A stretch of 64,000 nucleotides of DNA from Neoroseomonas terrae (GTDB taxonomy: Bacteria > Pseudomonadota > Alphaproteobacteria > Acetobacterales > Acetobacteraceae). The notes under the pieces were generated by a model. The model was not told the origin of the DNA, made no database searches, and was given only the letters and a program-made list of their open reading frames with translations. How positions within the stretch are numbered: the first letter of the stretch is position 1; each line of letters begins with the position of its first letter. The DNA is taken from NCBI RefSeq assembly GCF_018129025.1, contig NZ_JAAEDI010000005.1, positions 1-64,000 on the forward strand, in the 5' to 3' direction. Both the position numbers and the translations under genes were made by a program. Shown here piece by piece: positions 1 through 64,000 of the stretch.

Positions 1-599
1 GGACGCGCCACAGGGCGCGGCGCCGCGGCTGCGGCAGCCGGCGCAGGCGGGGCCGTCTTGCGCGCCTCTTCCTCGACCTTGGCGCGCGCGGCGGCCTGGG
101 CGGCTTCGCGGGCCTCCTCCTCGGCGCGCAGCGCTGCCTCTTCGGCGGCCTTGCGATCTTCCTCCGCCTTGCGGGCGGCTTCCTCGGCGGCGGAACGCAC
201 CATCAGCGCCTGGCGCTCGCGCTCCTCACGCTGGCGCTGCGCCTCGGCGCGGCGGTTCTCCTCCAGCACGCGCTGGCGGACCGCAATCTCGGCCTGCGTC
301 AGCGGACGGCCGGGCGCAGCGGGGCGAGAGCCACCGCCGGACGGTCCGGACCCGCGCGACTGCTGCCCCTGGCCGCCCGACGGCGCCGAACCGCGCGCGC
401 CCGGCGCCGCGACGCCAGGCTTCGGCGGCGGCGCGGCGGCACGCTTCTTCACAACCTCGACCTGCACGGTCTTGCTGCGACCATGGCTAAAGGATTGCCG
501 CACGCTGCCGGCATCCACCGTCTTGCCGAGTTCAAGCCGTCCGCCGGGCCGAAGGCTCAGCCTGCTCTTGCCCGCGTCCTGCTCGTTCTGGTCGCTCAT
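1..599 (-). CDS. infB: Translation initiation factor IF-2, N-terminal part (cut by window edge)
   Basis: About 199 residues are visible from an ATG at 599; the GTPase core lies beyond the left edge. The protein opens MSDQNEQDAGKSRLSLRPGG and contains a K-T-V-Q-V-E-V-V-K-K-R stretch near residues 40-50, as alphaproteobacterial IF-2 N-terminal regions do. A Gly/Pro/Ala linker follows, then a long charged E/R/A-rich helix. IF-2 delivers initiator tRNA to the 30S subunit and promotes 70S joining. It is the last visible gene of rimP-nusA-ylxR-infB and starts 59 bases after ylxR ends. The identification rests on N-terminal composition plus operon position, because no G motif is in view. Confidence 0.9.
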   Translation of the reverse strand, partial: MSDQNEQDAGKSRLSLRPGGRLELGKTVDAGSVRQSFSHGRSKTVQVEVVKKRAAAPPPKPGVAAPGARGSAPSGGQGQQSRGSGPSGGGSRPAAPGRPLTQAEIAVRQRVLEENRRAEAQRQREERERQALMVRSAAEEAARKAEEDRKAAEEAALRAEEEAREAAQAAARAKVEEEARKTAPPAPAAAAAAPRPVAR

Positions 600-658
600 T
601 CGCCGATCCGAACCCGATCCTACAAATCATCCAAAGCCGCCACGAACGTTGCGGCCTT

Positions 659-1256
659 TTACTCCGGCGGAGCGCCGGCGATACCGGCCAGCCTCTCCGC
701 CTCGATCCGGATGGCTTCCGCCAACCGGCCCGGCGCCACCACGATATGCACGGCGTGGTCACGCCCGAAAACAATACCCAACTCCGCCGCCGACAGCGCC
801 GTAACGGCCGGGAGATCCCGCCCGCCGAAGCGCGCCCGCTCGGCCAGACTGCCGTCCGCGGCCTGAACCAGCAGTCCCGCGCGGCCGGCCTGAAGCCATT
901 CGCGCGCCGCCTGCCAGCCCGAAACGGCCTGTCCCGCCCGCCGGGCCAAGCCCAGAAGGTCGCGGACTCGACCGCGAAGACCGTCCTCGATCCGCGCGCG
1001 AAGGTCGGAGGGAAGTATCACCTGCCCACGCGCGGCCCGTATGAAGGCCCCGCGGCTCAGGGCGGTTTCTAGCACATCGCTTCGCGCGCTCAACCACATT
1101 CCCCGACCCGGCAGTTTTCCTGCGAGATCCGGAACGACTTCCCGCCCGGGGCCCAGCACGAAGCGGATCATCCGCTCCTTCGGCAGAACCTCGCGCGTTG
1201 CGATGCACCGGCGGAGGGGGCCCTTTTCGGGATCGTCCTCCACCGGGGCATCGACG

Positions 1257-1273
<17 letters not shown>
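659..1273 (-). CDS. ylxR: YlxR-family RNA-binding protein with C-terminal L7Ae-like domain
   Basis: 204 residues from a GTG start that overlaps the end of nusA by 17 bases. The N-terminal domain (about residues 20-95) has the YlxR signatures RRCIATRE, a following lysine/arginine surface and GRGMWL. The second half (about 105-200) resembles the ribosomal L7Ae/L30e fold, GLARRAGQAVSGW being typical. YlxR-type proteins bind RNA; the Gram-positive homologue RnpM modulates RNase P. Alphaproteobacterial forms with the extra L7Ae-like domain always sit between nusA and infB, as here. The exact role in this group is not established. A short acidic N-terminal extension precedes the conserved core, so a later start is possible but less likely. 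Confidence 0.9.
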
Positions 1274-2807
<1,534 letters not shown>

Positions 2808-2819
2808 GGAGCCTGTCTC

Positions 2820-3347
2820 CTAGTTTTCGGTACGGGGTGCCGCGGTGGCGGCGATCAACTCGTCGGTCAGCACAAGCTTCGCCTTGCGGATGTTGCTCCG
2901 CGGGAAGGCAATCTCCACGCCATCGTCGAGGCGCAGGCGCGCCACATCCGCGTCAGCGCCCAGAGCGATGCCGCGGAACCGCTTCCGGCCGTCCTGGGGG
3001 ATGGACAGTTCCAGCGTCGCGACGTGCCCGGCGAAGCGGTTCCAGTCCTTCGCCCGGGTCAGCGGCCGGTCGATGCCGGCGGATGAAACCTCGAGGTTCC
3101 ATTCGCTCTTGATCGGGTCCGCCACGTCGAGCACGGCGCCGACCGCGTGGCTGATCGCCTCGCAGTCTTCGACGGTGAAGACGGCGCCATCCGCCCGGTC
3201 GGCCATGACCTGCACCGTCGGCGTCTCCTTGCCGGACACTTGCACGCGCACGAGCTCATAGCCCAGATGGCCTAGCGTCGGCAGAATCGCCTCGGCAATG
3301 CGGGCCTCAAGCCCTTCGTGGTGCGGCAGGTCGTCGGTGTCGTTCAA
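2820..3347 (-). CDS. rimP: Ribosome maturation factor RimP
   Basis: 175 residues if translation starts at the TTG at 3347 (protein begins [17 protein letters not shown]), which gives the usual RimP length. The reading frame stays open further upstream, but that extension runs through a terminator hairpin and has no RimP similarity. Conserved parts seen are GYELVRVQV, a [14 protein letters not shown] segment, [11 protein letters not shown] and a C-terminal SH3-like domain with the R-G-I-A-L-G turn. RimP assists 30S subunit assembly. It is the first gene of the nusA-infB operon. No convincing ribosome-binding site precedes the TTG, so the start is the weakest part of this call. Confidence 0.9.
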
Positions 3348-3352
3348 GCAAC

Positions 3353-3380
3353 AAAAAAGGCGGCCCCTTTCAAGGCCACC
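3353..3380 (-). terminator. Intrinsic terminator in the rimP leader (attenuator candidate)
   Basis: On the minus strand GGTGGCC (3380-3374) pairs with GGCCGCC (3365-3359) across an 8-base loop, and six T residues follow (3358-3353). The proposed rimP start at 3347 is only a few bases further on. The upstream neighbour is divergent, so no minus-strand gene exists for this to terminate except the rimP-nusA-infB transcript itself. It therefore looks like a leader terminator or attenuator. No T tract exists on the plus-strand side. Confidence 0.7.
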
Positions 3381-3435
3381 CCCCGTCGGTCCGGATGGAA
3401 TGTCTGGATGAGTTATGGCGCGTCGGTGAAGACTA

Positions 3436-3451
3436 TGCAAGCAGGCTTGCA
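3436..3451. promoter_or_regulatory. 16-bp palindrome in the rimP/yceI divergent spacer
   Basis: TGCAAGC-AG-GCTTGCA is a perfect inverted repeat. It is 46 bases upstream of the yceI start and about 90 bases upstream of rimP, a plausible operator position. No regulator is known for it. Confidence 0.35.
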
Positions 3452-3496
3452 GTTTGGGCGGGGAACGCAACATTCCCGGCCGAAAGGAGCCGGACG

Positions 3497-4114
3497 ATGC
3501 CGCACCCACCGCTGATCGGGCGCCGCATTCTGGCCGGCGGCGCCGCCGCCGCGGCGGCACAGGGCGGTTTCGCCGCCCTGTCGGCGCGGCCCGCCGTCGC
3601 CGCCCCGGCCCGCTATGTCTTCGATCAGGCGGGCGGCCGGCTGGAGTTTACCGCGCGGCATCTCGGCGTCCTGTCGTCCACCGGCCGGTTCGAGGATTTT
3701 ACCGCCGAGTTGCTGATCGAGCCGGATAGCCCCCTGACGACGACCGTGACCGTCACCGTGCGGACCGCGGCGATCGCCATTTCCTATCCGGGGGCCCTCG
3801 AACTGCTGCGCTCGCCGGAGTTCTTCGATGTGGAGCGCTACCCTGAGGCGCGTTTCGCTGGCGGGGCCACCGGGCAGGGCACGCTCGACCGCTTCAACCT
3901 CGCCGGCAATCTCACCATCCGCGGCATCACCCGCCCCTATGCGATGCAAGCCCGGCTGCTCGGCCGGCGGCGCGACGCGGCGCTCGGCGCCGACATCGCG
4001 GATTTCTCGGCCGAGGGCGACATGAGGCGATCGGAATTCGGCATGACGGCGGAAGCCTCGTCGATTTCCGACGTCATCCGCCTCTCCGTCCGTGTCCGCC
4101 TCCGCATCGCCTGA
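3497..4114 (+). CDS. YceI-family periplasmic protein
   Basis: 205 residues from the ATG at 3497, chosen because AAGGAG lies 7 bases upstream and the product then begins with a signal peptide. The N-terminus has a twin arginine (IGRRILAGG) followed by an alanine-rich hydrophobic stretch, so Tat export is possible. The mature part is a YceI lipocalin-like beta barrel: [19 protein letters not shown] near its start, [12 protein letters not shown] in the middle, [12 protein letters not shown] later. The family binds polyisoprenoid or similar amphiphiles in the periplasm. It overlaps the following cytochrome b561 gene, a common pairing, and the two probably work together at the membrane. Confidence 0.9.
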
Positions 4115-4643
4115 CGGCTGGAGCCCGGCGCAGCGCCGCCTGCACTGGGCGGTGGCGGGGCTGGTGGTGCTGGCCTTCGGCATCGGCCTGGTGATGGTCG
4201 CGCTCCCGCTGTCGCAGCTGCTGGCGAAGATCCTGGCCTATCAGGCACATAAGACGGTCGGGCTGCTGGTGCCCCCGCTGGTGCTCTGGCGGCTGCTGCT
4301 GCGCGCGCGGCGGCCCCGTCCACCCGACGATGCGGGGATTCCGCCGTGGCAGCGCCGCGCCGCGGCGCTGGGCCATGGGGCGTTGTACCTGCTCCTGATG
4401 GTGGTTCCGATGCTCGGATACCTGTCCGCCAGCACGGCGCCTGGGCAGATCGAGACCACGCTGTTCCTGCTGATCCCCGTGCCGCACGTGCTGGGGCCGG
4501 ACGAGGCATCCTTCATGGTACTCCGGCGCGTTCACCAGGTGGCGGCCTGGGCCCTGGTGACGCTCGCCGCCGGCCATGCGGCGATGGCGCTGAACCATCA
4601 CAGGAGCGGCGGCCGGGTGCTGGGGCGGATGTGGCGGGGATAG
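4092..4643 (+). CDS. Cytochrome b561-type membrane protein
   Basis: 183 residues from a GTG inside the end of the YceI gene (23-base overlap, so translationally coupled). Four hydrophobic segments (about 18-40, 53-70, 90-108, 148-168) and histidines placed as expected for two b haems: RRLHW near the start, YQAHKTVG, and HQVAAWALVTLAAGHAAMA near the end. Such proteins move electrons between membrane quinone and a periplasmic or cytoplasmic partner. The YceI partner suggests a quinone-like ligand, but that is inference. It ends 9 bases before the convergent VWA gene. Confidence 0.88.
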   Translation: MSASASPDGWSPAQRRLHWAVAGLVVLAFGIGLVMVALPLSQLLAKILAYQAHKTVGLLVPPLVLWRLLLRARRPRPPDDAGIPPWQRRAAALGHGALYLLLMVVPMLGYLSASTAPGQIETTLFLLIPVPHVLGPDEASFMVLRRVHQVAAWALVTLAAGHAAMALNHHRSGGRVLGRMWRG

Positions 4644-4652
4644 GCCGCCGCG

Positions 4653-6047
4653 CTACTCCTGTGGCTGCAGCGTGGCCTCGGTGGTCCCCTCCGCGGCGAT
4701 GGTCACGACGGTCGAGGCCCGCCGCTCCTCCTGGTCAACCATCACGCGATAGCTCCCGGGCGCCAGCGGGATCTCGACGCGCTCGCCGGTCGGCCGATCG
4801 TCATAGATGGGGGTCGACGCCTCATCGGCGGTGGTGACGGCGACATGGGCGGTGTCCGAGCCGAAGCCCTCCCGGCGCAAGGCCAGCGCACCGAAACGGA
4901 TCGGCACGCGCAGCATCACCACCTCGCCCGCGGCGACATCCGCCTCCGCCGCACCCGTCGCATTGCCGATGCCGGCGACCATCCGATGCGTGCCGGCCGG
5001 TACCAGGAAGGATGGACCGGTCCCCTGCGCGTGGGCCGCGCGTGGCTGACCCTCCGGTGCGGCTGCGCCGGCATGCCACTCGAGCCGCACGCGACCGGTC
5101 ACGTCTTCATCCGAGGGCTCGCTGCGCACCTCGCCAACCAACCAGCCAGCATCGAGCACGATCTCCGCCCTGCCCGGCCTGCCCGCCTGGAGGGTGACCG
5201 GCACGGGACCGCGCGTGAACAGGCCCGCCTCGACGGTGACCGTGTAGTCGGCGGCAGGCAGGTCGAAGAAACGGCCGAAGGGATCGCCGCCGGTTGCCAC
5301 CACCTCCTCGCCACGGCGGACCACGATGGAGGCATCCCCCGTCATGGGGTCGCAGGATGGGCAAAGCCGCAGCGTGACGATGAGGCTCGGCTGCGGCACC
5401 GGTTCCGCTCGCGGGGCCGCATGGCGCGGCCCCGGCACGGGCGCCTCGGCGGCGCGGTCGAGGCCGGCGGCCAGCTCCGCGGCGTCGCGTGCCGTCATGG
5501 CCCGCCCGCCGGTTGCCTCCGCCATGCAGCGCAGTTGGGCAAGCGCCGCGGGGTCGGTCAGCGCGAAGGCCACCGTATGCACCACCAGCCGCACGCCGGA
5601 CCGCGCGATGTCCTGCGCCACGGCGCAGGGATCGGGATGGCAGGTCTCGATACCGTCGGTGACGAGAATGATGCTGCCGCCCGCCGCCCCGAGCGCGGCG
5701 GCGGCCTGGCGGACGGCCTCGGCCAGTGGTGTGCGGCCGCGCGGAACGATGCCCCGTGCCAGAGCCGCCATGCCGCCGGCATCGGCGGCGGGGGCACGCA
5801 GCAATTCCACATCCGCGCAATCCTGGGTGCGGCGGTGACCATAGGTCATGAGGCCGATCGGCCGTTCCGCTGGCCAGCGGACCATCAACGCCGCCACCGC
5901 CTCACGCGCCACATCGATCTTTGCCCGCCCGTCCAGCCGCCCCCACATCGACGCCGACCCATCCAGCACCAGCATGGCCTGCTGCGCCCGGGCGGCGCCG
6001 GCAAACGCCAGGAGAACGAAGGCAAGGAGGACGGCCTGGCGGCGCAT
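4653..6047 (-). CDS. Secreted von Willebrand factor type A domain protein
   Basis: 464 residues from the ATG at 6047; an ATG ten codons earlier would place a charged stretch before the signal peptide. A Sec signal (VLLAFVLLAFAGAARAQ) is followed directly by a VWA domain (about 20-200) with an intact metal-binding DGSASMW motif, TPLAEAVRQ and VTDGIETC. The C-terminal part is a series of beta-rich segments resembling carboxypeptidase-regulatory or Ig-like repeats (PAADYTVTVEAG, VPAGTHRMVAG, LAPGSYRVMVD). This is a periplasmic or surface adhesion/scaffold architecture with no catalytic domain. Cysteine pairs in the VWA domain suggest disulfides. The function is unknown. Confidence 0.85.
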   Translation of the reverse strand: MRRQAVLLAFVLLAFAGAARAQQAMLVLDGSASMWGRLDGRAKIDVAREAVAALMVRWPAERPIGLMTYGHRRTQDCADVELLRAPAADAGGMAALARGIVPRGRTPLAEAVRQAAAALGAAGGSIILVTDGIETCHPDPCAVAQDIARSGVRLVVHTVAFALTDPAALAQLRCMAEATGGRAMTARDAAELAAGLDRAAEAPVPGPRHAAPRAEPVPQPSLIVTLRLCPSCDPMTGDASIVVRRGEEVVATGGDPFGRFFDLPAADYTVTVEAGLFTRGPVPVTLQAGRPGRAEIVLDAGWLVGEVRSEPSDEDVTGRVRLEWHAGAAAPEGQPRAAHAQGTGPSFLVPAGTHRMVAGIGNATGAAEADVAAGEVVMLRVPIRFGALALRREGFGSDTAHVAVTTADEASTPIYDDRPTGERVEIPLAPGSYRVMVDQEERRASTVVTIAAEGTTEATLQPQE

Positions 6048-6176
6048 GGTTCGGCGTTCCCATCGTTTCGGCGGCATGTAACCGTCGATCGAACACCCGG
6101 CAATTCGGGCGCCGACATCCTGGAAGTTCCCCGTGGCCGATCGATTCTGCCATCCTGCCCGCGGAGAGGACAGCCC

Positions 6177-7061
6177 ATGCCGAATGCCGCCGCGATCCGC
6201 GCCTTTTTCGACGAACCGACCAACACCGTCAGCTACCTGCTATGGGATCCGGCGACCATGCACGGCGCGGTGATCGACCCGGTGCTCGATTGGGACAACC
6301 GGTCCGGCACCGCCGACGTCGCCTTTGCCGACCGCATCCTGGCCGCGGCCGCCGAGGCCGGCGTCACGATCGACCAGGTGCTGGAAACACACGCCCATGC
6401 CGACCACCTGACGGCCGCACCCTACATCAAGGCGAAGACAGGCGCGCCGATCGGCATCGGCGAGCATATCCGCGAGGTGCAGGCGATCTTCCGCCCGATG
6501 TTCCGCGCGGATGACGTGAAGCCCGCCGGTGGCGACTTCGACCACCTGTTCAAGGATGGCGAGCGCTTCGCCATCGGCTCGCTGGAGGTGGAGGTGATCC
6601 ACACGCCGGGCCATACCCCGGCCTGCGTATCCTATCGCATCGGCGACGACGTCTTCGTGGGCGACACGCTGTTCATGCACGACTACGGCACCGCGCGGGC
6701 GGATTTCCCGGGTGGCGATGCGCGGGTGCTGTTCCGGTCGATGAAGAAGCTGCTGGCGCTGCCGGCGGAGACGCGGCTGTGGATGTGCCACGACTACAAG
6801 GCACCGGGGCGCGACGCCTTCGCCTGGCAGTCGAGCGTGGCCGAGCAGCGCGCCCACAACCCCCATGTGAAGGACGGGGTGACGGAGGATGAGTTCGTCG
6901 CTTTCCGCACGAAGCGCGACGCCGGCCTGGCGGCGCCACTGCTGCTGCTGCCCTCGATCCAGGTGAACATCCGCGCAGGCCGCTTCCCGCCGGCCGAGAG
7001 CAACGGCGTGCGATATCTGCTGGTGCCGGTCACCCCGCGCAAGGCCGACGCGCTGGCCTAG
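6177..7061 (+). CDS. MBL-fold hydrolase of the persulfide dioxygenase (ETHE1/Blh) type
   Basis: 294 residues; the ATG at 6177 has GGAGAGGA just upstream. The metallo-beta-lactamase motif THAHADH lies at residues 71-77, with further ligands in HTPGHTPACVSY and GDTLF, then ADFPGGDARVLFRS and a final W-x-C-H-D-Y-K. This pattern is that of ETHE1-like proteins, which oxidise glutathione persulfide to sulfite with one mononuclear iron. The bacterial Blh branch usually neighbours BigR or TauE genes, but none is seen here. It stands alone between divergent VWA and MBOAT genes. Glyoxalase II is a less likely alternative because the substrate loops differ. Confidence 0.85.
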   Translation: MPNAAAIRAFFDEPTNTVSYLLWDPATMHGAVIDPVLDWDNRSGTADVAFADRILAAAAEAGVTIDQVLETHAHADHLTAAPYIKAKTGAPIGIGEHIREVQAIFRPMFRADDVKPAGGDFDHLFKDGERFAIGSLEVEVIHTPGHTPACVSYRIGDDVFVGDTLFMHDYGTARADFPGGDARVLFRSMKKLLALPAETRLWMCHDYKAPGRDAFAWQSSVAEQRAHNPHVKDGVTEDEFVAFRTKRDAGLAAPLLLLPSIQVNIRAGRFPPAESNGVRYLLVPVTPRKADALA

Positions 7062-7093
7062 GAGGGGCAGGGGCGCTGTGCTAGGCCCGCGCC

Positions 7094-8467
7094 GTGCTGT
7101 TCCAGAGCCAGATCTTCATCCTGCTGTTCCTGCCGGTGACGCTCGCGCTGTACTACGCGACGGCCGGCAGCCGGACGCTGCGGCAGATCGTCGCGGTGGT
7201 GGCCTCGCTCATTTTCTACGCCGCCTGGGATGTCCGCTTCGTGCCGCTGCTGGTCGGGCTGACGCTGCTGAACTGGGTGATCGGCTGGCTGCACGAGGCC
7301 GACCGGCCGCGCGACTGGCCGGTGATCGGCGTGGTGTTGAACCTCGCCGTGCTCGGCGTGTGCAAGTTCACCAACTTCTTCGCCGGCTCCTTCACCGCGC
7401 TGCTGGGCATGGAATACACGCCCTGGGACATCATCCTACCTCTGGGCATCAGCTTCTTCGTCTTCCAGAAGATCTCCTATCTCGTCGACCTTCGGCGGGG
7501 GCAGGCGCATGCCTATCCGCTGCTCGACTTCTTCATGTTCGTCACCTTCTTCCCCCAGCTCATCGCCGGGCCGATCGTCCGCCACAACGAGATCATCGCC
7601 CAGTTCGCCGCCGATCCGCGGCGGCCCGAGATGTGGGAGAACCTGTCTCGCGGCCTCGTGCTGTTCGTGATCGGGGCGGCGAAGAAGCTCGGCATCGCGG
7701 ACCACGTGTCCGAGGTCGCGGACCGGCTTTTCGCCGCGGCGGCATCCGGTCCGTCGTCACTCGCCGAAGGCTGGGCGGCGGCGGTGGCCTTCACGCTCCA
7801 GATCTATTTCGACTTCTCCGGCTATTCCGACATGGCGATCGGGCTTGCGCTCATGTTCGGGCTTCGGATGCCATTCAACTTCGATGCGCCGTATCGCGCG
7901 ACGTCGATCCGCGACTTCTGGCGGCGTTGGCACATGACGCTGTCGCGCTTCCTGCGCGACTACCTCTACATCCCGATGGGCGGCAACCGTGGCGGCGGCC
8001 TCGTCCAGGCGCGCAACGCCATCCTGACGATGCTGCTGGCCGGGCTGTGGCACGGTGCCAACTGGACCTATGTCGTCTGGGGCGGGCTGCACGGTGTCGC
8101 GCTGGCCATCAACGGCGCCTGGGCGCGGGCCGGGCTGCGCATGCCCGCGCTGCTGGGCTGGGCGCTGACGCTGCTGTTCGTCATGGCGGGCTGGGTGCTG
8201 TTCCGCGCACCGGACTTCGCCACGGCCTGGACGGTGCTGCGCGGCATGGCGGGGCTGGACGGCATCGGCCAAGTGAAGGTCGACCACGCCGCCGCCTTCG
8301 TCATCGGCGGCGCCGTCGCGCTGTTGGGCCCGATCAGCCAGCAGGTGGCGCTGCTGCGGCTGCGGCCTCTGCATTGGCTCGCCGTGCCGGTCGGCGTCGT
8401 GCTGCTGCTCCTTCTCCTGCAAGCCGGTTCCAGGACGCCCAGTGAGTTCATCTACTTCCAGTTCTGA
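7094..8467 (+). CDS. MBOAT-family O-acyltransferase (AlgI/DltB-like)
   Basis: 457 residues from a GTG at 7094. About ten membrane segments, opening with the AlgI-like LFQSQIFILLFLPVTLALYY, then GISFFVFQKISYLVD, FPQLIAGPIVRHNE, YSDMAIGLALMFG, and the catalytic region GLWHGANWTYVVWGGLHG near residues 314-331 with its histidine. These proteins transfer acyl groups across the cytoplasmic membrane to exported polysaccharides. The next gene overlaps by 26 bases and encodes an SGNH-like partner, so the two should form an acetylation complex. No polysaccharide synthesis genes are adjacent, so the acceptor is unknown. Confidence 0.92.
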   Translation: MLFQSQIFILLFLPVTLALYYATAGSRTLRQIVAVVASLIFYAAWDVRFVPLLVGLTLLNWVIGWLHEADRPRDWPVIGVVLNLAVLGVCKFTNFFAGSFTALLGMEYTPWDIILPLGISFFVFQKISYLVDLRRGQAHAYPLLDFFMFVTFFPQLIAGPIVRHNEIIAQFAADPRRPEMWENLSRGLVLFVIGAAKKLGIADHVSEVADRLFAAAASGPSSLAEGWAAAVAFTLQIYFDFSGYSDMAIGLALMFGLRMPFNFDAPYRATSIRDFWRRWHMTLSRFLRDYLYIPMGGNRGGGLVQARNAILTMLLAGLWHGANWTYVVWGGLHGVALAINGAWARAGLRMPALLGWALTLLFVMAGWVLFRAPDFATAWTVLRGMAGLDGIGQVKVDHAAAFVIGGAVALLGPISQQVALLRLRPLHWLAVPVGVVLLLLLLQAGSRTPSEFIYFQF

Positions 8468-9488
8468 CCCCGGCGTCTGGCGACGCTTCGTCACGCGCGC
8501 CGTCGCGACGACGATGATCGGCGTCGCGGCGGTCTATGCCTTCGTCGCGCTGGTCGACCCCTGGGGCGTGCTGCCGTTCCACATTCCCGCGGAACGCCCG
8601 CCTATCTCGACCAACGCGCGCTACGCCTTCGCGGGGCTGGCGCGGTCCGACCGCTTCGATGCGGCGATCTTCGGCACTTCGACCATGCGGATGCTGCGGC
8701 CGGCCGAGCTGAACCAGGCGTTCGACGCGCGCTTCGCCAATCTCGCGATGAACGCCGCGACAGCCTATGAGCAGTCGCGCCTGTTCGACGTATTCCTGCG
8801 CGCGCATCCGCGGCCGCGTGCGGTCGTCATCGGCCTGGACCACGTGTGGTGCGACGCGGGCCCCCTGCAGCGCTACACGCCACGCGCCTTCCCCGAGACG
8901 TTCTACGAGGCCAGCCCCTGGCCGGCCTATCGAGAGATGCTGTCCTTCTACGCGGTGCAGGAAGCCGTGCGGCAATTCGCCGTGATGACCGGGCTGATGC
9001 GGCCGCGCTACGGGCGCGACGGCTACACGCGCTTCCTGCCACCCGAGGACCGCTACGATGCCGCGCGCGCCGCGGCGAACCTGCCGCCGATCGCAGCGGG
9101 CGTCGATTGGACTGTGCCGACACCGCCCGTCGAGACCGATTTCCCACCCCTCGCCCTGTTGCAGCGCATGGTCGCGGAAACACCCGCCGAGGCGCGCACG
9201 ATCCTGGTGTTCATGCCGCTCTGGCTCGGTTCGCAGGGCGCGCCCGGCAGCGGCGGCGCAGCCCAGGCGGAGGACTGCAAGCGCCAGGTCGTCGCCATTG
9301 CGCAGGCGCGGGCCGGGACCGTCGTGCTGGATTTCTGGCGCCCCAGCCCGATCACGCGGGAACCAACGCATTACTGGGACCCGATGCATTATCGCGACGC
9401 TATCGCTGAGCGCATCGAAGCCGCGCTGCGTCAGGCGGCACGCACCACGCCGGCACAGACCGAGGACTACGCGGTACTGGCGCCCTGA
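8442..9488 (+). CDS. Membrane-anchored SGNH/AlgJ-like acetyltransferase partner of MBOAT
   Basis: 348 residues from a GTG within the end of the MBOAT gene. One N-terminal transmembrane segment (about 17-37) is followed by a periplasmic domain. FGTSTMRML (about residue 76) matches the nucleophile block of SGNH hydrolases, and HYWDPMHYRDAIAERI near residue 310 supplies the D-x-x-H dyad block; AVVIGLDHVW lies between. By analogy with AlgJ, PatB or DltD this protein would transfer the acyl group delivered by the MBOAT channel to a periplasmic sugar. The family call rests on these motifs and on gene coupling; overall it would often be annotated as hypothetical. Confidence 0.75.
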   Translation: MSSSTSSSDPGVWRRFVTRAVATTMIGVAAVYAFVALVDPWGVLPFHIPAERPPISTNARYAFAGLARSDRFDAAIFGTSTMRMLRPAELNQAFDARFANLAMNAATAYEQSRLFDVFLRAHPRPRAVVIGLDHVWCDAGPLQRYTPRAFPETFYEASPWPAYREMLSFYAVQEAVRQFAVMTGLMRPRYGRDGYTRFLPPEDRYDAARAAANLPPIAAGVDWTVPTPPVETDFPPLALLQRMVAETPAEARTILVFMPLWLGSQGAPGSGGAAQAEDCKRQVVAIAQARAGTVVLDFWRPSPITREPTHYWDPMHYRDAIAERIEAALRQAARTTPAQTEDYAVLAP

Positions 9489-9618
9489 CGCGACCCTCCA
9501 GCGGTACGCGCCAAGGTTCCCAAATCTCTACCATCAGCATTCCGAACCGGATGACCGGACGGGTTGCGCGCCCATGCGATTCAATCGACCGACGTCCTGA
9601 TCCCGCTGCTGCAGACAT

Positions 9619-9674
9619 TCAACCTTTCGGTTGACAATCACGCGGCACGCCCTGATACTCAACCTCATGGTTGA
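9619..9674. promoter_or_regulatory. Double operator of the arsR-type gene
   Basis: Two copies of the same palindrome, TCAACC-N4-GGTTGA, lie at 9619-9634 and 9659-9674, centre to centre 40 bp. The first overlaps the -35 element and the second covers the transcription start and the ATG at 9667. ArsR-family dimers bind short palindromes of this kind, so autorepression is the natural reading. Confidence 0.75.
9631..9659 (+). promoter_or_regulatory. Sigma-70-type promoter of the arsR-SRPBCC operon
   Basis: Perfect -35 TTGACA at 9631-9636, 17-base spacer, -10 GATACT at 9654-9659. Transcription should start about 9666-9667, at the A of the ATG, so the mRNA is probably leaderless. No ribosome-binding site precedes the ATG, which fits. 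Confidence 0.7.
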
Positions 9675-10032
9675 ATTATCGACACCGCGCCTGGACGCCA
9701 TCTTCCACGCCCTCGGCGACGCCACCCGCCGGCACATGCTGGCCGACCTCGCCGGCGGCGAGCGCAGCGTCGGCCAGCTCGCCGAGCCCTTCGCGATCTC
9801 CCTCGCCGCGGCTTCCAAGCACATCAGGACGCTGGAACAGGCCGGGCTGATCCGCCGCGAGGTGCGCGGCCGTACGCATCTCTGCCGGCTCGATCCCGGG
9901 CCGCTCGCCACCGCGCACGAATGGCTGAGCTTCTACGAGCGCTTCTGGACCGGTCGCCTGGACGTGCTCGAACGCCTCCTCCGCGAGGAGGATTCGCGCC
10001 GGAGCCCCACCCCCGAAGGAGACAAGACATGA
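9667..10032 (+). CDS. ArsR-family winged-helix repressor
   Basis: 121 residues from the ATG at 9667; an upstream in-frame TTG at 9631 lies inside the -35 box and cannot be the start. The protein has LDAIFHALGDATRRHMLADL, a recognition helix in FAISLAAASKHIRTLEQAG and the wing LIRREVRGRTHLCRL. No cysteine or histidine metal site like that of ArsR or SmtB is evident, so this belongs to the non-metal branch commonly coupled to SRPBCC/AHSA1 genes. The stop overlaps the next start (ATGA), so the two are co-translated. It is likely autoregulated through the double operator at 9619-9674. Confidence 0.92.
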   Translation: MVELSTPRLDAIFHALGDATRRHMLADLAGGERSVGQLAEPFAISLAAASKHIRTLEQAGLIRREVRGRTHLCRLDPGPLATAHEWLSFYERFWTGRLDVLERLLREEDSRRSPTPEGDKT

Positions 10033-10562
10033 ACGACATCGCCGCCCCCGGCGCCTACGGCGTCATCACCGAGCCTGCCACGCTGACCATCCAGCGCCAC
10101 CTGCCCGGCCCGATCGAACGCATCTGGGCCTACATCACGGACGGAGAGCTGCGCCGCCAATGGCTCGCCGCCGGGGCGATGGAGACGAAGGTCGGCGCGC
10201 CCTTCACCCTGACTTGGCGCAACGACGAGTTGAGCGACCCCCCAGGCCACCGCCCCGAAGGCTTCGACGCCGAGCACAGCCTGGACGGCACGATCACGGA
10301 ATGCGACCCGCCGCGCCGGCTCTCCATCACCTGGGGCAGCACCGGCGGTGTGACCTTCGACCTGGCGCCGGCCGGCAGCCGCGTGCTGCTGACCGTCACG
10401 CACCACCGCGTGGCTGATCCCGCCCTGCTGCTGAAGGTCAGTGCTGGCTGGCACGCGCATCTCGACGTCCTGGCCGCCCGCACGGCCGGCGAGCAGCCCG
10501 CACCGTTCTGGGATAGCTGGCTGCGGTTGCGGGAGGACTACACGCGTCGGATGCAGGGCTGA
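10029..10562 (+). CDS. SRPBCC (AHSA1/START-like) domain protein
   Basis: 177 residues. It begins with an Aha1-like beta strand (TLTIQRHLPGPIERIWAYITDGELRRQWLA) and continues through FTLTWRNDEL, a DPPRRLSITWG strand and VLLTVTHHRV to a C-terminal helix with GWHAHLDVLAAR. The fold makes a hydrophobic ligand pocket. Pairs with an upstream ArsR-type regulator are frequent, and the ligand is usually unknown. It overlaps the regulator by 4 bases. Its stop is 11 bases before palindromic repeat copy R1. Confidence 0.88.
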   Translation: MNDIAAPGAYGVITEPATLTIQRHLPGPIERIWAYITDGELRRQWLAAGAMETKVGAPFTLTWRNDELSDPPGHRPEGFDAEHSLDGTITECDPPRRLSITWGSTGGVTFDLAPAGSRVLLTVTHHRVADPALLLKVSAGWHAHLDVLAARTAGEQPAPFWDSWLRLREDYTRRMQG

Positions 10563-10573
10563 GAAAGTGGGAC

Positions 10574-10828
10574 GGGGAGGGGCTTTGCCCCTCCCCGGGC
10601 CCCACCCCACCAAAGGCCGAAGGGCCTTTGGAAACCTTGAGTTGGTGCCGGGCGTGGGTGTCGGACGGATGGAAAGCGCGCGCTGGGCGCAGCGCCAGGA
10701 ATCAATCCATGGCACGACGCAACCTTCGGCACCTAGCGTCGCCCGCCTTGCCCAACGCCAGATCGAGGTTTCCAAAGGCCCTTCGGCCTTTGGCGGGGTA
10801 AGGTTTGGAGAGGGGCAGCCCCTTCTCC
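10574..10828. repeat. Convergent-gap palindromic repeat, copy R1
   Basis: Lies between the convergent SRPBCC and trpA genes. The outer hairpin 10574-10596 (GGGGAGGGGC, TTT loop) is followed by a second hairpin CAAAGGCC/GGCCTTTG. The right half repeats both in reverse: CCAAAGGCC-CTTC-GGCCTTTGG, then GGAGAGGGGC-A-GCCCCTTCTCC ending at 10828. Both arms carry the CAAAGGCC-type inner hairpin (type X). The central part (about 10645-10760) is not conserved. There is no coding sequence. Confidence 0.88.
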
Positions 10829-10837
10829 AATTCGCCT

Positions 10838-11659
10838 TCAGCCCGCCTTCCGTACCGCTTCCGACAGCGCCCGTACCTGGTCCAGCACCTTCCGCACCGT
10901 ATCCGGCCGCGCGCGGCCCTGCTCGTCGAGGCTTTCCGCCAGCGTGTCGATCAGCGCCGACGCGACCACCGCGCCGTCCGAGATACGTGCGGCCTCGGCC
11001 GCCTGCTCCGGGGTGCGCACGCCGAAGCCGATCGCGATCGGCAGGTCCGTGTGCTTGCGGATGCGCGGGATGTTCGCTTCCAGCGCCTCACGGGTCGCGC
11101 TTCGCGTACCGGTAACGCCGGCGATCGCGACGTAGTAGACGAATCCCGACGTCGCCGCGAGCACGCGCGGCAGCCGCGCATCATCCGTCGTCGGCGCCAC
11201 CAGCCGAATCAGGTCGAGGCCATTCGCCTTCGCCGCCGGCTCGATCTCGTCGGCTTCCTCGGGCGGGACGTCGACGATGATGAGCCCGTCCACGCCCGAC
11301 GCCGCGGCATCCATGCAGAACCGCTCGCTGCCATAGGCAAGGATCGGGTTGTAGTAGCCCATCAGGATGACCGGGGTGGCGTCATCCTCCTTGCGGAAGT
11401 CGCGCACCATGGCGAGCGCGCCCGGCAGCGTCGCACCCGCCTTCAGCCCCCGCTGCCCGGCACGCTGAACGGTCGGGCCGTCCGCCATCGGGTCGGTGAA
11501 GGGCACGCCAATCTCGATCAGGTCCGCCCCCGCCCGGGGAAAGCCGCGCAGCAGCGCGAGCGAGGTGGCCGGGTCCGGATCATAGGCTTCCAGGAAGGGA
11601 ATGAACGCCCCGCGCCCTTCCTTCTTCAGCGCGGCAAACCGCGCGGCGATGCGGCTCAC
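10838..11659 (-). CDS. trpA: Tryptophan synthase alpha chain
   Basis: 273 residues, full length. Recognisable parts are [42 protein letters not shown] with the catalytic glutamate, [24 protein letters not shown] with the catalytic aspartate, and [15 protein letters not shown]. The enzyme cleaves indole-3-glycerol phosphate to indole and glyceraldehyde 3-phosphate, passing indole to TrpB. The start overlaps the trpB stop by 4 bases (ATGA). The gene ends 9 bases from repeat copy R1, which probably terminates it. Confidence 0.98.
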
Positions 11660-12897
11660 AGCTTCACCCCGAGATGATGCGCCACCGTGAAGATGTCCTT
11701 GTCGCCGCGACCCGACAGGTTCAGCACGACGATCGCGTCCTTCGGCAGGGTCGGCGCCAGCTTGATCACATGCGCCAGGCCATGCGCGGATTCCAGCGCG
11801 GGGATGATGCCTTCGAGCTTCGAACAGAGCTGGAAGGCCTCCAGCGCCTCGTCGTCGGTCGCGGTGACGAAGTTCACGCGGCCCTGCTCATGCAGCCAGG
11901 AATGCTCCGGGCCGATGCCCGGATAGTCGAGGCCGGCGCTGATCGAATGCGCCTCGATGATCTGGCCGTCGCGGTCCTGAAGCAGATAGGTCCGGTTGCC
12001 GTGGAGCACGCCGGGGCGGCCCTTGGTGATGGAGGCCGCATGTTCCTTGGTGTCCACGCCCCGGCCGGCGGCCTCGACGCCGTACATCGCCACCCCCGCG
12101 TCATCGAGGAACGGGTGGAACAGCCCCATGGCGGAGGAACCGCCGCCGACGGCGCAGACCAGCGCATCCGGCAGCCGTCCCTCGGCGGCGAGGATTTGGT
12201 CACGCGTCTCGTCCCCGATCACGCACTGGAAGTCACGCACCATCTGCGGATAGGGGTGCGGACCCGCGACGGTACCGATGCAGTAGTAGGTATCGTGGAC
12301 GTTCGCGACCCAGTGGCGCAGCGCCTCGTTCATCGCATCCTTCAGCGTCGCGGCGCCGGAGGTGACGGATTCCACTTCCGCGCCCAGCAGCTTCATGCGG
12401 AACACGTTGGGCTGCTGCCGGGCGACATCGGTCGCGCCCATGAAGACCGTGCAGGGCAGGTTGAACAGCGCGCAGGCGGTGGCCGTCGCCACACCGTGCT
12501 GGCCCGCGCCGGTCTCCGCGATGATGCGGGTCTTGCCCATCTTCTTCGCGAGCAGGATCTGCCCCAGCACCGCGTTGATCTTGTGCGCGCCGGTGTGGTT
12601 CAGCTCCTCGCGCTTGAAATAGACCTTCGCGCCGAGTTCCGACCCCGCGCTCCCCGCGCGAAGATGCTCCGTCATCCGCTCGGCCAGCCACAGCGGTGAC
12701 GGACGGCCGACGTAATGCGTCAGCAGCCGCCGCCACTCCACCTGGAACGCCACATCAGTCTTGGCCGATTCATAGGCGCGCTCGACCTCGAGGATCAGCG
12801 GCATCAGCGTCTCGGCGACGAAGCGGCCGCCGAAGGGGCCAAAGCGGCCACGGGCATCGGGGCCCTGGCGCAGGGAGTTGGACAGCGGCGTGTTCAA
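11656..12897 (-). CDS. trpB: Tryptophan synthase beta chain
   Basis: 413 residues. The PLP lysine is in [13 protein letters not shown] (about residue 98), the phosphate-binding glycine loop is [14 protein letters not shown], and [11 protein letters not shown] is at the C-terminus. It condenses indole with serine to tryptophan in an alpha2-beta2 complex with TrpA. In most alphaproteobacteria trpF sits directly upstream; here trpF is about 1.5 kb away and two unrelated genes intervene. No leader peptide or trp attenuator is visible in the 126-bp spacer before the divergent VOC gene. Confidence 0.98.
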
Positions 12898-13023
12898 GGG
12901 CTTTCTCGGACCATCCGGCGGAGCGTGTCATTTAAAGGAACGGCGTCGCTGCGGCCAGGGGCTCCGCCGGCAACCGCGGTGGCGCGAACAGGGTTAGGCT
13001 GGATGCAGTCAGGGAGGCCGGCC

Positions 13024-13413
13024 ATGCTGGACCATATCGGCATCGACGTATCGGATATCGACGGCAGCAAGCGGTTCTACGCCGCCGTGCTGGGGCCACT
13101 CGGCTACGTCATGACCAAGGACATGGGGGAAGCCGCGGGTTTCGGCGTGCCGGACGGGGAGAAGAAGTCATCGGATCCGGCGGGCGAATTCTGGATCGCC
13201 AAAGGCAACCCCCAGCCGCCCCTGGTGCATGTGGCCTTCAGCGCCATGACGCGCGGCGCCGTCGACGACTTCCACAAGGCCGCCCTCGCGGCCGGAGGGC
13301 GGGACAATGGCGGACCGGGGCTGCGGGAGAAGTACCACCCCGACTACTACGCCGCCTTCATCCTCGACCCCGATGGCTACAACATCGAGGCCGTGTGCCA
13401 CCTGCCCGGGTGA
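13024..13413 (+). CDS. VOC-superfamily (glyoxalase-like) protein
   Basis: 129 residues, one VOC module: MLDHIGIDVSDIDGSKRFY at the start, HVAFSAMTRGAVDDFHKAALAAGG in the middle, and AAFILDPDGYNIEAVCH at the end. The metal-ligand positions (first-strand His, mid His, terminal Glu) are present, so an enzyme is possible. Substrate unknown. It lies in the trpF-trpB gap on the opposite strand, and its stop codon abuts the stop of the next convergent gene (TGATCA, no spacer). Confidence 0.88.
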   Translation: MLDHIGIDVSDIDGSKRFYAAVLGPLGYVMTKDMGEAAGFGVPDGEKKSSDPAGEFWIAKGNPQPPLVHVAFSAMTRGAVDDFHKAALAAGGRDNGGPGLREKYHPDYYAAFILDPDGYNIEAVCHLPG

Positions 13414-14385
13414 TCAGCGCGGCCGCACGCTGATCACATGCTGCTGCATGTGGCCAGCGACCTCGCCCACGGCGCGACCGCGCAGCGCGGCGTCACCCTG
13501 GGTTTCCGTACCCGCGGTGCGGCAGCCCGCCCAGCTTCGCTGGAATGCCTCGAGGGTCTGCGGATTGGCGCCGATGCGGAACAGCGAAACGCCCGAAACG
13601 CCCGAGGCGCGTTCCCGCCACAACCCGTCCGGCCCCTGCTGCCAGACGCAGCGGGTGATGTTGTCGCCCTGCGGATTGTTCACCACCGGGCCCGGCGGTC
13701 CGTCGAAGCCGTGCCGGGCGTTCTGGTAGGTGCTGACCGTCACGTTTCCGCCCGCGGCGCGCAGATAGGAACCGAGATCGTCGCAGGCCGGCTTGCCCGT
13801 CACGTTGTCCCGGTCGCCGACGATGATGCGGATCGGCCGCCGCCCGGTGTCGCGGTTGCCGACTCGGTAGGAGCAATCCGGCTGCACGGCCGCCGCCGCC
13901 AGGAAGCGCGCCGCATTCGCCGGGCGCATCTGCACGACCCATTGGTGCATCGCCAGGATCGAGCCGCCGCCGCCGCCCACGCCGAAGCCGACCAGGCCGG
14001 CACGACGCACGTCGATGCGCGGGTTCTCCGCCGCCTTGTCCAGGGCGCCGTAGGCATCCATCGCGAAGTCGAGCGCGTTGAACCACGCGCGCTGATTCGC
14101 CGGCTGCGACGGGTCGATGCTGCGTGGGCCGTAGCTGTCGACCACGATCACCGCCGCCCCCGCGCCTTTCAGCGCGTCGACATACGCCTGGAGCTGCGCG
14201 TCCCGCTTGCCGCGATTGTCGTGGGACAGCACGATCACCGGCACGCGCTCGGTGCCCGGCGGCATGTGCAGTTCCGCGACCACCGGGTGGCCGGCGGCGC
14301 CCGCGAATTGCAGCGGATCGGGGCGGGGCCCGCCGCCGCCGCAGGCCGCCAGCAGCAGGGCAAGGAACAGGGGCAGGGCGCGCAT
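13414..14385 (-). CDS. Lipoprotein of the dienelactone hydrolase (alpha/beta hydrolase) family, nucleophile absent
   Basis: 323 residues from the ATG at 14385 (AGGAG about 10 bases upstream; the earlier in-frame GTG would absorb that site). Lipoprotein signal LPLFLALLLAACGGGG. The alpha/beta hydrolase core is clear: PVIVLSHDNRGKRDAQLQAY, VVDSYGPRS, then the strand-turn-helix GLVGFGVGGGGG, IIVGDRDNVTG and ARHGFDGPPG with the acid and histidine. At the nucleophile elbow (G-x-S/C-x-G in active enzymes) the sequence reads G-F-G-V-G-G, with no serine or cysteine. It may be a non-catalytic family member or use another residue; the fold call is firm, activity is doubtful. Confidence 0.82.
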   Translation of the reverse strand: MRALPLFLALLLAACGGGGPRPDPLQFAGAAGHPVVAELHMPPGTERVPVIVLSHDNRGKRDAQLQAYVDALKGAGAAVIVVDSYGPRSIDPSQPANQRAWFNALDFAMDAYGALDKAAENPRIDVRRAGLVGFGVGGGGGSILAMHQWVVQMRPANAARFLAAAAVQPDCSYRVGNRDTGRRPIRIIVGDRDNVTGKPACDDLGSYLRAAGGNVTVSTYQNARHGFDGPPGPVVNNPQGDNITRCVWQQGPDGLWRERASGVSGVSLFRIGANPQTLEAFQRSWAGCRTAGTETQGDAALRGRAVGEVAGHMQQHVISVRPR

Positions 14386-14437
14386 CCGGCGTTTTCTCCT
14401 TCGGGACACGCAACGCTGGGGCGAGTGCCCGGTGCCG

Positions 14438-15079
14438 TCAACGCCCCCTGGCTGACACTATGAAGTCACGAATCAGGCCCGGGTCCTTGACACCGCGTGC
14501 GCGCTCGACGCCCGAGGAAACATCCACGCCCGGCGCCCTAGCGGTGCGGATGGCCTCGGCCACATTCGCCGGGGTGAGCCCGCCGGCGAGCAACCAGGGC
14601 TTCGGGATGGTGCGGCCGGCCATCAACTGCCACTCGAAAGACTGGGCGTTGCCCCCGGGCAGCGGCCCGCCAGGCGGTGGCTTGGCGTCGAACAGGAAGC
14701 GGTCGACCACGGGAGCGAAGTCGTCCACGGCCGCGAGATCCTCGGGCGCGGCAATGCCGAGGGCCTTCATCACCGGCAGGCCGAAGCGAGCGCGGATGGC
14801 GGCGGCGCGGGCCGGCGTCTCCTCGCCATGAAGCTGGATCAGTCCGAGCGGCACCTCGGCCAGAATGGCGGCCAGCGCATCATCGGTCGGGTCCACGAAT
14901 AGCCCGACCCGCACCGGCCCACCCGCATGCCGCGCGGACAATGCCGCCGCATCGCCCGGCGCGACGGCGCGCGGGGAGGGCGGGAAGAACACGAAGCCCA
15001 CGAAATCCGCTCCGGCCGCGACGGCGGCGTCCATCGCGCCGGCGTCACGGATGCCGCAGATCTTCACCTCGACCGGCAT
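14438..15079 (-). CDS. trpF: Phosphoribosylanthranilate isomerase
   Basis: 213 residues from the ATG at 15079. VKICGIRDAGAMDAA carries the catalytic cysteine; later come GLFVDPTDDAL, LIQLHGEET, FLFDAKPPPGG with the catalytic aspartate, WLLAGGLTPANVAEAI and GVDVSSGVERARGVKD. It converts N-(5-phosphoribosyl)anthranilate to CdRP. It lies 4 bases after pyrF, so pyrF-trpF are read together. The usual downstream partners trpB-trpA are displaced by the VOC/lipoprotein pair. Confidence 0.97.
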   Translation of the reverse strand: MPVEVKICGIRDAGAMDAAVAAGADFVGFVFFPPSPRAVAPGDAAALSARHAGGPVRVGLFVDPTDDALAAILAEVPLGLIQLHGEETPARAAAIRARFGLPVMKALGIAAPEDLAAVDDFAPVVDRFLFDAKPPPGGPLPGGNAQSFEWQLMAGRTIPKPWLLAGGLTPANVAEAIRTARAPGVDVSSGVERARGVKDPGLIRDFIVSARGR

Positions 15080-15083
15080 GGTG

Positions 15084-15797
15084 TCAGCCGGGCAGGGAAG
15101 CAGCGATGGCCGCCGCCGCCGCCGCCGGGTCCGGCGCAGCGGTGATCGGGCGGCCCACGACGATCCAATCCGCGCCGGCCGCCACCGTCTCAGCCGGGGT
15201 GGCGGTGCGTGCCTGGTCGCCGGCATCGCTGCCGGCGGGCCGCACGCCGGGCACCACCAGCATCGGCGCGGCGCCGAGATCGGCCCGCAGCATTGCCGCT
15301 TCCTGCGGGCTGCACACCAGCCCATCCGCGCCGGCCGCCACCGCCATGCGCGCCAGCCGCCGGACCTGGTCGGCGGGGTTGTCGGCAACCCCGGTCGCGG
15401 CCAGCGCCGCCGCATCCATGCTGGTGAGCACCGTGACGGCGAGCAGGACCGGGCGATCGGCACCGGCCTTCTCGGCTGCGGCGCGCGCCGCGGCAATCAT
15501 CGCCGGCCCGCCGCCGGCATGCAGCGTCACCATGGCCGGCTTCAGCGGCAGCAGCGACCGCAGGGCGCCGGCGACCGTGTTCGGAATGTCGTGCAGCTTC
15601 AGATCGAGGAAGACCGGGCGATGCCGCGCCGTCGCGGCCACGGCCGCCCCGCCGGCGGCACAGAACAGCTCCAGCCCGACCTTGAGCAGCCCGCAATGGG
15701 GCGCGAGGGCCGCGGCCAGGGCTTCGGCCCGCGCGGCATCCCCGGTATCGAGCGCCGGGATGAGCCGCGCGGCACCGCCGGCGGGACGCCGGATCAC
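15084..15797 (-). CDS. pyrF: Orotidine 5'-phosphate decarboxylase
   Basis: 237 residues from a GTG at 15797 that overlaps the lapA stop (GTGA). [16 protein letters not shown] opens the barrel, [13 protein letters not shown] follows, and the catalytic tetrad motif [14 protein letters not shown] is intact. VVPGVRPAG and [11 protein letters not shown] form the phosphate site. It makes UMP from OMP, the last step of pyrimidine synthesis. The open frame continues upstream of the GTG, but that part is antisense-like relative to lapA and shows no family similarity. Confidence 0.97.
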
Positions 15798-16108
15798 GAG
15801 GCCGTCCCCGCCAGCCGATCGGCCGCCGCGGCGCGTTCCCGCGCATGGATCGCTTCCAGTTCCCGCTGCAGCGCTTCCGCCCGCCGAGCCGCGCTGCGCG
15901 CTCGGCCCCGCTGAGGCATGCCCGACACCCAGACGATCCCCGCCCCGATCAGGAAGGCGAGCGCGGCAGCGCCCAGGACCGCGACCGACAGCGGCGCCTG
16001 CCAGACCAGGTCGAAGGGCCAGAGGCGCAGTTCCACCGCCTGGCGGTTGGACAGCGCGAACAGCACCACGAGCGCGGCGAAGGGGAGAAAGACGATCCAA
16101 CGCATCAT
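15794..16108 (-). CDS. lapA: LapA-family membrane protein (DUF1049)
   Basis: 104 residues; two adjacent ATG codons (16108, 16105) are possible starts. Two transmembrane helices (about 3-22 and 40-62), the [20 protein letters not shown] turn between them, and a C-terminal charged coiled coil ([22 protein letters not shown]) in the cytoplasm. LapA/YciS works with LapB in control of LPS synthesis in enterics; in alphaproteobacteria the gene precedes pyrF or trpF as here. No ihfB gene is seen upstream, although the two often neighbour each other. The 234 bases between here and holA hold nothing I recognise. Confidence 0.85.
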
Positions 16109-16342
16109 GGGTGCCTTCTTACCGCGCAGGCCGGGCGAAGGCCACGGGAGCGAAGGGGAGCCCGGCATGGCCCGGCGCGGCCACGGGTGGAGAGAGGCAA
16201 AGAGCTGCGAATCTACCGCGTTCTGCCGCTGTTATGGCGGGAAGGACGCAGCGGCGGGTCCGGCGATGTCGAACCGGGTGACGCCGGCAATCAGCGATCA
16301 CCGGGAAAGGTTCACGGGCTCAGCGCCCCTCCGCCTTCGCCG

Positions 16343-17371
16343 CTACCGCCCCCGCTTCGCCCGCACTGCCTCCCGCGCCAGCCCCATCACTGCCGCCCGC
16401 GCCACGGCGGTGTCCGGTGTCCCGGTGGTCTTGGTCGCGCGCTCCGCGTCCAGAAGTGCCGCGCCTGCAGCGGCGAGCGCCTCCGGACCCCACAGCCGCA
16501 GCGCTCGCTCGAAGGACGGCCTGGACTTGAAGAAGATCGGCGGCCGCAGCCCGTCCAGCGCGTCCCTTGGCGCGGCGCCACGCGCCACCGCCCGGGACGC
16601 GGCCTCCAGTCGCTGGACATGCCGCATCGCGAGCCGCACCACCTGAACCGCTGCCGCGCCTTCGGCGAAGGCCGCATCCAAGGCCCGGTCGGCCCGCGGT
16701 GCGTCGCCCTCCGTCGCCGCCAGAAGCGCGGCGTCGAGGTCGAGCGTCGACCCCTCGGACAGCGAGGCGAGCGCATCCTCCTCCGTCACCTGGCCACCGG
16801 CGCCGACATACAGGGCGACCTTCTCGCATTCCCGGCGCATGATCAGCCGGTCCTCCCCCAGCCGCTGCGCCATCCACGCGAGTGCTGCGGGCTCGGCGGA
16901 GACGCCATATTCGCGCAGCACCGACGCGATCGACCCTTCCAGCGCCGCGCCGCTCTCAGGGTAGCAGGCAATCACCGCCGCTTCCGGACCGGCCTTCTCC
17001 AGCGCAGCGCGCAGCCCCTTCCGGCCGTCGAGCGACCCGGCCTCGAGCAGCACCACGCCAGGACCCAAGCCCGCCAGGACCGCCTTCGCGGCGTTGGCGA
17101 GGCCATCCGTCGCATCCCGTACACGCACCAACCGCCGGCCGCCCGTCAGAGCCGGCGTCGCGGCCTCCGCAGCGAGCAGCCCGGCATCCTTAGCGGCGAC
17201 CTCGCGTGGCACCTCCACCAGGCGGAACGGATCGTCGCCGGCAACGGCGCGGCTCAGCACCTCGCCGCGCTCGCGCACCAGGCCGGTGTCCTCGCCGAAG
17301 ATCAATACGAGCCGCGCGGCGCCGGGGTCGGCCAGGAAGGCGGTGACACGGCGCGCGTCGAGCTTCGCCAT
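16343..17371 (-). CDS. holA: DNA polymerase III delta subunit
   Basis: 342 residues. The N-terminal AAA+-like part includes LVLIFGEDTGLVRERGEVLSRA and DPFRLVEVPREVAAKDAGLLAAEA. LVRVRDATD and the middle-domain ALAWMAQRLGEDRLIMRRECEKVALY follow, and the helical C-terminus contains FFKSRPSFERALRLWG. Delta opens the beta sliding clamp during clamp loading. It lies 6 bases downstream of lptE in leuS-lptE-holA, the usual alphaproteobacterial order. Confidence 0.95.
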   Translation of the reverse strand: MAKLDARRVTAFLADPGAARLVLIFGEDTGLVRERGEVLSRAVAGDDPFRLVEVPREVAAKDAGLLAAEAATPALTGGRRLVRVRDATDGLANAAKAVLAGLGPGVVLLEAGSLDGRKGLRAALEKAGPEAAVIACYPESGAALEGSIASVLREYGVSAEPAALAWMAQRLGEDRLIMRRECEKVALYVGAGGQVTEEDALASLSEGSTLDLDAALLAATEGDAPRADRALDAAFAEGAAAVQVVRLAMRHVQRLEAASRAVARGAAPRDALDGLRPPIFFKSRPSFERALRLWGPEALAAAGAALLDAERATKTTGTPDTAVARAAVMGLAREAVRAKRGR

Positions 17372-17377
17372 GCTGCT

Positions 17378-17890
17378 TCAGCCCGCCCGCGGCGGCCCGG
17401 CCTCGAAGCGGATGGCCAGCCGCTGGACGATGTCGCTGGCCAACTGGTCCACCAACCGCTGTTCCGCGGCGTATCGCGACGCGTCCGAGGCGAAGAACTG
17501 GTTCTCCGGCACATTGTAGGCATCGAAGGCGCGGTCCGTGCCCTGTGCGACCAGTCGCGGCGATGCGCCGGTCTCATAGAGGAACCAGTTCGCCGTCGCC
17601 GTGATCCGCACGCGGGACGGCGCGCCATCCTCCTCGAAGCCCTGGAGCTCAACGCCATAGCCGAGACCGACGCGCAGATCGTAGCGCGCCGGTGCGCCGC
17701 TGCGGCCCAGCCGCTGTTCGAGCTGCCGCCGCATCAGCTGCCCGTTACGCTCCGGAATCAGGCCGACGCTAACCGTTTGCAGCCCCGCGACGACGGAATC
17801 CGGCTGCGGACCATACATCGGGCGGAAGCCGCAACCGGCGAGGAGAGCCGGCCCGGCGACGGCAGCGATCAGACGGCGCCTAGACCACAA
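17378..17890 (-). CDS. lptE: LPS-assembly lipoprotein LptE
   Basis: 170 residues. Lipobox PALLAGC with acylated Cys at about 20, then GFRPMYG typical of the alphaproteobacterial LptE family, [20 protein letters not shown], and C-terminal [20 protein letters not shown]. LptE plugs the LptD outer-membrane channel and helps insert lipopolysaccharide. It starts 11 bases inside the end of leuS and is followed by holA, so all three are co-transcribed. Confidence 0.95.
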
Positions 17891-20501
17891 GGTTCACCAC
17901 CCTTCCCGGAACGTGGATGCGCTTGCGGATGGGCTTGCCCGCGATCGCGCGCTGCACGTTCTCCTCGGACTCGGCCGCGGCGAAGATCGCGTCCTCGCTC
18001 GCGCCCACCGGAACCTCGATGGTCGCGCGAAGCTTGCCGAGCACCTGCACGGCGAGGGTGACGCTCTCGGCGACCAGCAGCGAGGGGTCGGCTTCGGGCC
18101 ACGCCATCTGCGCGATCATCTCGTCCGTTCCCGGACGCAGCAGGGACCAGGCTTCCTCCGCCAGATGCGGCATCATGGGGGAGGACAGCCGCGCCAGCAT
18201 TTCCAGCGCCTCGCGCTTCGCGCCGCCCGGCGCATCCTTCGCGGCCTCGATCGCATTCGCGAATTCGTACAGCCGCGCGACGGCGACGTTGAAAGCGAAG
18301 GTCTCCAGCGCCTCGGTCACGGTCGCGATGCAACGGTGCGTCGCGCGCCGCAGCGCCTTGCCCTCGGCCTCCGGCGCAGTGCCGGCAGGCGGCAGCGTGG
18401 GCAGCGCATTCTCCACCATGCGGAAGACGCGCTGCGTGAAGCGGTAGGCACCGGCGACGCCGCTTTCGGTCCACTCCATGTCGCGGTCGGGCGGGTTGTC
18501 GGAGAGGATGAACCAGCGCGCGGTATCCGCTCCGTACTTCGCGATGATCGCGCCGGGATCGACGGTGTTGCGCTTCGACTTCGACATCGCCTCGACACGG
18601 CCGATGGTGACGGGCTCGTTGCCACCCTTCACCGTTGCCGTGCGCGCGCCGTCCGGCGCGAGGGAGAAGTCGATCTCCTCCGGATAGAGCCAGCGACCAT
18701 CGGCGCCCTTGTAGGATTCGTGCTGGACCATCCCCTGGGTGAACAACCCGGCGAAGGGCTCCTCGACGGTCAGGTGCCCGGTCGCCTTCATCGCGCGGGA
18801 GAAGAAGCGCGAGTACAACAGGTGAAGGATCGCGTGCTCGATGCCGCCGATATACTGGTCCACCGGCAGCCAGCCATCGACGGCCGCCGTCGTGACCGGC
18901 ACCTCCGCCCGCGGCGAGCAGAAGCGCGCGAAGTACCAGGACGAATCCACGAAGGTGTCGCAGGTATCCGTCTCGCGCCGAGCGGGCTTCCCGCAGGACG
19001 GGCAGGCCACGTGCTTCCAGGTGGGATGGTTGTCGAGCGGATTCCCCGGCTTCGAGAAATCCACATCCTCCGGCAGCCGCACCGGAAGCTGATCGTCCGG
19101 CACCGGCTGCACGCCGCAATCGTCGCAATGGATGAACGGGATCGGGCAGCCCCAGTAGCGCTGGCGGGATACGCCCCAGTCGCGCAGGCGCCAGTTCACC
19201 ACGCCATTGCCGGCGCCCAGCTTCTCCAGCTCATCGATCGCACGCCGCTTGGATGCGGCGACGTCCAGCCCATCGAGGAAGCCGGAGTTGAAGGCAACGC
19301 CGTCCTCGGTAAAAGCCTCATTCGCGACGGCGAAGGTCGCCGCATCCGCGCCCTTCGGCAGCACGACCGGCGTCACCGACAGGTGATACTTCCGCGCGAA
19401 ATCCAGGTCGCGCTGATCGTGCGCCGGGCAGCCGAAGATCGCGCCGGTGCCGTATTCCATCAGCACGAAATTCGCGATCCACACCGGGTACTCCTCCCCG
19501 GTGAAAGGATGCTTCACGCGAAAGCCGGTGTCGTAACCTTTCTTCTCGGCCTGCTCGATCACCGCCTCGGACGTACCCATGCTGCGGCATTCGGCGACGA
19601 AATCGGCGGCCTTCGCATCACGGGCCGCGGCAGCGGCGGCCAGCGGGTGCTCGGCGGCGACAGCCAGGAAGGACATCCCGAAGAGCGTGTCCGGCCGGGT
19701 CGTGAAGACCTCCACCTCGCCCACGCCCTCGACCGGCGCGGTCAGCGCAAAGCGCACCCGCGCGCCCTCACTGCGGCCGATCCAGTTGGACTGCATCAGC
19801 TTCACGCGCTCGGGCCAGCGATCGAGCCCGCCCAGCGCTTCCAGCAGCTCCGGCGCATACTTCGTGATGGCCAGGAACCACTGGGAAAGCTTCTTCTTCT
19901 CGACCAGCGCGCCCGACCGCCAGCCGCGCCCGTCGATCACCTGCTCATTCGCCAGCACGGTGCCGTCCACCGGGTCCCAGTTCACCCAGGATTCCTTGCG
20001 TTCGACCAGCCCGGCCTTCCAGAAGTCGAGGAAGAGCTTCTGCTGCTGGCCGTAGTATTCCGGGTCGCAGGTCGCGAACTCCCGCGCCCATTCCAGGGAC
20101 AGCCCCATGCGCTTCAACTCGTCCCGCATGTTCGCGATGTTCTGGTACGTCCAGGCGGCCGGGTGCACGCCGCGTTCGCGCGCCGCATTCTCCGCCGGCA
20201 GGCCGAAGGCGTCCCATCCCATCGGGTGCATCACCAGGTGCCCGCGCGCCCGCTTGTACCGCGCGACCACGTCGCCCAGCGTATAGTTACGCACATGCCC
20301 CATATGGATCTTGCCGCTGGGGTATGGGAACATTTCGAGTACGTAGTACTTCGCCGCCCCGGCCGGCGGCACGTCCGGCACCGCGAAGCAGGCCTTGTCG
20401 TCCCAGGCCTTCTGCCAGCGCGGCTCGGCGGCGCGGAAGTTGTAGCGCGGCGCAGCCGGTTCCTGGGCCGCCTTGTCGGGGGATGCGATGCTGTCGTTCA
20501 T
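17880..20501 (-). CDS. leuS: Leucyl-tRNA synthetase
   Basis: 873 residues from the ATG at 20501; an in-frame extension upstream is not family-like. HMGH lies at residues 66-69, the CP1 editing domain spans about 225-425 (including the T-rich ...[13 protein letters not shown] motif), the zinc-like C-x2-C/C-x2-C residues are in HCDDCGVQP and [16 protein letters not shown], and [12 protein letters not shown] near 636 is the KMSKS loop. It charges tRNA-Leu and edits norvaline and isoleucine. First gene of leuS-lptE-holA; its start faces a divergent hydrolase gene 44 bases away. Confidence 0.98.
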
Positions 20502-20545
20502 TGAGCGCGCGCGTCTCGTACCATGCGGAGCGGAAAGGGAGAGGG

Positions 20546-21667
20546 ATGCATAAGCGCTGGCGCGCCGGATTCCTAGGGTTGGCACTTCTGCTGGCCGGCT
20601 GGTCTGCCAAAGCCCATGCGCAGGACCCGAATACCGACTTCGGCGCCTATCGCGCGCTGTTCTCCGTCGCGGCGCTGGGGCCGGCGCGCGGTCCGGCTGC
20701 GGTGACCGGCTACACCCTGCACTATCGCGGCGCGACGTCGCACGCTGCCTTCGGGCTGGCCGCGTTGCCGGATGGCCGGTCGGTCTGGCGCTTCGTCACG
20801 GGTCAGCCCGACGTCGCCGCGGCGCGCGAGGCGGTGCAGCTCGCCTGCAACCGCGACGCCGCCAGGCTGCTGGGTGCGGGGCATGGCTGCCGCGTCATAG
20901 CCGCGGACGGCACGGTCGAGACGCTGGGCCGCCCGGCCTTCCGGACGATCGAGGCTGCGATCGGTCCTTTTCGCGCCGCGCCGCTGATGTTCCGCCACGG
21001 CCCGCAGTCGGCCGAGGGCGTCGTCGTCTGGTCGCATGGCTATGGCGGCCGGGCGTCGGACCACCGCCAGCGCAGCGCGCCGGGCGTGCTGGCGCTGCTG
21101 AACGATGCCGGCTGGGACGTGATGCGCTTCGACCGCGATCCGGCGGAGGACGACCTGCCGGTCGCCCTCGCCGGGCTGCGCCGCGGCCTGCCGCTGCTGC
21201 GCGAGGCCGGCTATCGCCGCATCGTGCTCGCCGGCCAGTCGCGCGGCGGCTGGCAATCCGTCATGCTCGCCGCGGAACAGCCCGAGGCGGTACACGCCGT
21301 GCTGGCCTTCGCCCCCGCGGCACATGGCGAGGCGGCGCGCCCCAACAACCTGGCGGCGGCATCGGAGGATTTCCGTCGCTTGCTGGCGGGGTTGCCACCC
21401 GCCGGGCCCCGCCTGGCCGTCGCGGTCTTTGCCGACGACCCCTTCGACCCCGATCCGGCCGCCCGCGCGGCGCTGGTGGCCGAGGCCGCCACGCGGCGCA
21501 GCGCGCCAACCCTGGCATTGTTTCCCGAACCGCCGATCCGCGGCCACAGCGGGGTCAATGACTGGCGGTTTACCCGCGCGCTCGGGCCCTGCGTGCTGAC
21601 GCTGGTGCAGGCGCCAGCCGGTGCGGCGCCGCGCGGGGTGAGGCGCAGGCCGTGCGGCGGGGGGTGA
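20546..21667 (+). CDS. Secreted alpha/beta hydrolase
   Basis: 373 residues; the ATG at 20546 follows AAAGGGAGAGGG. Signal peptide [18 protein letters not shown]. The fold is visible in [16 protein letters not shown] (oxyanion strand), the nucleophile elbow [15 protein letters not shown] with Ser near residue 232, an acid in [13 protein letters not shown], and a histidine in [12 protein letters not shown]. It is a dienelactone-hydrolase or esterase-like enzyme in the periplasm. Substrate unknown. Its last ten codons are Arg/Gly-rich and the stop is 8 bases before repeat copy R2. Confidence 0.82.
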
Positions 21668-21675
21668 TGGCCCTC

Positions 21676-21905
21676 GGAGAGGGGCCTTGCCCCTCCCCGA
21701 ACCCCTCCCCAGCAAAGGCCGAAGGGCCTTTGCAAACCTCTACCTGGCGCCGGGCGCCAATGTAGATGAGCGGTGGCAGAAGCTGACTCTTGCGCGCAAA
21801 GCGCCGATGGATGGTCCGGCATGCCTGTCGCGCCCGGTGCCAATGAATTGCGGTCCAGGTGCTCCAAGCACCTGGCGGGGAGGTTCGGAGGGGCAGCGCC
21901 CCTCC
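21676..21905. repeat. Convergent-gap palindromic repeat, copy R2
   Basis: Between the convergent hydrolase and M20 genes; with its flanks it fills the 310-base gap. Left arm: GGAGAGGGGC/GCCCCTCC hairpin, then GCAAAGGCC-GAAG-GGCCTTTGC (type X). Right arm: CCAGGTGC-TCCAA-GCACCTGG (type Y), then GGAGGGGC-AGC-GCCCCTCC ending 21905. Inner borders TGGCGCCGGGCGC and CGCCCGGTGCCA face each other. The remaining 72 bases to the M20 gene show nothing. Confidence 0.88.
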
Positions 21906-21977
21906 GATCTGCGGTCCTTCGGCCAAGTGGACGCAGGCCGCGTCCAGCCGTCGCTCAACTCAAACGCCGACTCACCC

Positions 21978-23147
21978 TCAGCGCGGCATCTCCTGCTCCG
22001 CCAGCTTCGCGAACAGTGACGATCCCATCGGAATCACGTCGTCGTTGAAGTCGTAGCGCGGATTGTGCACGGAGACCGAATGCCGTCCGCCGTCGCCCTG
22101 GCCGATGTTGATGAATGCACCGGGACGCGCCAGCAGCATGTAGGAGAAATCCTCCGCCCCCATGCGCGGCGATCCGGTGCGATGGACCTTGTTCGAACCC
22201 AGCACGGCATCCGCGGCAACCGCGGCACGTTCGGCCTGCGCGGCGTGGTTGACCGTGGGCGGGTAGCCGCGCTGGTAGGATAGTTCGGCCGTGGCGCCGT
22301 AGGCCTCGGCGGTGGCTCGCACGATCTGGCCGAGCCGTTCCTCCACCTTGTCTTGGATCGCAGGCTTGAAGGTGCGGACGGTGCCACGCAGCTCCGCGGT
22401 CTCGGGGATGACGTTGGACGCTTCACCGGCATTGAACATGCAGATGCTGATCACCGCCGCGTCCAGTGCGTCCATCGAGCGCGACACGATCGACTGCGCC
22501 GCCACCACGATCTGCGAACCCACCAGCACCGGATCGATGCATTGGTACGGGCGGGAGGCGTGGCCCCCCTTGCCGTGGATGGTGATGGTGATGCGGTCCG
22601 CTGCGGCCAGGACCGGGCCGGGCATGACGCGCGCCTCGCCCAACGGCAGCTCGGGCGAATTGTGCATGGCGTAGACGGCATCGCAGGGGAAGCGGTCGAA
22701 CAGCCCTTCCTCGACCATCACGCGACCGCCGCCGCCGCCTTCCTCCGCCGGCTGGAAGATGAAATGGACGGTGCCGTCGAAGTTCTTCGTCTCGGCCAGA
22801 TAACGCGCGGCGCCGAGAAGCATGGTGGTGTGCCCGTCATGCCCGCAGGCATGCATCTTGCCGGGCGTGCTGGAACGATGCCCGAAATCGTTCGTCTCGG
22901 TCATCGGCAGGCAGTCCATGTCGGCGCGGAAGCCGATGGAGCGGCCGGAACTGCCGTTGCGGAGCACGCCCACGAGGCCCGTGCCGGCGATGCCGCGATG
23001 CACCTCGATCCCCCAGGATTCGAGCTGCTGCGCGACGATGTCCGAGGTGCGCTGTTCCTGGAAGCCCAGTTCCGGATGCGCGTGGATGTCGCGGCGCGTG
23101 GCGGTCAGGTCCGCGTGGAAATCAGCGATGCGGTTGAAGATCGGCAC
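21978..23147 (-). CDS. M20-family amidohydrolase (hippurate hydrolase type)
   Basis: 389 residues, full length. RRDIHAHPELGFQEQRTS, then the metal site KMHACGHDGHTTMLLGAA near residue 98, IFQPAEEGGGGGRVMVEEG with the catalytic glutamates, GKGGHASRPYQCIDPV (dimerisation domain), and PRMGAEDFSYMLLARPGAF. These cytoplasmic two-metal enzymes remove acyl groups from amino acids such as hippurate, N-acetyl-ornithine or N-acyl-cysteine. The real substrate cannot be read. The next gene upstream on the same strand is an aminotransferase, which suggests amino-acid catabolism. Confidence 0.93.
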   Translation of the reverse strand: MPIFNRIADFHADLTATRRDIHAHPELGFQEQRTSDIVAQQLESWGIEVHRGIAGTGLVGVLRNGSSGRSIGFRADMDCLPMTETNDFGHRSSTPGKMHACGHDGHTTMLLGAARYLAETKNFDGTVHFIFQPAEEGGGGGRVMVEEGLFDRFPCDAVYAMHNSPELPLGEARVMPGPVLAAADRITITIHGKGGHASRPYQCIDPVLVGSQIVVAAQSIVSRSMDALDAAVISICMFNAGEASNVIPETAELRGTVRTFKPAIQDKVEERLGQIVRATAEAYGATAELSYQRGYPPTVNHAAQAERAAVAADAVLGSNKVHRTGSPRMGAEDFSYMLLARPGAFINIGQGDGGRHSVSVHNPRYDFNDDVIPMGSSLFAKLAEQEMPR

Positions 23148-23290
23148 TGGTTTCGTCCTGTGGACAGGGGTTCATACCAACGACGCTGGCGAATGACCTT
23201 CGGCCGGGGTGTCCTACATCGGACCGCCCGCGAGGCGCGACCGTCCGGACTGCAGGCGTCGGAGGCAGACGCAAGGCTCCAGCGCTGGCG

Positions 23291-24622
23291 TCAGGCGCTG
23301 GCAATGGCGGCTTCGACGGCGTCGCCGAAACGTTCGACGATCATCGCGATTTCCTCCGCGGTGCAGACGTAGGGCGGCGCAAGGATGACGTGGTCGCCAT
23401 GCTTGCCGTCGATCGTCCCGCCCATCGGATAGCAGGCGAGGCCGCGCTCGAAGGCTTCCTTCTTCACCCGTTCGTTCATCGCGAGCGCCGGGTCGAATAC
23501 CGCCTTGGAGGCGCGGTCCTGCACCAGCTCCACCGCCCAGAACAGGCCGCGGCCGCGGATGTCGCCGATCTTCGCGTGATTGCCGAGGCGCTCGGTCAGC
23601 CCCTGTTCCAGCAGCGCGCCCATCGCCTTCGCGTTGTCGAGCAGCTTCTCGTCCCGGATCACTTCCTGCACCGCGAGCGCCGCTGCGCAGGCGACCGGAT
23701 GCGCCTGGTAGGTATGCCCGTGCTTGAAGGTGCCGGAGCCCTTGGTCAGCGCCTCGATCACGCGCCCATGGACCAGGATGCCGCCGATCGGCTGGTAGCC
23801 GCCGCCGAGGCCCTTCGCGATCACCTGGATGTCCGGCGTGATGCCCTCCTGTTCCCAGGCGTGCAGCGTGCCGGTGCGGCCCATGCCGGACATCACCTCA
23901 TCAAGGATCAGCAGCGCGCCGTGCCGCTCGCACACCGCCTTCATGGCGGGGAAGTAGCCGGGCAGCGCCGTGGCGCAGCCGAGCGTCGCGCCGACGACGG
24001 TTTCGGCGCAGAAGGCGATGACGTTCTGCGGCCCGAGGCGCTGGAACTCGGCCTCGAGCTCGGCAGCAAGGCGCGCGACGTAGTCGGCCTCGGATTCATC
24101 GTCGTGGCGGTCGCGATAGGCGAAGCAGGGCGAGACGTGGCTGAACGCATCCGACAGGATCGGCGCATAGGGCGCGCGGCGCATGGCATTGCCGCCGGCG
24201 GCGAGCGCACCCAAGGTATTGCCATGATAGGATTGCCGCCGCGCGATGAACTTCGTCCGCTGCGGCTGGCCGGATTCAAGCGCCCATTGCCGGGCGATCT
24301 TGAGCGCCGCCTCCATGCCTTCGGAACCGGAGGAAACGAAGTAGGCGTGGGTCAGTCCGCCCGGCGCATGGCCCACCAGCATGTCGGCGAGGCGCTCGGC
24401 CGATTCCGCCGTGAACAGCGCCGTATGGGCGTAGCAGAGCCGGTCGATCTGGTCCTTCATCGCCTGGACGACGTGGGGATGACCATGGCCGAGGCAGGCC
24501 ACCGCGGCGCCACCGGACCCGTCGATCACCTCATGCCCCGAGGCGTCGCGCAGCCAGATGCCGCGGCCGGAAGCGGCGATCGGCGGGGCTTCGCGGAGGT
24601 TGCGGTGGACGATATGGGTCAT
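23291..24622 (-). CDS. Class III aminotransferase (omega-amino acid type)
   Basis: 443 residues from the ATG at 24622. FVSSGSEGMEAALKIARQW binds PLP phosphate, SYHGNTLGALAAGGN, FCAETVVGATLGC, LILDEVMSGMGRTG, and IAKGLGGGYQPIGG with the Schiff-base lysine near residue 268. FKHGHTYQAHPVACAAALAVQ completes the pattern. Such enzymes move amino groups from omega-amino acids, polyamines or taurine-like donors to a keto acid. It lies 38 bases downstream of a nucleoside-type transporter on the same strand. Exact substrate not determinable. Confidence 0.92.
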   Translation of the reverse strand: MTHIVHRNLREAPPIAASGRGIWLRDASGHEVIDGSGGAAVACLGHGHPHVVQAMKDQIDRLCYAHTALFTAESAERLADMLVGHAPGGLTHAYFVSSGSEGMEAALKIARQWALESGQPQRTKFIARRQSYHGNTLGALAAGGNAMRRAPYAPILSDAFSHVSPCFAYRDRHDDESEADYVARLAAELEAEFQRLGPQNVIAFCAETVVGATLGCATALPGYFPAMKAVCERHGALLILDEVMSGMGRTGTLHAWEQEGITPDIQVIAKGLGGGYQPIGGILVHGRVIEALTKGSGTFKHGHTYQAHPVACAAALAVQEVIRDEKLLDNAKAMGALLEQGLTERLGNHAKIGDIRGRGLFWAVELVQDRASKAVFDPALAMNERVKKEAFERGLACYPMGGTIDGKHGDHVILAPPYVCTAEEIAMIVERFGDAVEAAIASA

Positions 24623-24660
24623 CGGCAGGCTCCCTTGCGGCGGGGCATCCTGCGCCGGGT

Positions 24661-25911
24661 TCAGGGCGCTGTCAGCACCCCCACCACCGCCCCCGTCATG
24701 CAGCAGGCGATGGTGCCGGAGATCAGCGAGGGCAGCCCCAGCCGGACGATATCCGGCCGCCGTTCCGGGCACATGGCGGACATGCCGCCCACCATGATCC
24801 CGACCGAGCCGAGATTGGTGAAGCCGCAGAGCGCATAGGTGAGGATGAGCCGCGACCGGTCCGACAGCCCAGCCCCGCCTGACGCTGCCAGGTCCAGATA
24901 CGAGACGAATTCGTTGATGATCATCTTCACGCCGAGGGAGGAGGCGACGGTCGCCGCCTCGCTGACGGGGATGCCCATGGCCCAGGCGACCGGCCACAGC
25001 GCCCAGCCCGCGATGCGCTGCAGCGTCAGCCCGGTTAGCGGTTCCAGCGCCAGATTCACCAGCGCCACCAGCGAGACGAACACGATCAGCGACGCCATGA
25101 TGCCGAGCAGCAGGTTCAGCCCATCCTGCGTCCCCTGCACCAGCGCATCCATGCTGCTGTCATAGAGCTTCTCGGGGATGCCGGTGCCGCCCTCCGTGAC
25201 GGCTTCGCCCGGCGCCGGGGGCATCATCAGCAGCGCGGCGAGGATCGACGCCGGCGCGGCGATCAGGCTCGCGGTCATGAGCTGCCCGGCGGCGTCCGGC
25301 ACCACCGGGGAGATGATCAGCGCGTAGACCACCAGCGTATTGCCGCTGATCGTCGCGAGGCCCGCGGTCATCACCACGAACATCTCGGACCGCGTCAGCT
25401 TGGCGAGCCAGGCACGGATCATCAGCGGCGCTTCGACCATGCCAACGAAGACGTTGGCGGCGACGGAGAAGCCCGTCGCACCGCCGATGCCGAAGAGGCG
25501 CGTCAGCACGCCGGCCATGCCACGCACGATCGCGGGCAGCACGCCCCAATGATACAGCACGGCCGAGAGCGCACCGACCACGAGCACCAGGGGCAGCGCC
25601 TGGAAGAACAGGATGAAGGAGGCACCCTGGCGGGTCTCGGCGAAGGGCAGCGGCCCGCCGCCGAGATAGCCGAAGACCAGCGACGTCCCGGCGCGCGTCG
25701 CCGTCGCCAGCGCATCGACGGCGTCGCCCAGCAGGAAGAAGGTTGCGCGAATGGGCGGGACGTTCAGCAGCAGGGCGGCGAGCGCCAGTTGCAGCAGCAG
25801 TCCCGCGACGATCACGCGCGGCTTCACCCCGCCGCGGAAGCCGCCCAGCGCCCAGGCAAGGCCCGCCAGCAGCAGCAGCCCAATGCCGGATTGGACCTGC
25901 AGCAGGCTCAC
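24661..25911 (-). CDS. CNT-family nucleoside transporter (NupC-like)
   Basis: 416 residues, about ten membrane segments. The CNT gate and core motifs are present: GVLTRLFGIGGATGFSVAANVFVGMVEAP, MFVVMTAGLATISGNTLVVYA, and a late NEFVSYLDLA and CGFTNLGSVGIMVGG. The family brings nucleosides in with sodium or protons as homotrimers. It overlaps the rmuC stop by 4 bases, so the two are read together. Sequence alone does not say purine or pyrimidine. Confidence 0.92.
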   Translation of the reverse strand: MSLLQVQSGIGLLLLAGLAWALGGFRGGVKPRVIVAGLLLQLALAALLLNVPPIRATFFLLGDAVDALATATRAGTSLVFGYLGGGPLPFAETRQGASFILFFQALPLVLVVGALSAVLYHWGVLPAIVRGMAGVLTRLFGIGGATGFSVAANVFVGMVEAPLMIRAWLAKLTRSEMFVVMTAGLATISGNTLVVYALIISPVVPDAAGQLMTASLIAAPASILAALLMMPPAPGEAVTEGGTGIPEKLYDSSMDALVQGTQDGLNLLLGIMASLIVFVSLVALVNLALEPLTGLTLQRIAGWALWPVAWAMGIPVSEAATVASSLGVKMIINEFVSYLDLAASGGAGLSDRSRLILTYALCGFTNLGSVGIMVGGMSAMCPERRPDIVRLGLPSLISGTIACCMTGAVVGVLTAP

Positions 25912-27545
25912 GCCTCGTCGCCCTCGCCCATGAGTTCCGCGGCTTCAATGTCGAGCAACGCGGCGGCGCGAGACCCATCCATCGCGTCGATGCTCCTGAG
26001 CTTGCGTTCAACGGCCCGAGTGCGTACCTGCGCCCGATCGATGGTATTGCCCATCGTCCGAACCTGCTTGCCCAGCAGGCGCAGAAACTCGTCCATCTGG
26101 CGCATTTCGAACTTTGTCGCACCCAGTAACTCTCGAACCGCCTCGGCTTTCTCCCCGAGGGTGATAGTCATGTGGCCCATCCGAATGCTTTGCAGCATTG
26201 CCGGCAGGATGCTTGGTCCCATGACGAAGACTCGATGCTTTCGTCGAATCTCCTCAATGGCGCCAGGTATGCGGGCGATCTCGGCGTAGAGACCCTCGGT
26301 TGGGAGAAAAAGAACGGCGAACTCGACGGTCAGCGGCGGGTGGATATACTTGGCGGAAATCTTCTGGGCCTCACCGCGAACCCGAGCCTCTAGGGCACGA
26401 CGTGCAGACTTCTCGCCTTCCGCATCACCAGCTTCGGTGGCAATAACTAGCCGCTCCCAATCTTCCGTCGGAAATTTCGCGTCGATGGGTAGGAAGATTT
26501 CGCGGCCTGCTTCAGCAGGCATACGAACTGCGAACTCTACGAGCTCCGCGCTGTCATCCGAGAGCTTCTTGTTCGCCTCATAGGAGCCGAGCGGAAGGAT
26601 ATCCTCGATTAAGGCCCGGAGCTGCGCCTCGCCCCAGCCGCCGCGCGTCTTCACGTTGGAGAACAGGCGCTTGATGTCGACGATCTGCGTCGTCACCGCC
26701 TGCACATCCGTCATCGCCTTCAGCACCTGCGCGAACTGGTCCGTGACGCGGGCGAAGCTCTCCTTCATCTGCTTCTCGACGGCGGATTGCAGCTGCTCGT
26801 CCACCGTCTTCTGGATCGCGGCCAGCCGCGCTTCGTTGCCTTCCCGCAGCTCCTTCAGCTTCGTGTCCAGCAAATCGCGGCCGCGCGTGTTCTCCGCGGA
26901 CAGCGTCTGCTGCAGCTTCGCCAGACCCTCGGCGAAGGCGAGCCGAATTTCCGCGATCCCCTGCGTCACGTCGCGCCGCAGCAACGCCGTGTCGTCCTTG
27001 TGCTCCGCCAGCGCCTTGGTCACCGCCTGGCGCTGCTCGGCGATCGCCTCGCGCGTCGCCTTCGCATCCAGCGCCAGCCGATCGGTCAGCGCTGCGGCAT
27101 CGGTGGCGAGGCGTTCCAGCACCGCCTTCTCCATGGCGGCGAGGGCCTCGATCTGCTTCAGCATGCCGGCATTGAGCGCCTTGGTCTGCTCGGCCGTCAC
27201 ATCCCGCGAGCGCGCGGATTCGGTCGTCAGCGCCTCCAGCATCGCCTTCTCGGCGGACGCCGAGGTGGTCGCCTGCTTCAGCATCCAGTCGTTCAGCAGC
27301 TTCGCCTGCTCGATCGCGAAGCCCTGGATCGTTCCGCCCAGCGCGGCCTCACTCGTGGCGAGCCCGGCCTTCACCTCTCCAGCGAGGGCGCCCAGCCGTT
27401 CGCCCTGGCGGTCGAGCATCGATTGCAGGTCGGTCAGCCGCTGCGCCAGCACCGGATCAGCCGATGGCCGCCGCAGCAGCAGCGCAAGCTGCAGCACGGC
27501 CACCAGCACCAATCCACCCAGGATCGCGATTGTCTCAGGCGCCAT
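25908..27545 (-). CDS. rmuC: DNA recombination protein RmuC
   Basis: 545 residues: one N-terminal membrane helix (about 5-25), a long alanine/glutamate coiled coil (about 35-270) with repeated KAMLEALTTESARSR-like and KAVLERLATDAAALT-like units, and the RmuC domain (about 280-500) with KTRGGWGEAQLRALIEDILP, EFAVRMP, FLPIDAKFP and LGEKAEAVRELLGATKFE. RmuC limits inversions at short repeats and is nuclease-like. The coding DNA changes character: sampled 60-base lines between 26,160 and 26,460 have 55-63% GC by hand count, against 77% at 27,001-27,060. This implies a recombined 3' half. Confidence 0.93.
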   Translation of the reverse strand: MAPETIAILGGLVLVAVLQLALLLRRPSADPVLAQRLTDLQSMLDRQGERLGALAGEVKAGLATSEAALGGTIQGFAIEQAKLLNDWMLKQATTSASAEKAMLEALTTESARSRDVTAEQTKALNAGMLKQIEALAAMEKAVLERLATDAAALTDRLALDAKATREAIAEQRQAVTKALAEHKDDTALLRRDVTQGIAEIRLAFAEGLAKLQQTLSAENTRGRDLLDTKLKELREGNEARLAAIQKTVDEQLQSAVEKQMKESFARVTDQFAQVLKAMTDVQAVTTQIVDIKRLFSNVKTRGGWGEAQLRALIEDILPLGSYEANKKLSDDSAELVEFAVRMPAEAGREIFLPIDAKFPTEDWERLVIATEAGDAEGEKSARRALEARVRGEAQKISAKYIHPPLTVEFAVLFLPTEGLYAEIARIPGAIEEIRRKHRVFVMGPSILPAMLQSIRMGHMTITLGEKAEAVRELLGATKFEMRQMDEFLRLLGKQVRTMGNTIDRAQVRTRAVERKLRSIDAMDGSRAAALLDIEAAELMGEGDEA

Positions 27546-27607
27546 CCCACTTCCCCCCGACTCGACCCGGGAAGTTTCGCATCACCGCCCTGTGGGCGCG
27601 AGGCTGC

Positions 27608-28216
27608 TCAGGGGATGGTCGGCTCTCCTTTTGCGGGCACGAGCACCAGCCGTCCCGTCGCCACGCCGAAATGCGCGCCGTGCAGGGACAGCCGACCCTC
27701 TGCCACGGCCGATGCCACCCAGGGGAAGGTCATCAGGTTGTCGAGGGAGATGCGCACCGCCTCATGCTCCGCGACCTCCTGCCGCTGCTCCGGCACGTCG
27801 CAACGCAGCGCCACGGTTCGCGCGCGTTCCGCGATCCCGATCCAGCCCGCGACGAAATCCTGCACCTCCGGCGGCGCGCCGTGCAGCAGCGCGCTGATCC
27901 CGCCGCACAGCGCATGGCCCATCACCACGATGCGATCCACCTTCAGCACCCGCACCGCGAATTCCACCGCCGCGCTGGTGCCGTGGAACAGCTGGTCCGG
28001 CATGTAGGGCGGAACCAGGTTTGCCACGTTGCGCAGCACGAACAGCTCACCCGGCCCGGCCGAGAAGATGCTCTGCGGATCGACCCGGCTGTCGGAACAG
28101 GCGATGATCATGGTGTGCGGGCGCTGGCCCTGCGCGGCCAGTTCCTCGAAGCGCGCGCGCTGCTGTGGCCAGGTTTCGGCCCGGAAGCGGCGATAGCCGG
28201 CGATGAGTTCGTCCAT
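27608..28216 (-). CDS. Beta-class carbonic anhydrase
   Basis: 202 residues. Zinc ligands are in IIACSDSRVDP (Cys and the Asp/Arg dyad) and VVMGHALCGGISALL (His and Cys). AGPGELFVLRNVANLVPPY and HGTSAAVEFAVRVLKV are typical of the family. It interconverts CO2 and bicarbonate in the cytoplasm. Single gene, upstream of a minus-strand RmuC gene and downstream of a CoA transferase; no operon meaning is evident. Confidence 0.96.
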   Translation of the reverse strand: MDELIAGYRRFRAETWPQQRARFEELAAQGQRPHTMIIACSDSRVDPQSIFSAGPGELFVLRNVANLVPPYMPDQLFHGTSAAVEFAVRVLKVDRIVVMGHALCGGISALLHGAPPEVQDFVAGWIGIAERARTVALRCDVPEQRQEVAEHEAVRISLDNLMTFPWVASAVAEGRLSLHGAHFGVATGRLVLVPAKGEPTIP

Positions 28217-28243
28217 CGAAAGTCTGCCCTGTTCATGGGGCGT

Positions 28244-28267
28244 CGGAGAGGGGCAAAGCCCCTCTTC
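28244..28267. repeat. Solitary outer hairpin of the palindromic repeat family
   Basis: GAGAGGGGC-AAA-GCCCCTCTTC, the same sequence as the terminal hairpins of the larger repeats, alone between the CoA-transferase stop (28275) and the carbonic anhydrase start. It may serve as terminator for the CoA-transferase gene. No second arm is present. Confidence 0.65.
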
Positions 28268-28274
28268 GGTCGCC

Positions 28275-29447
28275 CTACACCGCCTTCGCCGCCCTCAGCC
28301 CCGCGATCTCCTCCGCGGTGAACCCGAACTCCGCCAGCACTTCATCCGTATGCTGCCCCCGCTCCGGCGTCGGGTTCCTCGCGCAATCGACACCGCTGAT
28401 CTGCATCGGCGCCCGCACCACGTTCAGCGTGCCGAGCCGCGGGTGCTGCAAGGCCATCTCCAGCCCGAGGTGCTTCACCTGTTCATCGGCGAAGACCTGA
28501 TCCATGGCGTAGACCGGCCCGCAGGGCACGCCTTCCTTGTTGAACTTCGCGACCCAGTTGGCGGCGGTATCGGTCAGCGTCACCTTCTCCAGCAGCGCGT
28601 TCACCTTCACGCGGTTCTGGCTGCGCAGCTTGTCGGTGGCGATGTCGGGGTCCTTCGCCTCCTCCCCGATACCCAGCACCTTCACGATCCGGTCCCACAT
28701 CACCTGGCCACCACCTGCGATGTTGATGACGCCGTCCGAGGTCTTGAACAACCCGGTCGGGATCGTGGTCGGGTGGTCGTTGCCGGCCTGCTTCGGCACA
28801 TCGTGCTTCATGGTCCAGCGCGTCGCCTGGAAGTCCATCATGGCGATCATGGCTTCGAGCAGCGAGACATGCACCCAGCGGCCCTTGCCGGTGACCTCGC
28901 GTTCCAGCAGCGCAACCATGATGCCGAGCGCGCAATACAGCCCCGCGGTCAGGTCGGCCACCGGGATGCCGGCTCGCACCGGCCCCTGCCCCGGCAGGCC
29001 GGTCACGGACATCAGCCCGCCCATGCCCTGCGCAATCTGGTCGAAGCCCGGGCGGCGAGCGTAGGGCCCGTCCTGGCCGAAGCCGGAGATCGAGCCGAGC
29101 ACGATACGCGGGTTGATGGCGGCCAGCGCGTCATAGTCGATGCCCAGGCGCGTCTTAACGTCAGGGCGATAGTTCTCCACCACCACATCGGCCTTGGCGA
29201 CCATGCGGCGGAAGGCAGCCAGGCCTTCGGGGGACTTCAGATTCAGCGTCATGCCGCGCTTGTTGCGCTGGACATGCTGGAAGTCCGGCCCATCCCGCTC
29301 GCCGCCCAGCCCCTTTCCGGTATCGACCTCGTCCGTCGCCTCGATCTTGATGACGTTGGCACCCCAGTCGGCGAGCTGACGCACGCAGGTCGGGCCGGAC
29401 CGCACGCGGGTCAGGTCGAGAACGGTGAAGCGGGACAATGGCATCAT
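28275..29447 (-). CDS. Class III (Frc-type) CoA-transferase
   Basis: 390 residues from the first of two adjacent ATGs. VLDLTRVRSGPTCVRQLADWGANVIKIE opens the family fold, KRGMTLNLKSPEG follows, then VVENYRPDVKTRLGIDY with the catalytic aspartate region, SISGFGQDGPYARRPGFDQIAQGMGG, and QHTDEVLAEFGFT at the end. It moves CoA between an acyl-CoA donor and a carboxylic acid (formyl-CoA, succinyl-CoA and similar). It is divergent from an enoyl-CoA hydratase with 127 bases between them, and both are probably parts of one organic-acid catabolic unit. Confidence 0.93.
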   Translation of the reverse strand: MMPLSRFTVLDLTRVRSGPTCVRQLADWGANVIKIEATDEVDTGKGLGGERDGPDFQHVQRNKRGMTLNLKSPEGLAAFRRMVAKADVVVENYRPDVKTRLGIDYDALAAINPRIVLGSISGFGQDGPYARRPGFDQIAQGMGGLMSVTGLPGQGPVRAGIPVADLTAGLYCALGIMVALLEREVTGKGRWVHVSLLEAMIAMMDFQATRWTMKHDVPKQAGNDHPTTIPTGLFKTSDGVINIAGGGQVMWDRIVKVLGIGEEAKDPDIATDKLRSQNRVKVNALLEKVTLTDTAANWVAKFNKEGVPCGPVYAMDQVFADEQVKHLGLEMALQHPRLGTLNVVRAPMQISGVDCARNPTPERGQHTDEVLAEFGFTAEEIAGLRAAKAV

Positions 29448-29574
29448 GGTCTTCGGGCCCTCCAGAGGCGCCCGTGTTCGCACCGTGCGGCCGGAACGGC
29501 AAGGCACCGGCTTGACGCGGCCCGCCATCCCGCTACGCCTTGGCCTTCGCACCAACCCGGGGACGGAGCGCGCC

Positions 29575-30357
29575 ATGAGCGACGACATTCTGCATGAGGT
29601 CCGCGAGGGCGGCATCGCCTGGACCACCTTCAATCGGCCGCAGGCGCGCAACGCCATGCTGTTCCCGATGTATCAGCGCATCCAGGAACTGGCGGACCAG
29701 ATCAGCGAAGACCCGAACATCCGCGTCTGGGTGCTGACCGGCGCCGGCGGCAAGGCCTTCGCCTCGGGCACCGACATCTCCCAGTTCCGCGAGTTCAAGA
29801 CCGCCGAGGACGCGCTGGGCTATGAGGCGCGGATCGACAAGGTGCTGGGCGCGCTGGAACGCTGCAACACGCCGATCATCGCGGCGATCGCCGGCGCCTG
29901 CACGGGCGGCGGGCTCGGCATCGCCGGCTGCTGCGACATCCGCATCTGCGACCAGGGTGCCCGCTTCGGCCTGCCGATCGCGAAGACCCTCGGCAACATC
30001 CTCAACATGAACAATTTCGCGCGGTTCTATGCGCTGGTCGGCCCGGCGGCGATCGCCGAGATGATCATGACGTCCCGCCTGTTCTCCTCGGCCGAGGCCA
30101 AGCATCTCGGCCTGGTGTCGGAAGTGCTGGATACGCCGGATGCGGTGGCCGCGCGTGCGATGGAACTGGCCACGACCATGTCGACGCTCGCGCCGCTGAC
30201 GCTGAAGGCCACGAAGATCGCGCTCCGCCGCCTGCGCCACGCGATGGGCGAGGTGGAAGGCGACGACCTGGTGACGATGTGCTTCACCTCGGGCGATTTC
30301 CAGGAAGGCGTTGACGCTTTCCTCAACAAGCGCGCCCCCAACTTCAAGGGCAAGTAA
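29575..30357 (+). CDS. Enoyl-CoA hydratase/isomerase family protein
   Basis: 260 residues from the ATG at 29575 (GGACGGAG upstream). WTTFNRPQARNAM, GAGGKAFASGTDISQF (first oxyanion strand), AAIAGACTGGGLGIAGCCDIRI (second oxyanion loop), and FGLPIAKTLGNI. The usual catalytic glutamate positions are not both obvious, as in many degradative crotonases, so the reaction may be hydration, hydrolysis or isomerisation. It is followed 37 bases later by a Bug-type binding protein and is divergent from a CoA-transferase. Confidence 0.92.
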   Translation: MSDDILHEVREGGIAWTTFNRPQARNAMLFPMYQRIQELADQISEDPNIRVWVLTGAGGKAFASGTDISQFREFKTAEDALGYEARIDKVLGALERCNTPIIAAIAGACTGGGLGIAGCCDIRICDQGARFGLPIAKTLGNILNMNNFARFYALVGPAAIAEMIMTSRLFSSAEAKHLGLVSEVLDTPDAVAARAMELATTMSTLAPLTLKATKIALRRLRHAMGEVEGDDLVTMCFTSGDFQEGVDAFLNKRAPNFKGK

Positions 30358-30394
30358 CGGCGGCACGCCGCCGCCGGGAAGGAAACGAACCACA

Positions 30395-31372
30395 ATGACC
30401 GTCCGCATCACCCGCCGCGCCCTCAGCGCGGCGGCACTGGCGCCGCTGCTGCCGACGCCCGCATTCGCGCAGGCCTATCCGTCGCGCACCATCACCATGC
30501 TGGTCGGCTTCGCGCCGGGCGGCGGGACCGACATCATCTCCCGCTTCCTAGCCCCCGTGCTGCAGGAGGAATTCGGCCAGACCATTGCGGTCGAGAACAG
30601 GCCCGGCGCCTCCGGCACGCTCGCAGTGCTGGCGTTGTCCCGCGCGCGGCCGGATGGCTACACGATGGGGATGACGACGATCAGCGCCTCGGCCGTGGTG
30701 CCGCCGCTGATGGTGCCGCCGCCCTTCGACATCCGCCGGGACCAGACGCCGGTGGTGCATGCCGCGACGGTGCCGATGGTCTGCGTGGTGCCTGCCAATT
30801 CACCGTCCCGCACCCTGCCGGAGCTTCTGGAGCGGGCGAAGGAGAATCCTGGGGCGCTTAACTACTCCTCCTCGGGCGTCGCGACGCAACAGCATCTGGC
30901 CGCGGAGCTTCTTGCCAACGCGGCCGGCGTGCGGATGACGCATGTGCCGTTCCGCGGCACGGGCCAGGTGGTGAACGAGATCCTGGCCGGCCGTATCGAC
31001 CTCGGCATCGACACCTTCCCCACCTACCTGCCGCATATCCGCGAGGGGCGCGTGCGCGCCCTGGCGGTGACGACGCCGCAGCGCGTGGAGTGGCTGCCCG
31101 AGACGCCGACGGTCGCGGAACTCGGCTTCCCGGGTTTCGACGCGGTCGTGTGGTACATGCTGATCGCTCCGCCCGCCTTGCCGCAGCCCATCGCCGAACG
31201 CTGGGCGGCCGCAGTGAACAAGGCCTACGAGAACCAGGACCTCCGCAGGCGCATCCGTGATGCGGGATTCATGATCGGCGGCGGCTCGCAGCAGGATGCG
31301 CAGCGCATGCTCACCACCGATGCGGATCGCTACGCCGAGGTGGTGCGGAACGCGAACATCCGGCTGGATTGA
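30395..31372 (+). CDS. Tripartite tricarboxylate transporter substrate-binding protein (Bug family)
   Basis: 325 residues. N-terminal RITRRALSAAALAPLLPTPAFAQA signal with a twin arginine, then the Bug hallmark YPSRTITMLVGFAPGGGTDIISRF, ENRPGASGTLAV, PDGYTMGM, and LPEAPTVAEL-like LPETPTVAELGFPGFDAVVWY. The protein binds a carboxylate in the periplasm for a TctAB-type permease, but no permease genes are nearby; orphan Bug proteins are frequent. Its placement after an enoyl-CoA hydratase suggests uptake of the acid those enzymes degrade. Confidence 0.94.
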   Translation: MTVRITRRALSAAALAPLLPTPAFAQAYPSRTITMLVGFAPGGGTDIISRFLAPVLQEEFGQTIAVENRPGASGTLAVLALSRARPDGYTMGMTTISASAVVPPLMVPPPFDIRRDQTPVVHAATVPMVCVVPANSPSRTLPELLERAKENPGALNYSSSGVATQQHLAAELLANAAGVRMTHVPFRGTGQVVNEILAGRIDLGIDTFPTYLPHIREGRVRALAVTTPQRVEWLPETPTVAELGFPGFDAVVWYMLIAPPALPQPIAERWAAAVNKAYENQDLRRRIRDAGFMIGGGSQQDAQRMLTTDADRYAEVVRNANIRLD

Positions 31373-31386
31373 TTATCTTCGTGGAC

Positions 31387-31610
31387 CGAGAGGGGCCTTG
31401 CCCCTCTCGGGCTCTCCCCACCAAAGGCCGAAGGGCCTTTGGAAACCGTCATCTGGCGCCGGGCATACGGCCTGGATTAGCGCCGAAACCCGCCGCTGCG
31501 CACAAAGCGCGCTGAGAAGGTCGGGGACGCCATTGCGCCCGGCGCCAAGTGACGGCTTTCCAAATGATACAATCATTTGGCGGGGTGGTTTGGAGGGGCG
31601 GCGCCCCTCC
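31387..31610. repeat. Convergent-gap palindromic repeat, copy R3
   Basis: Between the convergent Bug and slipin genes. Left arm: CGAGAGGGGC-CTT-GCCCCTCTCG, then CCAAAGGCC-GAAG-GGCCTTTGG (type X). Right arm: CCAAATGAT-ACA-ATCATTTGG (type Y), then GGAGGGGC-GGC-GCCCCTCC. Inner borders CTGGCGCCGGGC and GCCCGGCGCCAAG are inverted copies of each other. Confidence 0.88.
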
Positions 31611-31635
31611 AACTTCCGCCCGTATCGCTGGGTCG

Positions 31636-32448
31636 CTACCCCTCGGCGTCGGACGCCGCTTCTCCCGCCGTGGCCGAGACCGGCAGCAGCGCCCCGGCGC
31701 CCAGCACGAGCGTCGGCACGTTCTTCCCCGGCTGTGCCGCGAGCGCCTGCAGCACACGCAGCGCATGCAGTTCCGGATTGCCTTTCATCAGCCGCGCCGC
31801 ATTGGCCAGGGATCGCAGCGCGGCGTGTTCTCCGCGCGCGCGCTCCAGCGCTGCCATGCCCTCGCGCTTTGCCCGCTCCACATCGGTGACCATGCGCCGC
31901 ACCTCGGCCGGCAGGATCAGGTCACGCAGCGCGACCTTATCGACCGCCAGGCCGATCGCCGCGGCCGCCGCGGCGATGGGTTCGGCAAACGCCCCCTCCA
32001 GCGCGCCGCGATCCGCCAGCAATGCATCGAGGCCGCGCGCCTGCACCGGTGCGCGCAGCGCGAGCTGGATCGCGGTGTGCAGCAGCGGCGTCCAATGCCC
32101 GCCCGTCTCCTCCTGCATGCGCCGCGCATCGGCGATGCGATACTCCACGACGACGCTGAGCTTCACTTGGAAGCCGTCGGCCGTCAGCACTTCCTGCGCC
32201 GGCACCACGGCAAGCTGGCGCGTGGTGGCGACGCGCCGGACCTCCCGCGCGGCAAAGCCGGCCCAATGCCGGCCTGGCGGCAGTTCCCGCACGAAGCGCC
32301 CATTGCGATAGAGCAGACCGACTTCCCACGGCCAGATCGTCTCGCGGAGGCGGAGGTACCACTTGTTCATGATCGCCACCGCGACGGTCGCGATGAGGAA
32401 CATGAACGCCACGGTCAGTATCTGTGTCGTCGTCAGCGTCTCAGTCAT
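31636..32448 (-). CDS. SPFH/Band 7 (slipin-like) membrane protein
   Basis: 270 residues from the ATG at 32448. One N-terminal membrane helix (about 8-28), then an SPFH domain: VGLLYRNGRFVRELPPGRHW, QEVLTADGFQVKLSVVVEYRIAD, a long helical segment, and LRDLILPAEVRRMVTDVERAKREGMAALERARGE. These proteins oligomerise on membranes and organise lipid microdomains or proteases. No NfeD partner is adjacent. The open frame upstream of the ATG shows no family similarity and crosses the tRNA-like sequence. Confidence 0.9.
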   Translation of the reverse strand: MTETLTTTQILTVAFMFLIATVAVAIMNKWYLRLRETIWPWEVGLLYRNGRFVRELPPGRHWAGFAAREVRRVATTRQLAVVPAQEVLTADGFQVKLSVVVEYRIADARRMQEETGGHWTPLLHTAIQLALRAPVQARGLDALLADRGALEGAFAEPIAAAAAAIGLAVDKVALRDLILPAEVRRMVTDVERAKREGMAALERARGEHAALRSLANAARLMKGNPELHALRVLQALAAQPGKNVPTLVLGAGALLPVSATAGEAASDAEG

Positions 32449-32550
32449 ACCGGCACCGATAGCACCGCGCCCCCGGCGCCGCGACCCGTCCGCGGGGGCC
32501 CGAAGCCCGCAGAGCGGCCGGGGCGCTGCCCGAAGGCCGGCGCCGGGGGG

Positions 32551-32615
32551 TTGGCCAGGTCGGAATCGAACCGACGCGTTCAAGCGCCAAGGACGGAGCC
32601 CTACACCGCTGGCCG
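32551..32615 (-). other. tRNA-like sequence, not a standard tRNA
   Basis: On the minus strand a perfect T arm is present, GTCGG-TTCGATT-CCGAC (32575-32559), followed by CTGGCC, which pairs with GGCCAG at 32614-32609 to make a six-pair acceptor stem. Only 33 bases lie between acceptor and T arm, where 42 are normal, and I cannot form a D arm or a proper 7-base anticodon loop. It may be a degenerate tRNA or a tRNA-like element. A perfect 8-bp hairpin (GGTCCCG-AAC-CGGGACC core) flanks it at about 32614-32632. Nothing else is recognised in the 305-base gap 32449-32753. Confidence 0.4.
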
Positions 32616-32753
32616 GTCCCGAACCGGGACCGCGCGGACGAGACACCCGCCAGCGCGGATTTGGCCGCGAGGACACGCGCGTCGTCAAGCAGACGGTCTT
32701 CTGGCATGGCGCGTGCCTGCTACGGTGGCCCCATAACACCGGGAATCCCCAAC

Positions 32754-33719
32754 ATGCTCGACCGCCGCGCCCTGCTTGCCGCAACCCTTCTCGCCGCCCC
32801 AGCCGTCGCCCGCGCGCAGGGCGCTTATCCGGCCCGCCCCATCCGCGTCGTCGTGCCCTTCGCGGCCGGCGGCATCATCGACGTCGTCGCGCGCATCGTG
32901 TCCGAGCCGCTGTCCCGCCGTCTCGGCCAGACCCTTGTCATCGAGAACACGCCTGGTGCCGGCAGCACCATCGGCGTGCGCAATGTCATGCGCGCGGCGC
33001 CGGACGGCTACACGCTGCTGCTGAACGGCGCGGCACACAGCGTGATCCCCGCGCTGTATCCCGACGCCGGCATCGACCCGGTTGCGGATTTCGCGCCGAT
33101 CGCGCTGCTCGGCGAACAGCCCTTCATCGTCGCGGTGCATCCTTCCGTGCCGGCGACCGACGTGCCGTCGCTGCTCGCCTGGCTCCGGTCGAAGCGCGGT
33201 GAGGCGACCTTCGCCACCACGGGCATCGGCGCTGCCTCCCACCTGGCGGGGGAACTGCTGAAGCAGCTCGCGGGCGTCGACTTCACGGTCGTCCAGTATC
33301 GCGGGACGCCGGCGGCGGTGACCGATTTCGTCGCCGGTCGTGTTGAGTTCATGATCGACAGCCAGACGCTGCTCGAACCGTTGATCCAGGATGGCCGCGC
33401 GCGCGGCCTGGCGGTGACGACGGCCCGCCGCTCGGCGATGGTGCCCAACCTGCCGACGCTGCAGGAAGCCGGCATTGCCGGATATGAATCCTCCTCCTGG
33501 CAGGCGCTTTACGCTCCGGCCGGGACGCCTCCGGCCATTGTACGGACGCTGTCGGAGGCTGCGCTTGCCGTGCTCGCCGACCCCACGGTGCGGCAGCGCT
33601 ATGCCGAACGCGGCGTCGAGCCCCGGACTGGGGACGCCGAGGCGCTGCGCAGCTTCCTGAAGGCCGAGATGGACCGCTGGCTGCCGATCCTGCGGGCGAC
33701 CGGCGCCCGTGCCGGGTGA
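32754..33719 (+). CDS. Tripartite tricarboxylate transporter substrate-binding protein (Bug family)
   Basis: 321 residues from the ATG at 32754. Signal peptide MLDRRALLAATLLAAPAVAR, then YPARPIRVVVPFAAGGIIDVVARI, ENTPGAGSTIGV, APDGYTLLL and LPTLQEAGIAGYESSSW. Compared with the neighbour at 30395 the ligand loop has GGIIDVV in place of GGGTDII, so the ligand probably differs. No permease genes are nearby. Its gap to the next gene holds the cold-shock leader. Confidence 0.94.
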   Translation: MLDRRALLAATLLAAPAVARAQGAYPARPIRVVVPFAAGGIIDVVARIVSEPLSRRLGQTLVIENTPGAGSTIGVRNVMRAAPDGYTLLLNGAAHSVIPALYPDAGIDPVADFAPIALLGEQPFIVAVHPSVPATDVPSLLAWLRSKRGEATFATTGIGAASHLAGELLKQLAGVDFTVVQYRGTPAAVTDFVAGRVEFMIDSQTLLEPLIQDGRARGLAVTTARRSAMVPNLPTLQEAGIAGYESSSWQALYAPAGTPPAIVRTLSEAALAVLADPTVRQRYAERGVEPRTGDAEALRSFLKAEMDRWLPILRATGARAG

Positions 33720-33751
33720 CAGCCTTGGCAATTGCAATCGGGGGGCGGAGC

Positions 33752-33763
33752 GCGCATATGCGC
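33752..33763. other. 12-bp perfect palindrome upstream of the cold-shock gene
   Basis: GCGCATATGCGC. It lies 154 bases before the csp start and may be an operator; no partner copy is seen. Confidence 0.25.
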
Positions 33764-33816
33764 TTCGTCACCTCGTCCGGTCCGCCCGTGCGGACCTGCT
33801 CTCCGTGCCTAACCTA

Positions 33817-33904
33817 TGGTTGAGCCGCAGCGATGGCTGGCCCGTCGCGCAACAGCGCGCCGGCATTTCCACCGCGCATGTCGTGCGGCGGCAACGCTCA
33901 ACCA
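33817..33904 (+). promoter_or_regulatory. Cold-shock gene leader with long-range inverted repeat at the ribosome-binding site
   Basis: TGGTTGAGC (33817-33825) is perfectly complementary to GCTCAACCA (33896-33904), whose last base is the first base of the AGGAGA ribosome-binding site. In an RNA leader this pairing would bring the 5' part against the start region, as in temperature-responsive csp leaders. Whether the transcript begins upstream of 33817 is not known. Confidence 0.45.
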
Positions 33905-33916
33905 GGAGACCTCGGC

Positions 33917-34123
33917 ATGAGCACCGGTACCGTTAAGTGGTTCAATGCAACCAAGGGTTATGGCTTCATCCAGCCGGAAGACGGCAGCAAGGACGTGTTC
34001 GTCCACATCAGCGACGTACAGCGTTCCGGCCTGAACGGCCTGAACGAGGGCGATCGCGTGGAGTTCGAGCTGCAGCGCGGCCAGCAGGGCAAGATCTCGG
34101 CGGGCAACCTCCGCCTCGCCTGA
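33917..34123 (+). CDS. cspA: Cold-shock domain protein
   Basis: 68 residues from the ATG at 33917, preceded by AGGAGA. Both RNA-binding motifs are intact: [13 protein letters not shown] (RNP1) and DVFVHISDV (RNP2). The protein is a single OB fold that melts RNA secondary structure. The leader at 33817-33904 may regulate it by temperature, and a hairpin terminator follows directly. A small basic protein gene lies 58 bases downstream. Confidence 0.96.
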
Positions 34124-34130
34124 TGTTGCC

Positions 34131-34162
34131 GGGGGCGGCCTCTCGGCCGCCCTTCCTCTTCC
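34131..34162 (+). terminator. Terminator after the cold-shock gene
   Basis: GGGCGGCC (34133-34140), loop TCTC, GGCCGCCC (34145-34152), then a pyrimidine-rich TTCCTCTTCCT run. It starts 10 bases after the csp stop. Confidence 0.7.
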
Positions 34163-34181
34163 TGGGACGTGGAGCACGCTC

Positions 34182-34355
34182 ATGGCGCGCAAGCCGAACT
34201 ATGGCCAGCAGCGCGCGGATGTGAACCGCGCGAAGCAGGCAAAGAAAGAAGCCAAGCAGCGCGAACGCGAGGAAGCGGCCGCGAAGCGCAAGGCCGCGGG
34301 GCAGGAGGGCCACGAGTCCGACCCGGCGGAAGCGGCAGAGGTCGACCGCGACTGA
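34182..34355 (+). CDS. Small highly charged protein next to the cold-shock gene
   Basis: 57 residues, MARKPNYGQQRADVNRAKQA then KKEAKQREREEAAAKRKAAGQ and an acidic tail ending EVDRD. One basic helix of about 40 residues with no cysteine and no hydrophobic core is predicted, suggesting an RNA-associated or disordered protein. GGAG lies 8 bases before the ATG. Genes of this type sit beside csp genes in other alphaproteobacteria, but I know no function. It is too short for most automatic gene calls; codon use matches its neighbours. Confidence 0.75.
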   Translation: MARKPNYGQQRADVNRAKQAKKEAKQREREEAAAKRKAAGQEGHESDPAEAAEVDRD

Positions 34356-34399
34356 TATCTGCGGTCCTTCCCCGACACACTTAACCCCTGCTCGCCATA

Positions 34400-34435
34400 C
34401 CGCCGAGCCGCTCCCCGCCCGGAGCGGCTCGGCGG
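34400..34435. other. 15-bp GC-rich hairpin between two small genes
   Basis: CCGCCGAGCCGCTCC-CCGCCC-GGAGCGGCTCGGCGG, a perfect stem with a 6-base loop. No T tract follows on either strand, so it is not a classical intrinsic terminator; an mRNA-stabilising or processing hairpin is possible. Confidence 0.6.
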
Positions 34436-34458
34436 CGCGGCGCGACGAGGAAGCAGCG

Positions 34459-34686
34459 ATGGCCAAGCCAGCCAGCAAGACCAACTTCGTCCTGTTCGAC
34501 GTGATCTATGAGGACGGCAGCCGCCGCTCCAACCGCAAGGTGCCGGCCGAAATCCTCGGCGGCCTCGACGGCGATGAGCCAGCGCGGAAGGTGATCCAGG
34601 AACAGGACAACGAGATCGCCAAGGCGTCCGGAAAGCCGGCGCTGTTGATTTCACAGATCCTGCGCGTGGGTGGGAAGAAGCGATAG
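34459..34686 (+). CDS. Small conserved-looking protein of unknown function
   Basis: 75 residues, MAKPASKTNFVLFDVIYEDG, then SRRSNRKVPAEILGGLDGDEPARKVIQEQDNEIAKASG and LISQILRVGGKKR. GAGGAAG precedes the ATG. The pattern of an N-terminal beta pair, then a helix, with a basic C-terminus suggests a small folded domain, perhaps nucleic-acid binding. I do not recognise the family. It follows the csp/small-basic gene pair and precedes repeat copy R4. Confidence 0.75.
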   Translation: MAKPASKTNFVLFDVIYEDGSRRSNRKVPAEILGGLDGDEPARKVIQEQDNEIAKASGKPALLISQILRVGGKKR

Positions 34687-34739
34687 GGCCTGCTGAAAGG
34701 GCCTTGTTCGCGCGAAGGTTGGCGGTAGCGAGTGGATCA

Positions 34740-34970
34740 GGAAGGGGCTCTGCCCCTTCCCGAACCCTACCCCGGCAAAGGCCGAAGGGCCTTTGCAAAC
34801 CTCCACCTGGCGCGGTGCGCGCAGGGTCGGACCATAGTCGTCGTACGGCTCTGCGCCCGGAAGGTTTTCAGAGCAAAAGAATGAGCTTCGCGCCGGGCGC
34901 CAATTGATGGCGGTCCAGGCCATCCATGGCCTGGCGGGGTGAGGTTCGGAGAGGGGCAGAGCCCCTCTCT
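34740..34970. repeat. Convergent-gap palindromic repeat, copy R4
   Basis: Between the small gene at 34459 and DUF488. Left arm: GGAAGGGGC-TCT-GCCCCTTCC, then GCAAAGGCC-GAAG-GGCCTTTGC (type X). Right arm: CCAGGCCAT-CC-ATGGCCTGG (type Y), then AGAGGGGC-AGA-GCCCCTCT. Its reverse complement matches copy R7a over essentially the whole length, including the centre, so these two are the youngest pair. A further lone GGGGGC-AAA-GCCCCTC hairpin sits at 34991-35007. Confidence 0.88.
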
Positions 34971-34990
34971 GATCCTACCCTCGCGCAAAA

Positions 34991-35007
34991 GGGGGCAAAG
35001 CCCCTCC
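34991..35007. repeat. Solitary outer hairpin of the repeat family
   Basis: GGGGGC-AAA-GCCCCTCC, 24 bases before the DUF488 stop. It is the same as the terminal hairpins of the full repeats and a likely terminator for the minus-strand gene. Confidence 0.6.
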
Positions 35008-35031
35008 AACGTCATCCGAACCCGCTCGCCG

Positions 35032-35463
35032 CTACACCCCGGGCCGAAGATGCGTGATCGGCAGCCCCACCGCCTCCGCCACCAGCGTCCGGTGGCATTG
35101 CATTGGATCGGCCTCCAGGCACAGCAGGCAGACCGGCTGCTGGCGCGCCAAGTCGGAAAGGTTGGCGAGCGCCGCCTGCGCTTCGGTTCCGGCCATGTGC
35201 TTCGCAAAGATGCGCCGCATCTCCGCCGGGCGTCCGGCGCGCACCGCCGCTCGCCCCTCGGCCGGCGTGCCCAGGGCACGCAGATGCAGGTACCCGATCC
35301 CGGCGTGTTCCAGCGACGTTGACAGCGCTGTCTTCGCAAAGCCCGGCCGCCGGCTATTCGCGAGTGCCCGGACATCCACCAGCACCCGCACGCCCGACGC
35401 CTTGAGCACCGACATCAGCGCGTCCGGCGTCGTGCCTTCATAACCGACGGTGAAGACCGTCAT
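35032..35463 (-). CDS. DUF488-family protein
   Basis: 143 residues. TVGYEGTTPDALMSVLKASGVRVLVDVRALANSRRPGFAK and CLLCLEADPMQCHRTLVAEAV are the family hallmarks; the CLLCLExDP-x-x-CHR cysteines and histidine suggest a redox or metal site. The family is widespread and uncharacterised, sometimes linked to nucleic-acid or stress functions. Its start overlaps the maeB stop by 4 bases, so it is translationally coupled to malic enzyme; the reason is not obvious. Confidence 0.9.
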   Translation of the reverse strand: MTVFTVGYEGTTPDALMSVLKASGVRVLVDVRALANSRRPGFAKTALSTSLEHAGIGYLHLRALGTPAEGRAAVRAGRPAEMRRIFAKHMAGTEAQAALANLSDLARQQPVCLLCLEADPMQCHRTLVAEAVGLPITHLRPGV

Positions 35464-37766
35464 TTCTGCGTCGAGGCGTGCGCCGCGAGGCAGGCGACGT
35501 CGAGCATCTGGTTCACGCCCGCCTGCATCGGCACGATCTGGGCCGAATGCGACAGGCCGGTCAGCAGCGGCCCGATGACGTTCGCACTGGTCAGGCGCGG
35601 GATCGACCGCGTCAGGATGTGTGCGGCGTGCAGCCCAGGCATGATCAGCACATTCGCCGGCCCGGTCAGCCGGCAGAACGGATACAGCGAGTTCCGCAGC
35701 CCCGGGTCGAGCGCCACGTCGGCCGACATCTCACCGTCGAACTCGAAATCGGCCCCCTTTTCGGTCAGCAGCTTCACCGCTTCGCGGATCGACCCCGGGA
35801 TGGTTCCGCGCGGATCCCCGAAGGTCGAGAAGGACAGGAACGCCACGCGCGGTTCCAGCCCCAGTCGTCGCGCGGCGGCGGCCGAGCCGCGCGCGATGCC
35901 CGCCAGCGTCTCGGCATCCGGGCGTTCGTGCATGGCGGTGTCGGCCACCAGCACCGTGCCCGCGCGACGGGACACGATGACCGACACGCCGAAGACGACG
36001 CGGCCCGGGATCGGGTCGATCGCCATGTTGATGCCTTCGAGCGCGACCGAGTAGGAGCGCGTCGAACCCGTCACGATCGCGTCCGCATCGCCCATCGCCA
36101 CCATGCAGGCGCCGAACACGTTGCGGTCCTGGTTCACCAGGCGCTGGCAGTCGCGCAGCAGGAAGCCCTCGCGCTGACGCTTGGCATAGAGGAACTCGGC
36201 ATAGCGCCGGTTGGAATCCGACAGCCGGGCATTGTGGATCTCGATGCCGTCCGGCAGCGGGATCCCAAGCGCGGCGGCGACGGCGTTGATCCGTTCCTCC
36301 CGACCCACCAGGATCGGCGTGCCGTAGCCGGCGTTGCGGAACGCGATCGCGGCGCGGATCACCTTCTCCTCCTCGCCCTCGGCGAAGACGACGCGCTTCG
36401 GGTTGTTGCGCACGGATTCCGCGATCGCCTCCAGCGCGCCGACCGTCGCATCCAGCCGGTTGGCCAGGTCGCGGGCGTAGCGCTGCAGGTCGATGATCGG
36501 CTTGCGTGCCACGCCGGATTCCATCGCCGCCTTGGCGACGGCGGGGGATACGCGGGAGATCAGCCGCGGATCGAAGGCGTTCGGGATGATGTAGTCAGGC
36601 CCGAACCGCAGGGCGAGGCCGGCGCCGGCACCCGCCACTTCCTCCGGCACGTCCTCCCGCGCCAGCATCGCCAGCGCCTCGGCGGCGGCAATCTTCATTG
36701 AATCATTGATCGTGCTGGCGCGCACATCGAGCGCGCCGCGGAAGATGAACGGGAAGCCCAGGACGTTGTTCACCTGGTTCGGGTAGTCCGACCGCCCCGT
36801 CGCGATGATCGCATCCGGCCGCGCGGCACGCGCCTCGTCCGGCGTGATCTCCGGGTCGGGGTTCGCCATGGCGAAGATGATCGGCTTCGGCGCCATGGCG
36901 CGGACCATGTCCTGCGTCAGCGCGCCCTTCACCGACAGGCCGAAGAATACGTCCGCACCATCCAGCGCCTGGGACAGCGTCCGCGCCTCGGTCGCCGTGG
37001 CATGGGCCGACTTCCACTGGTTCATGCCTTCGGTGCGACCGCGATAGATCACGCCCTTGGTGTCACAGAGGATGACGTTCTCGGGCCGCATGCCCATCGC
37101 CTTGACCAGTTCGGCGCAGGCGATGGAAGCGGCACCGGCGCCGTTGATGACGAGCTTCGTCGTCTTCACGTCGCGCCCGGTCAGGTGGATCGCGTTGATC
37201 AGCCCCGCCGCCGCCACGATCGCCGTGCCGTGCTGGTCGTCATGGAAGACGGGAATGTCCATCAGCTCGCGCAGGCGCTGCTCGATGACGAAGCATTCCG
37301 GCGCCTTGATGTCCTCGAGGTTGATGCCACCGAAGGACGGCCCGAGGTAGCGCACCGAATTGACGAAGGCGTCCACGTCCTCGGTATCGACGCAGAGGTC
37401 GATCGAATCGACATCGGCGAAGCGCTTGAACAGCGCCGCCTTGCCTTCCATCACCGGCTTCGACGCCAGCGCACCGAGATTGCCGAGCCCCAGCACCGCG
37501 GTCCCGTTCGACACCACGGCGACGAAATTCCCCTTCGCCGTGTAGTCGTAGGCAAGCTTCGCATCGCGATGGATGTGCAGGCAGGGCTCCGCGACGCCGG
37601 GCGAATAGGCAAGCGAGAGATCGCGTGCGGTGATCAGCGGCTTGGTGAGCCGGATCTCCAACTTGCCGGGACGGCCCTCGGCATGCATCGCCAGCGCCTC
37701 CTCGCCCGTCACGCGGGCGGTGCGCGTGTCTTCGGCCGGCGGCAGCTTCAGGTCGTCCATGGACAT
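35460..37766 (-). CDS. maeB: NADP-dependent malic enzyme with phosphotransacetylase-like domain
   Basis: 768 residues from the ATG at 37766. Malic domain: LAYSPGVAEPCLHI, AKGNFVAVVSNGTAVLGLGNLG, FHDDQHGTAIVAAAGLINA; NAD(P) domain with INGAGAASIACAELV and IFAMANPDPEITP. From about residue 440 to the end is a phosphotransacetylase-like domain (RVVFAEGEEEKVIRAA, GTRSYSVALEGI-like region, PGLHAAHI) that usually regulates rather than catalyses in MaeB. It oxidatively decarboxylates malate to pyruvate. An in-frame extension upstream of the ATG has no similarity. DUF488 follows with a 4-base overlap. Confidence 0.97.
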   Translation of the reverse strand: MSMDDLKLPPAEDTRTARVTGEEALAMHAEGRPGKLEIRLTKPLITARDLSLAYSPGVAEPCLHIHRDAKLAYDYTAKGNFVAVVSNGTAVLGLGNLGALASKPVMEGKAALFKRFADVDSIDLCVDTEDVDAFVNSVRYLGPSFGGINLEDIKAPECFVIEQRLRELMDIPVFHDDQHGTAIVAAAGLINAIHLTGRDVKTTKLVINGAGAASIACAELVKAMGMRPENVILCDTKGVIYRGRTEGMNQWKSAHATATEARTLSQALDGADVFFGLSVKGALTQDMVRAMAPKPIIFAMANPDPEITPDEARAARPDAIIATGRSDYPNQVNNVLGFPFIFRGALDVRASTINDSMKIAAAEALAMLAREDVPEEVAGAGAGLALRFGPDYIIPNAFDPRLISRVSPAVAKAAMESGVARKPIIDLQRYARDLANRLDATVGALEAIAESVRNNPKRVVFAEGEEEKVIRAAIAFRNAGYGTPILVGREERINAVAAALGIPLPDGIEIHNARLSDSNRRYAEFLYAKRQREGFLLRDCQRLVNQDRNVFGACMVAMGDADAIVTGSTRSYSVALEGINMAIDPIPGRVVFGVSVIVSRRAGTVLVADTAMHERPDAETLAGIARGSAAAARRLGLEPRVAFLSFSTFGDPRGTIPGSIREAVKLLTEKGADFEFDGEMSADVALDPGLRNSLYPFCRLTGPANVLIMPGLHAAHILTRSIPRLTSANVIGPLLTGLSHSAQIVPMQAGVNQMLDVACLAAHASTQK

Positions 37767-37962
37767 ATTCCCGTCACGGGGTTTCGTTGATTGCTGTGGT
37801 GGCATTGTGCAGCCCCGCGCGGCGCACGGCGACCCCCCGGCTTCGCACTCGCGGTAGAGCTTCATGTGTCACCCCCAGGCCGCGCTGAATGCCGGCAACG
37901 CCTCGGCGTGTGTGGCGTTGCGGCTGGGGGTATGCTCCGCAGCAGGCGATCGGGAGAAGGTG

Positions 37963-39525
37963 ATGCGGCACCGCTGGTGCTGGCGCGGGCGGGCCGCATG
38001 GTTCCTGACTAGGCTGGTCGCCATGATCTGGCTGGTCCTGGTCGGCGTCATGCCGGCGATGGCGCAGCCGCACGCCGGCTGCGACGCCGCGGCGGGTGAG
38101 CCGCTCCGCGACATCCAGCTCCAATTCGCCCGCGCGCTACCCTTCGCCCGTGACATTCTCGCGCATCATCGCGTCTCTGCCACGATCGAAGGGCGCGACA
38201 CTATCGCGCGGCTTGAGCTGCGGTTGCGCGACGTGCGCGACCTGGAGCTGCCGGACGGGCACCCCGCCACGACCTATCGCACCGACCTCGACGGCGCGGC
38301 GATCTTGCAGGACCGCCGGTCCCGTCATCCGGCGCTGTGGCGCGTGGACACCGCCACCGTCGCCGCCGCCAATCGCGCCTATGACGTGCGGGACGCCGGC
38401 CCGGGCACGCCGCCCCGGCTCGAACCCGGTGAATCCGACGAAGGGCTCGAGGACTACGCCCTCATCGGCCTGTACACCGACCGCTACACCGGCTTCGCCG
38501 CCATGGTGCTGGAAGCACGCGGTTCGGCGGCAAGACCGCCGCACCGGATCTATGCGGTCGCCGGTACGCATGTCTTCACGCGCACGGACCTGCGAAGCTG
38601 GGCGTCCGGCCTGACCATGGGCCGCGCGCAATACGTCTCCAACGCCGCGCTGCGGATGATCCGCGACGCCGCAGACTACGCCAGCGACGCGCGCAACGGC
38701 GGCGAGGTATTCATCACCGGCCAGAGCCAGGGCGGCCTCGCCGCGCAGGGGGTGGGGGCGCTGCTGCAGGCCTATCTCGACCAGCGCGCCGCTCCGCACC
38801 AGTTGGTCCATGTCGTCTCCTGGGGCGCGAGCGGCGCGCGGGAGACGCTGGCACGCGCCATCATCATGCAGCGCGAAGGCCGCGGCCGTGGCTTCCCCGC
38901 CGCGCACGAACGCCATTGGGCCGAAACCGATCCCGACAGCACCGCGACCGTGACCGAGGTCTGGAACGCCATCGCCGCGCAATGGGCCACCGTGCCGCCC
39001 GGCGGCGAGGACGCCTATCTGAGCGCCGTCGCGTCCCGCATGCGTGTCGTCGGCTACTTCTTCGAGATCGACCTCTTCGCGCGCGGCGGCACCTTCCTCG
39101 GCACCGCCTTCGCGTTCCCCACCGCCCTCGTGCTGCCGGACGGCTGCGAGATGACGGTCGCCGAGGTGGTCATCGGCGCCCCGCCCGGGCCCTTCATCGT
39201 GCGGCTCGAATCACACTTCCTGAAGGGCTACCAGCGCGCCGTCAGCCGCGGCGCCATCGCCGTGGCCCGCCCGGCGCGGCCGGCCCGCTGGGAATGGTTC
39301 TCCGACCTGATGCCGACGCTGGAGGACATCGGCGACATCTGGCTGGAAGTCCTGCACCTGTCCCGCGATGGAACACACCCGACGCACTGGCGGAGCTGCA
39401 CGACCAGCGCGGAGTGGTTCACCCAGGCGAACCGCTATTGCCGCGCGGACTGGTGGCCCGGCTGCGGGCCGGCGGTCGAGGAGGAACGGTGGTGCCTGGT
39501 GCGACGGGGGCCGGGGCGCCCGTAG
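37963..39525 (+). CDS. Exported lipase-like alpha/beta hydrolase
   Basis: 520 residues from the ATG at 37963 (GGGAGAAGG upstream); an in-frame ATG at 37864 would add a segment before the signal peptide. Signal helix FLTRLVAMIWLVLVGVMPAMA. The lipase elbow GGEVFITGQSQGGLAAQGVG has Ser near residue 255 and is preceded by a VAGTHVFTRTDLRSWASG strand, the class 3 lipase or Mbeg1-like arrangement. Several C-terminal cysteines (C-T-T-S, YCRADWWPGCG, WCL) suggest disulfides and a periplasmic place. Substrate unknown. Repeat copy R5 begins 29 bases after the stop. Confidence 0.8.
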   Translation: MRHRWCWRGRAAWFLTRLVAMIWLVLVGVMPAMAQPHAGCDAAAGEPLRDIQLQFARALPFARDILAHHRVSATIEGRDTIARLELRLRDVRDLELPDGHPATTYRTDLDGAAILQDRRSRHPALWRVDTATVAAANRAYDVRDAGPGTPPRLEPGESDEGLEDYALIGLYTDRYTGFAAMVLEARGSAARPPHRIYAVAGTHVFTRTDLRSWASGLTMGRAQYVSNAALRMIRDAADYASDARNGGEVFITGQSQGGLAAQGVGALLQAYLDQRAAPHQLVHVVSWGASGARETLARAIIMQREGRGRGFPAAHERHWAETDPDSTATVTEVWNAIAAQWATVPPGGEDAYLSAVASRMRVVGYFFEIDLFARGGTFLGTAFAFPTALVLPDGCEMTVAEVVIGAPPGPFIVRLESHFLKGYQRAVSRGAIAVARPARPARWEWFSDLMPTLEDIGDIWLEVLHLSRDGTHPTHWRSCTTSAEWFTQANRYCRADWWPGCGPAVEEERWCLVRRGPGRP

Positions 39526-39554
39526 GCGCGAGGATCTTGTAGGCGCCGTTGACG

Positions 39555-39776
39555 GGAGGGGCGCCGCCCCTCCGCCAGGGGGTTGGACCCCCTGGACCGC
39601 AATCTGGTGGTGTCCAGCGCGGCGGGCGTTGCTGCGGCTTCAGACGCGCTTCGTGCGCACCGGCAAGGGTTGCGGCGCCAATTCCACCAGCGGCGCACCG
39701 CACCAGATTGAGGTTTCCAAAGGCCCTTCGGCCTTTGGTGGGGTGAGGTCCGGAGAGGGGCGAAGCCCCTTTCCGG
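39555..39776. repeat. Convergent-gap palindromic repeat, copy R5 (reversed order)
   Basis: Between the lipase-like gene and the peptide-binding protein. Here the type Y arm is on the left (GGAGGGGC-GCC-GCCCCTCC, then CCAGGGGGT-TGG-ACCCCCTGG) and the type X arm on the right (CCAAAGGCC-CTTC-GGCCTTTGG, then GGAGAGGGGC-GAA-GCCCCTTTCC). The element is therefore inserted in the opposite orientation to R2-R4. Confidence 0.88.
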
Positions 39777-39786
39777 CGCCCCGGCC

Positions 39787-41364
39787 TCACCCCCGCCGGA
39801 CATTCCAGGGATACGGTGCCTGCCCTTCGAGTATCCCGGTAATGTCCCGCCGGAATGCTGTGCGGATCACAAACTGCCCCAGCGGCACGAAGGACACGTC
39901 GTCCAGCGCCAGGTGCCCGAGTTCCATCGCCAGCGCCTGCTGCCGCTCCGGGTCTGGGGCGACCAGCCAGGCTTCGGCAAGTTCCTCCGCCCGGTCGTTC
40001 TTCCACCAGCCGAACCAGCCATTCGCGCCCTGGCCGCGCACGAGGAAGGACAGCGCGGGGTTGGCCCAGGCCGTGGCGCCGCCGGTAGTGTGCAGGATGG
40101 ACCAGCCGCCCTTGTCCACCGTCTCCCGGTTGCTGCGGCGCTGGACCACCGTGCCCCAGTCGCTTTCCGCGAGGTCGATGTTCATGCCGATGCGCTTAAG
40201 CCGGTCGGCGGTGACCTGGCCGAGCGGGCCGATGTCGGGAAAGTCGGTCGGGTTGATGACGACGATGCGCTCGTTGCCATACCCGGCCTCGCGCAGCGCG
40301 GCGCGGGCGCGATCCAGGCTGCCGGGCATCATCGCCTCGCCCTCGTCGCGGTTGTAGGGCGTCCCGCGCGGCCAGAGGCTGCGGTTGACTGACCATTCCG
40401 ACCGGTCGTCCCCGCGGGAGGCGCGCATGTATTCCTCCTGCGCGACCGACAGCCGCACGGCGCGGCGCACGGCGACATTGTCGAACGGGGGATGGAGGCA
40501 GTTCATGCGCATCACCGCCATGCGGCCAAGCGTGTCGGTGATCTCCCGCTTCACGTCGCGGGACCGCGCCAGCAATGGCTGCAGGTCGGGATGCGGGCGT
40601 TCCCACCAATCCATCTCACCGCTCTGCAAGGCGGCAGCCGCGGTCGCGGCGTCGGGCAGGATGTGCCACTCGATACGGTTGAAATGCGCGACCTTGCCGC
40701 CGGAGGTCCAGGACGGCGCCTCGGATCGCGGCACATAGTCGCCAAACTTCTCGTACACGACGCGGCTGCCGGAATTGTATTCCGCCGCCACGAAGCGGAA
40801 CGGACCGGAACCCACCATTTCCGTCACCGCGCGCCCCGGGTCGGTGGCGGCCAGGCGCTCCGGCATGATGAACAGCGTCGAGGAATCCGGCTTCGCGAAG
40901 GCGCCGAGGATCAGCGGGAAGGGGCGCTTCAGCCGGACACGGAAGTTGCGATCGTCGGCGGCGGTCCATTCATCGACGACGCGGGCGAGCAACTGGCCGA
41001 AGGGCTCCCGCGCGCACCAGCGCTTGATGGACGCGATGCAGTCGGCGGATCGCACCGGGGTGCCGTCATGGAAGCGCAGGCCTTCGCGAAGCCGGAAGGA
41101 CCAGGTGAGGCCATCGGCCGAGGTATCATGCCCTTCGACCATCTGCGGCTGCGGACGGAGCTGCGCATCGACGCCATACAGCGTGTCGAACACGTAGTAG
41201 CCATGGTTGCCGGTGACGGTGGCCGTCGTGAAGACCGGGTCGAGCACCGAGAGATTGGCCTGCGGCACGAAGCGCAGCGTGGCGGCGCGGGTGTTCTGCG
41301 CGATGGCGGGTGCGGCGGCGAGGCCGGCGGCACCGGCGGCGAGGAGATGGCGGCGACGGATCAT
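39787..41364 (-). CDS. ABC transporter substrate-binding protein, peptide/nickel (SBP_bac_5) family
   Basis: 525 residues. Signal RRRHLLAAGAAGLAAAPAIAQ with twin arginines. The SBP_bac_5 pattern is plain: LRFVPQANLSVLDPVFTTATV, YVFDTLYGVDAQLRPQPQMVEG, WSFRLREGLRFHDGTPV, VGSGPFRFVAAEYN, and VAVRRAVRLSVAQEEYMRA. It would deliver an oligopeptide or other small solute to an ABC permease. No permease or ATPase genes adjoin, so it is an orphan here. The centre of copy R5 is 10 bases from its stop. Confidence 0.94.
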   Translation of the reverse strand: MIRRRHLLAAGAAGLAAAPAIAQNTRAATLRFVPQANLSVLDPVFTTATVTGNHGYYVFDTLYGVDAQLRPQPQMVEGHDTSADGLTWSFRLREGLRFHDGTPVRSADCIASIKRWCAREPFGQLLARVVDEWTAADDRNFRVRLKRPFPLILGAFAKPDSSTLFIMPERLAATDPGRAVTEMVGSGPFRFVAAEYNSGSRVVYEKFGDYVPRSEAPSWTSGGKVAHFNRIEWHILPDAATAAAALQSGEMDWWERPHPDLQPLLARSRDVKREITDTLGRMAVMRMNCLHPPFDNVAVRRAVRLSVAQEEYMRASRGDDRSEWSVNRSLWPRGTPYNRDEGEAMMPGSLDRARAALREAGYGNERIVVINPTDFPDIGPLGQVTADRLKRIGMNIDLAESDWGTVVQRRSNRETVDKGGWSILHTTGGATAWANPALSFLVRGQGANGWFGWWKNDRAEELAEAWLVAPDPERQQALAMELGHLALDDVSFVPLGQFVIRTAFRRDITGILEGQAPYPWNVRRG

Positions 41365-41429
41365 CGGACTTTACCTCCTGCGGCGTCTTGCTGCGCCGAT
41401 CGATCACGCTAGATCAGTTCGGGTTCGCT

Positions 41430-41834
41430 TCAAACCGCGTTCGCCGCATCCGTCATGTCGAAGGTCAGCTCCACCCGCAATCCGAAAGGATCGGTGAGAA
41501 ACAGCTGATGCAGCGGGAAGCCGGGCAGCGGAGCCTCGGCATAGGGCACGCCCTCGGCGGCCAGCTTCTTCCGCACCTCCGGCAAGCCGCGCACGCGAAA
41601 GGCGATATGTTCGAAGGATACGCTGGGGGAGGGGCCCGCCGGCGCCTCCACCGTGTCGCGGCAGGCGAGATGCACGATCGGCCGCCCGCCGGCATAGAGC
41701 CAAGCGCCGGGGAAATCGAAGTTCGGCCGCGGCCCTTCCTCGAGCCCCAGCAGGTCGCGGTAGAAGGCGAGCGCCGCTGGCAGGTCCTGAGGCCGCAGGC
41801 GCAGATTGGCGTGGTCGAGCCCTTCGGGTCGCAT
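41430..41834 (-). CDS. VOC-superfamily protein (glyoxalase/fosfomycin-resistance-like fold)
   Basis: 134 residues from the ATG at 41834, with GGGAGGGAG directly upstream. LDHANLRLRPQDLPAALAFYRDLLGLEEG opens the first module, HIAFRVRGLPEVRKKLAAEGV the second, and LFLTDPFGLRVELTFD ends it. Histidine and glutamate metal positions are retained. The substrate is not evident. It is divergent from mutS with 42 bases between the starts. Confidence 0.9.
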   Translation of the reverse strand: MRPEGLDHANLRLRPQDLPAALAFYRDLLGLEEGPRPNFDFPGAWLYAGGRPIVHLACRDTVEAPAGPSPSVSFEHIAFRVRGLPEVRKKLAAEGVPYAEAPLPGFPLHQLFLTDPFGLRVELTFDMTDAANAV

Positions 41835-41876
41835 CGCTCCCTCCCCTTGTGCCGGTTTCCGGTCTAGAGGCCGAGC

Positions 41877-44561
41877 ATGACAGGCGCGCCGACGCAGAAC
41901 CGCAAGCCCCTTCGTTCCGCAGAAGGGGCGACCCCCGCCATCGCGCAATGGTTCGCCGCCAAGGCCGCCCATCCGGACGCCCTGATCTTCTTCCGGATGG
42001 GCGATTTCTTCGAGATGCTGTTCGAGGATGCCGAGGTCGCCTCCGCGGCGCTCGACATCGCGCTGTCCAACCGCGGCGAGCACCAGGGCGAGAAGGTGAA
42101 GCTCTGCGGCGTGCCGGCTCAGGCCGTCGATGCCTATCTCGCGCGGCTGATCCGCCAGGGCTTCCGCGTCGCCATCTGCGACCAGACCGAGACGCCGGAG
42201 GAGCAGAAACGCCGCAAGGCGCCGACGATCCGGCGCGAGGTGACGCGCATCGTCACGCCCGGCACGGTGACGGAGGAGGCGCTGCTCGAAGCCGCCCGCC
42301 CCGCCTGGCTGCTGGCGCTGGCGCCGCACGGGGATGTGCTCGGCGCCGCCTGGCTTGATGTGACGACCGGCGCCTTCGCGACGGAAGGTCTGTCCGCGGT
42401 CGATCTGTCGGCGCTGCTCGCGCGGCTGGAACCGGCCGAGATCCTGTGCCCCGAGGATTTCGCCCGCGACCCGGCCCTGCTGATGCTGACGGAGCGCATC
42501 GCGCACCTCGCCGTGCCGCGGGACGGTGCGCGCCGGCTGGCCGAGGCCTTCGCCGTCGCCACGCTCGACGGTTTCGGCAGCTTCGGCGCCGAGGAGATCG
42601 CCGCCGCCGCCATGGCGCTGGACTACGTCCGGCTGACCCAGGCCGGCGGGCTGCCACGCCTCTCGCCGCCGGTGCCGGCCGGCGGGCGCGGCGTGCTGCA
42701 GATGGACGGCGCCACGCGCCGCAGCCTCGAGATCCTGCGCTCCGAGCGCGGCGACCCGCGCCACGCGCTGCTCGGCGCGGTGGACCGCACGGTGACGCCG
42801 GCCGGCGCGCGGGAACTGGCGGCGCGCCTCGCCTCCCCGCTGGCCGAGGCGGAACCGATCGCGGCCCGCCACGATGCCGTTGCCTTCCTCCTGGCGGCCG
42901 GGGCAGTACGCGACGCCTTGCGCGCGGCGCTGAAAGGGGCGCCGGACATGGCGCGCGCCCTGGCGCGGTTGTCGCTTGACCGCTTCGCCCCGCGTGATCT
43001 CGGCGCCATCCGCGACGGGCTCACGCGCGCCGAGGCCATGGAGGCGGCGCTTGCCGCCGCCGCCGGTGTGCCGCCCATTCCGGCCCTGATCGCCGGCGCC
43101 CGCGCCGCGCTGCGCCCGGCGGACAGCCCGCGTGCCGAGCTGCTGCGCGCCCTGGCCGACCCGCTGCCGGCGCGTTTGGACGATGGTGGCCTCGTCGCCG
43201 CCGGCTATGACGGCGAACTCGACGCACTGCGCCGCCTGCGCGACGGCGCGCGGGAGGCGATCGCCGCGCTGCAGATGGATCTCGCCCAGGCCTGGGGGGT
43301 GGCGAGCCTGAAGATCCGCCATCACCAGCAGTTCGGCTTCCTCGCTGAAGTGCCTTCCGCCGCCGGCGAGAAGCTGCTGCGCGAAGGCATGAAGGACGGC
43401 CCGCAGGCGCCGGTGCATCGCCAGACCATGGCGAATGCCATGCGCTTCACCTGCACCGCGCTCGCCGAGCTCGATCGCCGTGTCGCGGAGGCCGGTGAGC
43501 AGGCGGGAAAACGCGAACGCGTGATCGCGCAGCATCTGCGCCGGCTGTGTCTCGCTGCGGCCAGCGATATCGCCACCGCCGCGGCCGCGATGGCGGAGCT
43601 GGACGTCCATGGGGCCGCGGCCGAGCTGGCCGCCGACGGCCGCTGGTGCCGGCCGGACATGACCGACCGGGGCGACTTTGCCGTGGTCGCCGCGCGCCAT
43701 CCGGTGGTGGAGGCGGCACTGGCCCGCGCCCGCGGCCCGGCCTTCGTGCCGAATGACTGCGATCTGTCGGCCGGCCGGCGGCTCTGCCTGCTGACCGGCC
43801 CGAACATGGCCGGCAAATCGACCTTCCTGCGGCAGAACGCGCTGCTGGTCATCCTCGCGCAGGCCGGGCTGTTCGTGCCGGCCGAAAGCGCGCGGATCGG
43901 CCTGACCGACCGCCTGTTCTCCCGCGTCGGGGCGGCGGACGATATCGCTGGGGGACGTTCCACCTTCATGGTCGAGATGGCCGAGACGGCCGCGATCCTG
44001 AACCAGGCGACCGCCAGATCCATTGTCGTGCTCGACGAGGTCGGCCGCGGGACGGCGACGTGGGATGGGCTTGCGATCGCGTGGGCGGTGCTCGAAGCGC
44101 TGCACGACCGCATCCGCTGCCGCACCATCTTCGCCACGCATTTCCATGAGCTGACGGCGCTCGCCGGCAAGCTGCCGGAACTCGCCCCCGCCACCATGCA
44201 GGTCCGCGAGTGGCGCGGGGAGGTGGTGTTCGAGCACCGCGTGGGCCCCGGTGCCGCCGAGAAATCCTGGGGTGTGCACGTCGCCCGCCTGGCCGGCGTG
44301 CCGCGCCCGGTCCTGGCCCGCGCGCAGGAGGTCCTGAAGGCCCTGGAAGCCCGGGCGCGCGGGCTCGACCCGCTGTCGGACGAGCTGCCGCTCTTCGCTC
44401 GCGCGACCCCTGCCGCGCCAACGCCCGCCGCCGCCGCGGATCACCCCGCCGTTACGGCGCTGGCGGAACTCGATGCCGATTCCCTCAGTCCGCGAGAGGC
44501 CCTTGACATTCTCTACCACCTCAAATCGCTGCTGGGGCCTGTCGCACCGCACAAGGACTAG
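41877..44561 (+). CDS. mutS: DNA mismatch repair protein MutS
   Basis: 894 residues. Mismatch-recognition F-x-E is in FFRMGDFFEMLFEDA (about 39-53); connector, lever and clamp follow; the ATPase has Walker A GPNMAGKST near 640, GAADDIAGGRSTFMVEMAET, Walker B SIVVLDEVGRGT near 717 and FATHFHELTAL. The C-terminal part ends with the short dimer/tetramer region SPREALDILYHLKSLL. It recognises mismatches and recruits MutL. Only 3 bases separate it from glnD; this mutS-glnD order is common in alphaproteobacteria. Confidence 0.98.
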   Translation: MTGAPTQNRKPLRSAEGATPAIAQWFAAKAAHPDALIFFRMGDFFEMLFEDAEVASAALDIALSNRGEHQGEKVKLCGVPAQAVDAYLARLIRQGFRVAICDQTETPEEQKRRKAPTIRREVTRIVTPGTVTEEALLEAARPAWLLALAPHGDVLGAAWLDVTTGAFATEGLSAVDLSALLARLEPAEILCPEDFARDPALLMLTERIAHLAVPRDGARRLAEAFAVATLDGFGSFGAEEIAAAAMALDYVRLTQAGGLPRLSPPVPAGGRGVLQMDGATRRSLEILRSERGDPRHALLGAVDRTVTPAGARELAARLASPLAEAEPIAARHDAVAFLLAAGAVRDALRAALKGAPDMARALARLSLDRFAPRDLGAIRDGLTRAEAMEAALAAAAGVPPIPALIAGARAALRPADSPRAELLRALADPLPARLDDGGLVAAGYDGELDALRRLRDGAREAIAALQMDLAQAWGVASLKIRHHQQFGFLAEVPSAAGEKLLREGMKDGPQAPVHRQTMANAMRFTCTALAELDRRVAEAGEQAGKRERVIAQHLRRLCLAAASDIATAAAAMAELDVHGAAAELAADGRWCRPDMTDRGDFAVVAARHPVVEAALARARGPAFVPNDCDLSAGRRLCLLTGPNMAGKSTFLRQNALLVILAQAGLFVPAESARIGLTDRLFSRVGAADDIAGGRSTFMVEMAETAAILNQATARSIVVLDEVGRGTATWDGLAIAWAVLEALHDRIRCRTIFATHFHELTALAGKLPELAPATMQVREWRGEVVFEHRVGPGAAEKSWGVHVARLAGVPRPVLARAQEVLKALEARARGLDPLSDELPLFARATPAAPTPAAAADHPAVTALAELDADSLSPREALDILYHLKSLLGPVAPHKD

Positions 44562-44564
44562 CTA

Positions 44565-47396
44565 GTGTTCCGTGCGATGACATCCCTGGACCACGCCGGA
44601 CCCGACACCGGACCCTCCGAGGGCCCGGCACGGCGGCCGGCTCCGGTGGCGGGTGAACCACCTGTCCTTCTCTCCGGCCTGCTCGCGGACCTGATCCCCG
44701 ACGGCCGGCCCGTTCCGCGCGACGAGGCGGTGGCGCTGCTGCGGCGGCATCTCGGCCGCATCCAGAACCGCGTCCAGCAGGTGTTCGAGGCGCATGAGGT
44801 GTCTGGCCTGCCGGCGGCGCGCTGGCTGGCCTCCCTGACCGATGTCGTGATGATCGGCATCCGCGCCTATGCCGACGCATCCCTGCCGCCCGCGGCGGGC
44901 GACAAGCCGTGGGCGCTGGTGGCGACGGGCGGCTACGGCCGCGGGGTCCTCGCCCCCTATTCCGATATCGACCTGCTGTTCCTGACCGACGCCGGCATGG
45001 GCCCGCGCGGGCGGCAATCGGTCGAGTTCATGCTCTACCTGCTCTGGGATCTCGGCCTGAAGGTGGGGCACGCCACACGGTCGCGCGCCGATTGCCTGGT
45101 GGACGCCAAGGGCGACGCGACGGTGCTGACGGCGCTGCTCGATGCCCGGCACATCGCCGGGGAGGAAGCCGTGTTCCTCCGTTTCGCCGAAGCCTTCCGC
45201 AAGGCGCGCGCCGAATGGGGGCTGACGCCCTTCCTGGTGGCGAAGCGCGCCGAGCGCCAGCAGCGCCATGCGCGCTATGGCGAAAGCCCCTTCCTGGTCG
45301 AGCCGCATGTGAAGGAAGGCCGCGGCGGGCTGCGCGACCTGCAGACGCTCTACTGGCTCGCCCGCTACGCCTTCAACGTGCAGCGCATGCCGGAACTCGT
45401 CGGCCCCGACAGCCCCGGCGGCGGCCTGCTGCTGCCCGAGGAAGCGCGTGCCATCCGCCGCGCCTGGGACTTCTTCTGGACGGTCCGCTTCCACCTGCAC
45501 ATCGTCACCGGCCGCGCCGAGGAGCGCCTGACCTTCGACCTCCAGCCCGTCGTGGGCGCCCGCATGGGCTACACCCGTCACGGGCTTCAGGACGGAGTGG
45601 AACGCTTCATGAAGCACTTCTTCTTGATGGTGCGGGACGTCGCGCGGTTCAGCCGCATCGTCGAACCGGCGATTGAGCGCGCCTCGCTCGGCCCGCCCGC
45701 GGTGGTGCCGGCCTCCGACAAGGCGCTGACCGAGGCCGGCTTCGCGCTGGCGGACGGCAAGATCATCGCCGCCCCGGGCCACGACTTCACCATCGACCCC
45801 GTGCTGATGCTGCGCATCTTCCGCATGGCGCGCGATCGCGGACTCGACATCCATCCGCTGGCCTTCCGCGCCATCGTCCGCCACGCGCGCCACGTGGCGC
45901 GCCTGCGCGGCGAGAAGGAAGCGAGCAACGAATTCCTGAACCTGCTGACCGGCCGCGACCCGGCATACTGGCTCCGGCTGCTGAACGAGGCCGGGCTGAT
46001 CTCCCGCCTGCTGCCGGACTGGTCGCGCATCGTCGGGCTGATGCAGTTCGACACCTACCACGTCTTCACGGTGGACGAGCACACCATCGAGGCGGTGGGC
46101 GTCCTTGCCTCCCTCGAACGGGGGGAGCTGCACGAGATCGCGCCGGTCGCGAGCGAGCTGGTCGGCCAGTTGCAGTCGCGCCGCGCGCTCTACGTTGCCG
46201 TACTGCTGCACGACATCGCGAAGGGGCGCGGCGGGGACCATTCCGAACTGGGGGCGGAGCTGGCGCAGACCGTCTGCCCGATGCTCGGCATGACGCCGGA
46301 GGAGACGGAGACCGTGTCCTGGCTCGTGCTGCACCACCTGATGATCAGCCAGACGGCCTTCAAGCGCGACATCGAGGATCCGAAGACGATCCTCGACATC
46401 GCGGAGGTGGTGCAATCGCCCGAACGCCTGCGCCTGCTGCTGGTGCTGACGGTCGCTGACATGCGTGCGGTCGGACCGAAGGTCTGGAACGGCTGGAAAG
46501 CGACGCTGCTGCGGGAACTGTACTGGCGCGTGGCGGAAGTGCTGGCCGGCGGCCTGTCCGTGCCGGAACGCGACGTGCGCGTCGCCCGCGCGAAGGAAGC
46601 CGCCGCCCTGCTGCTGTCGGGCCGGCCCAAGGCGGAGATCGACGCGTTCCTCGAGCTCGGCTACCCCGGCTACTGGCTTTCCTTCGACCCGGAGACCCAT
46701 GCGCGCCACGCGGGGATGATCCAGGAAGCGAAGGAGGCGAAGGCGCCGCTGACCGTGCGGACGCGCGTGCTGGAAAGCCGCGCGGTGACGGAGGTGACGG
46801 TCTACTGCACCGACCATCCCGGCCTGTTCAGCAAGATTGCCGGCGCGCTGGCCGTTGCCGGCGCGACCATCGTCGATGCCCGCATCCACACCATGACGGA
46901 TGGCATGGCGCTCGACACCTTCTGGGTGCAGGACGCGCAGGGCGGCGCCTTCGAGGCGCCGCACCGCTTGGCGCGGCTCGCCGTGCTGGTGGAGCAGTCG
47001 CTGTCCGGCCGCCTGAGGCTGCGCGACGAAATCCGCAAGCTGAAGCGGGAACCGGCGCGGCTGCGCGCGGTGACGGTGCCGCCGCGCGTGGTGATCGACA
47101 ACCATGCGAGCAACACCCACACCGTGATCGAAGTGAATGGCCGCGACCGGCCGGGCCTGCTGCACGATGTCACGGCCGCGATCAGCGACCAGGGATTGCA
47201 GATCGGCTCCGCGCATATCACGACCTACGGCGTGCGGGCGGTCGACGTCTTCTACGTGAAGGATGTTTTCGGCCTGAAGATCGAGAACGAGCGCAAGCTC
47301 GCCACGCTGCGCCGGGCGCTGGAGGCCTCCCTGGAGCCCGCCGAGGCACCGGGCGGCGGCGGCATGGCGACGCGGGCGGTGGCGGGCCGGGCCTAG
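44565..47396 (+). CDS. glnD: [Protein-PII] uridylyltransferase/uridylyl-removing enzyme
   Basis: 943 residues from the GTG at 44565 (AAGGA 7 bases earlier); an ATG 12 bases later is a possible alternative. Nucleotidyltransferase site GGYGRGVLAPYSDIDLLFL near 121, GRGGLRDLQTLYWLARYAF, an HD domain with LLHDIAKGRGGDHSELG near 547, and two ACT domains near 742-815 and 855-930. GlnD adds or removes UMP on PII proteins in response to glutamine, setting the nitrogen state. It follows mutS by 3 bases. Confidence 0.98.
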   Translation: MFRAMTSLDHAGPDTGPSEGPARRPAPVAGEPPVLLSGLLADLIPDGRPVPRDEAVALLRRHLGRIQNRVQQVFEAHEVSGLPAARWLASLTDVVMIGIRAYADASLPPAAGDKPWALVATGGYGRGVLAPYSDIDLLFLTDAGMGPRGRQSVEFMLYLLWDLGLKVGHATRSRADCLVDAKGDATVLTALLDARHIAGEEAVFLRFAEAFRKARAEWGLTPFLVAKRAERQQRHARYGESPFLVEPHVKEGRGGLRDLQTLYWLARYAFNVQRMPELVGPDSPGGGLLLPEEARAIRRAWDFFWTVRFHLHIVTGRAEERLTFDLQPVVGARMGYTRHGLQDGVERFMKHFFLMVRDVARFSRIVEPAIERASLGPPAVVPASDKALTEAGFALADGKIIAAPGHDFTIDPVLMLRIFRMARDRGLDIHPLAFRAIVRHARHVARLRGEKEASNEFLNLLTGRDPAYWLRLLNEAGLISRLLPDWSRIVGLMQFDTYHVFTVDEHTIEAVGVLASLERGELHEIAPVASELVGQLQSRRALYVAVLLHDIAKGRGGDHSELGAELAQTVCPMLGMTPEETETVSWLVLHHLMISQTAFKRDIEDPKTILDIAEVVQSPERLRLLLVLTVADMRAVGPKVWNGWKATLLRELYWRVAEVLAGGLSVPERDVRVARAKEAAALLLSGRPKAEIDAFLELGYPGYWLSFDPETHARHAGMIQEAKEAKAPLTVRTRVLESRAVTEVTVYCTDHPGLFSKIAGALAVAGATIVDARIHTMTDGMALDTFWVQDAQGGAFEAPHRLARLAVLVEQSLSGRLRLRDEIRKLKREPARLRAVTVPPRVVIDNHASNTHTVIEVNGRDRPGLLHDVTAAISDQGLQIGSAHITTYGVRAVDVFYVKDVFGLKIENERKLATLRRALEASLEPAEAPGGGGMATRAVAGRA

Positions 47397-47462
47397 GCGC
47401 ACTCTTCACGTCTCCATCACATTGCACGTCTCAGCGGCACTGCTGATTGCGTGGCCGATGGA

Positions 47463-47477
47463 GAACGTATAGTGAAC
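47463..47477 (+). promoter_or_regulatory. Alphaproteobacterial SOS box (LexA operator) overlapping the -10 element
   Basis: GAAC (47463-47466), GTATAGT, GAAC (47474-47477): an exact GAAC-N7-GAAC direct repeat, which on the other strand is the GTTC-N7-GTTC LexA site of Alphaproteobacteria. The -10 hexamer TATAGT (47468-47473) lies inside the N7 spacer, so a bound LexA would block RNA polymerase. The site ends 7 bases before the ATG of the radical SAM gene. Confidence 0.85.
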
Positions 47478-47484
47478 ACGAGCC

Positions 47485-48714
47485 ATGCGCAAATCCCTTC
47501 GCGAGCGGCTCGCCATCCTGTCGGACGCCGCCAAATACGACGCCTCCTGCGCGTCGAGCGGGACGACGCGCCGTGACTCATCGAATGGTGGGCTCGGTTC
47601 GACCGAAGGGTCGGGCATCTGCCACGCCTATGCACCCGACGGGCGGTGCATCTCTCTGCTCAAGATCCTGCTGACCAACTTCTGCGTCTACGACTGCGCC
47701 TATTGCATCAATCGATCGTCCAGCAATGTCGAGCGCGCGCGCTTCACACCAGAGGAAGTCGTCTGGCTGACGCTGGAATTCTATCGGCGGAACTACATCG
47801 AGGGGTTGTTCCTCTCCTCCGGCATCGTGAAGTCGTCGGACCACACGATGGAGCAGATGGTGCGCGTCGCGCGGGATCTGCGAACGCAGCACGGCTTCAA
47901 GGGCTACATCCATCTCAAGACCATCCCCGAGGCGGCGCCGGCGCTGATCGAAGAAGCGGGGCTCTACGCGGATCGCCTGTCGATCAACATCGAGCTGCCG
48001 ACTGACACCGGCATCGCCGCCTTCGCGCCGGAAAAGCGGCCGGACGGCATCCGCCGCGCGATGGCCGATGTCCGGTTGCAGATCGAGGATGCCGGCGAAC
48101 CGACGCTGCGGACGAAGACGACGCGGCGCTTCGCGCCGGCCGGCCAATCCACCCAGATGATCGTCGGCGCCGATGGCGCGAGCGATGCGACCATCCTCGC
48201 CACCAGCGCGCGGCTCTACGGCAGCTACGGGCTGAAGCGGGTCTACTACTCCGCCTTCAGCCCGATCCCGGATGCATCATCCCGCCTGCCGCCGACCAAG
48301 CCGCCGCTGATGCGCGAGCACCGGCTGTACCAGGCGGATTGGCTGTATCGCTTCTATGGCTTCGGCATCGAGGAAGTCACCGCGACGCGCGCGGACGGGA
48401 TGCTCGATCTCGACATGGATCCGAAGCTCGCCTGGGCGCTGACCCATCGCGATCGCTTTCCGGTCGATGTGAACAAGGCCGCGCGAGAGATGCTGCTGCG
48501 CGTGCCGGGGCTCGGTATCAAGGCGGCGGATGCGATCATCGCGTCCCGCCGCCATCGTCGCCTGCGCCTCGATGACCTGGCTCGGCTTCGCGTGCCGCTG
48601 CGCAAGGCGCGGCCCTACATCATTGCCGAGGGCTGGACCCCGCTGCGGCTGATCGACCGGTCGGATCTGGCGACGCTCATCGCGCCCCAGCCGCAGCAAT
48701 TGTCGCTGCTGTGA
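47485..48714 (+). CDS. Putative DNA modification/repair radical SAM protein
   Basis: 409 residues from the ATG at 47485. The radical SAM cluster motif C-x3-C-x2-C is CVYDCAYC at residues 67-74, within LLTNFCVYDCAYCINR. FTPEEVVWLTLEFYRRNYIEGLFLSSGI and GYIHLKTIPEAAPALIEEAG give the barrel. The C-terminus (about 325-370) is a helix-hairpin-helix DNA-binding segment: LLRVPGLGIKAADAIIASR. This is the rSAM family known to be linked to UDG-type proteins; reaction and substrate are not established. It is directly followed by and overlaps the UdgX gene and has an exact LexA box over its promoter. No ribosome-binding site is needed if the mRNA is nearly leaderless. Confidence 0.9.
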   Translation: MRKSLRERLAILSDAAKYDASCASSGTTRRDSSNGGLGSTEGSGICHAYAPDGRCISLLKILLTNFCVYDCAYCINRSSSNVERARFTPEEVVWLTLEFYRRNYIEGLFLSSGIVKSSDHTMEQMVRVARDLRTQHGFKGYIHLKTIPEAAPALIEEAGLYADRLSINIELPTDTGIAAFAPEKRPDGIRRAMADVRLQIEDAGEPTLRTKTTRRFAPAGQSTQMIVGADGASDATILATSARLYGSYGLKRVYYSAFSPIPDASSRLPPTKPPLMREHRLYQADWLYRFYGFGIEEVTATRADGMLDLDMDPKLAWALTHRDRFPVDVNKAAREMLLRVPGLGIKAADAIIASRRHRRLRLDDLARLRVPLRKARPYIIAEGWTPLRLIDRSDLATLIAPQPQQLSLL

Positions 48715-50252
48715 TGCAGACCGTCATGCTGCACGGCGCGGGTGATGTCGCCGAATGGCGCAACGTCGCGCGGTCCTTGGCGCTCGCCGGCACGCGCCCT
48801 GAGGAGATCGACTGGCGCGAGGGGGAGGAAGCGTCGCTCTTTGCCGCTCAGCCCTTGCCCTCGCCGAGCGCGGAGGTCGCGTCGCTGCGCGTGCCGCGAG
48901 CCTTCCTCGATTTGGCAGAGGCGGTCATCTGCCATGCCGATGCCGGCCGCTTCGCGCTTCTGTATCGCATCCTGCTGCGGCTTCAGGACGATGCCGCGTT
49001 GCTGTCGGTCGCCGCGGATGCAGATATTGCCGCAGCGCACCGCATGGAGAAATCCGTGCGCCGCGACTGCCACAAGATGACGGCCTTCGTCCGGTTCCGC
49101 GAAGTGCCGGGTGATGAAGGCAGCGTCCGCCGCCGCTTCGTCGCCTGGTTCGAACCGGACCACCACATCGTGCGGCGCATGGCGCCCTTCTTCGTGCGCC
49201 GCTTCGCCGACATGGACTGGATGATCCTGACGCCAAAGGGATCGGCCGCGTTCCAGGCCGGCGATCTGACCGTCTCCGACGCGCCCGCCGTGAAGCCCGA
49301 CCTCGCGGACCCGACCGATGCGCTGTGGCTCACCTACTACGCCTCGATCTTCAACCCCGCGCGGCTGAAGGTGAAGGCGATGCAATCGGAAATGCCGAAG
49401 AAGTACTGGAAGAACCTGCCCGAAGCCGCGCTGATCCCGACGCTGATCGAACAGGTGCCATCGCGCCTCGCCGCCATGGCGTACCAGGCTGCGCAGGCGC
49501 CGCCAGTTTTCCACGCGCGTATCCAGGCGCGCCGGCAGGACGTGGATGCGGAGCCACCCGCGCCATCCGGCACGCTCGCCGCGCTGCGCGACGCTGCCCG
49601 AACCTGCACTCGCTGCCCGCTCCATTGCCAGGCGACGCAGACCGTCTTCGGCGAAGGCCCCGACACCGCCGAACTGATGATCGTCGGCGAGCAGCCCGGC
49701 GATCATGAGGATTTGGCCGGCCGCCCGTTCGTCGGCCCGGCCGGGCGGCTGTTCGACCGCACGCTCGGCGAGGCCGGTATCGACCGAGCGGCGACCTACG
49801 TCACCAACGCCGTGAAGCACTTCAAGCACGAACCGCGCGGCAAGCGCCGCCTTCACCGCACACCGAATGCCGGCGAGATCGACCATTGCCGCTGGTGGCT
49901 GCGGCACGAGATCACGCTGGTAAAGCCGAAGCTGATCGTCGCGACGGGCGCCACCGCGATGTTCGCTTTGACAGGTGAGAAGGGCAGGCTGGCGGACCAT
50001 CGCGGCAGCGTGCAGCCGTTCGATGACGGCAGCGCGCTGCTGGTGACGGTCCACCCCGCCTATCTGCTGCGCCTGCCCGACCCGCGCGCCGCGGAGGACG
50101 AAACGCGCCGTTTCCGCGCCGACCTGGTCGCGGCGCGGGACTGGCTCGCTACGACCCCGGCACGCCCTTCGACGTCGAATACTCGAAATGCAGCGCCTCT
50201 CCCGGAAACACGCGCGGATGGATGGCATGCGCCGCCATCGCCGCCTCGCTGA
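48714..50252 (+). CDS. udgX: DUF4130-UdgX fusion, uracil-DNA-crosslinking glycosylase-family protein
   Basis: 512 residues from the ATG at 48714 (a GTG one codon earlier is possible); overlaps the rSAM stop. The N-terminal half (about 1-280) is the rSAM-linked DUF4130 domain with HRMEKSVRRDCHKMTAFVRF and HIVRRMAPFFVRRF. The C-terminal half is family-4-like UDG: Fe-S ligands start in CTRCPLHC near 297, motif A GEQPGDHEDLAGRPFVGPAG near 325, the UdgX arginine loop GKRRLH with His about 381, and motif B HPAYLLR near 450. In mycobacterial UdgX the matching histidine bonds covalently to the abasic site after uracil removal. The last 34 residues overlap the convergent gene and look unconserved. Confidence 0.9.
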   Translation: MQTVMLHGAGDVAEWRNVARSLALAGTRPEEIDWREGEEASLFAAQPLPSPSAEVASLRVPRAFLDLAEAVICHADAGRFALLYRILLRLQDDAALLSVAADADIAAAHRMEKSVRRDCHKMTAFVRFREVPGDEGSVRRRFVAWFEPDHHIVRRMAPFFVRRFADMDWMILTPKGSAAFQAGDLTVSDAPAVKPDLADPTDALWLTYYASIFNPARLKVKAMQSEMPKKYWKNLPEAALIPTLIEQVPSRLAAMAYQAAQAPPVFHARIQARRQDVDAEPPAPSGTLAALRDAARTCTRCPLHCQATQTVFGEGPDTAELMIVGEQPGDHEDLAGRPFVGPAGRLFDRTLGEAGIDRAATYVTNAVKHFKHEPRGKRRLHRTPNAGEIDHCRWWLRHEITLVKPKLIVATGATAMFALTGEKGRLADHRGSVQPFDDGSALLVTVHPAYLLRLPDPRAAEDETRRFRADLVAARDWLATTPARPSTSNTRNAAPLPETRADGWHAPPSPPR

Positions 50253-51165
50253 ATCCCTGCAGGATCAGCTTCAGCTTCCCCGGATAGGTCGCGATATCGC
50301 CGATCGCGAAGACGCCATCGACATTGGTCGCGCAGGTCGAAGGCTCGACCGCGATGTGGTGGCGGTCCAGCCCCAGCCCCCATTCCGCGATCGGCCCCAG
50401 CTCCATCGACAGGCCGAAGAAGGCCAGCAGGTGGTCGGCGGGGATGTCGCGCTCCTCACCCTTCAGCGTTGCGACGGTCACGGCTTCCAGCGTCGATCCA
50501 TCCCCCTTCAGCCCATGGAGCTGGTACGGGATGACCATGTCGACCTCGCCCTTCGCCGCGGCGGCATCGAGCTGCGCGGCGGTTTCCGGCGCCGCGCGGA
50601 ACTTCGGCCGGCGGTGCACGACCGTCACCTTCGCCGCGACACCCTTCAGCGACAGCGCCCAATCGACCGCGGAATCGCCGCCGCCGGCGATGACCACGCG
50701 CTTGCCGCGCATCTCCTCCCGCCGCGAGACCATGTAGCGCACCGCGCCGCCCGCCTCGTAGCCAGCCAGCCCGTCAAGCGGCGGCCGGTTCGGCCCGAAG
50801 GCGCCCGCTCCCGCTGCGATGATCACGGCCTTGCAGCGGATCGTTTCGCCGGCCGAGGTGCCGAGGACGATCATCTCCCCCTCGCGCAGCAGCGCTTCGA
50901 CCCGCCGGCCGAGCAATGTGACCGGCGCGAAGGGCTCGATCTGCTTCTCCAGCTGCCCGATCAGGTCGGCGGCCGCGATCGCGGGAAGCGCCGGGATGTC
51001 GTAGATGGGCTTTTCCGGATACAGCGCCGTGCACTGCCCGCCCACGGCTTCCAGCGCGTCGATCACCACGCACTTCATGCGCAGCATGCCACATTCGAAT
51101 ACCGCGAACAGGCCGACCGGCCCCGCTCCGATGATCGCGACATCCGTTTCGATGACGGCCGCCAT
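50149..51165 (-). CDS. Thioredoxin-reductase-like ferredoxin-NADP(+) reductase
   Basis: 338 residues from the ATG at 51165 (GGGGGAG upstream). FAD site VAIIGAGPVGLFAVFECGM, then VGGQCTALYPEKPIYDIPALP, NADP site RVVIAGGGDSAVDWALSL, VHRRPKFRA, and the second FAD segment GVFAIGDIATYPGKLKLI. The redox CxxC of thioredoxin reductase is absent, as expected for this FNR type (YumC-like). It moves electrons between NADPH and ferredoxin or flavodoxin. Its 3' end overlaps the end of the UdgX gene by 104 bases, tail to tail. Confidence 0.93.
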   Translation of the reverse strand: MAAVIETDVAIIGAGPVGLFAVFECGMLRMKCVVIDALEAVGGQCTALYPEKPIYDIPALPAIAAADLIGQLEKQIEPFAPVTLLGRRVEALLREGEMIVLGTSAGETIRCKAVIIAAGAGAFGPNRPPLDGLAGYEAGGAVRYMVSRREEMRGKRVVIAGGGDSAVDWALSLKGVAAKVTVVHRRPKFRAAPETAAQLDAAAAKGEVDMVIPYQLHGLKGDGSTLEAVTVATLKGEERDIPADHLLAFFGLSMELGPIAEWGLGLDRHHIAVEPSTCATNVDGVFAIGDIATYPGKLKLILQGFSEAAMAAHAIHPRVFPGEALHFEYSTSKGVPGS

Positions 51166-51247
51166 GGGCACTCCCCCAAATCGAGCCTCGCGTGATAGAC
51201 GGAGTGCGCTCAAGGATCAAAGCCGCGCCGTCCCCGGCGCCCCTGCC

Positions 51248-51706
51248 ATGCTCCGGACCGTGACGCTGGATTTTCCCGACCTGCCCGCCACCCATGCCTT
51301 CGCCGCACGCCTGGCCCGGCTGCTGCGGCCGGGCGATGCGGTGCTGCTGGAAGGCCCGCTCGGCGCCGGGAAAAGCGAGCTTGCCCGCGCCGTGCTCCGC
51401 GCCGCCGCCGGCGACCCGGCGCTGGAAGTGCCAAGCCCGACCTTCACCCTGGTGCAGTCCTACGACCTGCCGGCGGGGCCGGCGCACCACTTCGACCTGT
51501 ACCGGCTCGACGGGCCGGCGGGACTTGACGAACTCGGCTGGGAGGAAGCGCTGGACGGCATCGTGCTGGTGGAATGGCCGGATCGGCTAGGTTCCCTCGC
51601 GCCCGCCGGGGCGCTCCGCATCGCCCTGGAACCGGGGCAGGCGGAAGACACCCGCCACGCCCGGCTGAGCGGCTGGGACGACCGGCTGGGGCGCCTGGCG
51701 GCATGA
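51248..51706 (+). CDS. tsaE: tRNA threonylcarbamoyladenosine biosynthesis ATPase TsaE
   Basis: 152 residues from the ATG at 51248. Walker A in LLEGPLGAGKSELARAVLR, VPSPTFTLVQSYDLP, HHFDLYRLDGPAGLDELGWEEAL and VLVEWPDRLG follow the family in order. TsaE is the ATPase of the TsaBDE complex that makes t6A37 in ANN-decoding tRNAs. First gene of tsaE-amgK-murU-addB; its stop overlaps the next start (ATGA). Confidence 0.97.
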   Translation: MLRTVTLDFPDLPATHAFAARLARLLRPGDAVLLEGPLGAGKSELARAVLRAAAGDPALEVPSPTFTLVQSYDLPAGPAHHFDLYRLDGPAGLDELGWEEALDGIVLVEWPDRLGSLAPAGALRIALEPGQAEDTRHARLSGWDDRLGRLAA

Positions 51707-52692
51707 GGGACGCCCGCGATTTCCTCCACGGCGCGGGCTTCGGCGCCGCGCGGCTCGAACCGCTGACGGCGGATGCCTCCTTCCGCCGCTATGCCCGGCT
51801 CCATGGCGGGCCGCGCCCGGCGCTGCTGATGGACGCGCCGCCGCCCGAGGATGTGCGCCCGTTCCTCGCCATTGCCCGCCACATCGCGGGGATAGGCCTC
51901 TCCGCCCCGGACATCATCGCCGCGAACGAGGCGCAGGGCTTCCTGGTCCTGGAGGATTTCGGGGACGCGACCCATGCAGCGCTGCTCGATGCCGGCGCGG
52001 ATGCGCTGCCACTGTACCTCGAAGCCGCCGAGGCTCTCGCCGCCCTCCATGCCGCCCCGCCGCCCACCGGCCTGCCGCCCTGGGACGCGACACGGATGGT
52101 CGAAACCGCGGCGGCGACCTTCCTCGACTGGTGGTGGCCGGCCGCGATGGGCTCTACGGCGGATGCCGGGACGCGCACCGCCTTGGATGCCGCGATCCGC
52201 GCGATGCTGGCCCCCTTTGCCGATGCCGGGGGCTTCGTCCACCGGGACTACTTCCCGGCGAACCTGATGCGCCTGGACGGACGTGACGGCGCGCGGCGCA
52301 CCGGGCTGCTGGATTTCCAGGACGCCGCGATCGGCCACCCTGCCTATGATCTCGTCTCGCTGGTCGAGGATGCGCGGCGGGACGTTGAACCCGCGATCCG
52401 CACCGCCGCCATCGCGCGCTACCTCGATGCCCGCGGCGATGTCGACCGCGACGCCTTCGCCGCGGCCATGGCCACCTGCGCCGCGCAGCGGCACCTGCGC
52501 GTCGCCGCGCTATGGGTGCGGCTCGACCGGCGCGACGGCAAGCCGCACTACCTGGCCCACGGCCCGCGCTGCTGGCGGCTTCTCGGCCAGGCCCTGCAAC
52601 ACCCCGCGACGCGCCTGCTGCGCGACTTCCTCGATGCGCGCGTGCCGCCGGCGCTGCGCGGCAACCCCGTGGCCCTGACGGAACCCGCATGA
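51703..52692 (+). CDS. amgK: Aminosugar kinase AmgK (phosphotransferase family)
   Basis: 329 residues. TADASFRRYARL is the nucleotide strand, FVHRDYFPANLMRL the catalytic loop (HxDxxxxN), and GLLDFQDAAIGHPAYDLVSLVEDAR the metal-binding DFQ/D segment of the aminoglycoside phosphotransferase fold. In Pseudomonas and Caulobacter the homologue phosphorylates MurNAc at C1 in peptidoglycan recycling. The adjoining nucleotidyltransferase supports that reading. Overlaps both neighbours by 4 bases. Confidence 0.88.
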   Translation: MRDARDFLHGAGFGAARLEPLTADASFRRYARLHGGPRPALLMDAPPPEDVRPFLAIARHIAGIGLSAPDIIAANEAQGFLVLEDFGDATHAALLDAGADALPLYLEAAEALAALHAAPPPTGLPPWDATRMVETAAATFLDWWWPAAMGSTADAGTRTALDAAIRAMLAPFADAGGFVHRDYFPANLMRLDGRDGARRTGLLDFQDAAIGHPAYDLVSLVEDARRDVEPAIRTAAIARYLDARGDVDRDAFAAAMATCAAQRHLRVAALWVRLDRRDGKPHYLAHGPRCWRLLGQALQHPATRLLRDFLDARVPPALRGNPVALTEPA

Positions 52693-53417
52693 TCGCCCTG
52701 ACCCACGCCATGGTCCTCGCCGCCGGCCTCGGCACGCGCATGCGGCCGCTCACCGACGATCGGCCGAAGCCGCTGCTGGAACTGGAGGGCCGGTCCCTGC
52801 TCGACCACGCGCTGGACCGGCTCCAGGCAGCGGGCGTGACCGACGCAGTGGTGAACGCCCATTGGCGCGGCGAGCAGATCGAGGCCGCCATGGCCCGTCG
52901 CACCGCGCCGCGGATCACCCTGCAACACGAACCGGCGCTGCTCGAGACCGGCGGTAGCGTGCGGATGGCGCTTCCGGCCCTCGGCGATGCCCCCTTCGCC
53001 GTGGTGAATGGCGACGCCTTCTGGCTGGACGGCCCGAGCCCGGCCCTGCGTCGCCTGGCCGGCGCCTTCGACCCCGCCGAGATGGACGCCCTGCTGCTGA
53101 TGGTGCGCACCACCCAGGTCGAGGGCAGAGTGGACAAGGGCGACTTCCTGCTCGACCCGATCGGCCGGATGCGCCGCCCGAAGGAACGGGAGATCGCGCC
53201 CTACATCTACGCGGGCGTGCAGATCCTCTCCCCCGCGCTGTTCGAGGGCGCGCCGGACGGCCCCTTCAGCCTGAACCGGCTGTACGACCGTGCGATCGAG
53301 AACGGACGGCTGTACGGGCTGGTGCATGACGGCGTGTGGTTCCATCTGTCCACGCCGCAGGACCTGTACCAGGCCGAGGCCACGATGCGCGCGGGGCTGG
53401 CGCGGGCGCTGTTCTGA
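52689..53417 (+). CDS. murU: MurNAc-1-phosphate uridylyltransferase MurU
   Basis: 242 residues. AMVLAAGLGTRMRPLTDDRPKPLLELEGR is the sugar-nucleotide transferase signature, NAHWRGEQIEAAM, LLETGGSVRMALPALG, VVNGDAFWLDG with the metal aspartate, and APYIYAGVQILSPALFEG. Together with AmgK it converts recycled MurNAc to UDP-MurNAc, bypassing de novo synthesis. The usual next gene addB follows, but repeat copy R6 sits between them. Confidence 0.92.
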   Translation: MIALTHAMVLAAGLGTRMRPLTDDRPKPLLELEGRSLLDHALDRLQAAGVTDAVVNAHWRGEQIEAAMARRTAPRITLQHEPALLETGGSVRMALPALGDAPFAVVNGDAFWLDGPSPALRRLAGAFDPAEMDALLLMVRTTQVEGRVDKGDFLLDPIGRMRRPKEREIAPYIYAGVQILSPALFEGAPDGPFSLNRLYDRAIENGRLYGLVHDGVWFHLSTPQDLYQAEATMRAGLARALF

Positions 53418-53446
53418 TGAGCCGCGGGCGCGCGGTGATGGAGAAC

Positions 53447-53640
53447 GGAGAGGCGGCGCCCCTCCGGACGACCCCGCCAGATGCTTGGAGCAGCTGGACC
53501 GCAATCTCTCGGCGCCCGGCGCCAGGCATCCGCCGCGCCTTCTCACCGCGCTGTGCGCGCAACGGCGCTCAATGCCAAGTGGAGGTTTGCAAAGGCCCTT
53601 CGGCCTTTGCTGGGGTGGCTTGGAGGGGCAAAGCCCCTCC
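53447..53640. repeat. Palindromic repeat copy R6, inside the tsaE-addB gene cluster
   Basis: The only copy between genes read in the same direction. Left arm type Y and weakened: GGAGAGGCGGC-GCCCCTCC, then CCAG-A-TGCT/AGCA-G-CTGG with mismatches. Right arm type X and intact: GCAAAGGCC-CTTC-GGCCTTTGC, then GGAGGGGC-AAA-GCCCCTCC. It fills most of the 292 bases between murU and addB; 69 bases then remain before the addB ATG. Confidence 0.85.
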
Positions 53641-53709
53641 AATCCCACAGCGGAAATGCCCGCGACGTCAGGTGGACGGCATAGTTCGGACGGAGATCAT
53701 CGCCACCCG

Positions 53710-56700
53710 ATGAACCTCTACGCCATCCCTCCCGCCGCGCCGTTCCTCGAAACCCTCGCCGCCGGGCTCCTCACGCGCCTGCCTGCCGACGACCCGGCGG
53801 CGCTCGCCCGCGTCACGCTGCTGCTACCCACCCGCCGCGCCGCGCGCGGCCTGCGGGAGGCCTTCCTGCGGGCCGCCGGCGGCCGCGCCCTGCTGCTGCC
53901 GCGCATGCGCGCACTGGCCGGCCTGTCCACCGAGGAAGCGGACGAACTGGCGCTGCCGGACCTGCTCGACCTGCCGCCGGCGGTGGAACCGCTGACGCGG
54001 CAGGCCGTGCTGGCGGCGATGGCCCAGCGCATCCCGCGCCGCCACGGCGGCCCCGCGACACCCGAGCAGGCCTGGCTGCTGGCCGGCGAGCTGGCACGGC
54101 TGTTCGACGAGATCGCGCTCGAGGAACGCGACCTCGACATGCTGGAACACGCCTCGGCCGAGGATTTCGCCGAGGCATGGCTCGCGCGGCTCGACGGGCT
54201 GGTGCCGGATCGCCACGCGACGCATTGGCAGATCACCACGGCGGTGCTGCGCGCCGCGGCGCAGGACTGGACGGGCTGGCTGACCGACCGGGGGTTGCTC
54301 GACATCGGCGTCCGGCGTGTGAAGGCGCTCGCCGCGCAGGTCGCGGCGTGGCGGGATGCGCCGCCCGAACACCCCACCATCGCGGCCGGCATCGGTGCGG
54401 GCGGCACCATTCCCGCCGCCGCGGCGCTGCTGCGCAGGCTGGCCGGCACGCCACGGGGCGCCGTCGTGCTGCAGGGCCTGCCGGAACCGATGGATGCCGG
54501 CCTGTGGGAAGCCGTGCGCACCGCGCCGACCCATCCGCTCGCCGGTCAGGCCCGTCTGCTGGCGGCGATGCACGCAACGCCGGCAGACCTGCGGCCTTGG
54601 CACGCACCCGCACCGACCGGCGCGGCGCCTGATCGCGCCGTGCTGCTGGGCCGTGCGCTGACCCCGGCCGAGGGCCTGCCCGCCTGGACGCAGCGTGACC
54701 GGCCGCGCTGGTCGGCCGCGCTGTCAGGCCTGTCGCGGCTGGTCGCCGCCGACGCGCAGCAGGAAGCGGCGGCCACCGCGCTGCTGCTGCGTGAGAGCAT
54801 CGAGACGCCGGGCGAACGCGCCGCGCTGATCACCCCGGACCGCGACCTGGCACGGCGTGTTTCGGCGGAGCTCGCCCGCCATGGCATCACCGCCGACGAT
54901 TCCGCAGGCGAGCCCCTGGCCGAGACCCCGGCCGCGTCGTTCCTGCGACTGGTCGGCCGGATGGTGGCGGAAGGCTTTGCGCCGGTGCCGCTGCTCGCGG
55001 TGCTGAAACACCCGCTCTGCACCGGCGGCATGGACCGCACCGATTGGGTGGTCGCCGCGCGGCGGATGGAGCGCGCGGCGCTGCGCGGCCCGCGCCCGGC
55101 GCCGGGCCTCGCCGGCCTGCGCACCTCGGTCGCCGCATCGAAGGCGGGTGCGTCAACGGAGGTGACGCGCCTGCTCGATGCGCTGGAATCCGCTCTCGAC
55201 GGCTTCACCACCCTGCCGGACGCGCCTGCGGTCCCGGCCGCGGACCTGCTGCGCGTGCATCTCGCCGCGGCGGAGGCCTTGGCGGCGACGCCTGAACTGC
55301 CCGGCGGCCTTCGGCTCTATGCCGGCGAGGAAGGCGAACCCCTCGCCCGCCACCTGCACGATCTGACCGAGGCGCTGCCCCACCTGCCGCCGATCGCCCC
55401 CGCCGACTGGCCGGACCTGTTCGAGGCAGCGCTCGCGGGGCCCGTCGCGCCCTCCCTGCGCGCCACGCGCGGACGAGGCGATGCGGCGCATCCGCGTATC
55501 GCCATCCTCGGCCTGCTGGAAGCGCGGCTGCAATCCTTCGATCGGGTGCTGCTCGGCGCGCTGGAGGAAACCGCCTGGCCGCAGGCGACCGATCCCGGCC
55601 CCTGGATGTCGCGCCCCATGCGCGCCGCTTTCGGACTGCCGGAGCCGGAAGCGCGGATCGGCCGGGTCGCGGCGGATTTCCTGTTCGCCGCGGCGGCGGC
55701 GCCGCAAGCGGTGCTGTCAACCGCCGCGCGGCGGGGCGGGTCGCCCACCGTGCCGGCGCGCTGGCTGGTGCGGCTCGATACGTTCCTCGCCGGGCAGGGC
55801 AATCTGGCGCTTCCGATCTCCCCCGCCGCCGCCTGGGCCGCTGCGCTGGATGCGCCGGAGGTCGTCAGCCCTGTGCCGCGCCCGGCCCCGGCCCCGCCGC
55901 CGGCCCTGCGGCCGCGGCGGCTGACCGTCTCCGATGCCGCGCTGCTCATTGCCGATCCCTACGCCTTCTACGCGAAGCGCATCCTGCGCCTGAACCCGCT
56001 CAAGGATCTCGAGGAGGAGGTCGGCGCCATCGACTACGGCATGCTGGTGCATGCGGCGATGGCCGGCTTCCTGCGGGCCATCGGCACCGGCTGGCCGGGG
56101 CCGGAAGCCGCCCGCGACGCCTGGACCCGCGCCAGCGACGCGGCCCTGGATGCCTATCGGGACAGGCCCGGCATTCTCGCCTTCTGGACACCGCGCCTGG
56201 CGAATATCGGCGGCTTCGTGCTGGACCAGGAAGCAGAGCTACGCAGTTCCGGGCCCCTCCGGGCCTGTCTGGTCGAGGTCGCGGGCCGCGCGCCGCTGCG
56301 GTTGCCGGGCGGCGAGATCGAGATCGAGGCCCGCGCCGATCGGCTGGACCAATTGCCGGACGGCGGCTGGCGCGTGGTGGACTACAAGACCGGCACGGTG
56401 CCGAAGGCCAAGGACCTTGCCGCCGGCGGCGCGCCGCAATTGCCGATCGAAGCGTGGCTTCTCGAGCACGGGGCCTTCGCCGGCAGCGAGGGCGGCATCG
56501 TCACCAACTTGCTGTACTGGAAGCTGACCGGCGGGGAGCAGCCGGGCGAGGTCCAGCCCCTCGGCGCCGCGGCCGAGGACGGCACGCCCTTCGCGACGCT
56601 CGCGCGGGATCGGCTGATGGATCTCGCCGACAAATGGCTCCTGGGCCAGGCGCCCTTCGCCTCCCGCCCGCATCCCGCGCGGAGTGCCGCCGGGGGCGAT

Positions 56701-56763
56701 TACGACCATCTGGCGCGGATCGAGGAATGGTCGGCCGGAACGCCGGAAGCCGGGGGCGATTAG
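53710..56763 (+). CDS. addB: Double-strand break repair protein AddB (alphaproteobacterial type)
   Basis: 1017 residues from the ATG at 53710, the expected length. The N-terminal helicase-like half has LLLPTRRAARGLREAF and LARVTL-type strands, and VVLQGLPEPMD. RIAILGLLEARLQSFDRVLLGALEETAWPQ is the UvrD-like C-terminal core. A PDDEXK nuclease closes the protein: IEIEARADRLDQL with the acidic residues near 875 and VVDYKTG near 888. AddB works with the AddA helicase-nuclease on double-strand ends. No addA gene follows in this window; a CYTH protein and argH come instead. Confidence 0.94.
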   Translation: MNLYAIPPAAPFLETLAAGLLTRLPADDPAALARVTLLLPTRRAARGLREAFLRAAGGRALLLPRMRALAGLSTEEADELALPDLLDLPPAVEPLTRQAVLAAMAQRIPRRHGGPATPEQAWLLAGELARLFDEIALEERDLDMLEHASAEDFAEAWLARLDGLVPDRHATHWQITTAVLRAAAQDWTGWLTDRGLLDIGVRRVKALAAQVAAWRDAPPEHPTIAAGIGAGGTIPAAAALLRRLAGTPRGAVVLQGLPEPMDAGLWEAVRTAPTHPLAGQARLLAAMHATPADLRPWHAPAPTGAAPDRAVLLGRALTPAEGLPAWTQRDRPRWSAALSGLSRLVAADAQQEAAATALLLRESIETPGERAALITPDRDLARRVSAELARHGITADDSAGEPLAETPAASFLRLVGRMVAEGFAPVPLLAVLKHPLCTGGMDRTDWVVAARRMERAALRGPRPAPGLAGLRTSVAASKAGASTEVTRLLDALESALDGFTTLPDAPAVPAADLLRVHLAAAEALAATPELPGGLRLYAGEEGEPLARHLHDLTEALPHLPPIAPADWPDLFEAALAGPVAPSLRATRGRGDAAHPRIAILGLLEARLQSFDRVLLGALEETAWPQATDPGPWMSRPMRAAFGLPEPEARIGRVAADFLFAAAAAPQAVLSTAARRGGSPTVPARWLVRLDTFLAGQGNLALPISPAAAWAAALDAPEVVSPVPRPAPAPPPALRPRRLTVSDAALLIADPYAFYAKRILRLNPLKDLEEEVGAIDYGMLVHAAMAGFLRAIGTGWPGPEAARDAWTRASDAALDAYRDRPGILAFWTPRLANIGGFVLDQEAELRSSGPLRACLVEVAGRAPLRLPGGEIEIEARADRLDQLPDGGWRVVDYKTGTVPKAKDLAAGGAPQLPIEAWLLEHGAFAGSEGGIVTNLLYWKLTGGEQPGEVQPLGAAAEDGTPFATLARDRLMDLADKWLLGQAPFASRPHPARSAAGGDYDHLARIEEWSAGTPEAGGD

Positions 56764-56855
56764 GGCGTTTTTCGATCAGACGGCACTGGCCCGCGCCCCG
56801 ATCCGGGAGGTGCGGGCCGGTGCCGCTCCAGTGTCGGCGCCAGCAGCCCCTCGGG

Positions 56856-57365
56856 TCAGAGCCCCCGCCGACCTGCCGCCTCACGCGCCGCCGCGGCGCG
56901 GCCCAGCACCAGCGTGCGCTTGCTGTGCTGCGGCTGCCCGGTCACTTCGGGGCCCGCCCAGCACGGGATCGCGACGTCCTGCGAGGCATGGTCCAGTTCG
57001 ACCTCGGCATAGGTCACGCCGGCCAGCATGCCCTCATAGACATCAACCACCCAGACGTGCCCGGCAAAGGGCACAAAGTGCCGCGTCTTCTCGACAACCT
57101 GGTCCCCACAAAGCTGCGCCAGCATGATCTCGGCCTCGGCAACCGGGATCTCGTACTCGAATTCCGGTCGCGCGATGCCGCTGCGGGGCCCCTTGATCGT
57201 GACATAGGCGCGGGCCGGCGCGATGGCGCCCGTTGCGACCCGCACCCGGACCTTGCCGCCGCCGAACGTGGCGACCAGACCGTCCCGAAGGTGCATCGTC
57301 TCGGCGACGGCCTCGGCCCAGCTGCCGTCGGCCACCAGGAACTTGCGCTCAATCTCGTATTTCAT
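56856..57365 (-). CDS. CYTH-domain protein (triphosphate tunnel metalloenzyme)
   Basis: 169 residues. MKYEIERKFLVADGSW holds the E-x-E-x-K signature, then VRVRVATG, RAYVTIKGPRSG, RPEFEYEIPV, KTRHFVPFAGHVWVVDVYEG and VTYAEVELDHA with further charged tunnel residues. These enzymes hydrolyse inorganic tripolyphosphate or act as adenylate cyclases. The bacterial CYTH-only size fits a triphosphatase. It stands alone; 92 bases separate it from the convergent addB end and 93 from lptM. Confidence 0.92.
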   Translation of the reverse strand: MKYEIERKFLVADGSWAEAVAETMHLRDGLVATFGGGKVRVRVATGAIAPARAYVTIKGPRSGIARPEFEYEIPVAEAEIMLAQLCGDQVVEKTRHFVPFAGHVWVVDVYEGMLAGVTYAEVELDHASQDVAIPCWAGPEVTGQPQHSKRTLVLGRAAAAREAAGRRGL

Positions 57366-57458
57366 ACGGACCCTGCGGGTTGCCGGCGCGTGATGCCACG
57401 AAGCCGATCAACCAGGGAAGTCATCCGTATGAAAAAACTGCCGTTCCGGCTGCATCAT

Positions 57459-57620
57459 TCAGTGAGGTGGCTCCGAAGCGGGCGCAGGACGCTCGGGGGC
57501 CGGATATTGGCGCGGATAGGTGATCTCATTGGGCGGCCCGGGCGCACGCACCGGCCCGACCTTGCCGCAGGCGGCCAACAGCAGGGTCAGGCCCAGAACA
57601 CCCAGCACTGCCCGGGTCAT
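57459..57620 (-). CDS. lptM: Small lipoprotein LptM-like, coupled to argH
   Basis: 53 residues, too short for many gene callers. [15 protein letters not shown] is a lipobox with the acylated cysteine near residue 18, and the mature part is proline-rich ([20 protein letters not shown]). The ATG overlaps the argH stop (ATGA). LptM/YifL-type lipoproteins, found between argH/dapF and lysA in other proteobacteria, help LptD disulfide maturation in enterics. Position and the C-G-K/Q-x-G-P signature support the assignment; function here is inference. Confidence 0.8.
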
Positions 57621-59005
57621 GCGAGCTTCGCCTTCCATTCCGCGGCCATGGTCGCGACATTCGCTGGCGCCGTGCCCCCATAGGAGGTGCGCGACCGCAC
57701 GGAGGCGGAGACCGAAAGCACGTCATAGACGCCGTCATGGATGCGCGGCTCGGCCTCGCGCATCTCCTCGATGGTCAGACCGGACAGGTCCACGCCAAGC
57801 CCCTCGGCCTTCGCCACCAATGCGCCGGTGACGTGGTGAGCATCGCGGAACGGCATCTTCAGTTCGCGCACCAGCCAGTCGGCAAGGTCGGTCGCGGTCG
57901 AGAAGCCTGCGCCGGCGGCCGAGGCCAACCGGCCGACATCGGGCTTCAGGTCCCGCACCATGCCCGCCACGGCGGCAAAGACCAGCGTCATGGTCTCGGC
58001 GGCGTCGAAGACGCCTTCCTTGTCCTCCTGCATGTCCTTGAAATAGGTCAGCGCGAGGCCCTTCATCACGGTCAGCAGCCCGACCAGCGCGCCCAGCACA
58101 CGTCCCGTCTTGCCCCGCACCAGCTCGGCGGCATCGGGGTTGCGCTTCTGCGGCATGATGGAGGAGCCGGTGGTGAAGGAATCGCTCAGCTTCACGAACC
58201 CGAAATAGGGGTTCGTCCAGATAACGATCTCCTCCGCGAGGCGCGACAGATGCGTCGCGCACATCGAACAGCAGAACAGGAACTCGGCCGCGAAATCGCG
58301 CGAAGCCACGGAATCCAGGCTGTTGCGCGTCGGCCCGTCGAAGCCGAGCGCCTTCGCCGTCATGTGCCTGTCGATCGGAAAGCCCGTGCCGGCCAGTGCC
58401 GCCGCCCCCAGCGGGCATTCGTTCAGCCGCGCCCGGCAATCCTGCAGCCGCGACAGGTCACGCGACAGCATCTCCACATAGGCCAGGAAGTGATGGCCGA
58501 GCGTCACCGGCTGCGCCGGCTGCAGATGCGTGAAGCCCGGCATCACCGTGCCGGCATGTTCCTCCGCTCGAACCACCAGGGCGCGCATCACGTCGCGCAG
58601 TTGTTCCGACAGCCCGTCGATCGCGTCCCGGACCCAGAGCCGGACATCCAGCGCGACTTGGTCGTTGCGGCTGCGGCCGGTGTGCAGCCGCTTGCCCGCA
58701 TCGCCGATGGTCGCGGACAGCCGCGCCTCGATGTTCATGTGGATGTCCTCGAGCGCCTCGTCCCAGGGGAAGTCCCCCCGCTCGATGCGTTCCGAGATCG
58801 TCGTCAGGCCCCCGCGGATCGCCGCCTCGTCATCCGCCGAGATGATCCCCACATGCTTCAGCATCGCGGCATGGGCGAGCGAGCCGCGGATGTCCTGGCG
58901 CCACATCTTGCGGTCGAAGCCGATCGAGGCATTGATCGCTTCCATGATGGCGGAGGGGCCTTCCGCGAAGCGTCCGCCCCATTGACGATTGGCGTTGCTG
59001 CTCAC
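57617..59005 (-). CDS. argH: Argininosuccinate lyase
   Basis: 462 residues from a GTG at 59005 with AAGGTGA upstream. [75 protein letters not shown] and the flexible signature loop [20 protein letters not shown] near 280 are all present. It splits argininosuccinate into arginine and fumarate. The longer in-frame extension upstream belongs to the divergent TlpA-like gene region. lptM follows with a 4-base overlap; the two starts of argH and the TlpA-like gene are 28 bases apart. Confidence 0.98.
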
Positions 59006-59033
59006 TTGCTTGTCACCTTGGGGGGTGTCTTTC

Positions 59034-59606
59034 GTGCTGGTTCCGACGCGCCGTACCGTTCTGAGGACCGCCCCGGCGCTGGCGACGGGCGGGACCCTAC
59101 TCGCCGCCCTTCCGGCCGGGCAAGGCTTGGCCGCCACACCGGCCGGGCTGGGCCGGCTTCGCGAAAACGAGGCGGCGCTGCCCTCCATCACCTTCAACGA
59201 CGCTGATGGCAAGGCGATGACGCCCGCCGACTTTGCAGGCAAGGGCCTGGTGATCAACCTCTGGGCCACTTGGTGCCCGCCCTGCGTGGCGGAGATGCCG
59301 GCGCTGGACCGCGCCGCCGCCGCGCTGGCGGCAGAGGACATCCTGATCCTGCCGCTGTCCTCCGATCGCGGCGGACTGAACGCGGTGCAGGGCTTCTACG
59401 AACGGACCGGAATCCGCCATCTCCGCATCTGGCTCGACCCGCGCGGGGCAGCGGCGCGCGCGCTCGGCGCCCGTGGCCTGCCCACCACCGTGATCGTCGA
59501 CCGCGAGGGGCGAGAGACGGCACGGTTGGAAGGCGATGCAGCCTGGGATGCACCCCAATTCCTCACAGCGATCCGCCGGCTGGCAGGGACGCCGCGCGGG
59601 GCCTGA
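59034..59606 (+). CDS. TlpA/ResA-like periplasmic thioredoxin-family protein
   Basis: 190 residues from a GTG at 59034. An N-terminal [24 protein letters not shown] signal with twin arginine, then [24 protein letters not shown] with the WCPPC active site, [11 protein letters not shown], and [20 protein letters not shown] with the cis-proline. These proteins reduce apocytochrome cysteines or other periplasmic thiols. Its divergence from argH is a recurrent alphaproteobacterial arrangement. The start could lie a few codons upstream at another GTG (59025). Confidence 0.9.
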
Positions 59607-59652
59607 CGGCGCGGTGTCGCGACTATCCGCCCATTAGCGCGAAGGTTGGATC

Positions 59653-59884
59653 AGAGAGGGGCTCTGCCCCTCTCCGAACCTCACCCCGCCAGGCCATGGA
59701 TGGCCTGGACCGCCATCATTTGGCGCCGGGCGCAAAAGCCCATTCCCTGATCTCAGAAGGCTTCGGTGCGCGGAGTCGTATGACGACCGTGTTCCGACCC
59801 TGCGCGCATCGCGCCAGATCGAGGTTTGCAAAGGCCTTTCGGCCTTTGCCGGGGTAGGGTTCGGGAAGGGGCAGGGCCCCTTCC
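59653..59884. repeat. Convergent-gap palindromic repeat, copy R7a
   Basis: First of two copies in the 575-base gap between the TlpA-like gene and maf. Left arm type Y: AGAGGGGC-TCT-GCCCCTCT, CCAGGCCAT-GG-ATGGCCTGG. Right arm type X: GCAAAGGCC-TTTC-GGCCTTTGC, GGAAGGGGC-AGG-GCCCCTTCC. Its reverse complement aligns with R4 throughout. Confidence 0.88.
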
Positions 59885-59940
59885 TGATCCAACCTTTGCC
59901 GCCAAATCTTCGTGCATACGGAACAGCGCCCGAAGACAGT

Positions 59941-60116
59941 CCAGGCAGAGGCCGAAAGACCTCTGCAGCCCTCCACCTGGAGCCGGCACTGCTGGCGGCA
60001 TAGATGCGGGATCCGCCCCTGCGCACCCCGCTCGCCCGTTTCGCCCAGCACCAACAGCTTGCGGTCCAGGGGGTCCAACCCCCTGGCGGGGTGGTTCGGA
60101 GGGGCAGAGCCCCTCT
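59941..60116. repeat. Convergent-gap palindromic repeat, copy R7b (diverged)
   Basis: Second copy in the same gap. The left arm is an old type X: the outer hairpin is lost, and the inner stem reads GCAGAGG...CCTCTGC where others have GCAAAGG...CCTTTGC, a paired change that keeps the base pair. CCTCCACCTGG follows as in R4. The right arm is type Y and intact: CCAGGGGGT-CCA-ACCCCCTGG and GGAGGGGC-AGA-GCCCCTCT. The 65 bases to maf show nothing else. Confidence 0.82.
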
Positions 60117-60181
60117 GATCCGCGCTTTGCCTGATCTATCCGAGATCCTCGTTGGGAGAGGCCCGACGACCGACGCGACTT

Positions 60182-60799
60182 CTAACCCAGCAGCACCCTG
60201 TGCTGCCGGAGGAAGTCCAGCAGCGGCAGCAGCGGAATGCCGAGAATGGCGGCGTGCTCGCCCTCGACCTTGCTGAACAGCTGTGCGCCCGGCCCCTCGA
60301 TGCGATAGGCGCCGACCGAGTGGGTCACATGCGCGGCCTCGGCGTCGAGATAGGCATCGAGGAATTCATCCGACACCGCCCGCATCGTCAGCCGGGGCGA
60401 AGCGACGTGCTGCCAGATGCGCCGGCCATGTCGATGACAGACAATGGCGGTGACCAGAAGGTGCTTGCGTCCGCGCAATGCCTGTAGATGCGCGCGGGCT
60501 GCGGCGGCATCGGCTGGCTTGTCGAACCAACGCCCTTCGCAGACCAGCAACTGGTCGCAGCCGATCACCAGGGCGTCGGGGTCGCGGCGTGCGATGGCCG
60601 CGGCCTTGGCGTCGGCCAGCATCAGTGCCGCATCCTCGGGTGGAATGGCCTCGGCCTGCGCGGATTCCTTGATCGCGGCTTCGTCCACCGCGGCGGCGGT
60701 CGCCTCGAAGTTCAGACCTGCTGCTGCCAGCACCGCCCGGCGGGCGGAGGACGCTGAAGCGAGGACGAGGCGAGGCTCCGCCGCCTGAATGGCCTTCAC
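60182..60799 (-). CDS. maf: Maf-family nucleoside triphosphate pyrophosphatase
   Basis: 205 residues from a GTG at 60799, overlapping the ppsR stop (GTGA). [20 protein letters not shown] is the Maf signature, [47 protein letters not shown], and [37 protein letters not shown] at the end. It removes pyrophosphate from non-canonical nucleotides. maf next to ppsR at the origin region is conserved in alphaproteobacteria. Confidence 0.95.
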
Positions 60800-61701
60800 C
60801 GCCCAGGGTCCGGCGCCTGGCCAAGCACCGCCGCGGCCGGGTCCTGCGGTGCCGCCGCGGCGGCCGCATCCTTCCGGCGCGCATGCCAGGATTCCATGAG
60901 CTGAAGGATCGTTGCCGCCGTCTCCTCGATGCTGCGCCGGGTCACGTCGATCACCGGCCAACCACGGGACGTGCAGAGCCGCCGCGCGGCAACGATCTCC
61001 GCCTTCACTGCCTCGGGGTCGATGTAGTCGGTCGCATCCTGCCGCACGCCGGATGCGCCGATGATCTTCAGCCGGTGGCGACGGATGTCGATCAGCGCAT
61101 TGACCTCGATGTGCAGCCCGATGACCGGACAAGGCGAACTGTCCAGCGCTTCGGGCAGCGCCGCACCCGGCACCAGCGGAATGTTCGCCGCCTTGATGCC
61201 CCGGTTGGCGAGGTAGAAGCATGTCGGTGTCTTCGACGACCGCGACACGCCGACCAGCACGACATCGGCATCGCGGATGCCCTGCGTGCCCTGCCCGTCA
61301 TCATGCGACAGCACATAGTGCATGGCGTCGATGCGGCGGAAGTAGTCCGCATCCATCACATGCTGCGCGGCGCGCTTCTCCTTCGCCCGGGCGCCGATCG
61401 TGCCCTGCAGCATCTCCATCACCGGATCGAGCGGCGCCACGCAGGTGACACCGAGCCGGCCGCAGGTCTGCTCGAGCGCCAGGCGCAAGCTCGAATCGAC
61501 CAGCGTGTAGAGCACCGGGCCCGGCTCATGCTCGATCCCTTCGAGGACGCGATCGAGCTGCAGCCGGGAGCGCACCAGCGACCAGCGGTGATGGGTAACG
61601 TGATGGTCATCGAACCGCGCCAGTGTGGCGCGGGCGATCGAGTTCAGCGTCTCCCCGGTCGAATCCGAGACGAGATGGAGGTTGATCTGGCGGTGGTGCA
61701 T
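60796..61701 (-). CDS. ppsR: Pyruvate, phosphate dikinase/PEP synthase regulatory protein (DUF299)
   Basis: 301 residues from the ATG at 61701; the ORF opens further upstream but family similarity begins at [74 protein letters not shown] with the P-loop-like motif, and [16 protein letters not shown] follow. It phosphorylates and dephosphorylates PPDK/PEP synthase threonine with ADP or Pi. It is the homologue of RP001, the gene bordering the Rickettsia and Caulobacter origin. The tail is alanine-rich. maf is coupled to it. Confidence 0.95.
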
Positions 61702-62001
61702 CGTCGGGAGGATAGCGTGAATCACTGTGGATGGCGGGGATGGAATCATCCTCCCGGCCGGGCTCCGGGGACAAGTCCCGCCGCCGTGCCCGACAGCCGG
61801 GACATGGCATGGAATCAGTGACACGATGTGACACCCTGCGGACAACCGGCTGAGGCCCAGCCAATCCGGGACCTCGGCGGGATTGCGCTCTGTGGGCGGC
61901 CCTGTGGACAGCTTCGGGACGCGCTGCATCCCCGTCATCCACAGGCTCCATCACTTACCCAACCTTTCTAAGATTCCTTGTTCCTTGTTTAAGGGAGGGA
62001 C
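61702..62001. other. Probable chromosomal replication origin (oriC) between ppsR and hemE
   Basis: The gap of 300 bases sits between the homologues of RP001 and hemE, the position of the experimentally known Caulobacter origin. DnaA-box-like nonamers: TCATCCACA at 61935-61943 (8 of 9 to TTATCCACA), TGTGGATGG at 61726-61734, TGTGGACAG at 61903-61911 and TGCGGACAA at 61837-61845 (each 7 of 9). Next to hemE is a lower-GC run with a tandem CCTTGTT repeat at 61976-61989, a candidate unwinding element. It also carries the hemE ribosome-binding site AAGGGAGGG (61991-61999) and a possible -10 TAAGAT (61969-61974). Confidence 0.65.
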
Positions 62002-63060
62002 ATGGAACGCAGTGTCTCGCCGGTATCGGCCAAACCCCTTCTTCGCGCCTTGGGCGGTGAGGCCGTGTGGCCACCGCCCGCTTGGCTGATGCGCCAGGCT
62101 GGCCGCTACCTGCCGGAATACCGGGAACTCCGCGCCAAGGCGGGCGACTTCATTTCGCTCTGCACGACGCCCCAGCTCGCCGCGGAGGTCACGCTCCAGC
62201 CGATCCGCCGCTTCGGCATGGAAGGCGCGATCCTGTTCTCCGACATCCTGATGGTGCCCTGGGCGCTCGGACAGCCGTTGCGCTTCGCGGAAGGCGAAGG
62301 CCCGCTGCTCGAGCCGCTGCGGAGCGCGGAGGCGATCGCGGCGCTGCATCCTGGCACCGTGGTGGAACGCGTCGCGCCGATCCTCGAAACCGTTGCCCGG
62401 GTTCGCCGGGGCCTTGCCGCTGAAGCGCCGCGCACGACGCTGATCGGTTTCGCCGGCGGCTGCTTCACCGTCGCCTGCTACATGCTGGAAGGACGCGGCA
62501 GCAAGGAATTCGCCGCGGCACGCGGGCTCGCCTATGCCGATCCGGCCTTGTTCGGCCGGCTGATCCGCACGTTGCAGGATGCGACGGTGGAATACCTCGT
62601 CGCACAGGTCGAAGCGGGTGCCGAGGCGCTCATGCTGTTCGATTCGTGGGCAGGCATGCTTTCCCCGGGCCAGTTCCGTCGCTGGGTGATCGAACCGACC
62701 GCCGCCATTACGCGTACGCTGCGCCGCCGCTGCCCGGGGGTGCCCCTGATCGGCTTCCCGCGCCTGGCCGGACCATTGTTGGCTGATTACGCGGGGAGAG
62801 CGGGAGTCGACTGCTGTGCCATCGATACGGCGATGGATCCACGGTGGGCCGCGCAGGCCGTTCCGCCGACGATGGCGCTGCAGGGGAATCTCGATCCGCT
62901 TGCACTGGTTGCCGGGGGCGCGGCGCTGGAAGCGGAAGCACGATCGATCCTCGCGGCCATGCGAGGGCGGCCGTATGTGTTCAACCTCGGACACGGCATC
63001 GTGCCGCAGACACCGCCGGAGAACGTGACGGCGTTGATGCGGATCCTGCGGTCGGCATGA
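62002..63060 (+). CDS. hemE: Uroporphyrinogen decarboxylase
   Basis: 352 residues. PAWLMRQAGRYLPEYRELR near the N-terminus holds the substrate-binding Arg and the family signature. FSDILMVPWALG, GFAGGCFTVACYMLEG, LMLFDSWAGMLSP, and LQGNLDPLALV, NLGHGIVPQTPPENV follow. It removes four carboxyl groups from uroporphyrinogen III to give coproporphyrinogen III. It is preceded by the probable oriC and AAGGGAGGG. No hemH or hemJ gene follows immediately. Confidence 0.98.
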   Translation: MERSVSPVSAKPLLRALGGEAVWPPPAWLMRQAGRYLPEYRELRAKAGDFISLCTTPQLAAEVTLQPIRRFGMEGAILFSDILMVPWALGQPLRFAEGEGPLLEPLRSAEAIAALHPGTVVERVAPILETVARVRRGLAAEAPRTTLIGFAGGCFTVACYMLEGRGSKEFAAARGLAYADPALFGRLIRTLQDATVEYLVAQVEAGAEALMLFDSWAGMLSPGQFRRWVIEPTAAITRTLRRRCPGVPLIGFPRLAGPLLADYAGRAGVDCCAIDTAMDPRWAAQAVPPTMALQGNLDPLALVAGGAALEAEARSILAAMRGRPYVFNLGHGIVPQTPPENVTALMRILRSA

Positions 63061-63221
63061 GGGCGGATGGCCAGGGCAAACTCCGCTGCAAACCATGCGC
63101 CGGCAACGGTCGAGGGCCTCCGGATTGGCTGACGACTTCCGCCAACGGAAAACGGAGAGACTTCGGCCCTCAGGCCGCGCAGGAAGCGGACACCAACGAC
63201 GGCAACAAGCTGCGGCTCAGA

Positions 63222-63554
63222 TCAGGGTGTCTCTTTCATTGGCCAGACTTCAACGACGCCATGCGCCACCGCACAGGGCACATGGGAAACCTTTGCGATA
63301 GCTTCGGCCAAGTCAGCGGCCTCAATGATGGCGAATCCGGCAATCGGCAAGGCGGACGACATGAACGGCCCGTCGCGGGTTTCCACGCCGCGGGCCTCTG
63401 GATTGCGGACCTGCACAGGTGCGCCGGCGATCCCGATTGCCGCGCCTTCGGACCGCAGCTTCGCATCCTCGGCATGGGCGGCGTCCCTGACGCGGCGGGG
63501 AGTGCGGTCGTAGTCGGCCGGGTCGCCGTATCCGATTGTGATGAACCTGGGCAT
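63222..63554 (-). CDS. YCII-domain (DGPF) protein
   Basis: 110 residues; AAGGAGACG lies 7 bases before the ATG at 63554. RFITIGYGDPADYDR opens it, RDGPFMSSALPIAGFAIIEAADLAEAIAKVS carries the DGPF motif and the alternating-strand YCII pattern. YCII proteins are small ferredoxin-like folds, some with muconolactone-isomerase-like sites; no partner sigma factor gene, a frequent neighbour, is seen. GC is lower than in hemE. Confidence 0.8.
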   Translation of the reverse strand: MPRFITIGYGDPADYDRTPRRVRDAAHAEDAKLRSEGAAIGIAGAPVQVRNPEARGVETRDGPFMSSALPIAGFAIIEAADLAEAIAKVSHVPCAVAHGVVEVWPMKETP

Positions 63555-63903
63555 GGTCTCGTCTCCTTGCAGGGGGCCTGCGCTGCGATCCTCGCAAGAA
63601 CGCCGTAGTCGCAGGCGGCCTTCGGATGGTCCAACTCAAAGGCAGCTTCACGAGGATGCGGTATGCCGAGATGGCGCTCTTGCAACTCGGCCTGAACGCT
63701 TTCGCCAATTCCTCGCTTCCGTCCTTCGAGCAAATGTGACGGAACGACTGCCGGGTTGTGGAGAACGTCCCGCAGGATGACCACCCCGCGGCATCGCAGG
63801 TCCAATTGCATGTCCACAATCGGTCTGGACGCCCGCCGGCTGACGCCGCCTCGCGTCCCATGACCGTGCTCCGCCACGTTGCGGCCAGGGCAAGCCCCGT
63901 CTC
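63555..63903. other. Spacer without recognised gene
   Basis: 349 bases between the YCII gene and the partial gene at the right edge. Open frames exist on both strands, but none shows a recognisable motif or a ribosome-binding site that fits. Base composition is lower in GC than the housekeeping genes. It may hold remnants of lost genes. Confidence 0.4.
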
Positions 63904-64000
63904 CTACATCACCGACCGCACCACCAACATCGCGGCGAGCCCGGCCATCAGTCCGGGCAATAATCGCCGCCGGTCCGTCAGGCAGATCATCACTCCCACG
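63904..64000 (-). CDS. C-terminal end of a membrane protein (partial)
   Basis: 31 residues are visible, entering from the right edge: a hydrophobic LLPGLMAGLAAMLVVRSVM segment ending at a TAG (63906-63904) and preceded by a basic DRRR. This looks like the last transmembrane helix of a membrane protein. The identity cannot be given from this fragment. Confidence 0.35.
   Translation of the reverse strand, partial: VGVMICLTDRRRLLPGLMAGLAAMLVVRSVM

Follow-up and report, generated by a model that had tools for sequence, protein, structure and literature searches.

A radical SAM-DUF4130 operon with a fused UdgX domain in Neoroseomonas terrae: a candidate SOS-controlled system for processing damaged bases

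The window analyzed here, a stretch of 64,000 nucleotides of the Neoroseomonas terrae genome (contig NZ_JAAEDI010000005.1, positions 1 to 64,000), carries on its forward strand an operon of two overlapping genes. The first (47485..48714) encodes a radical SAM protein of 409 aa assigned by profile matches to TIGR03916 (rSAM_link_UDG), and the second (48714..50252) encodes a 512-aa fusion of DUF4130 and UdgX, also identified by profile, whose ATG at 48714 overlaps the TGA of the upstream gene (TGATG). Seven bases before the ATG of the radical SAM gene at 47485 ends a LexA (SOS) box, GAAC-N7-GAAC (GTTC-N7-GTTC on the other strand), at 47463..47477 on the forward strand (GAACGTATAGTGAAC).

The radical SAM protein scores 570 bits against TIGR03916 (cut-off 343.5) and also matches PF04055, and its cluster-binding motif reads C67-x3-C71-x2-C74 (47683..47706). 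The first-pass annotation described it as a radical SAM enzyme with a helix-hairpin-helix tail; the enzyme family stands, whereas the helix-hairpin-helix at residues 327-356 (48463..48552), a probable DNA-binding segment, matches PF12836 with an E value of 6.1e-5 and 23.5 bits, under the Pfam gathering score of 27. Sequence searches of the PDB returned weak partial matches only, the best of them (E 0.04) to ComEA-type chains and none to TYW1, MiaB, RimO or LipA. The best fold match by VIA-align is lipoyl synthase (LipA/LIAS; Z 13.0, 216 aa, rmsd 4.0), although top matches that differ by less than 1 Z count as ties and a TIM barrel reveals no function; Foldseek returned nothing at E 0.001 or better. 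The protein is widespread in the phylum: of 398 genomes sampled, 84, the host's among them, have a match above the TIGR03916 cut-off; one genome of the same genus (G390) has no radical SAM match. We know of no defined reaction for the TIGR03916 protein.

Within the second gene product, the DUF4130 domain (48738..49427; TIGR03915, PF13566) precedes the UdgX domain (49431..50129; TIGR03914, PF03167), which scores 327.9 bits (cut-off 189.95). DUF4130 gave five chance-level matches when searched against the PDB by sequence (best E 0.28). The fold searches used the whole protein, and the matches listed were of the UDG type, with M. smegmatis UdgX superposing over 188 aa (Z 30.0, rmsd 1.1). Motif A (GEQPG at 325), the R-loop (KRRLH, 49842..49856) and motif B (HPAYLLR at 447) are all present. 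By alignment and motif, His381 of the R-loop is the equivalent of H109 of MsmUdgX, the crosslinking residue (PMC10359453; this and the other sources cited here by PMC number were available in part, and statements drawn from them apply to those parts). Thus, the fusion and its KRR-x-H loop, with a histidine at about position 381, were correctly recognized from the sequence at the outset.

The letters upstream of the operon likewise agree with the earlier description of an exact GAAC-N7-GAAC that encloses TATAGT and lies seven bases before the gene. If the TATAGT hexamer (47468..47473) acts as a -10 element, the transcript would be nearly leaderless, since the ATG lies only 12 nt downstream. The hexamer recurs at the same place in 26 of 78 boxes at the named loci, but a consensus scan of 47380-47500 found no sigma-70-type promoter, which counts against such a role. 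On its own, the presence of one box in the window was not accepted as evidence: 0.94 such sites are expected by chance after shuffling, and at least one turned up in 64 of 100 shuffles. Hence, it is the conservation of the box, which is significant where the box alone is not, that constitutes the evidence for SOS control.

This conservation is marked. The alphaproteobacterial box precedes the genes in 78 of 80 named loci and in only 4 of 1735 background windows, with other spacings at 0-6 of 80, although these and the following counts come from best-hit loci that are related to one another and that include two duplicates among the 185 (L047 and L122, L177 and L232), and so are not independent. 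Likewise, it is found in 16 of 17 loci from the class (Alphaproteobacteria) and 23 of 29 from the family (Acetobacteraceae), against 2 of 1091 background windows and 0-3 of 46 for other spacings; the exact box is missing from one class locus and six family loci. Outside the class it occurs in none of 29 loci, and the same genes are preceded instead by another LexA box, CTGT-N8-ACAG, in 19 of them (background 4 of 601; other spacings 0), the remaining 10 lacking an exact copy; conversely, CTGT-N8-ACAG is found in none of the 80 alphaproteobacterial loci. In the host genome, the one lexA profile match, above the family cut-off, has an upstream box (GTTCTATTTAGGTTC, contig + strand) starting 68 nt from the match, and recA has one (GAACAAATTAAGAAC, contig + strand) starting 170 nt from its match. 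The first-pass annotation had made its SOS hypothesis depend on whether related genomes keep the box before orthologous pairs, and they do. On these comparative grounds, the prediction that the operon is under SOS control is well supported.

The composition of the operon varies among genomes in one respect. DUF4130 follows the radical SAM gene in 182 of 185 loci, and among 289 genomes of the class each protein is found above cut-off in 18 and both in 17; of the exceptions, one (G045) lies at a contig end, and in the other (G182) the radical SAM match is limited to residues 270-399. Control genomes gave three TIGR03916 matches, two of them above cut-off, and the one named Caulobacter vibrioides matches both TIGR03916 and TIGR03915. 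DUF4130 occurs without a fused UdgX in 13 of the 80 named loci, the set to which the labels fused and alone were limited because short flanks cut some genes elsewhere. Similarly, seven of the 17 class genomes with the pair lack a fused UdgX, five of these having no UdgX match above cut-off at all, and in 12 of the 289 UdgX is found above cut-off with the pair absent. No UdgX was found in the stretches fetched around the gut and Acinetobacter homologues. A tree of 79 named loci, the window and four others, used solely for this purpose, indicates that UdgX was gained or lost several times (at least four changes; one locus, L142, forms a very long branch). The radical SAM protein and DUF4130 occur together, and UdgX is not part of the core.

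These distributions bear on a uracil-centred explanation, close to that of the first-pass annotation, in which the operon would serve base excision of uracil or ribonucleotides left by SOS polymerases, with UdgX as the active component, assisted by the radical SAM protein. A uracil-glycosylase base excision role was proposed for an operon of this type in Bacteroidetes (PMC8565304), and the UdgX motifs are intact in the window protein. Additionally, the R-loop pattern is kept in 62 of 66 fused proteins, and the other four retain the histidine in KFRLH, RTRLH or HRRIH, so that the crosslinking residue is present in all 66. However, an explanation built on UdgX accommodates poorly the pairs without a fused UdgX, the class genomes with UdgX and no pair, and the gut and Acinetobacter stretches, and we regard it as unlikely. 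The earlier suggestion that the pair traps a uracil-like base is weakened on the same grounds, DUF4130 without fused UdgX and UdgX without the pair, while the invariance of the crosslinking histidine speaks in its favor.

The host copy of the radical SAM protein contains six cysteines in total: the motif three and, N-terminal to CX3CX2C, C22, C46 and C55 (codons within 47548..47649). None of the six varies among 183 distinct proteins, which suggests that the three extra cysteines are ligands of a second [4Fe-4S] cluster. Two further gut homologues (L238 and L239) also show all six on inspection by eye. At residues 17-82, where the extra cysteines fall, the AlphaFold model has a pLDDT under 50 and is poor, so the second cluster is a suggestion drawn from the sequence. 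The spacing, CX23CX8C, fits neither that of the second-cluster cysteines of TYW1 (CX12CX12C) nor that of LipA (CX4CX5C; PMC5352715); the protein may thus work like enzymes of the TYW1/LipA type, although it is not to be classed as one of them.

The cysteine layout could also be taken to indicate that the enzyme modifies DNA, attaching a group (sulphur or methylthio, for example) to bases so that they are marked for protection or signalling during SOS, since it resembles that of sulphur-inserting and methylthio-transferring enzymes and of TYW1, a base remodeller (PMC5352715). This we consider improbable, as neither protein has a PADLOC match and SOS control would suit repair more than a standing mark. 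To our knowledge, spore photoproduct lyase has no second cluster, and besides it few radical SAM enzymes have been shown to act on DNA bases. Direct reversal of a thymine photolesion in the manner of that lyase, with DUF4130 acting on thymines, is a shade less probable still: SOS regulation of SplB is reported for several species (PMC8565304), but the three extra invariant cysteines point to a second cluster, and the lyase does not figure among the 50 matches listed by Foldseek or VIA-align, an absence that excludes nothing.

The C-terminus of the radical SAM protein carries a further predicted feature, a sliding-clamp-type motif, QLSLL, at residues 405-409 (48697..48711), which resembles the clamp-binding consensus QL[S/D]LF (PMC3716654). 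The strict motif is found in 90 of 183 tails versus 31 of 36600 shuffled tails. In a broad form, which was widened after the tails had been viewed and which is the only one that about half of them fit, it is found in 180 of 183 versus 1177 of 18300 shuffled (6%). Among neighbouring ORFs, the strict motif occurs in 0 of 304 and the broad one in 1 of 304. In the structural model, the two final blocks of the protein have a mean pLDDT of 63 and 58. A literature search found no paper linking a radical SAM protein with a clamp-binding motif.

A phage origin of the pair was rejected, the 10 records in a 'phages' collection that matched by tblastn being doubtful, and an anti-phage defence role was set aside for want of a PADLOC match to either protein. 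One record named 'Acinetobacter phage MD-2021a' appears to be chromosomal, with glyS and glyQ located close to the pair. Furthermore, a scan of IMG/VR matched a single contig, and PHROGs gave nothing beyond a weak radical SAM match.

Together, these features lead us to favor, as somewhat more probable than its negation, an SOS-induced radical SAM enzyme with two clusters that docks on the clamp and, together with DUF4130, would process damaged bases in a proposed reaction to which UdgX contributes an optional trap. According to this model, the operon would be a LexA-repressed unit, as its conserved boxes suggest, released when RecA inactivates LexA, and a short-leader or leaderless mRNA would yield two translationally coupled proteins. 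The radical SAM protein would form the catalytic core, in which a [4Fe-4S] cluster on C67, C71 and C74 cleaves SAM and a predicted second cluster on C22, C46 and C55 leaves one iron free for a co-substrate or sulphur. The helix-hairpin-helix segment would grip DNA, and the QLSLF-type tail is predicted to dock on the beta sliding clamp, placing the enzyme at stalled or translesion forks. DUF4130, the regular partner, would probably present the DNA substrate, and hydrogen abstraction by the pair on a damaged base could either reverse the lesion or make it removable by base excision. Where present, the fused UdgX would excise uracil-like bases and bond through His381 to the abasic site, excision and bonding being known for UdgX elsewhere, and would shield that site until repair. 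More tentatively, such a clamp-riding SOS enzyme with two [4Fe-4S] clusters, the second having an open iron site, could together with DUF4130 perform an undescribed chemistry on bases of damaged DNA, e.g., inserting sulphur or carbon or reversing a crosslink by radical chemistry, with UdgX as an extra trap in some lineages.

Parts of this system have been recorded before. All three NCBIfam models were matched above cut-off, and they name their families a putative DNA modification/repair radical SAM protein (TIGR03916), a putative DNA repair protein (TIGR03915) and UdgX (TIGR03914). COG4277 is presumably the TIGR03916 protein, and the COG1573-COG4277 operon of the published account discussed next is one that we take to be the radical SAM/UdgX pair. 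That operon was described as SOS regulated in Bacteroidetes (PMC8565304), an account that credits Erill 2016 and Paes da Rocha 2008 with reports of a UDG-based system in Verrucomicrobia and Alphaproteobacteria, and DUF4130 had been connected to radical SAM proteins and uracil glycosylases in a figure legend from 2013 (PMC3765255). SOS regulation of the operon is therefore not new, and the first-pass designation of an undescribed system was too strong in view of the NCBIfam models, the printed SOS regulation and the DUF4130 link. The available part of a survey of Caulobacter repair genes (PMC1839093) contains nothing on the pair, and no reaction of the enzyme is reported in the available parts of PMC8565304, PMC3765255, PMC10359453, PMC10776899, PMC1839093, PMC5352715 and PMC3716654, a set of literature with few subscription papers. 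No earlier report of the extra cysteines or of the clamp motif was met in the literature covered; with the layout of six cysteines and this motif, the 'putative DNA modification/repair' label becomes something concretely testable.

Compared with the three NCBIfam families, the host proteins show no difference that we could see, the host simply being a member in which UdgX is fused to DUF4130. The LexA-regulated COG1573-COG4277 operon is alike in having a uracil glycosylase with a second gene under SOS control, so that the regulation seen here adds nothing new, whereas the cluster and clamp predictions are absent from the available part of that account (PMC8565304). GEQPG, KRRxH with its histidine and motif B are common to the window protein and M. 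smegmatis UdgX; unlike the latter, UdgX here sits behind DUF4130 in a gene that overlaps the radical SAM gene, and its crosslinking is predicted. With the two-cluster enzymes TYW1, MiaB, RimO and LipA, the radical SAM protein shares three further cysteines before CX3CX2C, and the helix-hairpin-helix and the clamp-type tail set it apart from them. Lastly, it has in common with the clamp-binding translesion polymerases Pol II (QLGLF) and UmuC (QLNLF) the motif, its C-terminal position, which is the usual one (PMC3716654), and SOS control, but, unlike them, it is no polymerase, and its clamp binding is predicted.

The radical SAM gene (ATG at 47485, 409 residues; TIGR03916, 570 bits), whose family we take to be equal to COG4277, lies downstream of the glnD ORF (44565-47396), and the LexA-type box GAACGTATAGTGAAC is located between the two at 47463-47477. 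The second gene (512 residues; TIGR03915 plus UdgX, TIGR03914) starts at ATG 48714, the A of which is the final base of the radical SAM gene's TGA, and its end is overlapped by a convergent pyridine-nucleotide oxidoreductase gene on the minus strand (50149-51213). NCBIfam names the first product a putative DNA modification/repair radical SAM protein and the second a putative DNA repair protein (TIGR03915), plus UdgX (TIGR03914); the operon is of a known but uncharacterised kind.

SOS control of this kind of operon is already in print. In PMC8565304, an operon of two genes, COG1573 and COG4277, that includes a uracil-DNA glycosylase is described as SOS-regulated in Bacteroidetes; the same paper cites reports of an SOS-regulated uracil-glycosylase repair system for Verrucomicrobia (Erill 2016) and for Alphaproteobacteria (Paes da Rocha 2008). 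Additionally, a figure legend in PMC3765255 links DUF4130 with radical SAM proteins and uracil glycosylases.

About one exact match to GAAC-N7-GAAC is expected by chance per 64 kb, so that conservation is the real test of the box; the 5.77 Mb genome holds 142 matches, versus 39 for the reversed pattern, and the box is also found upstream of lexA and recA. The claim of the first-pass annotation, that such a box precedes the first gene, holds upstream of orthologous pairs. Of 582 confirmed relatives found by searching genome contigs, the 80 best were taken, and 78 of these carry the exact box (searched from 250 nt upstream of the match to 30 nt into it), against 4 of 1735 background windows in either orientation; other GAAC spacings occur in 0-6 of the 80, and the two remaining loci (L050 and L052) carry the box with one mismatch. 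Within 150 nt and in either orientation, it is present in 16 of 17 other alphaproteobacterial genomes over the family cut-off and in 23 of the 29 loci fetched from 57 other such Acetobacteraceae genomes (background 2/1091). The trials in all these sets, the 80 best relatives included, are not independent, because the species are related and one locus (L047, identical to L122) belongs to two sets. The opposite orientation, GTTC-N7-GTTC, is seen in six Acetobacteraceae loci (L150, L153, L160, L167, L169 and L170), located 51-101 nt upstream of the profile match.

E. coli LexA has CTGT-N8-ACAG as its classical consensus. The radical SAM family is over cut-off in 84 of 398 Pseudomonadota genomes, 29 of them outside Alphaproteobacteria. 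All 29 loci were fetched, several from genomes sharing one genus, and 19 have CTGT-N8-ACAG no more than 150 nt upstream (background 4/601). None of the 29 has CTGT-ACAG with another spacing from 4 to 12; five further loci carry CTG-N10-CAG (a raw count, without background comparison), and L204-L206, L228 and L232 have neither pattern upstream. The alphaproteobacterial box is absent from all 29 loci, and none of the 80 alphaproteobacterial ones has the E. coli-type box. Thus, the pair tracks the local LexA motif. This is the strongest argument that it belongs to the SOS regulon, and it suggests that the pair is under LexA control.

The core of the system is radical SAM plus DUF4130, and UdgX is an optional part. 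Among 289 alphaproteobacterial genomes, radical SAM is over cut-off in 18, DUF4130 in 18 and both in 17, where they lie on the same strand at most 0.7 kb apart; the exceptions are G045, cut by a contig end, and G182, in which the radical SAM match is limited to residues 270-399, next to DUF4130. In the G182 locus itself (L130, G182:C1) the DUF4130 match is good and only the C-terminal part of radical SAM, about residues 270-409, is seen, possibly a product of decay. Of 185 loci, including two duplicates, 182 have DUF4130 behind radical SAM; among the other three, L129 stops at a contig end, the DUF4130 match of L143 is weak, and L144 has no DUF4130 in the 777 nt present behind the gene. L144 is a viral contig (IMGVR_UViG_3300006947_003566) whose radical SAM gene has its own box, GAACGTATATCGAAC, and whose upstream ORFs resemble phage tail genes, as judged by eye from translations. 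Of the 17 genomes holding the pair, 10 have UdgX fused, and two of the seven others have it over cut-off elsewhere; altogether 24 of the 289 genomes have UdgX over cut-off, and 12 of these lack the pair. The 80 best relatives comprise 66 fused proteins (GEQPG in the DUF4130 frame), 13 with DUF4130 alone and one cut by the locus end, and a tree of 84 proteins requires at least four changes for the unfused state.

The UdgX motifs of the window protein are intact (GEQPG at 325, HPAYLLR at 447), including the previously noted KRR-x-H loop, here KRRLH with His381, and the domain matches M. smegmatis UdgX in sequence (phmmer E 2.8e-50) and structure (VIA-align Z 30.0, 188 aa, rmsd 1.1). Of the 66 fused proteins, 62 match the R-loop pattern, 63 that of motif B and 64 that of CxxC, and the four without the R-loop pattern still keep its His. 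Two fused proteins, L081 (Oceanicola granulosus) and L093 (a Maritimibacter MAG), have KRRxH and lack C-x2-C and the later Cys; a UdgX without the iron-sulphur cluster may therefore exist. A second, stand-alone UdgX in the same genome (L235, G000:C2:136621-137208, minus strand; over cut-off, 250.1 bits) retains the R-loop (GRRRLH) and by eye has lost Fe-S cysteines; no exact GAAC/GTTC-N7 box was found at its locus.

The protein encoded at 47485-48714 shares 80.7% identity with a Rhizobium protein and at most 70.9% with the 29 fetched relatives from its own family, and it falls among mostly Rhizobiales rows in the tree, where the nearest forks are poorly supported; the operon may thus have been acquired horizontally. 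Radical SAM homologues are also present in 158 plasmid records.

Cys occurs at just six positions of the radical SAM protein (22, 46, 55 and 67, 71, 74), and all six are unchanged in every one of the 183 distinct proteins (186 read, minus two duplicates and one too short) at identities down to 47%, a pattern that suggests a second iron-sulphur cluster. Its predicted structure is reliable only in some regions (pLDDT 74, pTM 0.71, residues 17-82 under 50); VIA-align ranks lipoyl synthases first (Z 13.0, 216 aa, rmsd 4.0), with HydE, HydG and biotin synthase following 1.1 to 1.3 Z lower, and no Foldseek match reached E 0.001.

QLSLL forms the C-terminus of the same protein. A strict pattern, Q[LM][SD][LM][FL], occurs among the 14 C-terminal residues in 90 of 183 proteins, against 31 of 36600 shuffled tails and 1 in 73777 positions elsewhere in the proteins; a broad penta-/hexapeptide form, widened after the tails were seen, occurs in 180 of 183 (controls 1177 of 18300 and 36 in 72716, respectively). 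Neighbouring ORFs (n = 304) and the DUF4130 ORFs found (n = 55) each gave zero strict and one broad match. The tail suggests that the radical SAM protein may dock on the sliding clamp; no paper joining 'radical SAM' and 'clamp-binding motif' was found in the accessible literature.

From sequence features, co-occurrence and conserved boxes, which are what is directly shown, we favor a mechanism in which the operon, probably LexA-controlled, would be induced in the SOS response, and its radical enzyme, docked on the clamp, would change damaged bases together with DUF4130, UdgX being an optional component of this processing; DNA is the probable substrate of the radical SAM protein. As in TYW1 and LipA, where the extra Cys are N-terminal according to PMC5352715, the further Cys of this protein are N-terminal; unlike theirs, they have their own spacing, CX23CX8C, which makes this a likeness and not family membership. 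The motif at its other end resembles the clamp consensus QL[S/D]LF given in PMC3716654, which in translesion polymerases usually sits at the C-terminus.
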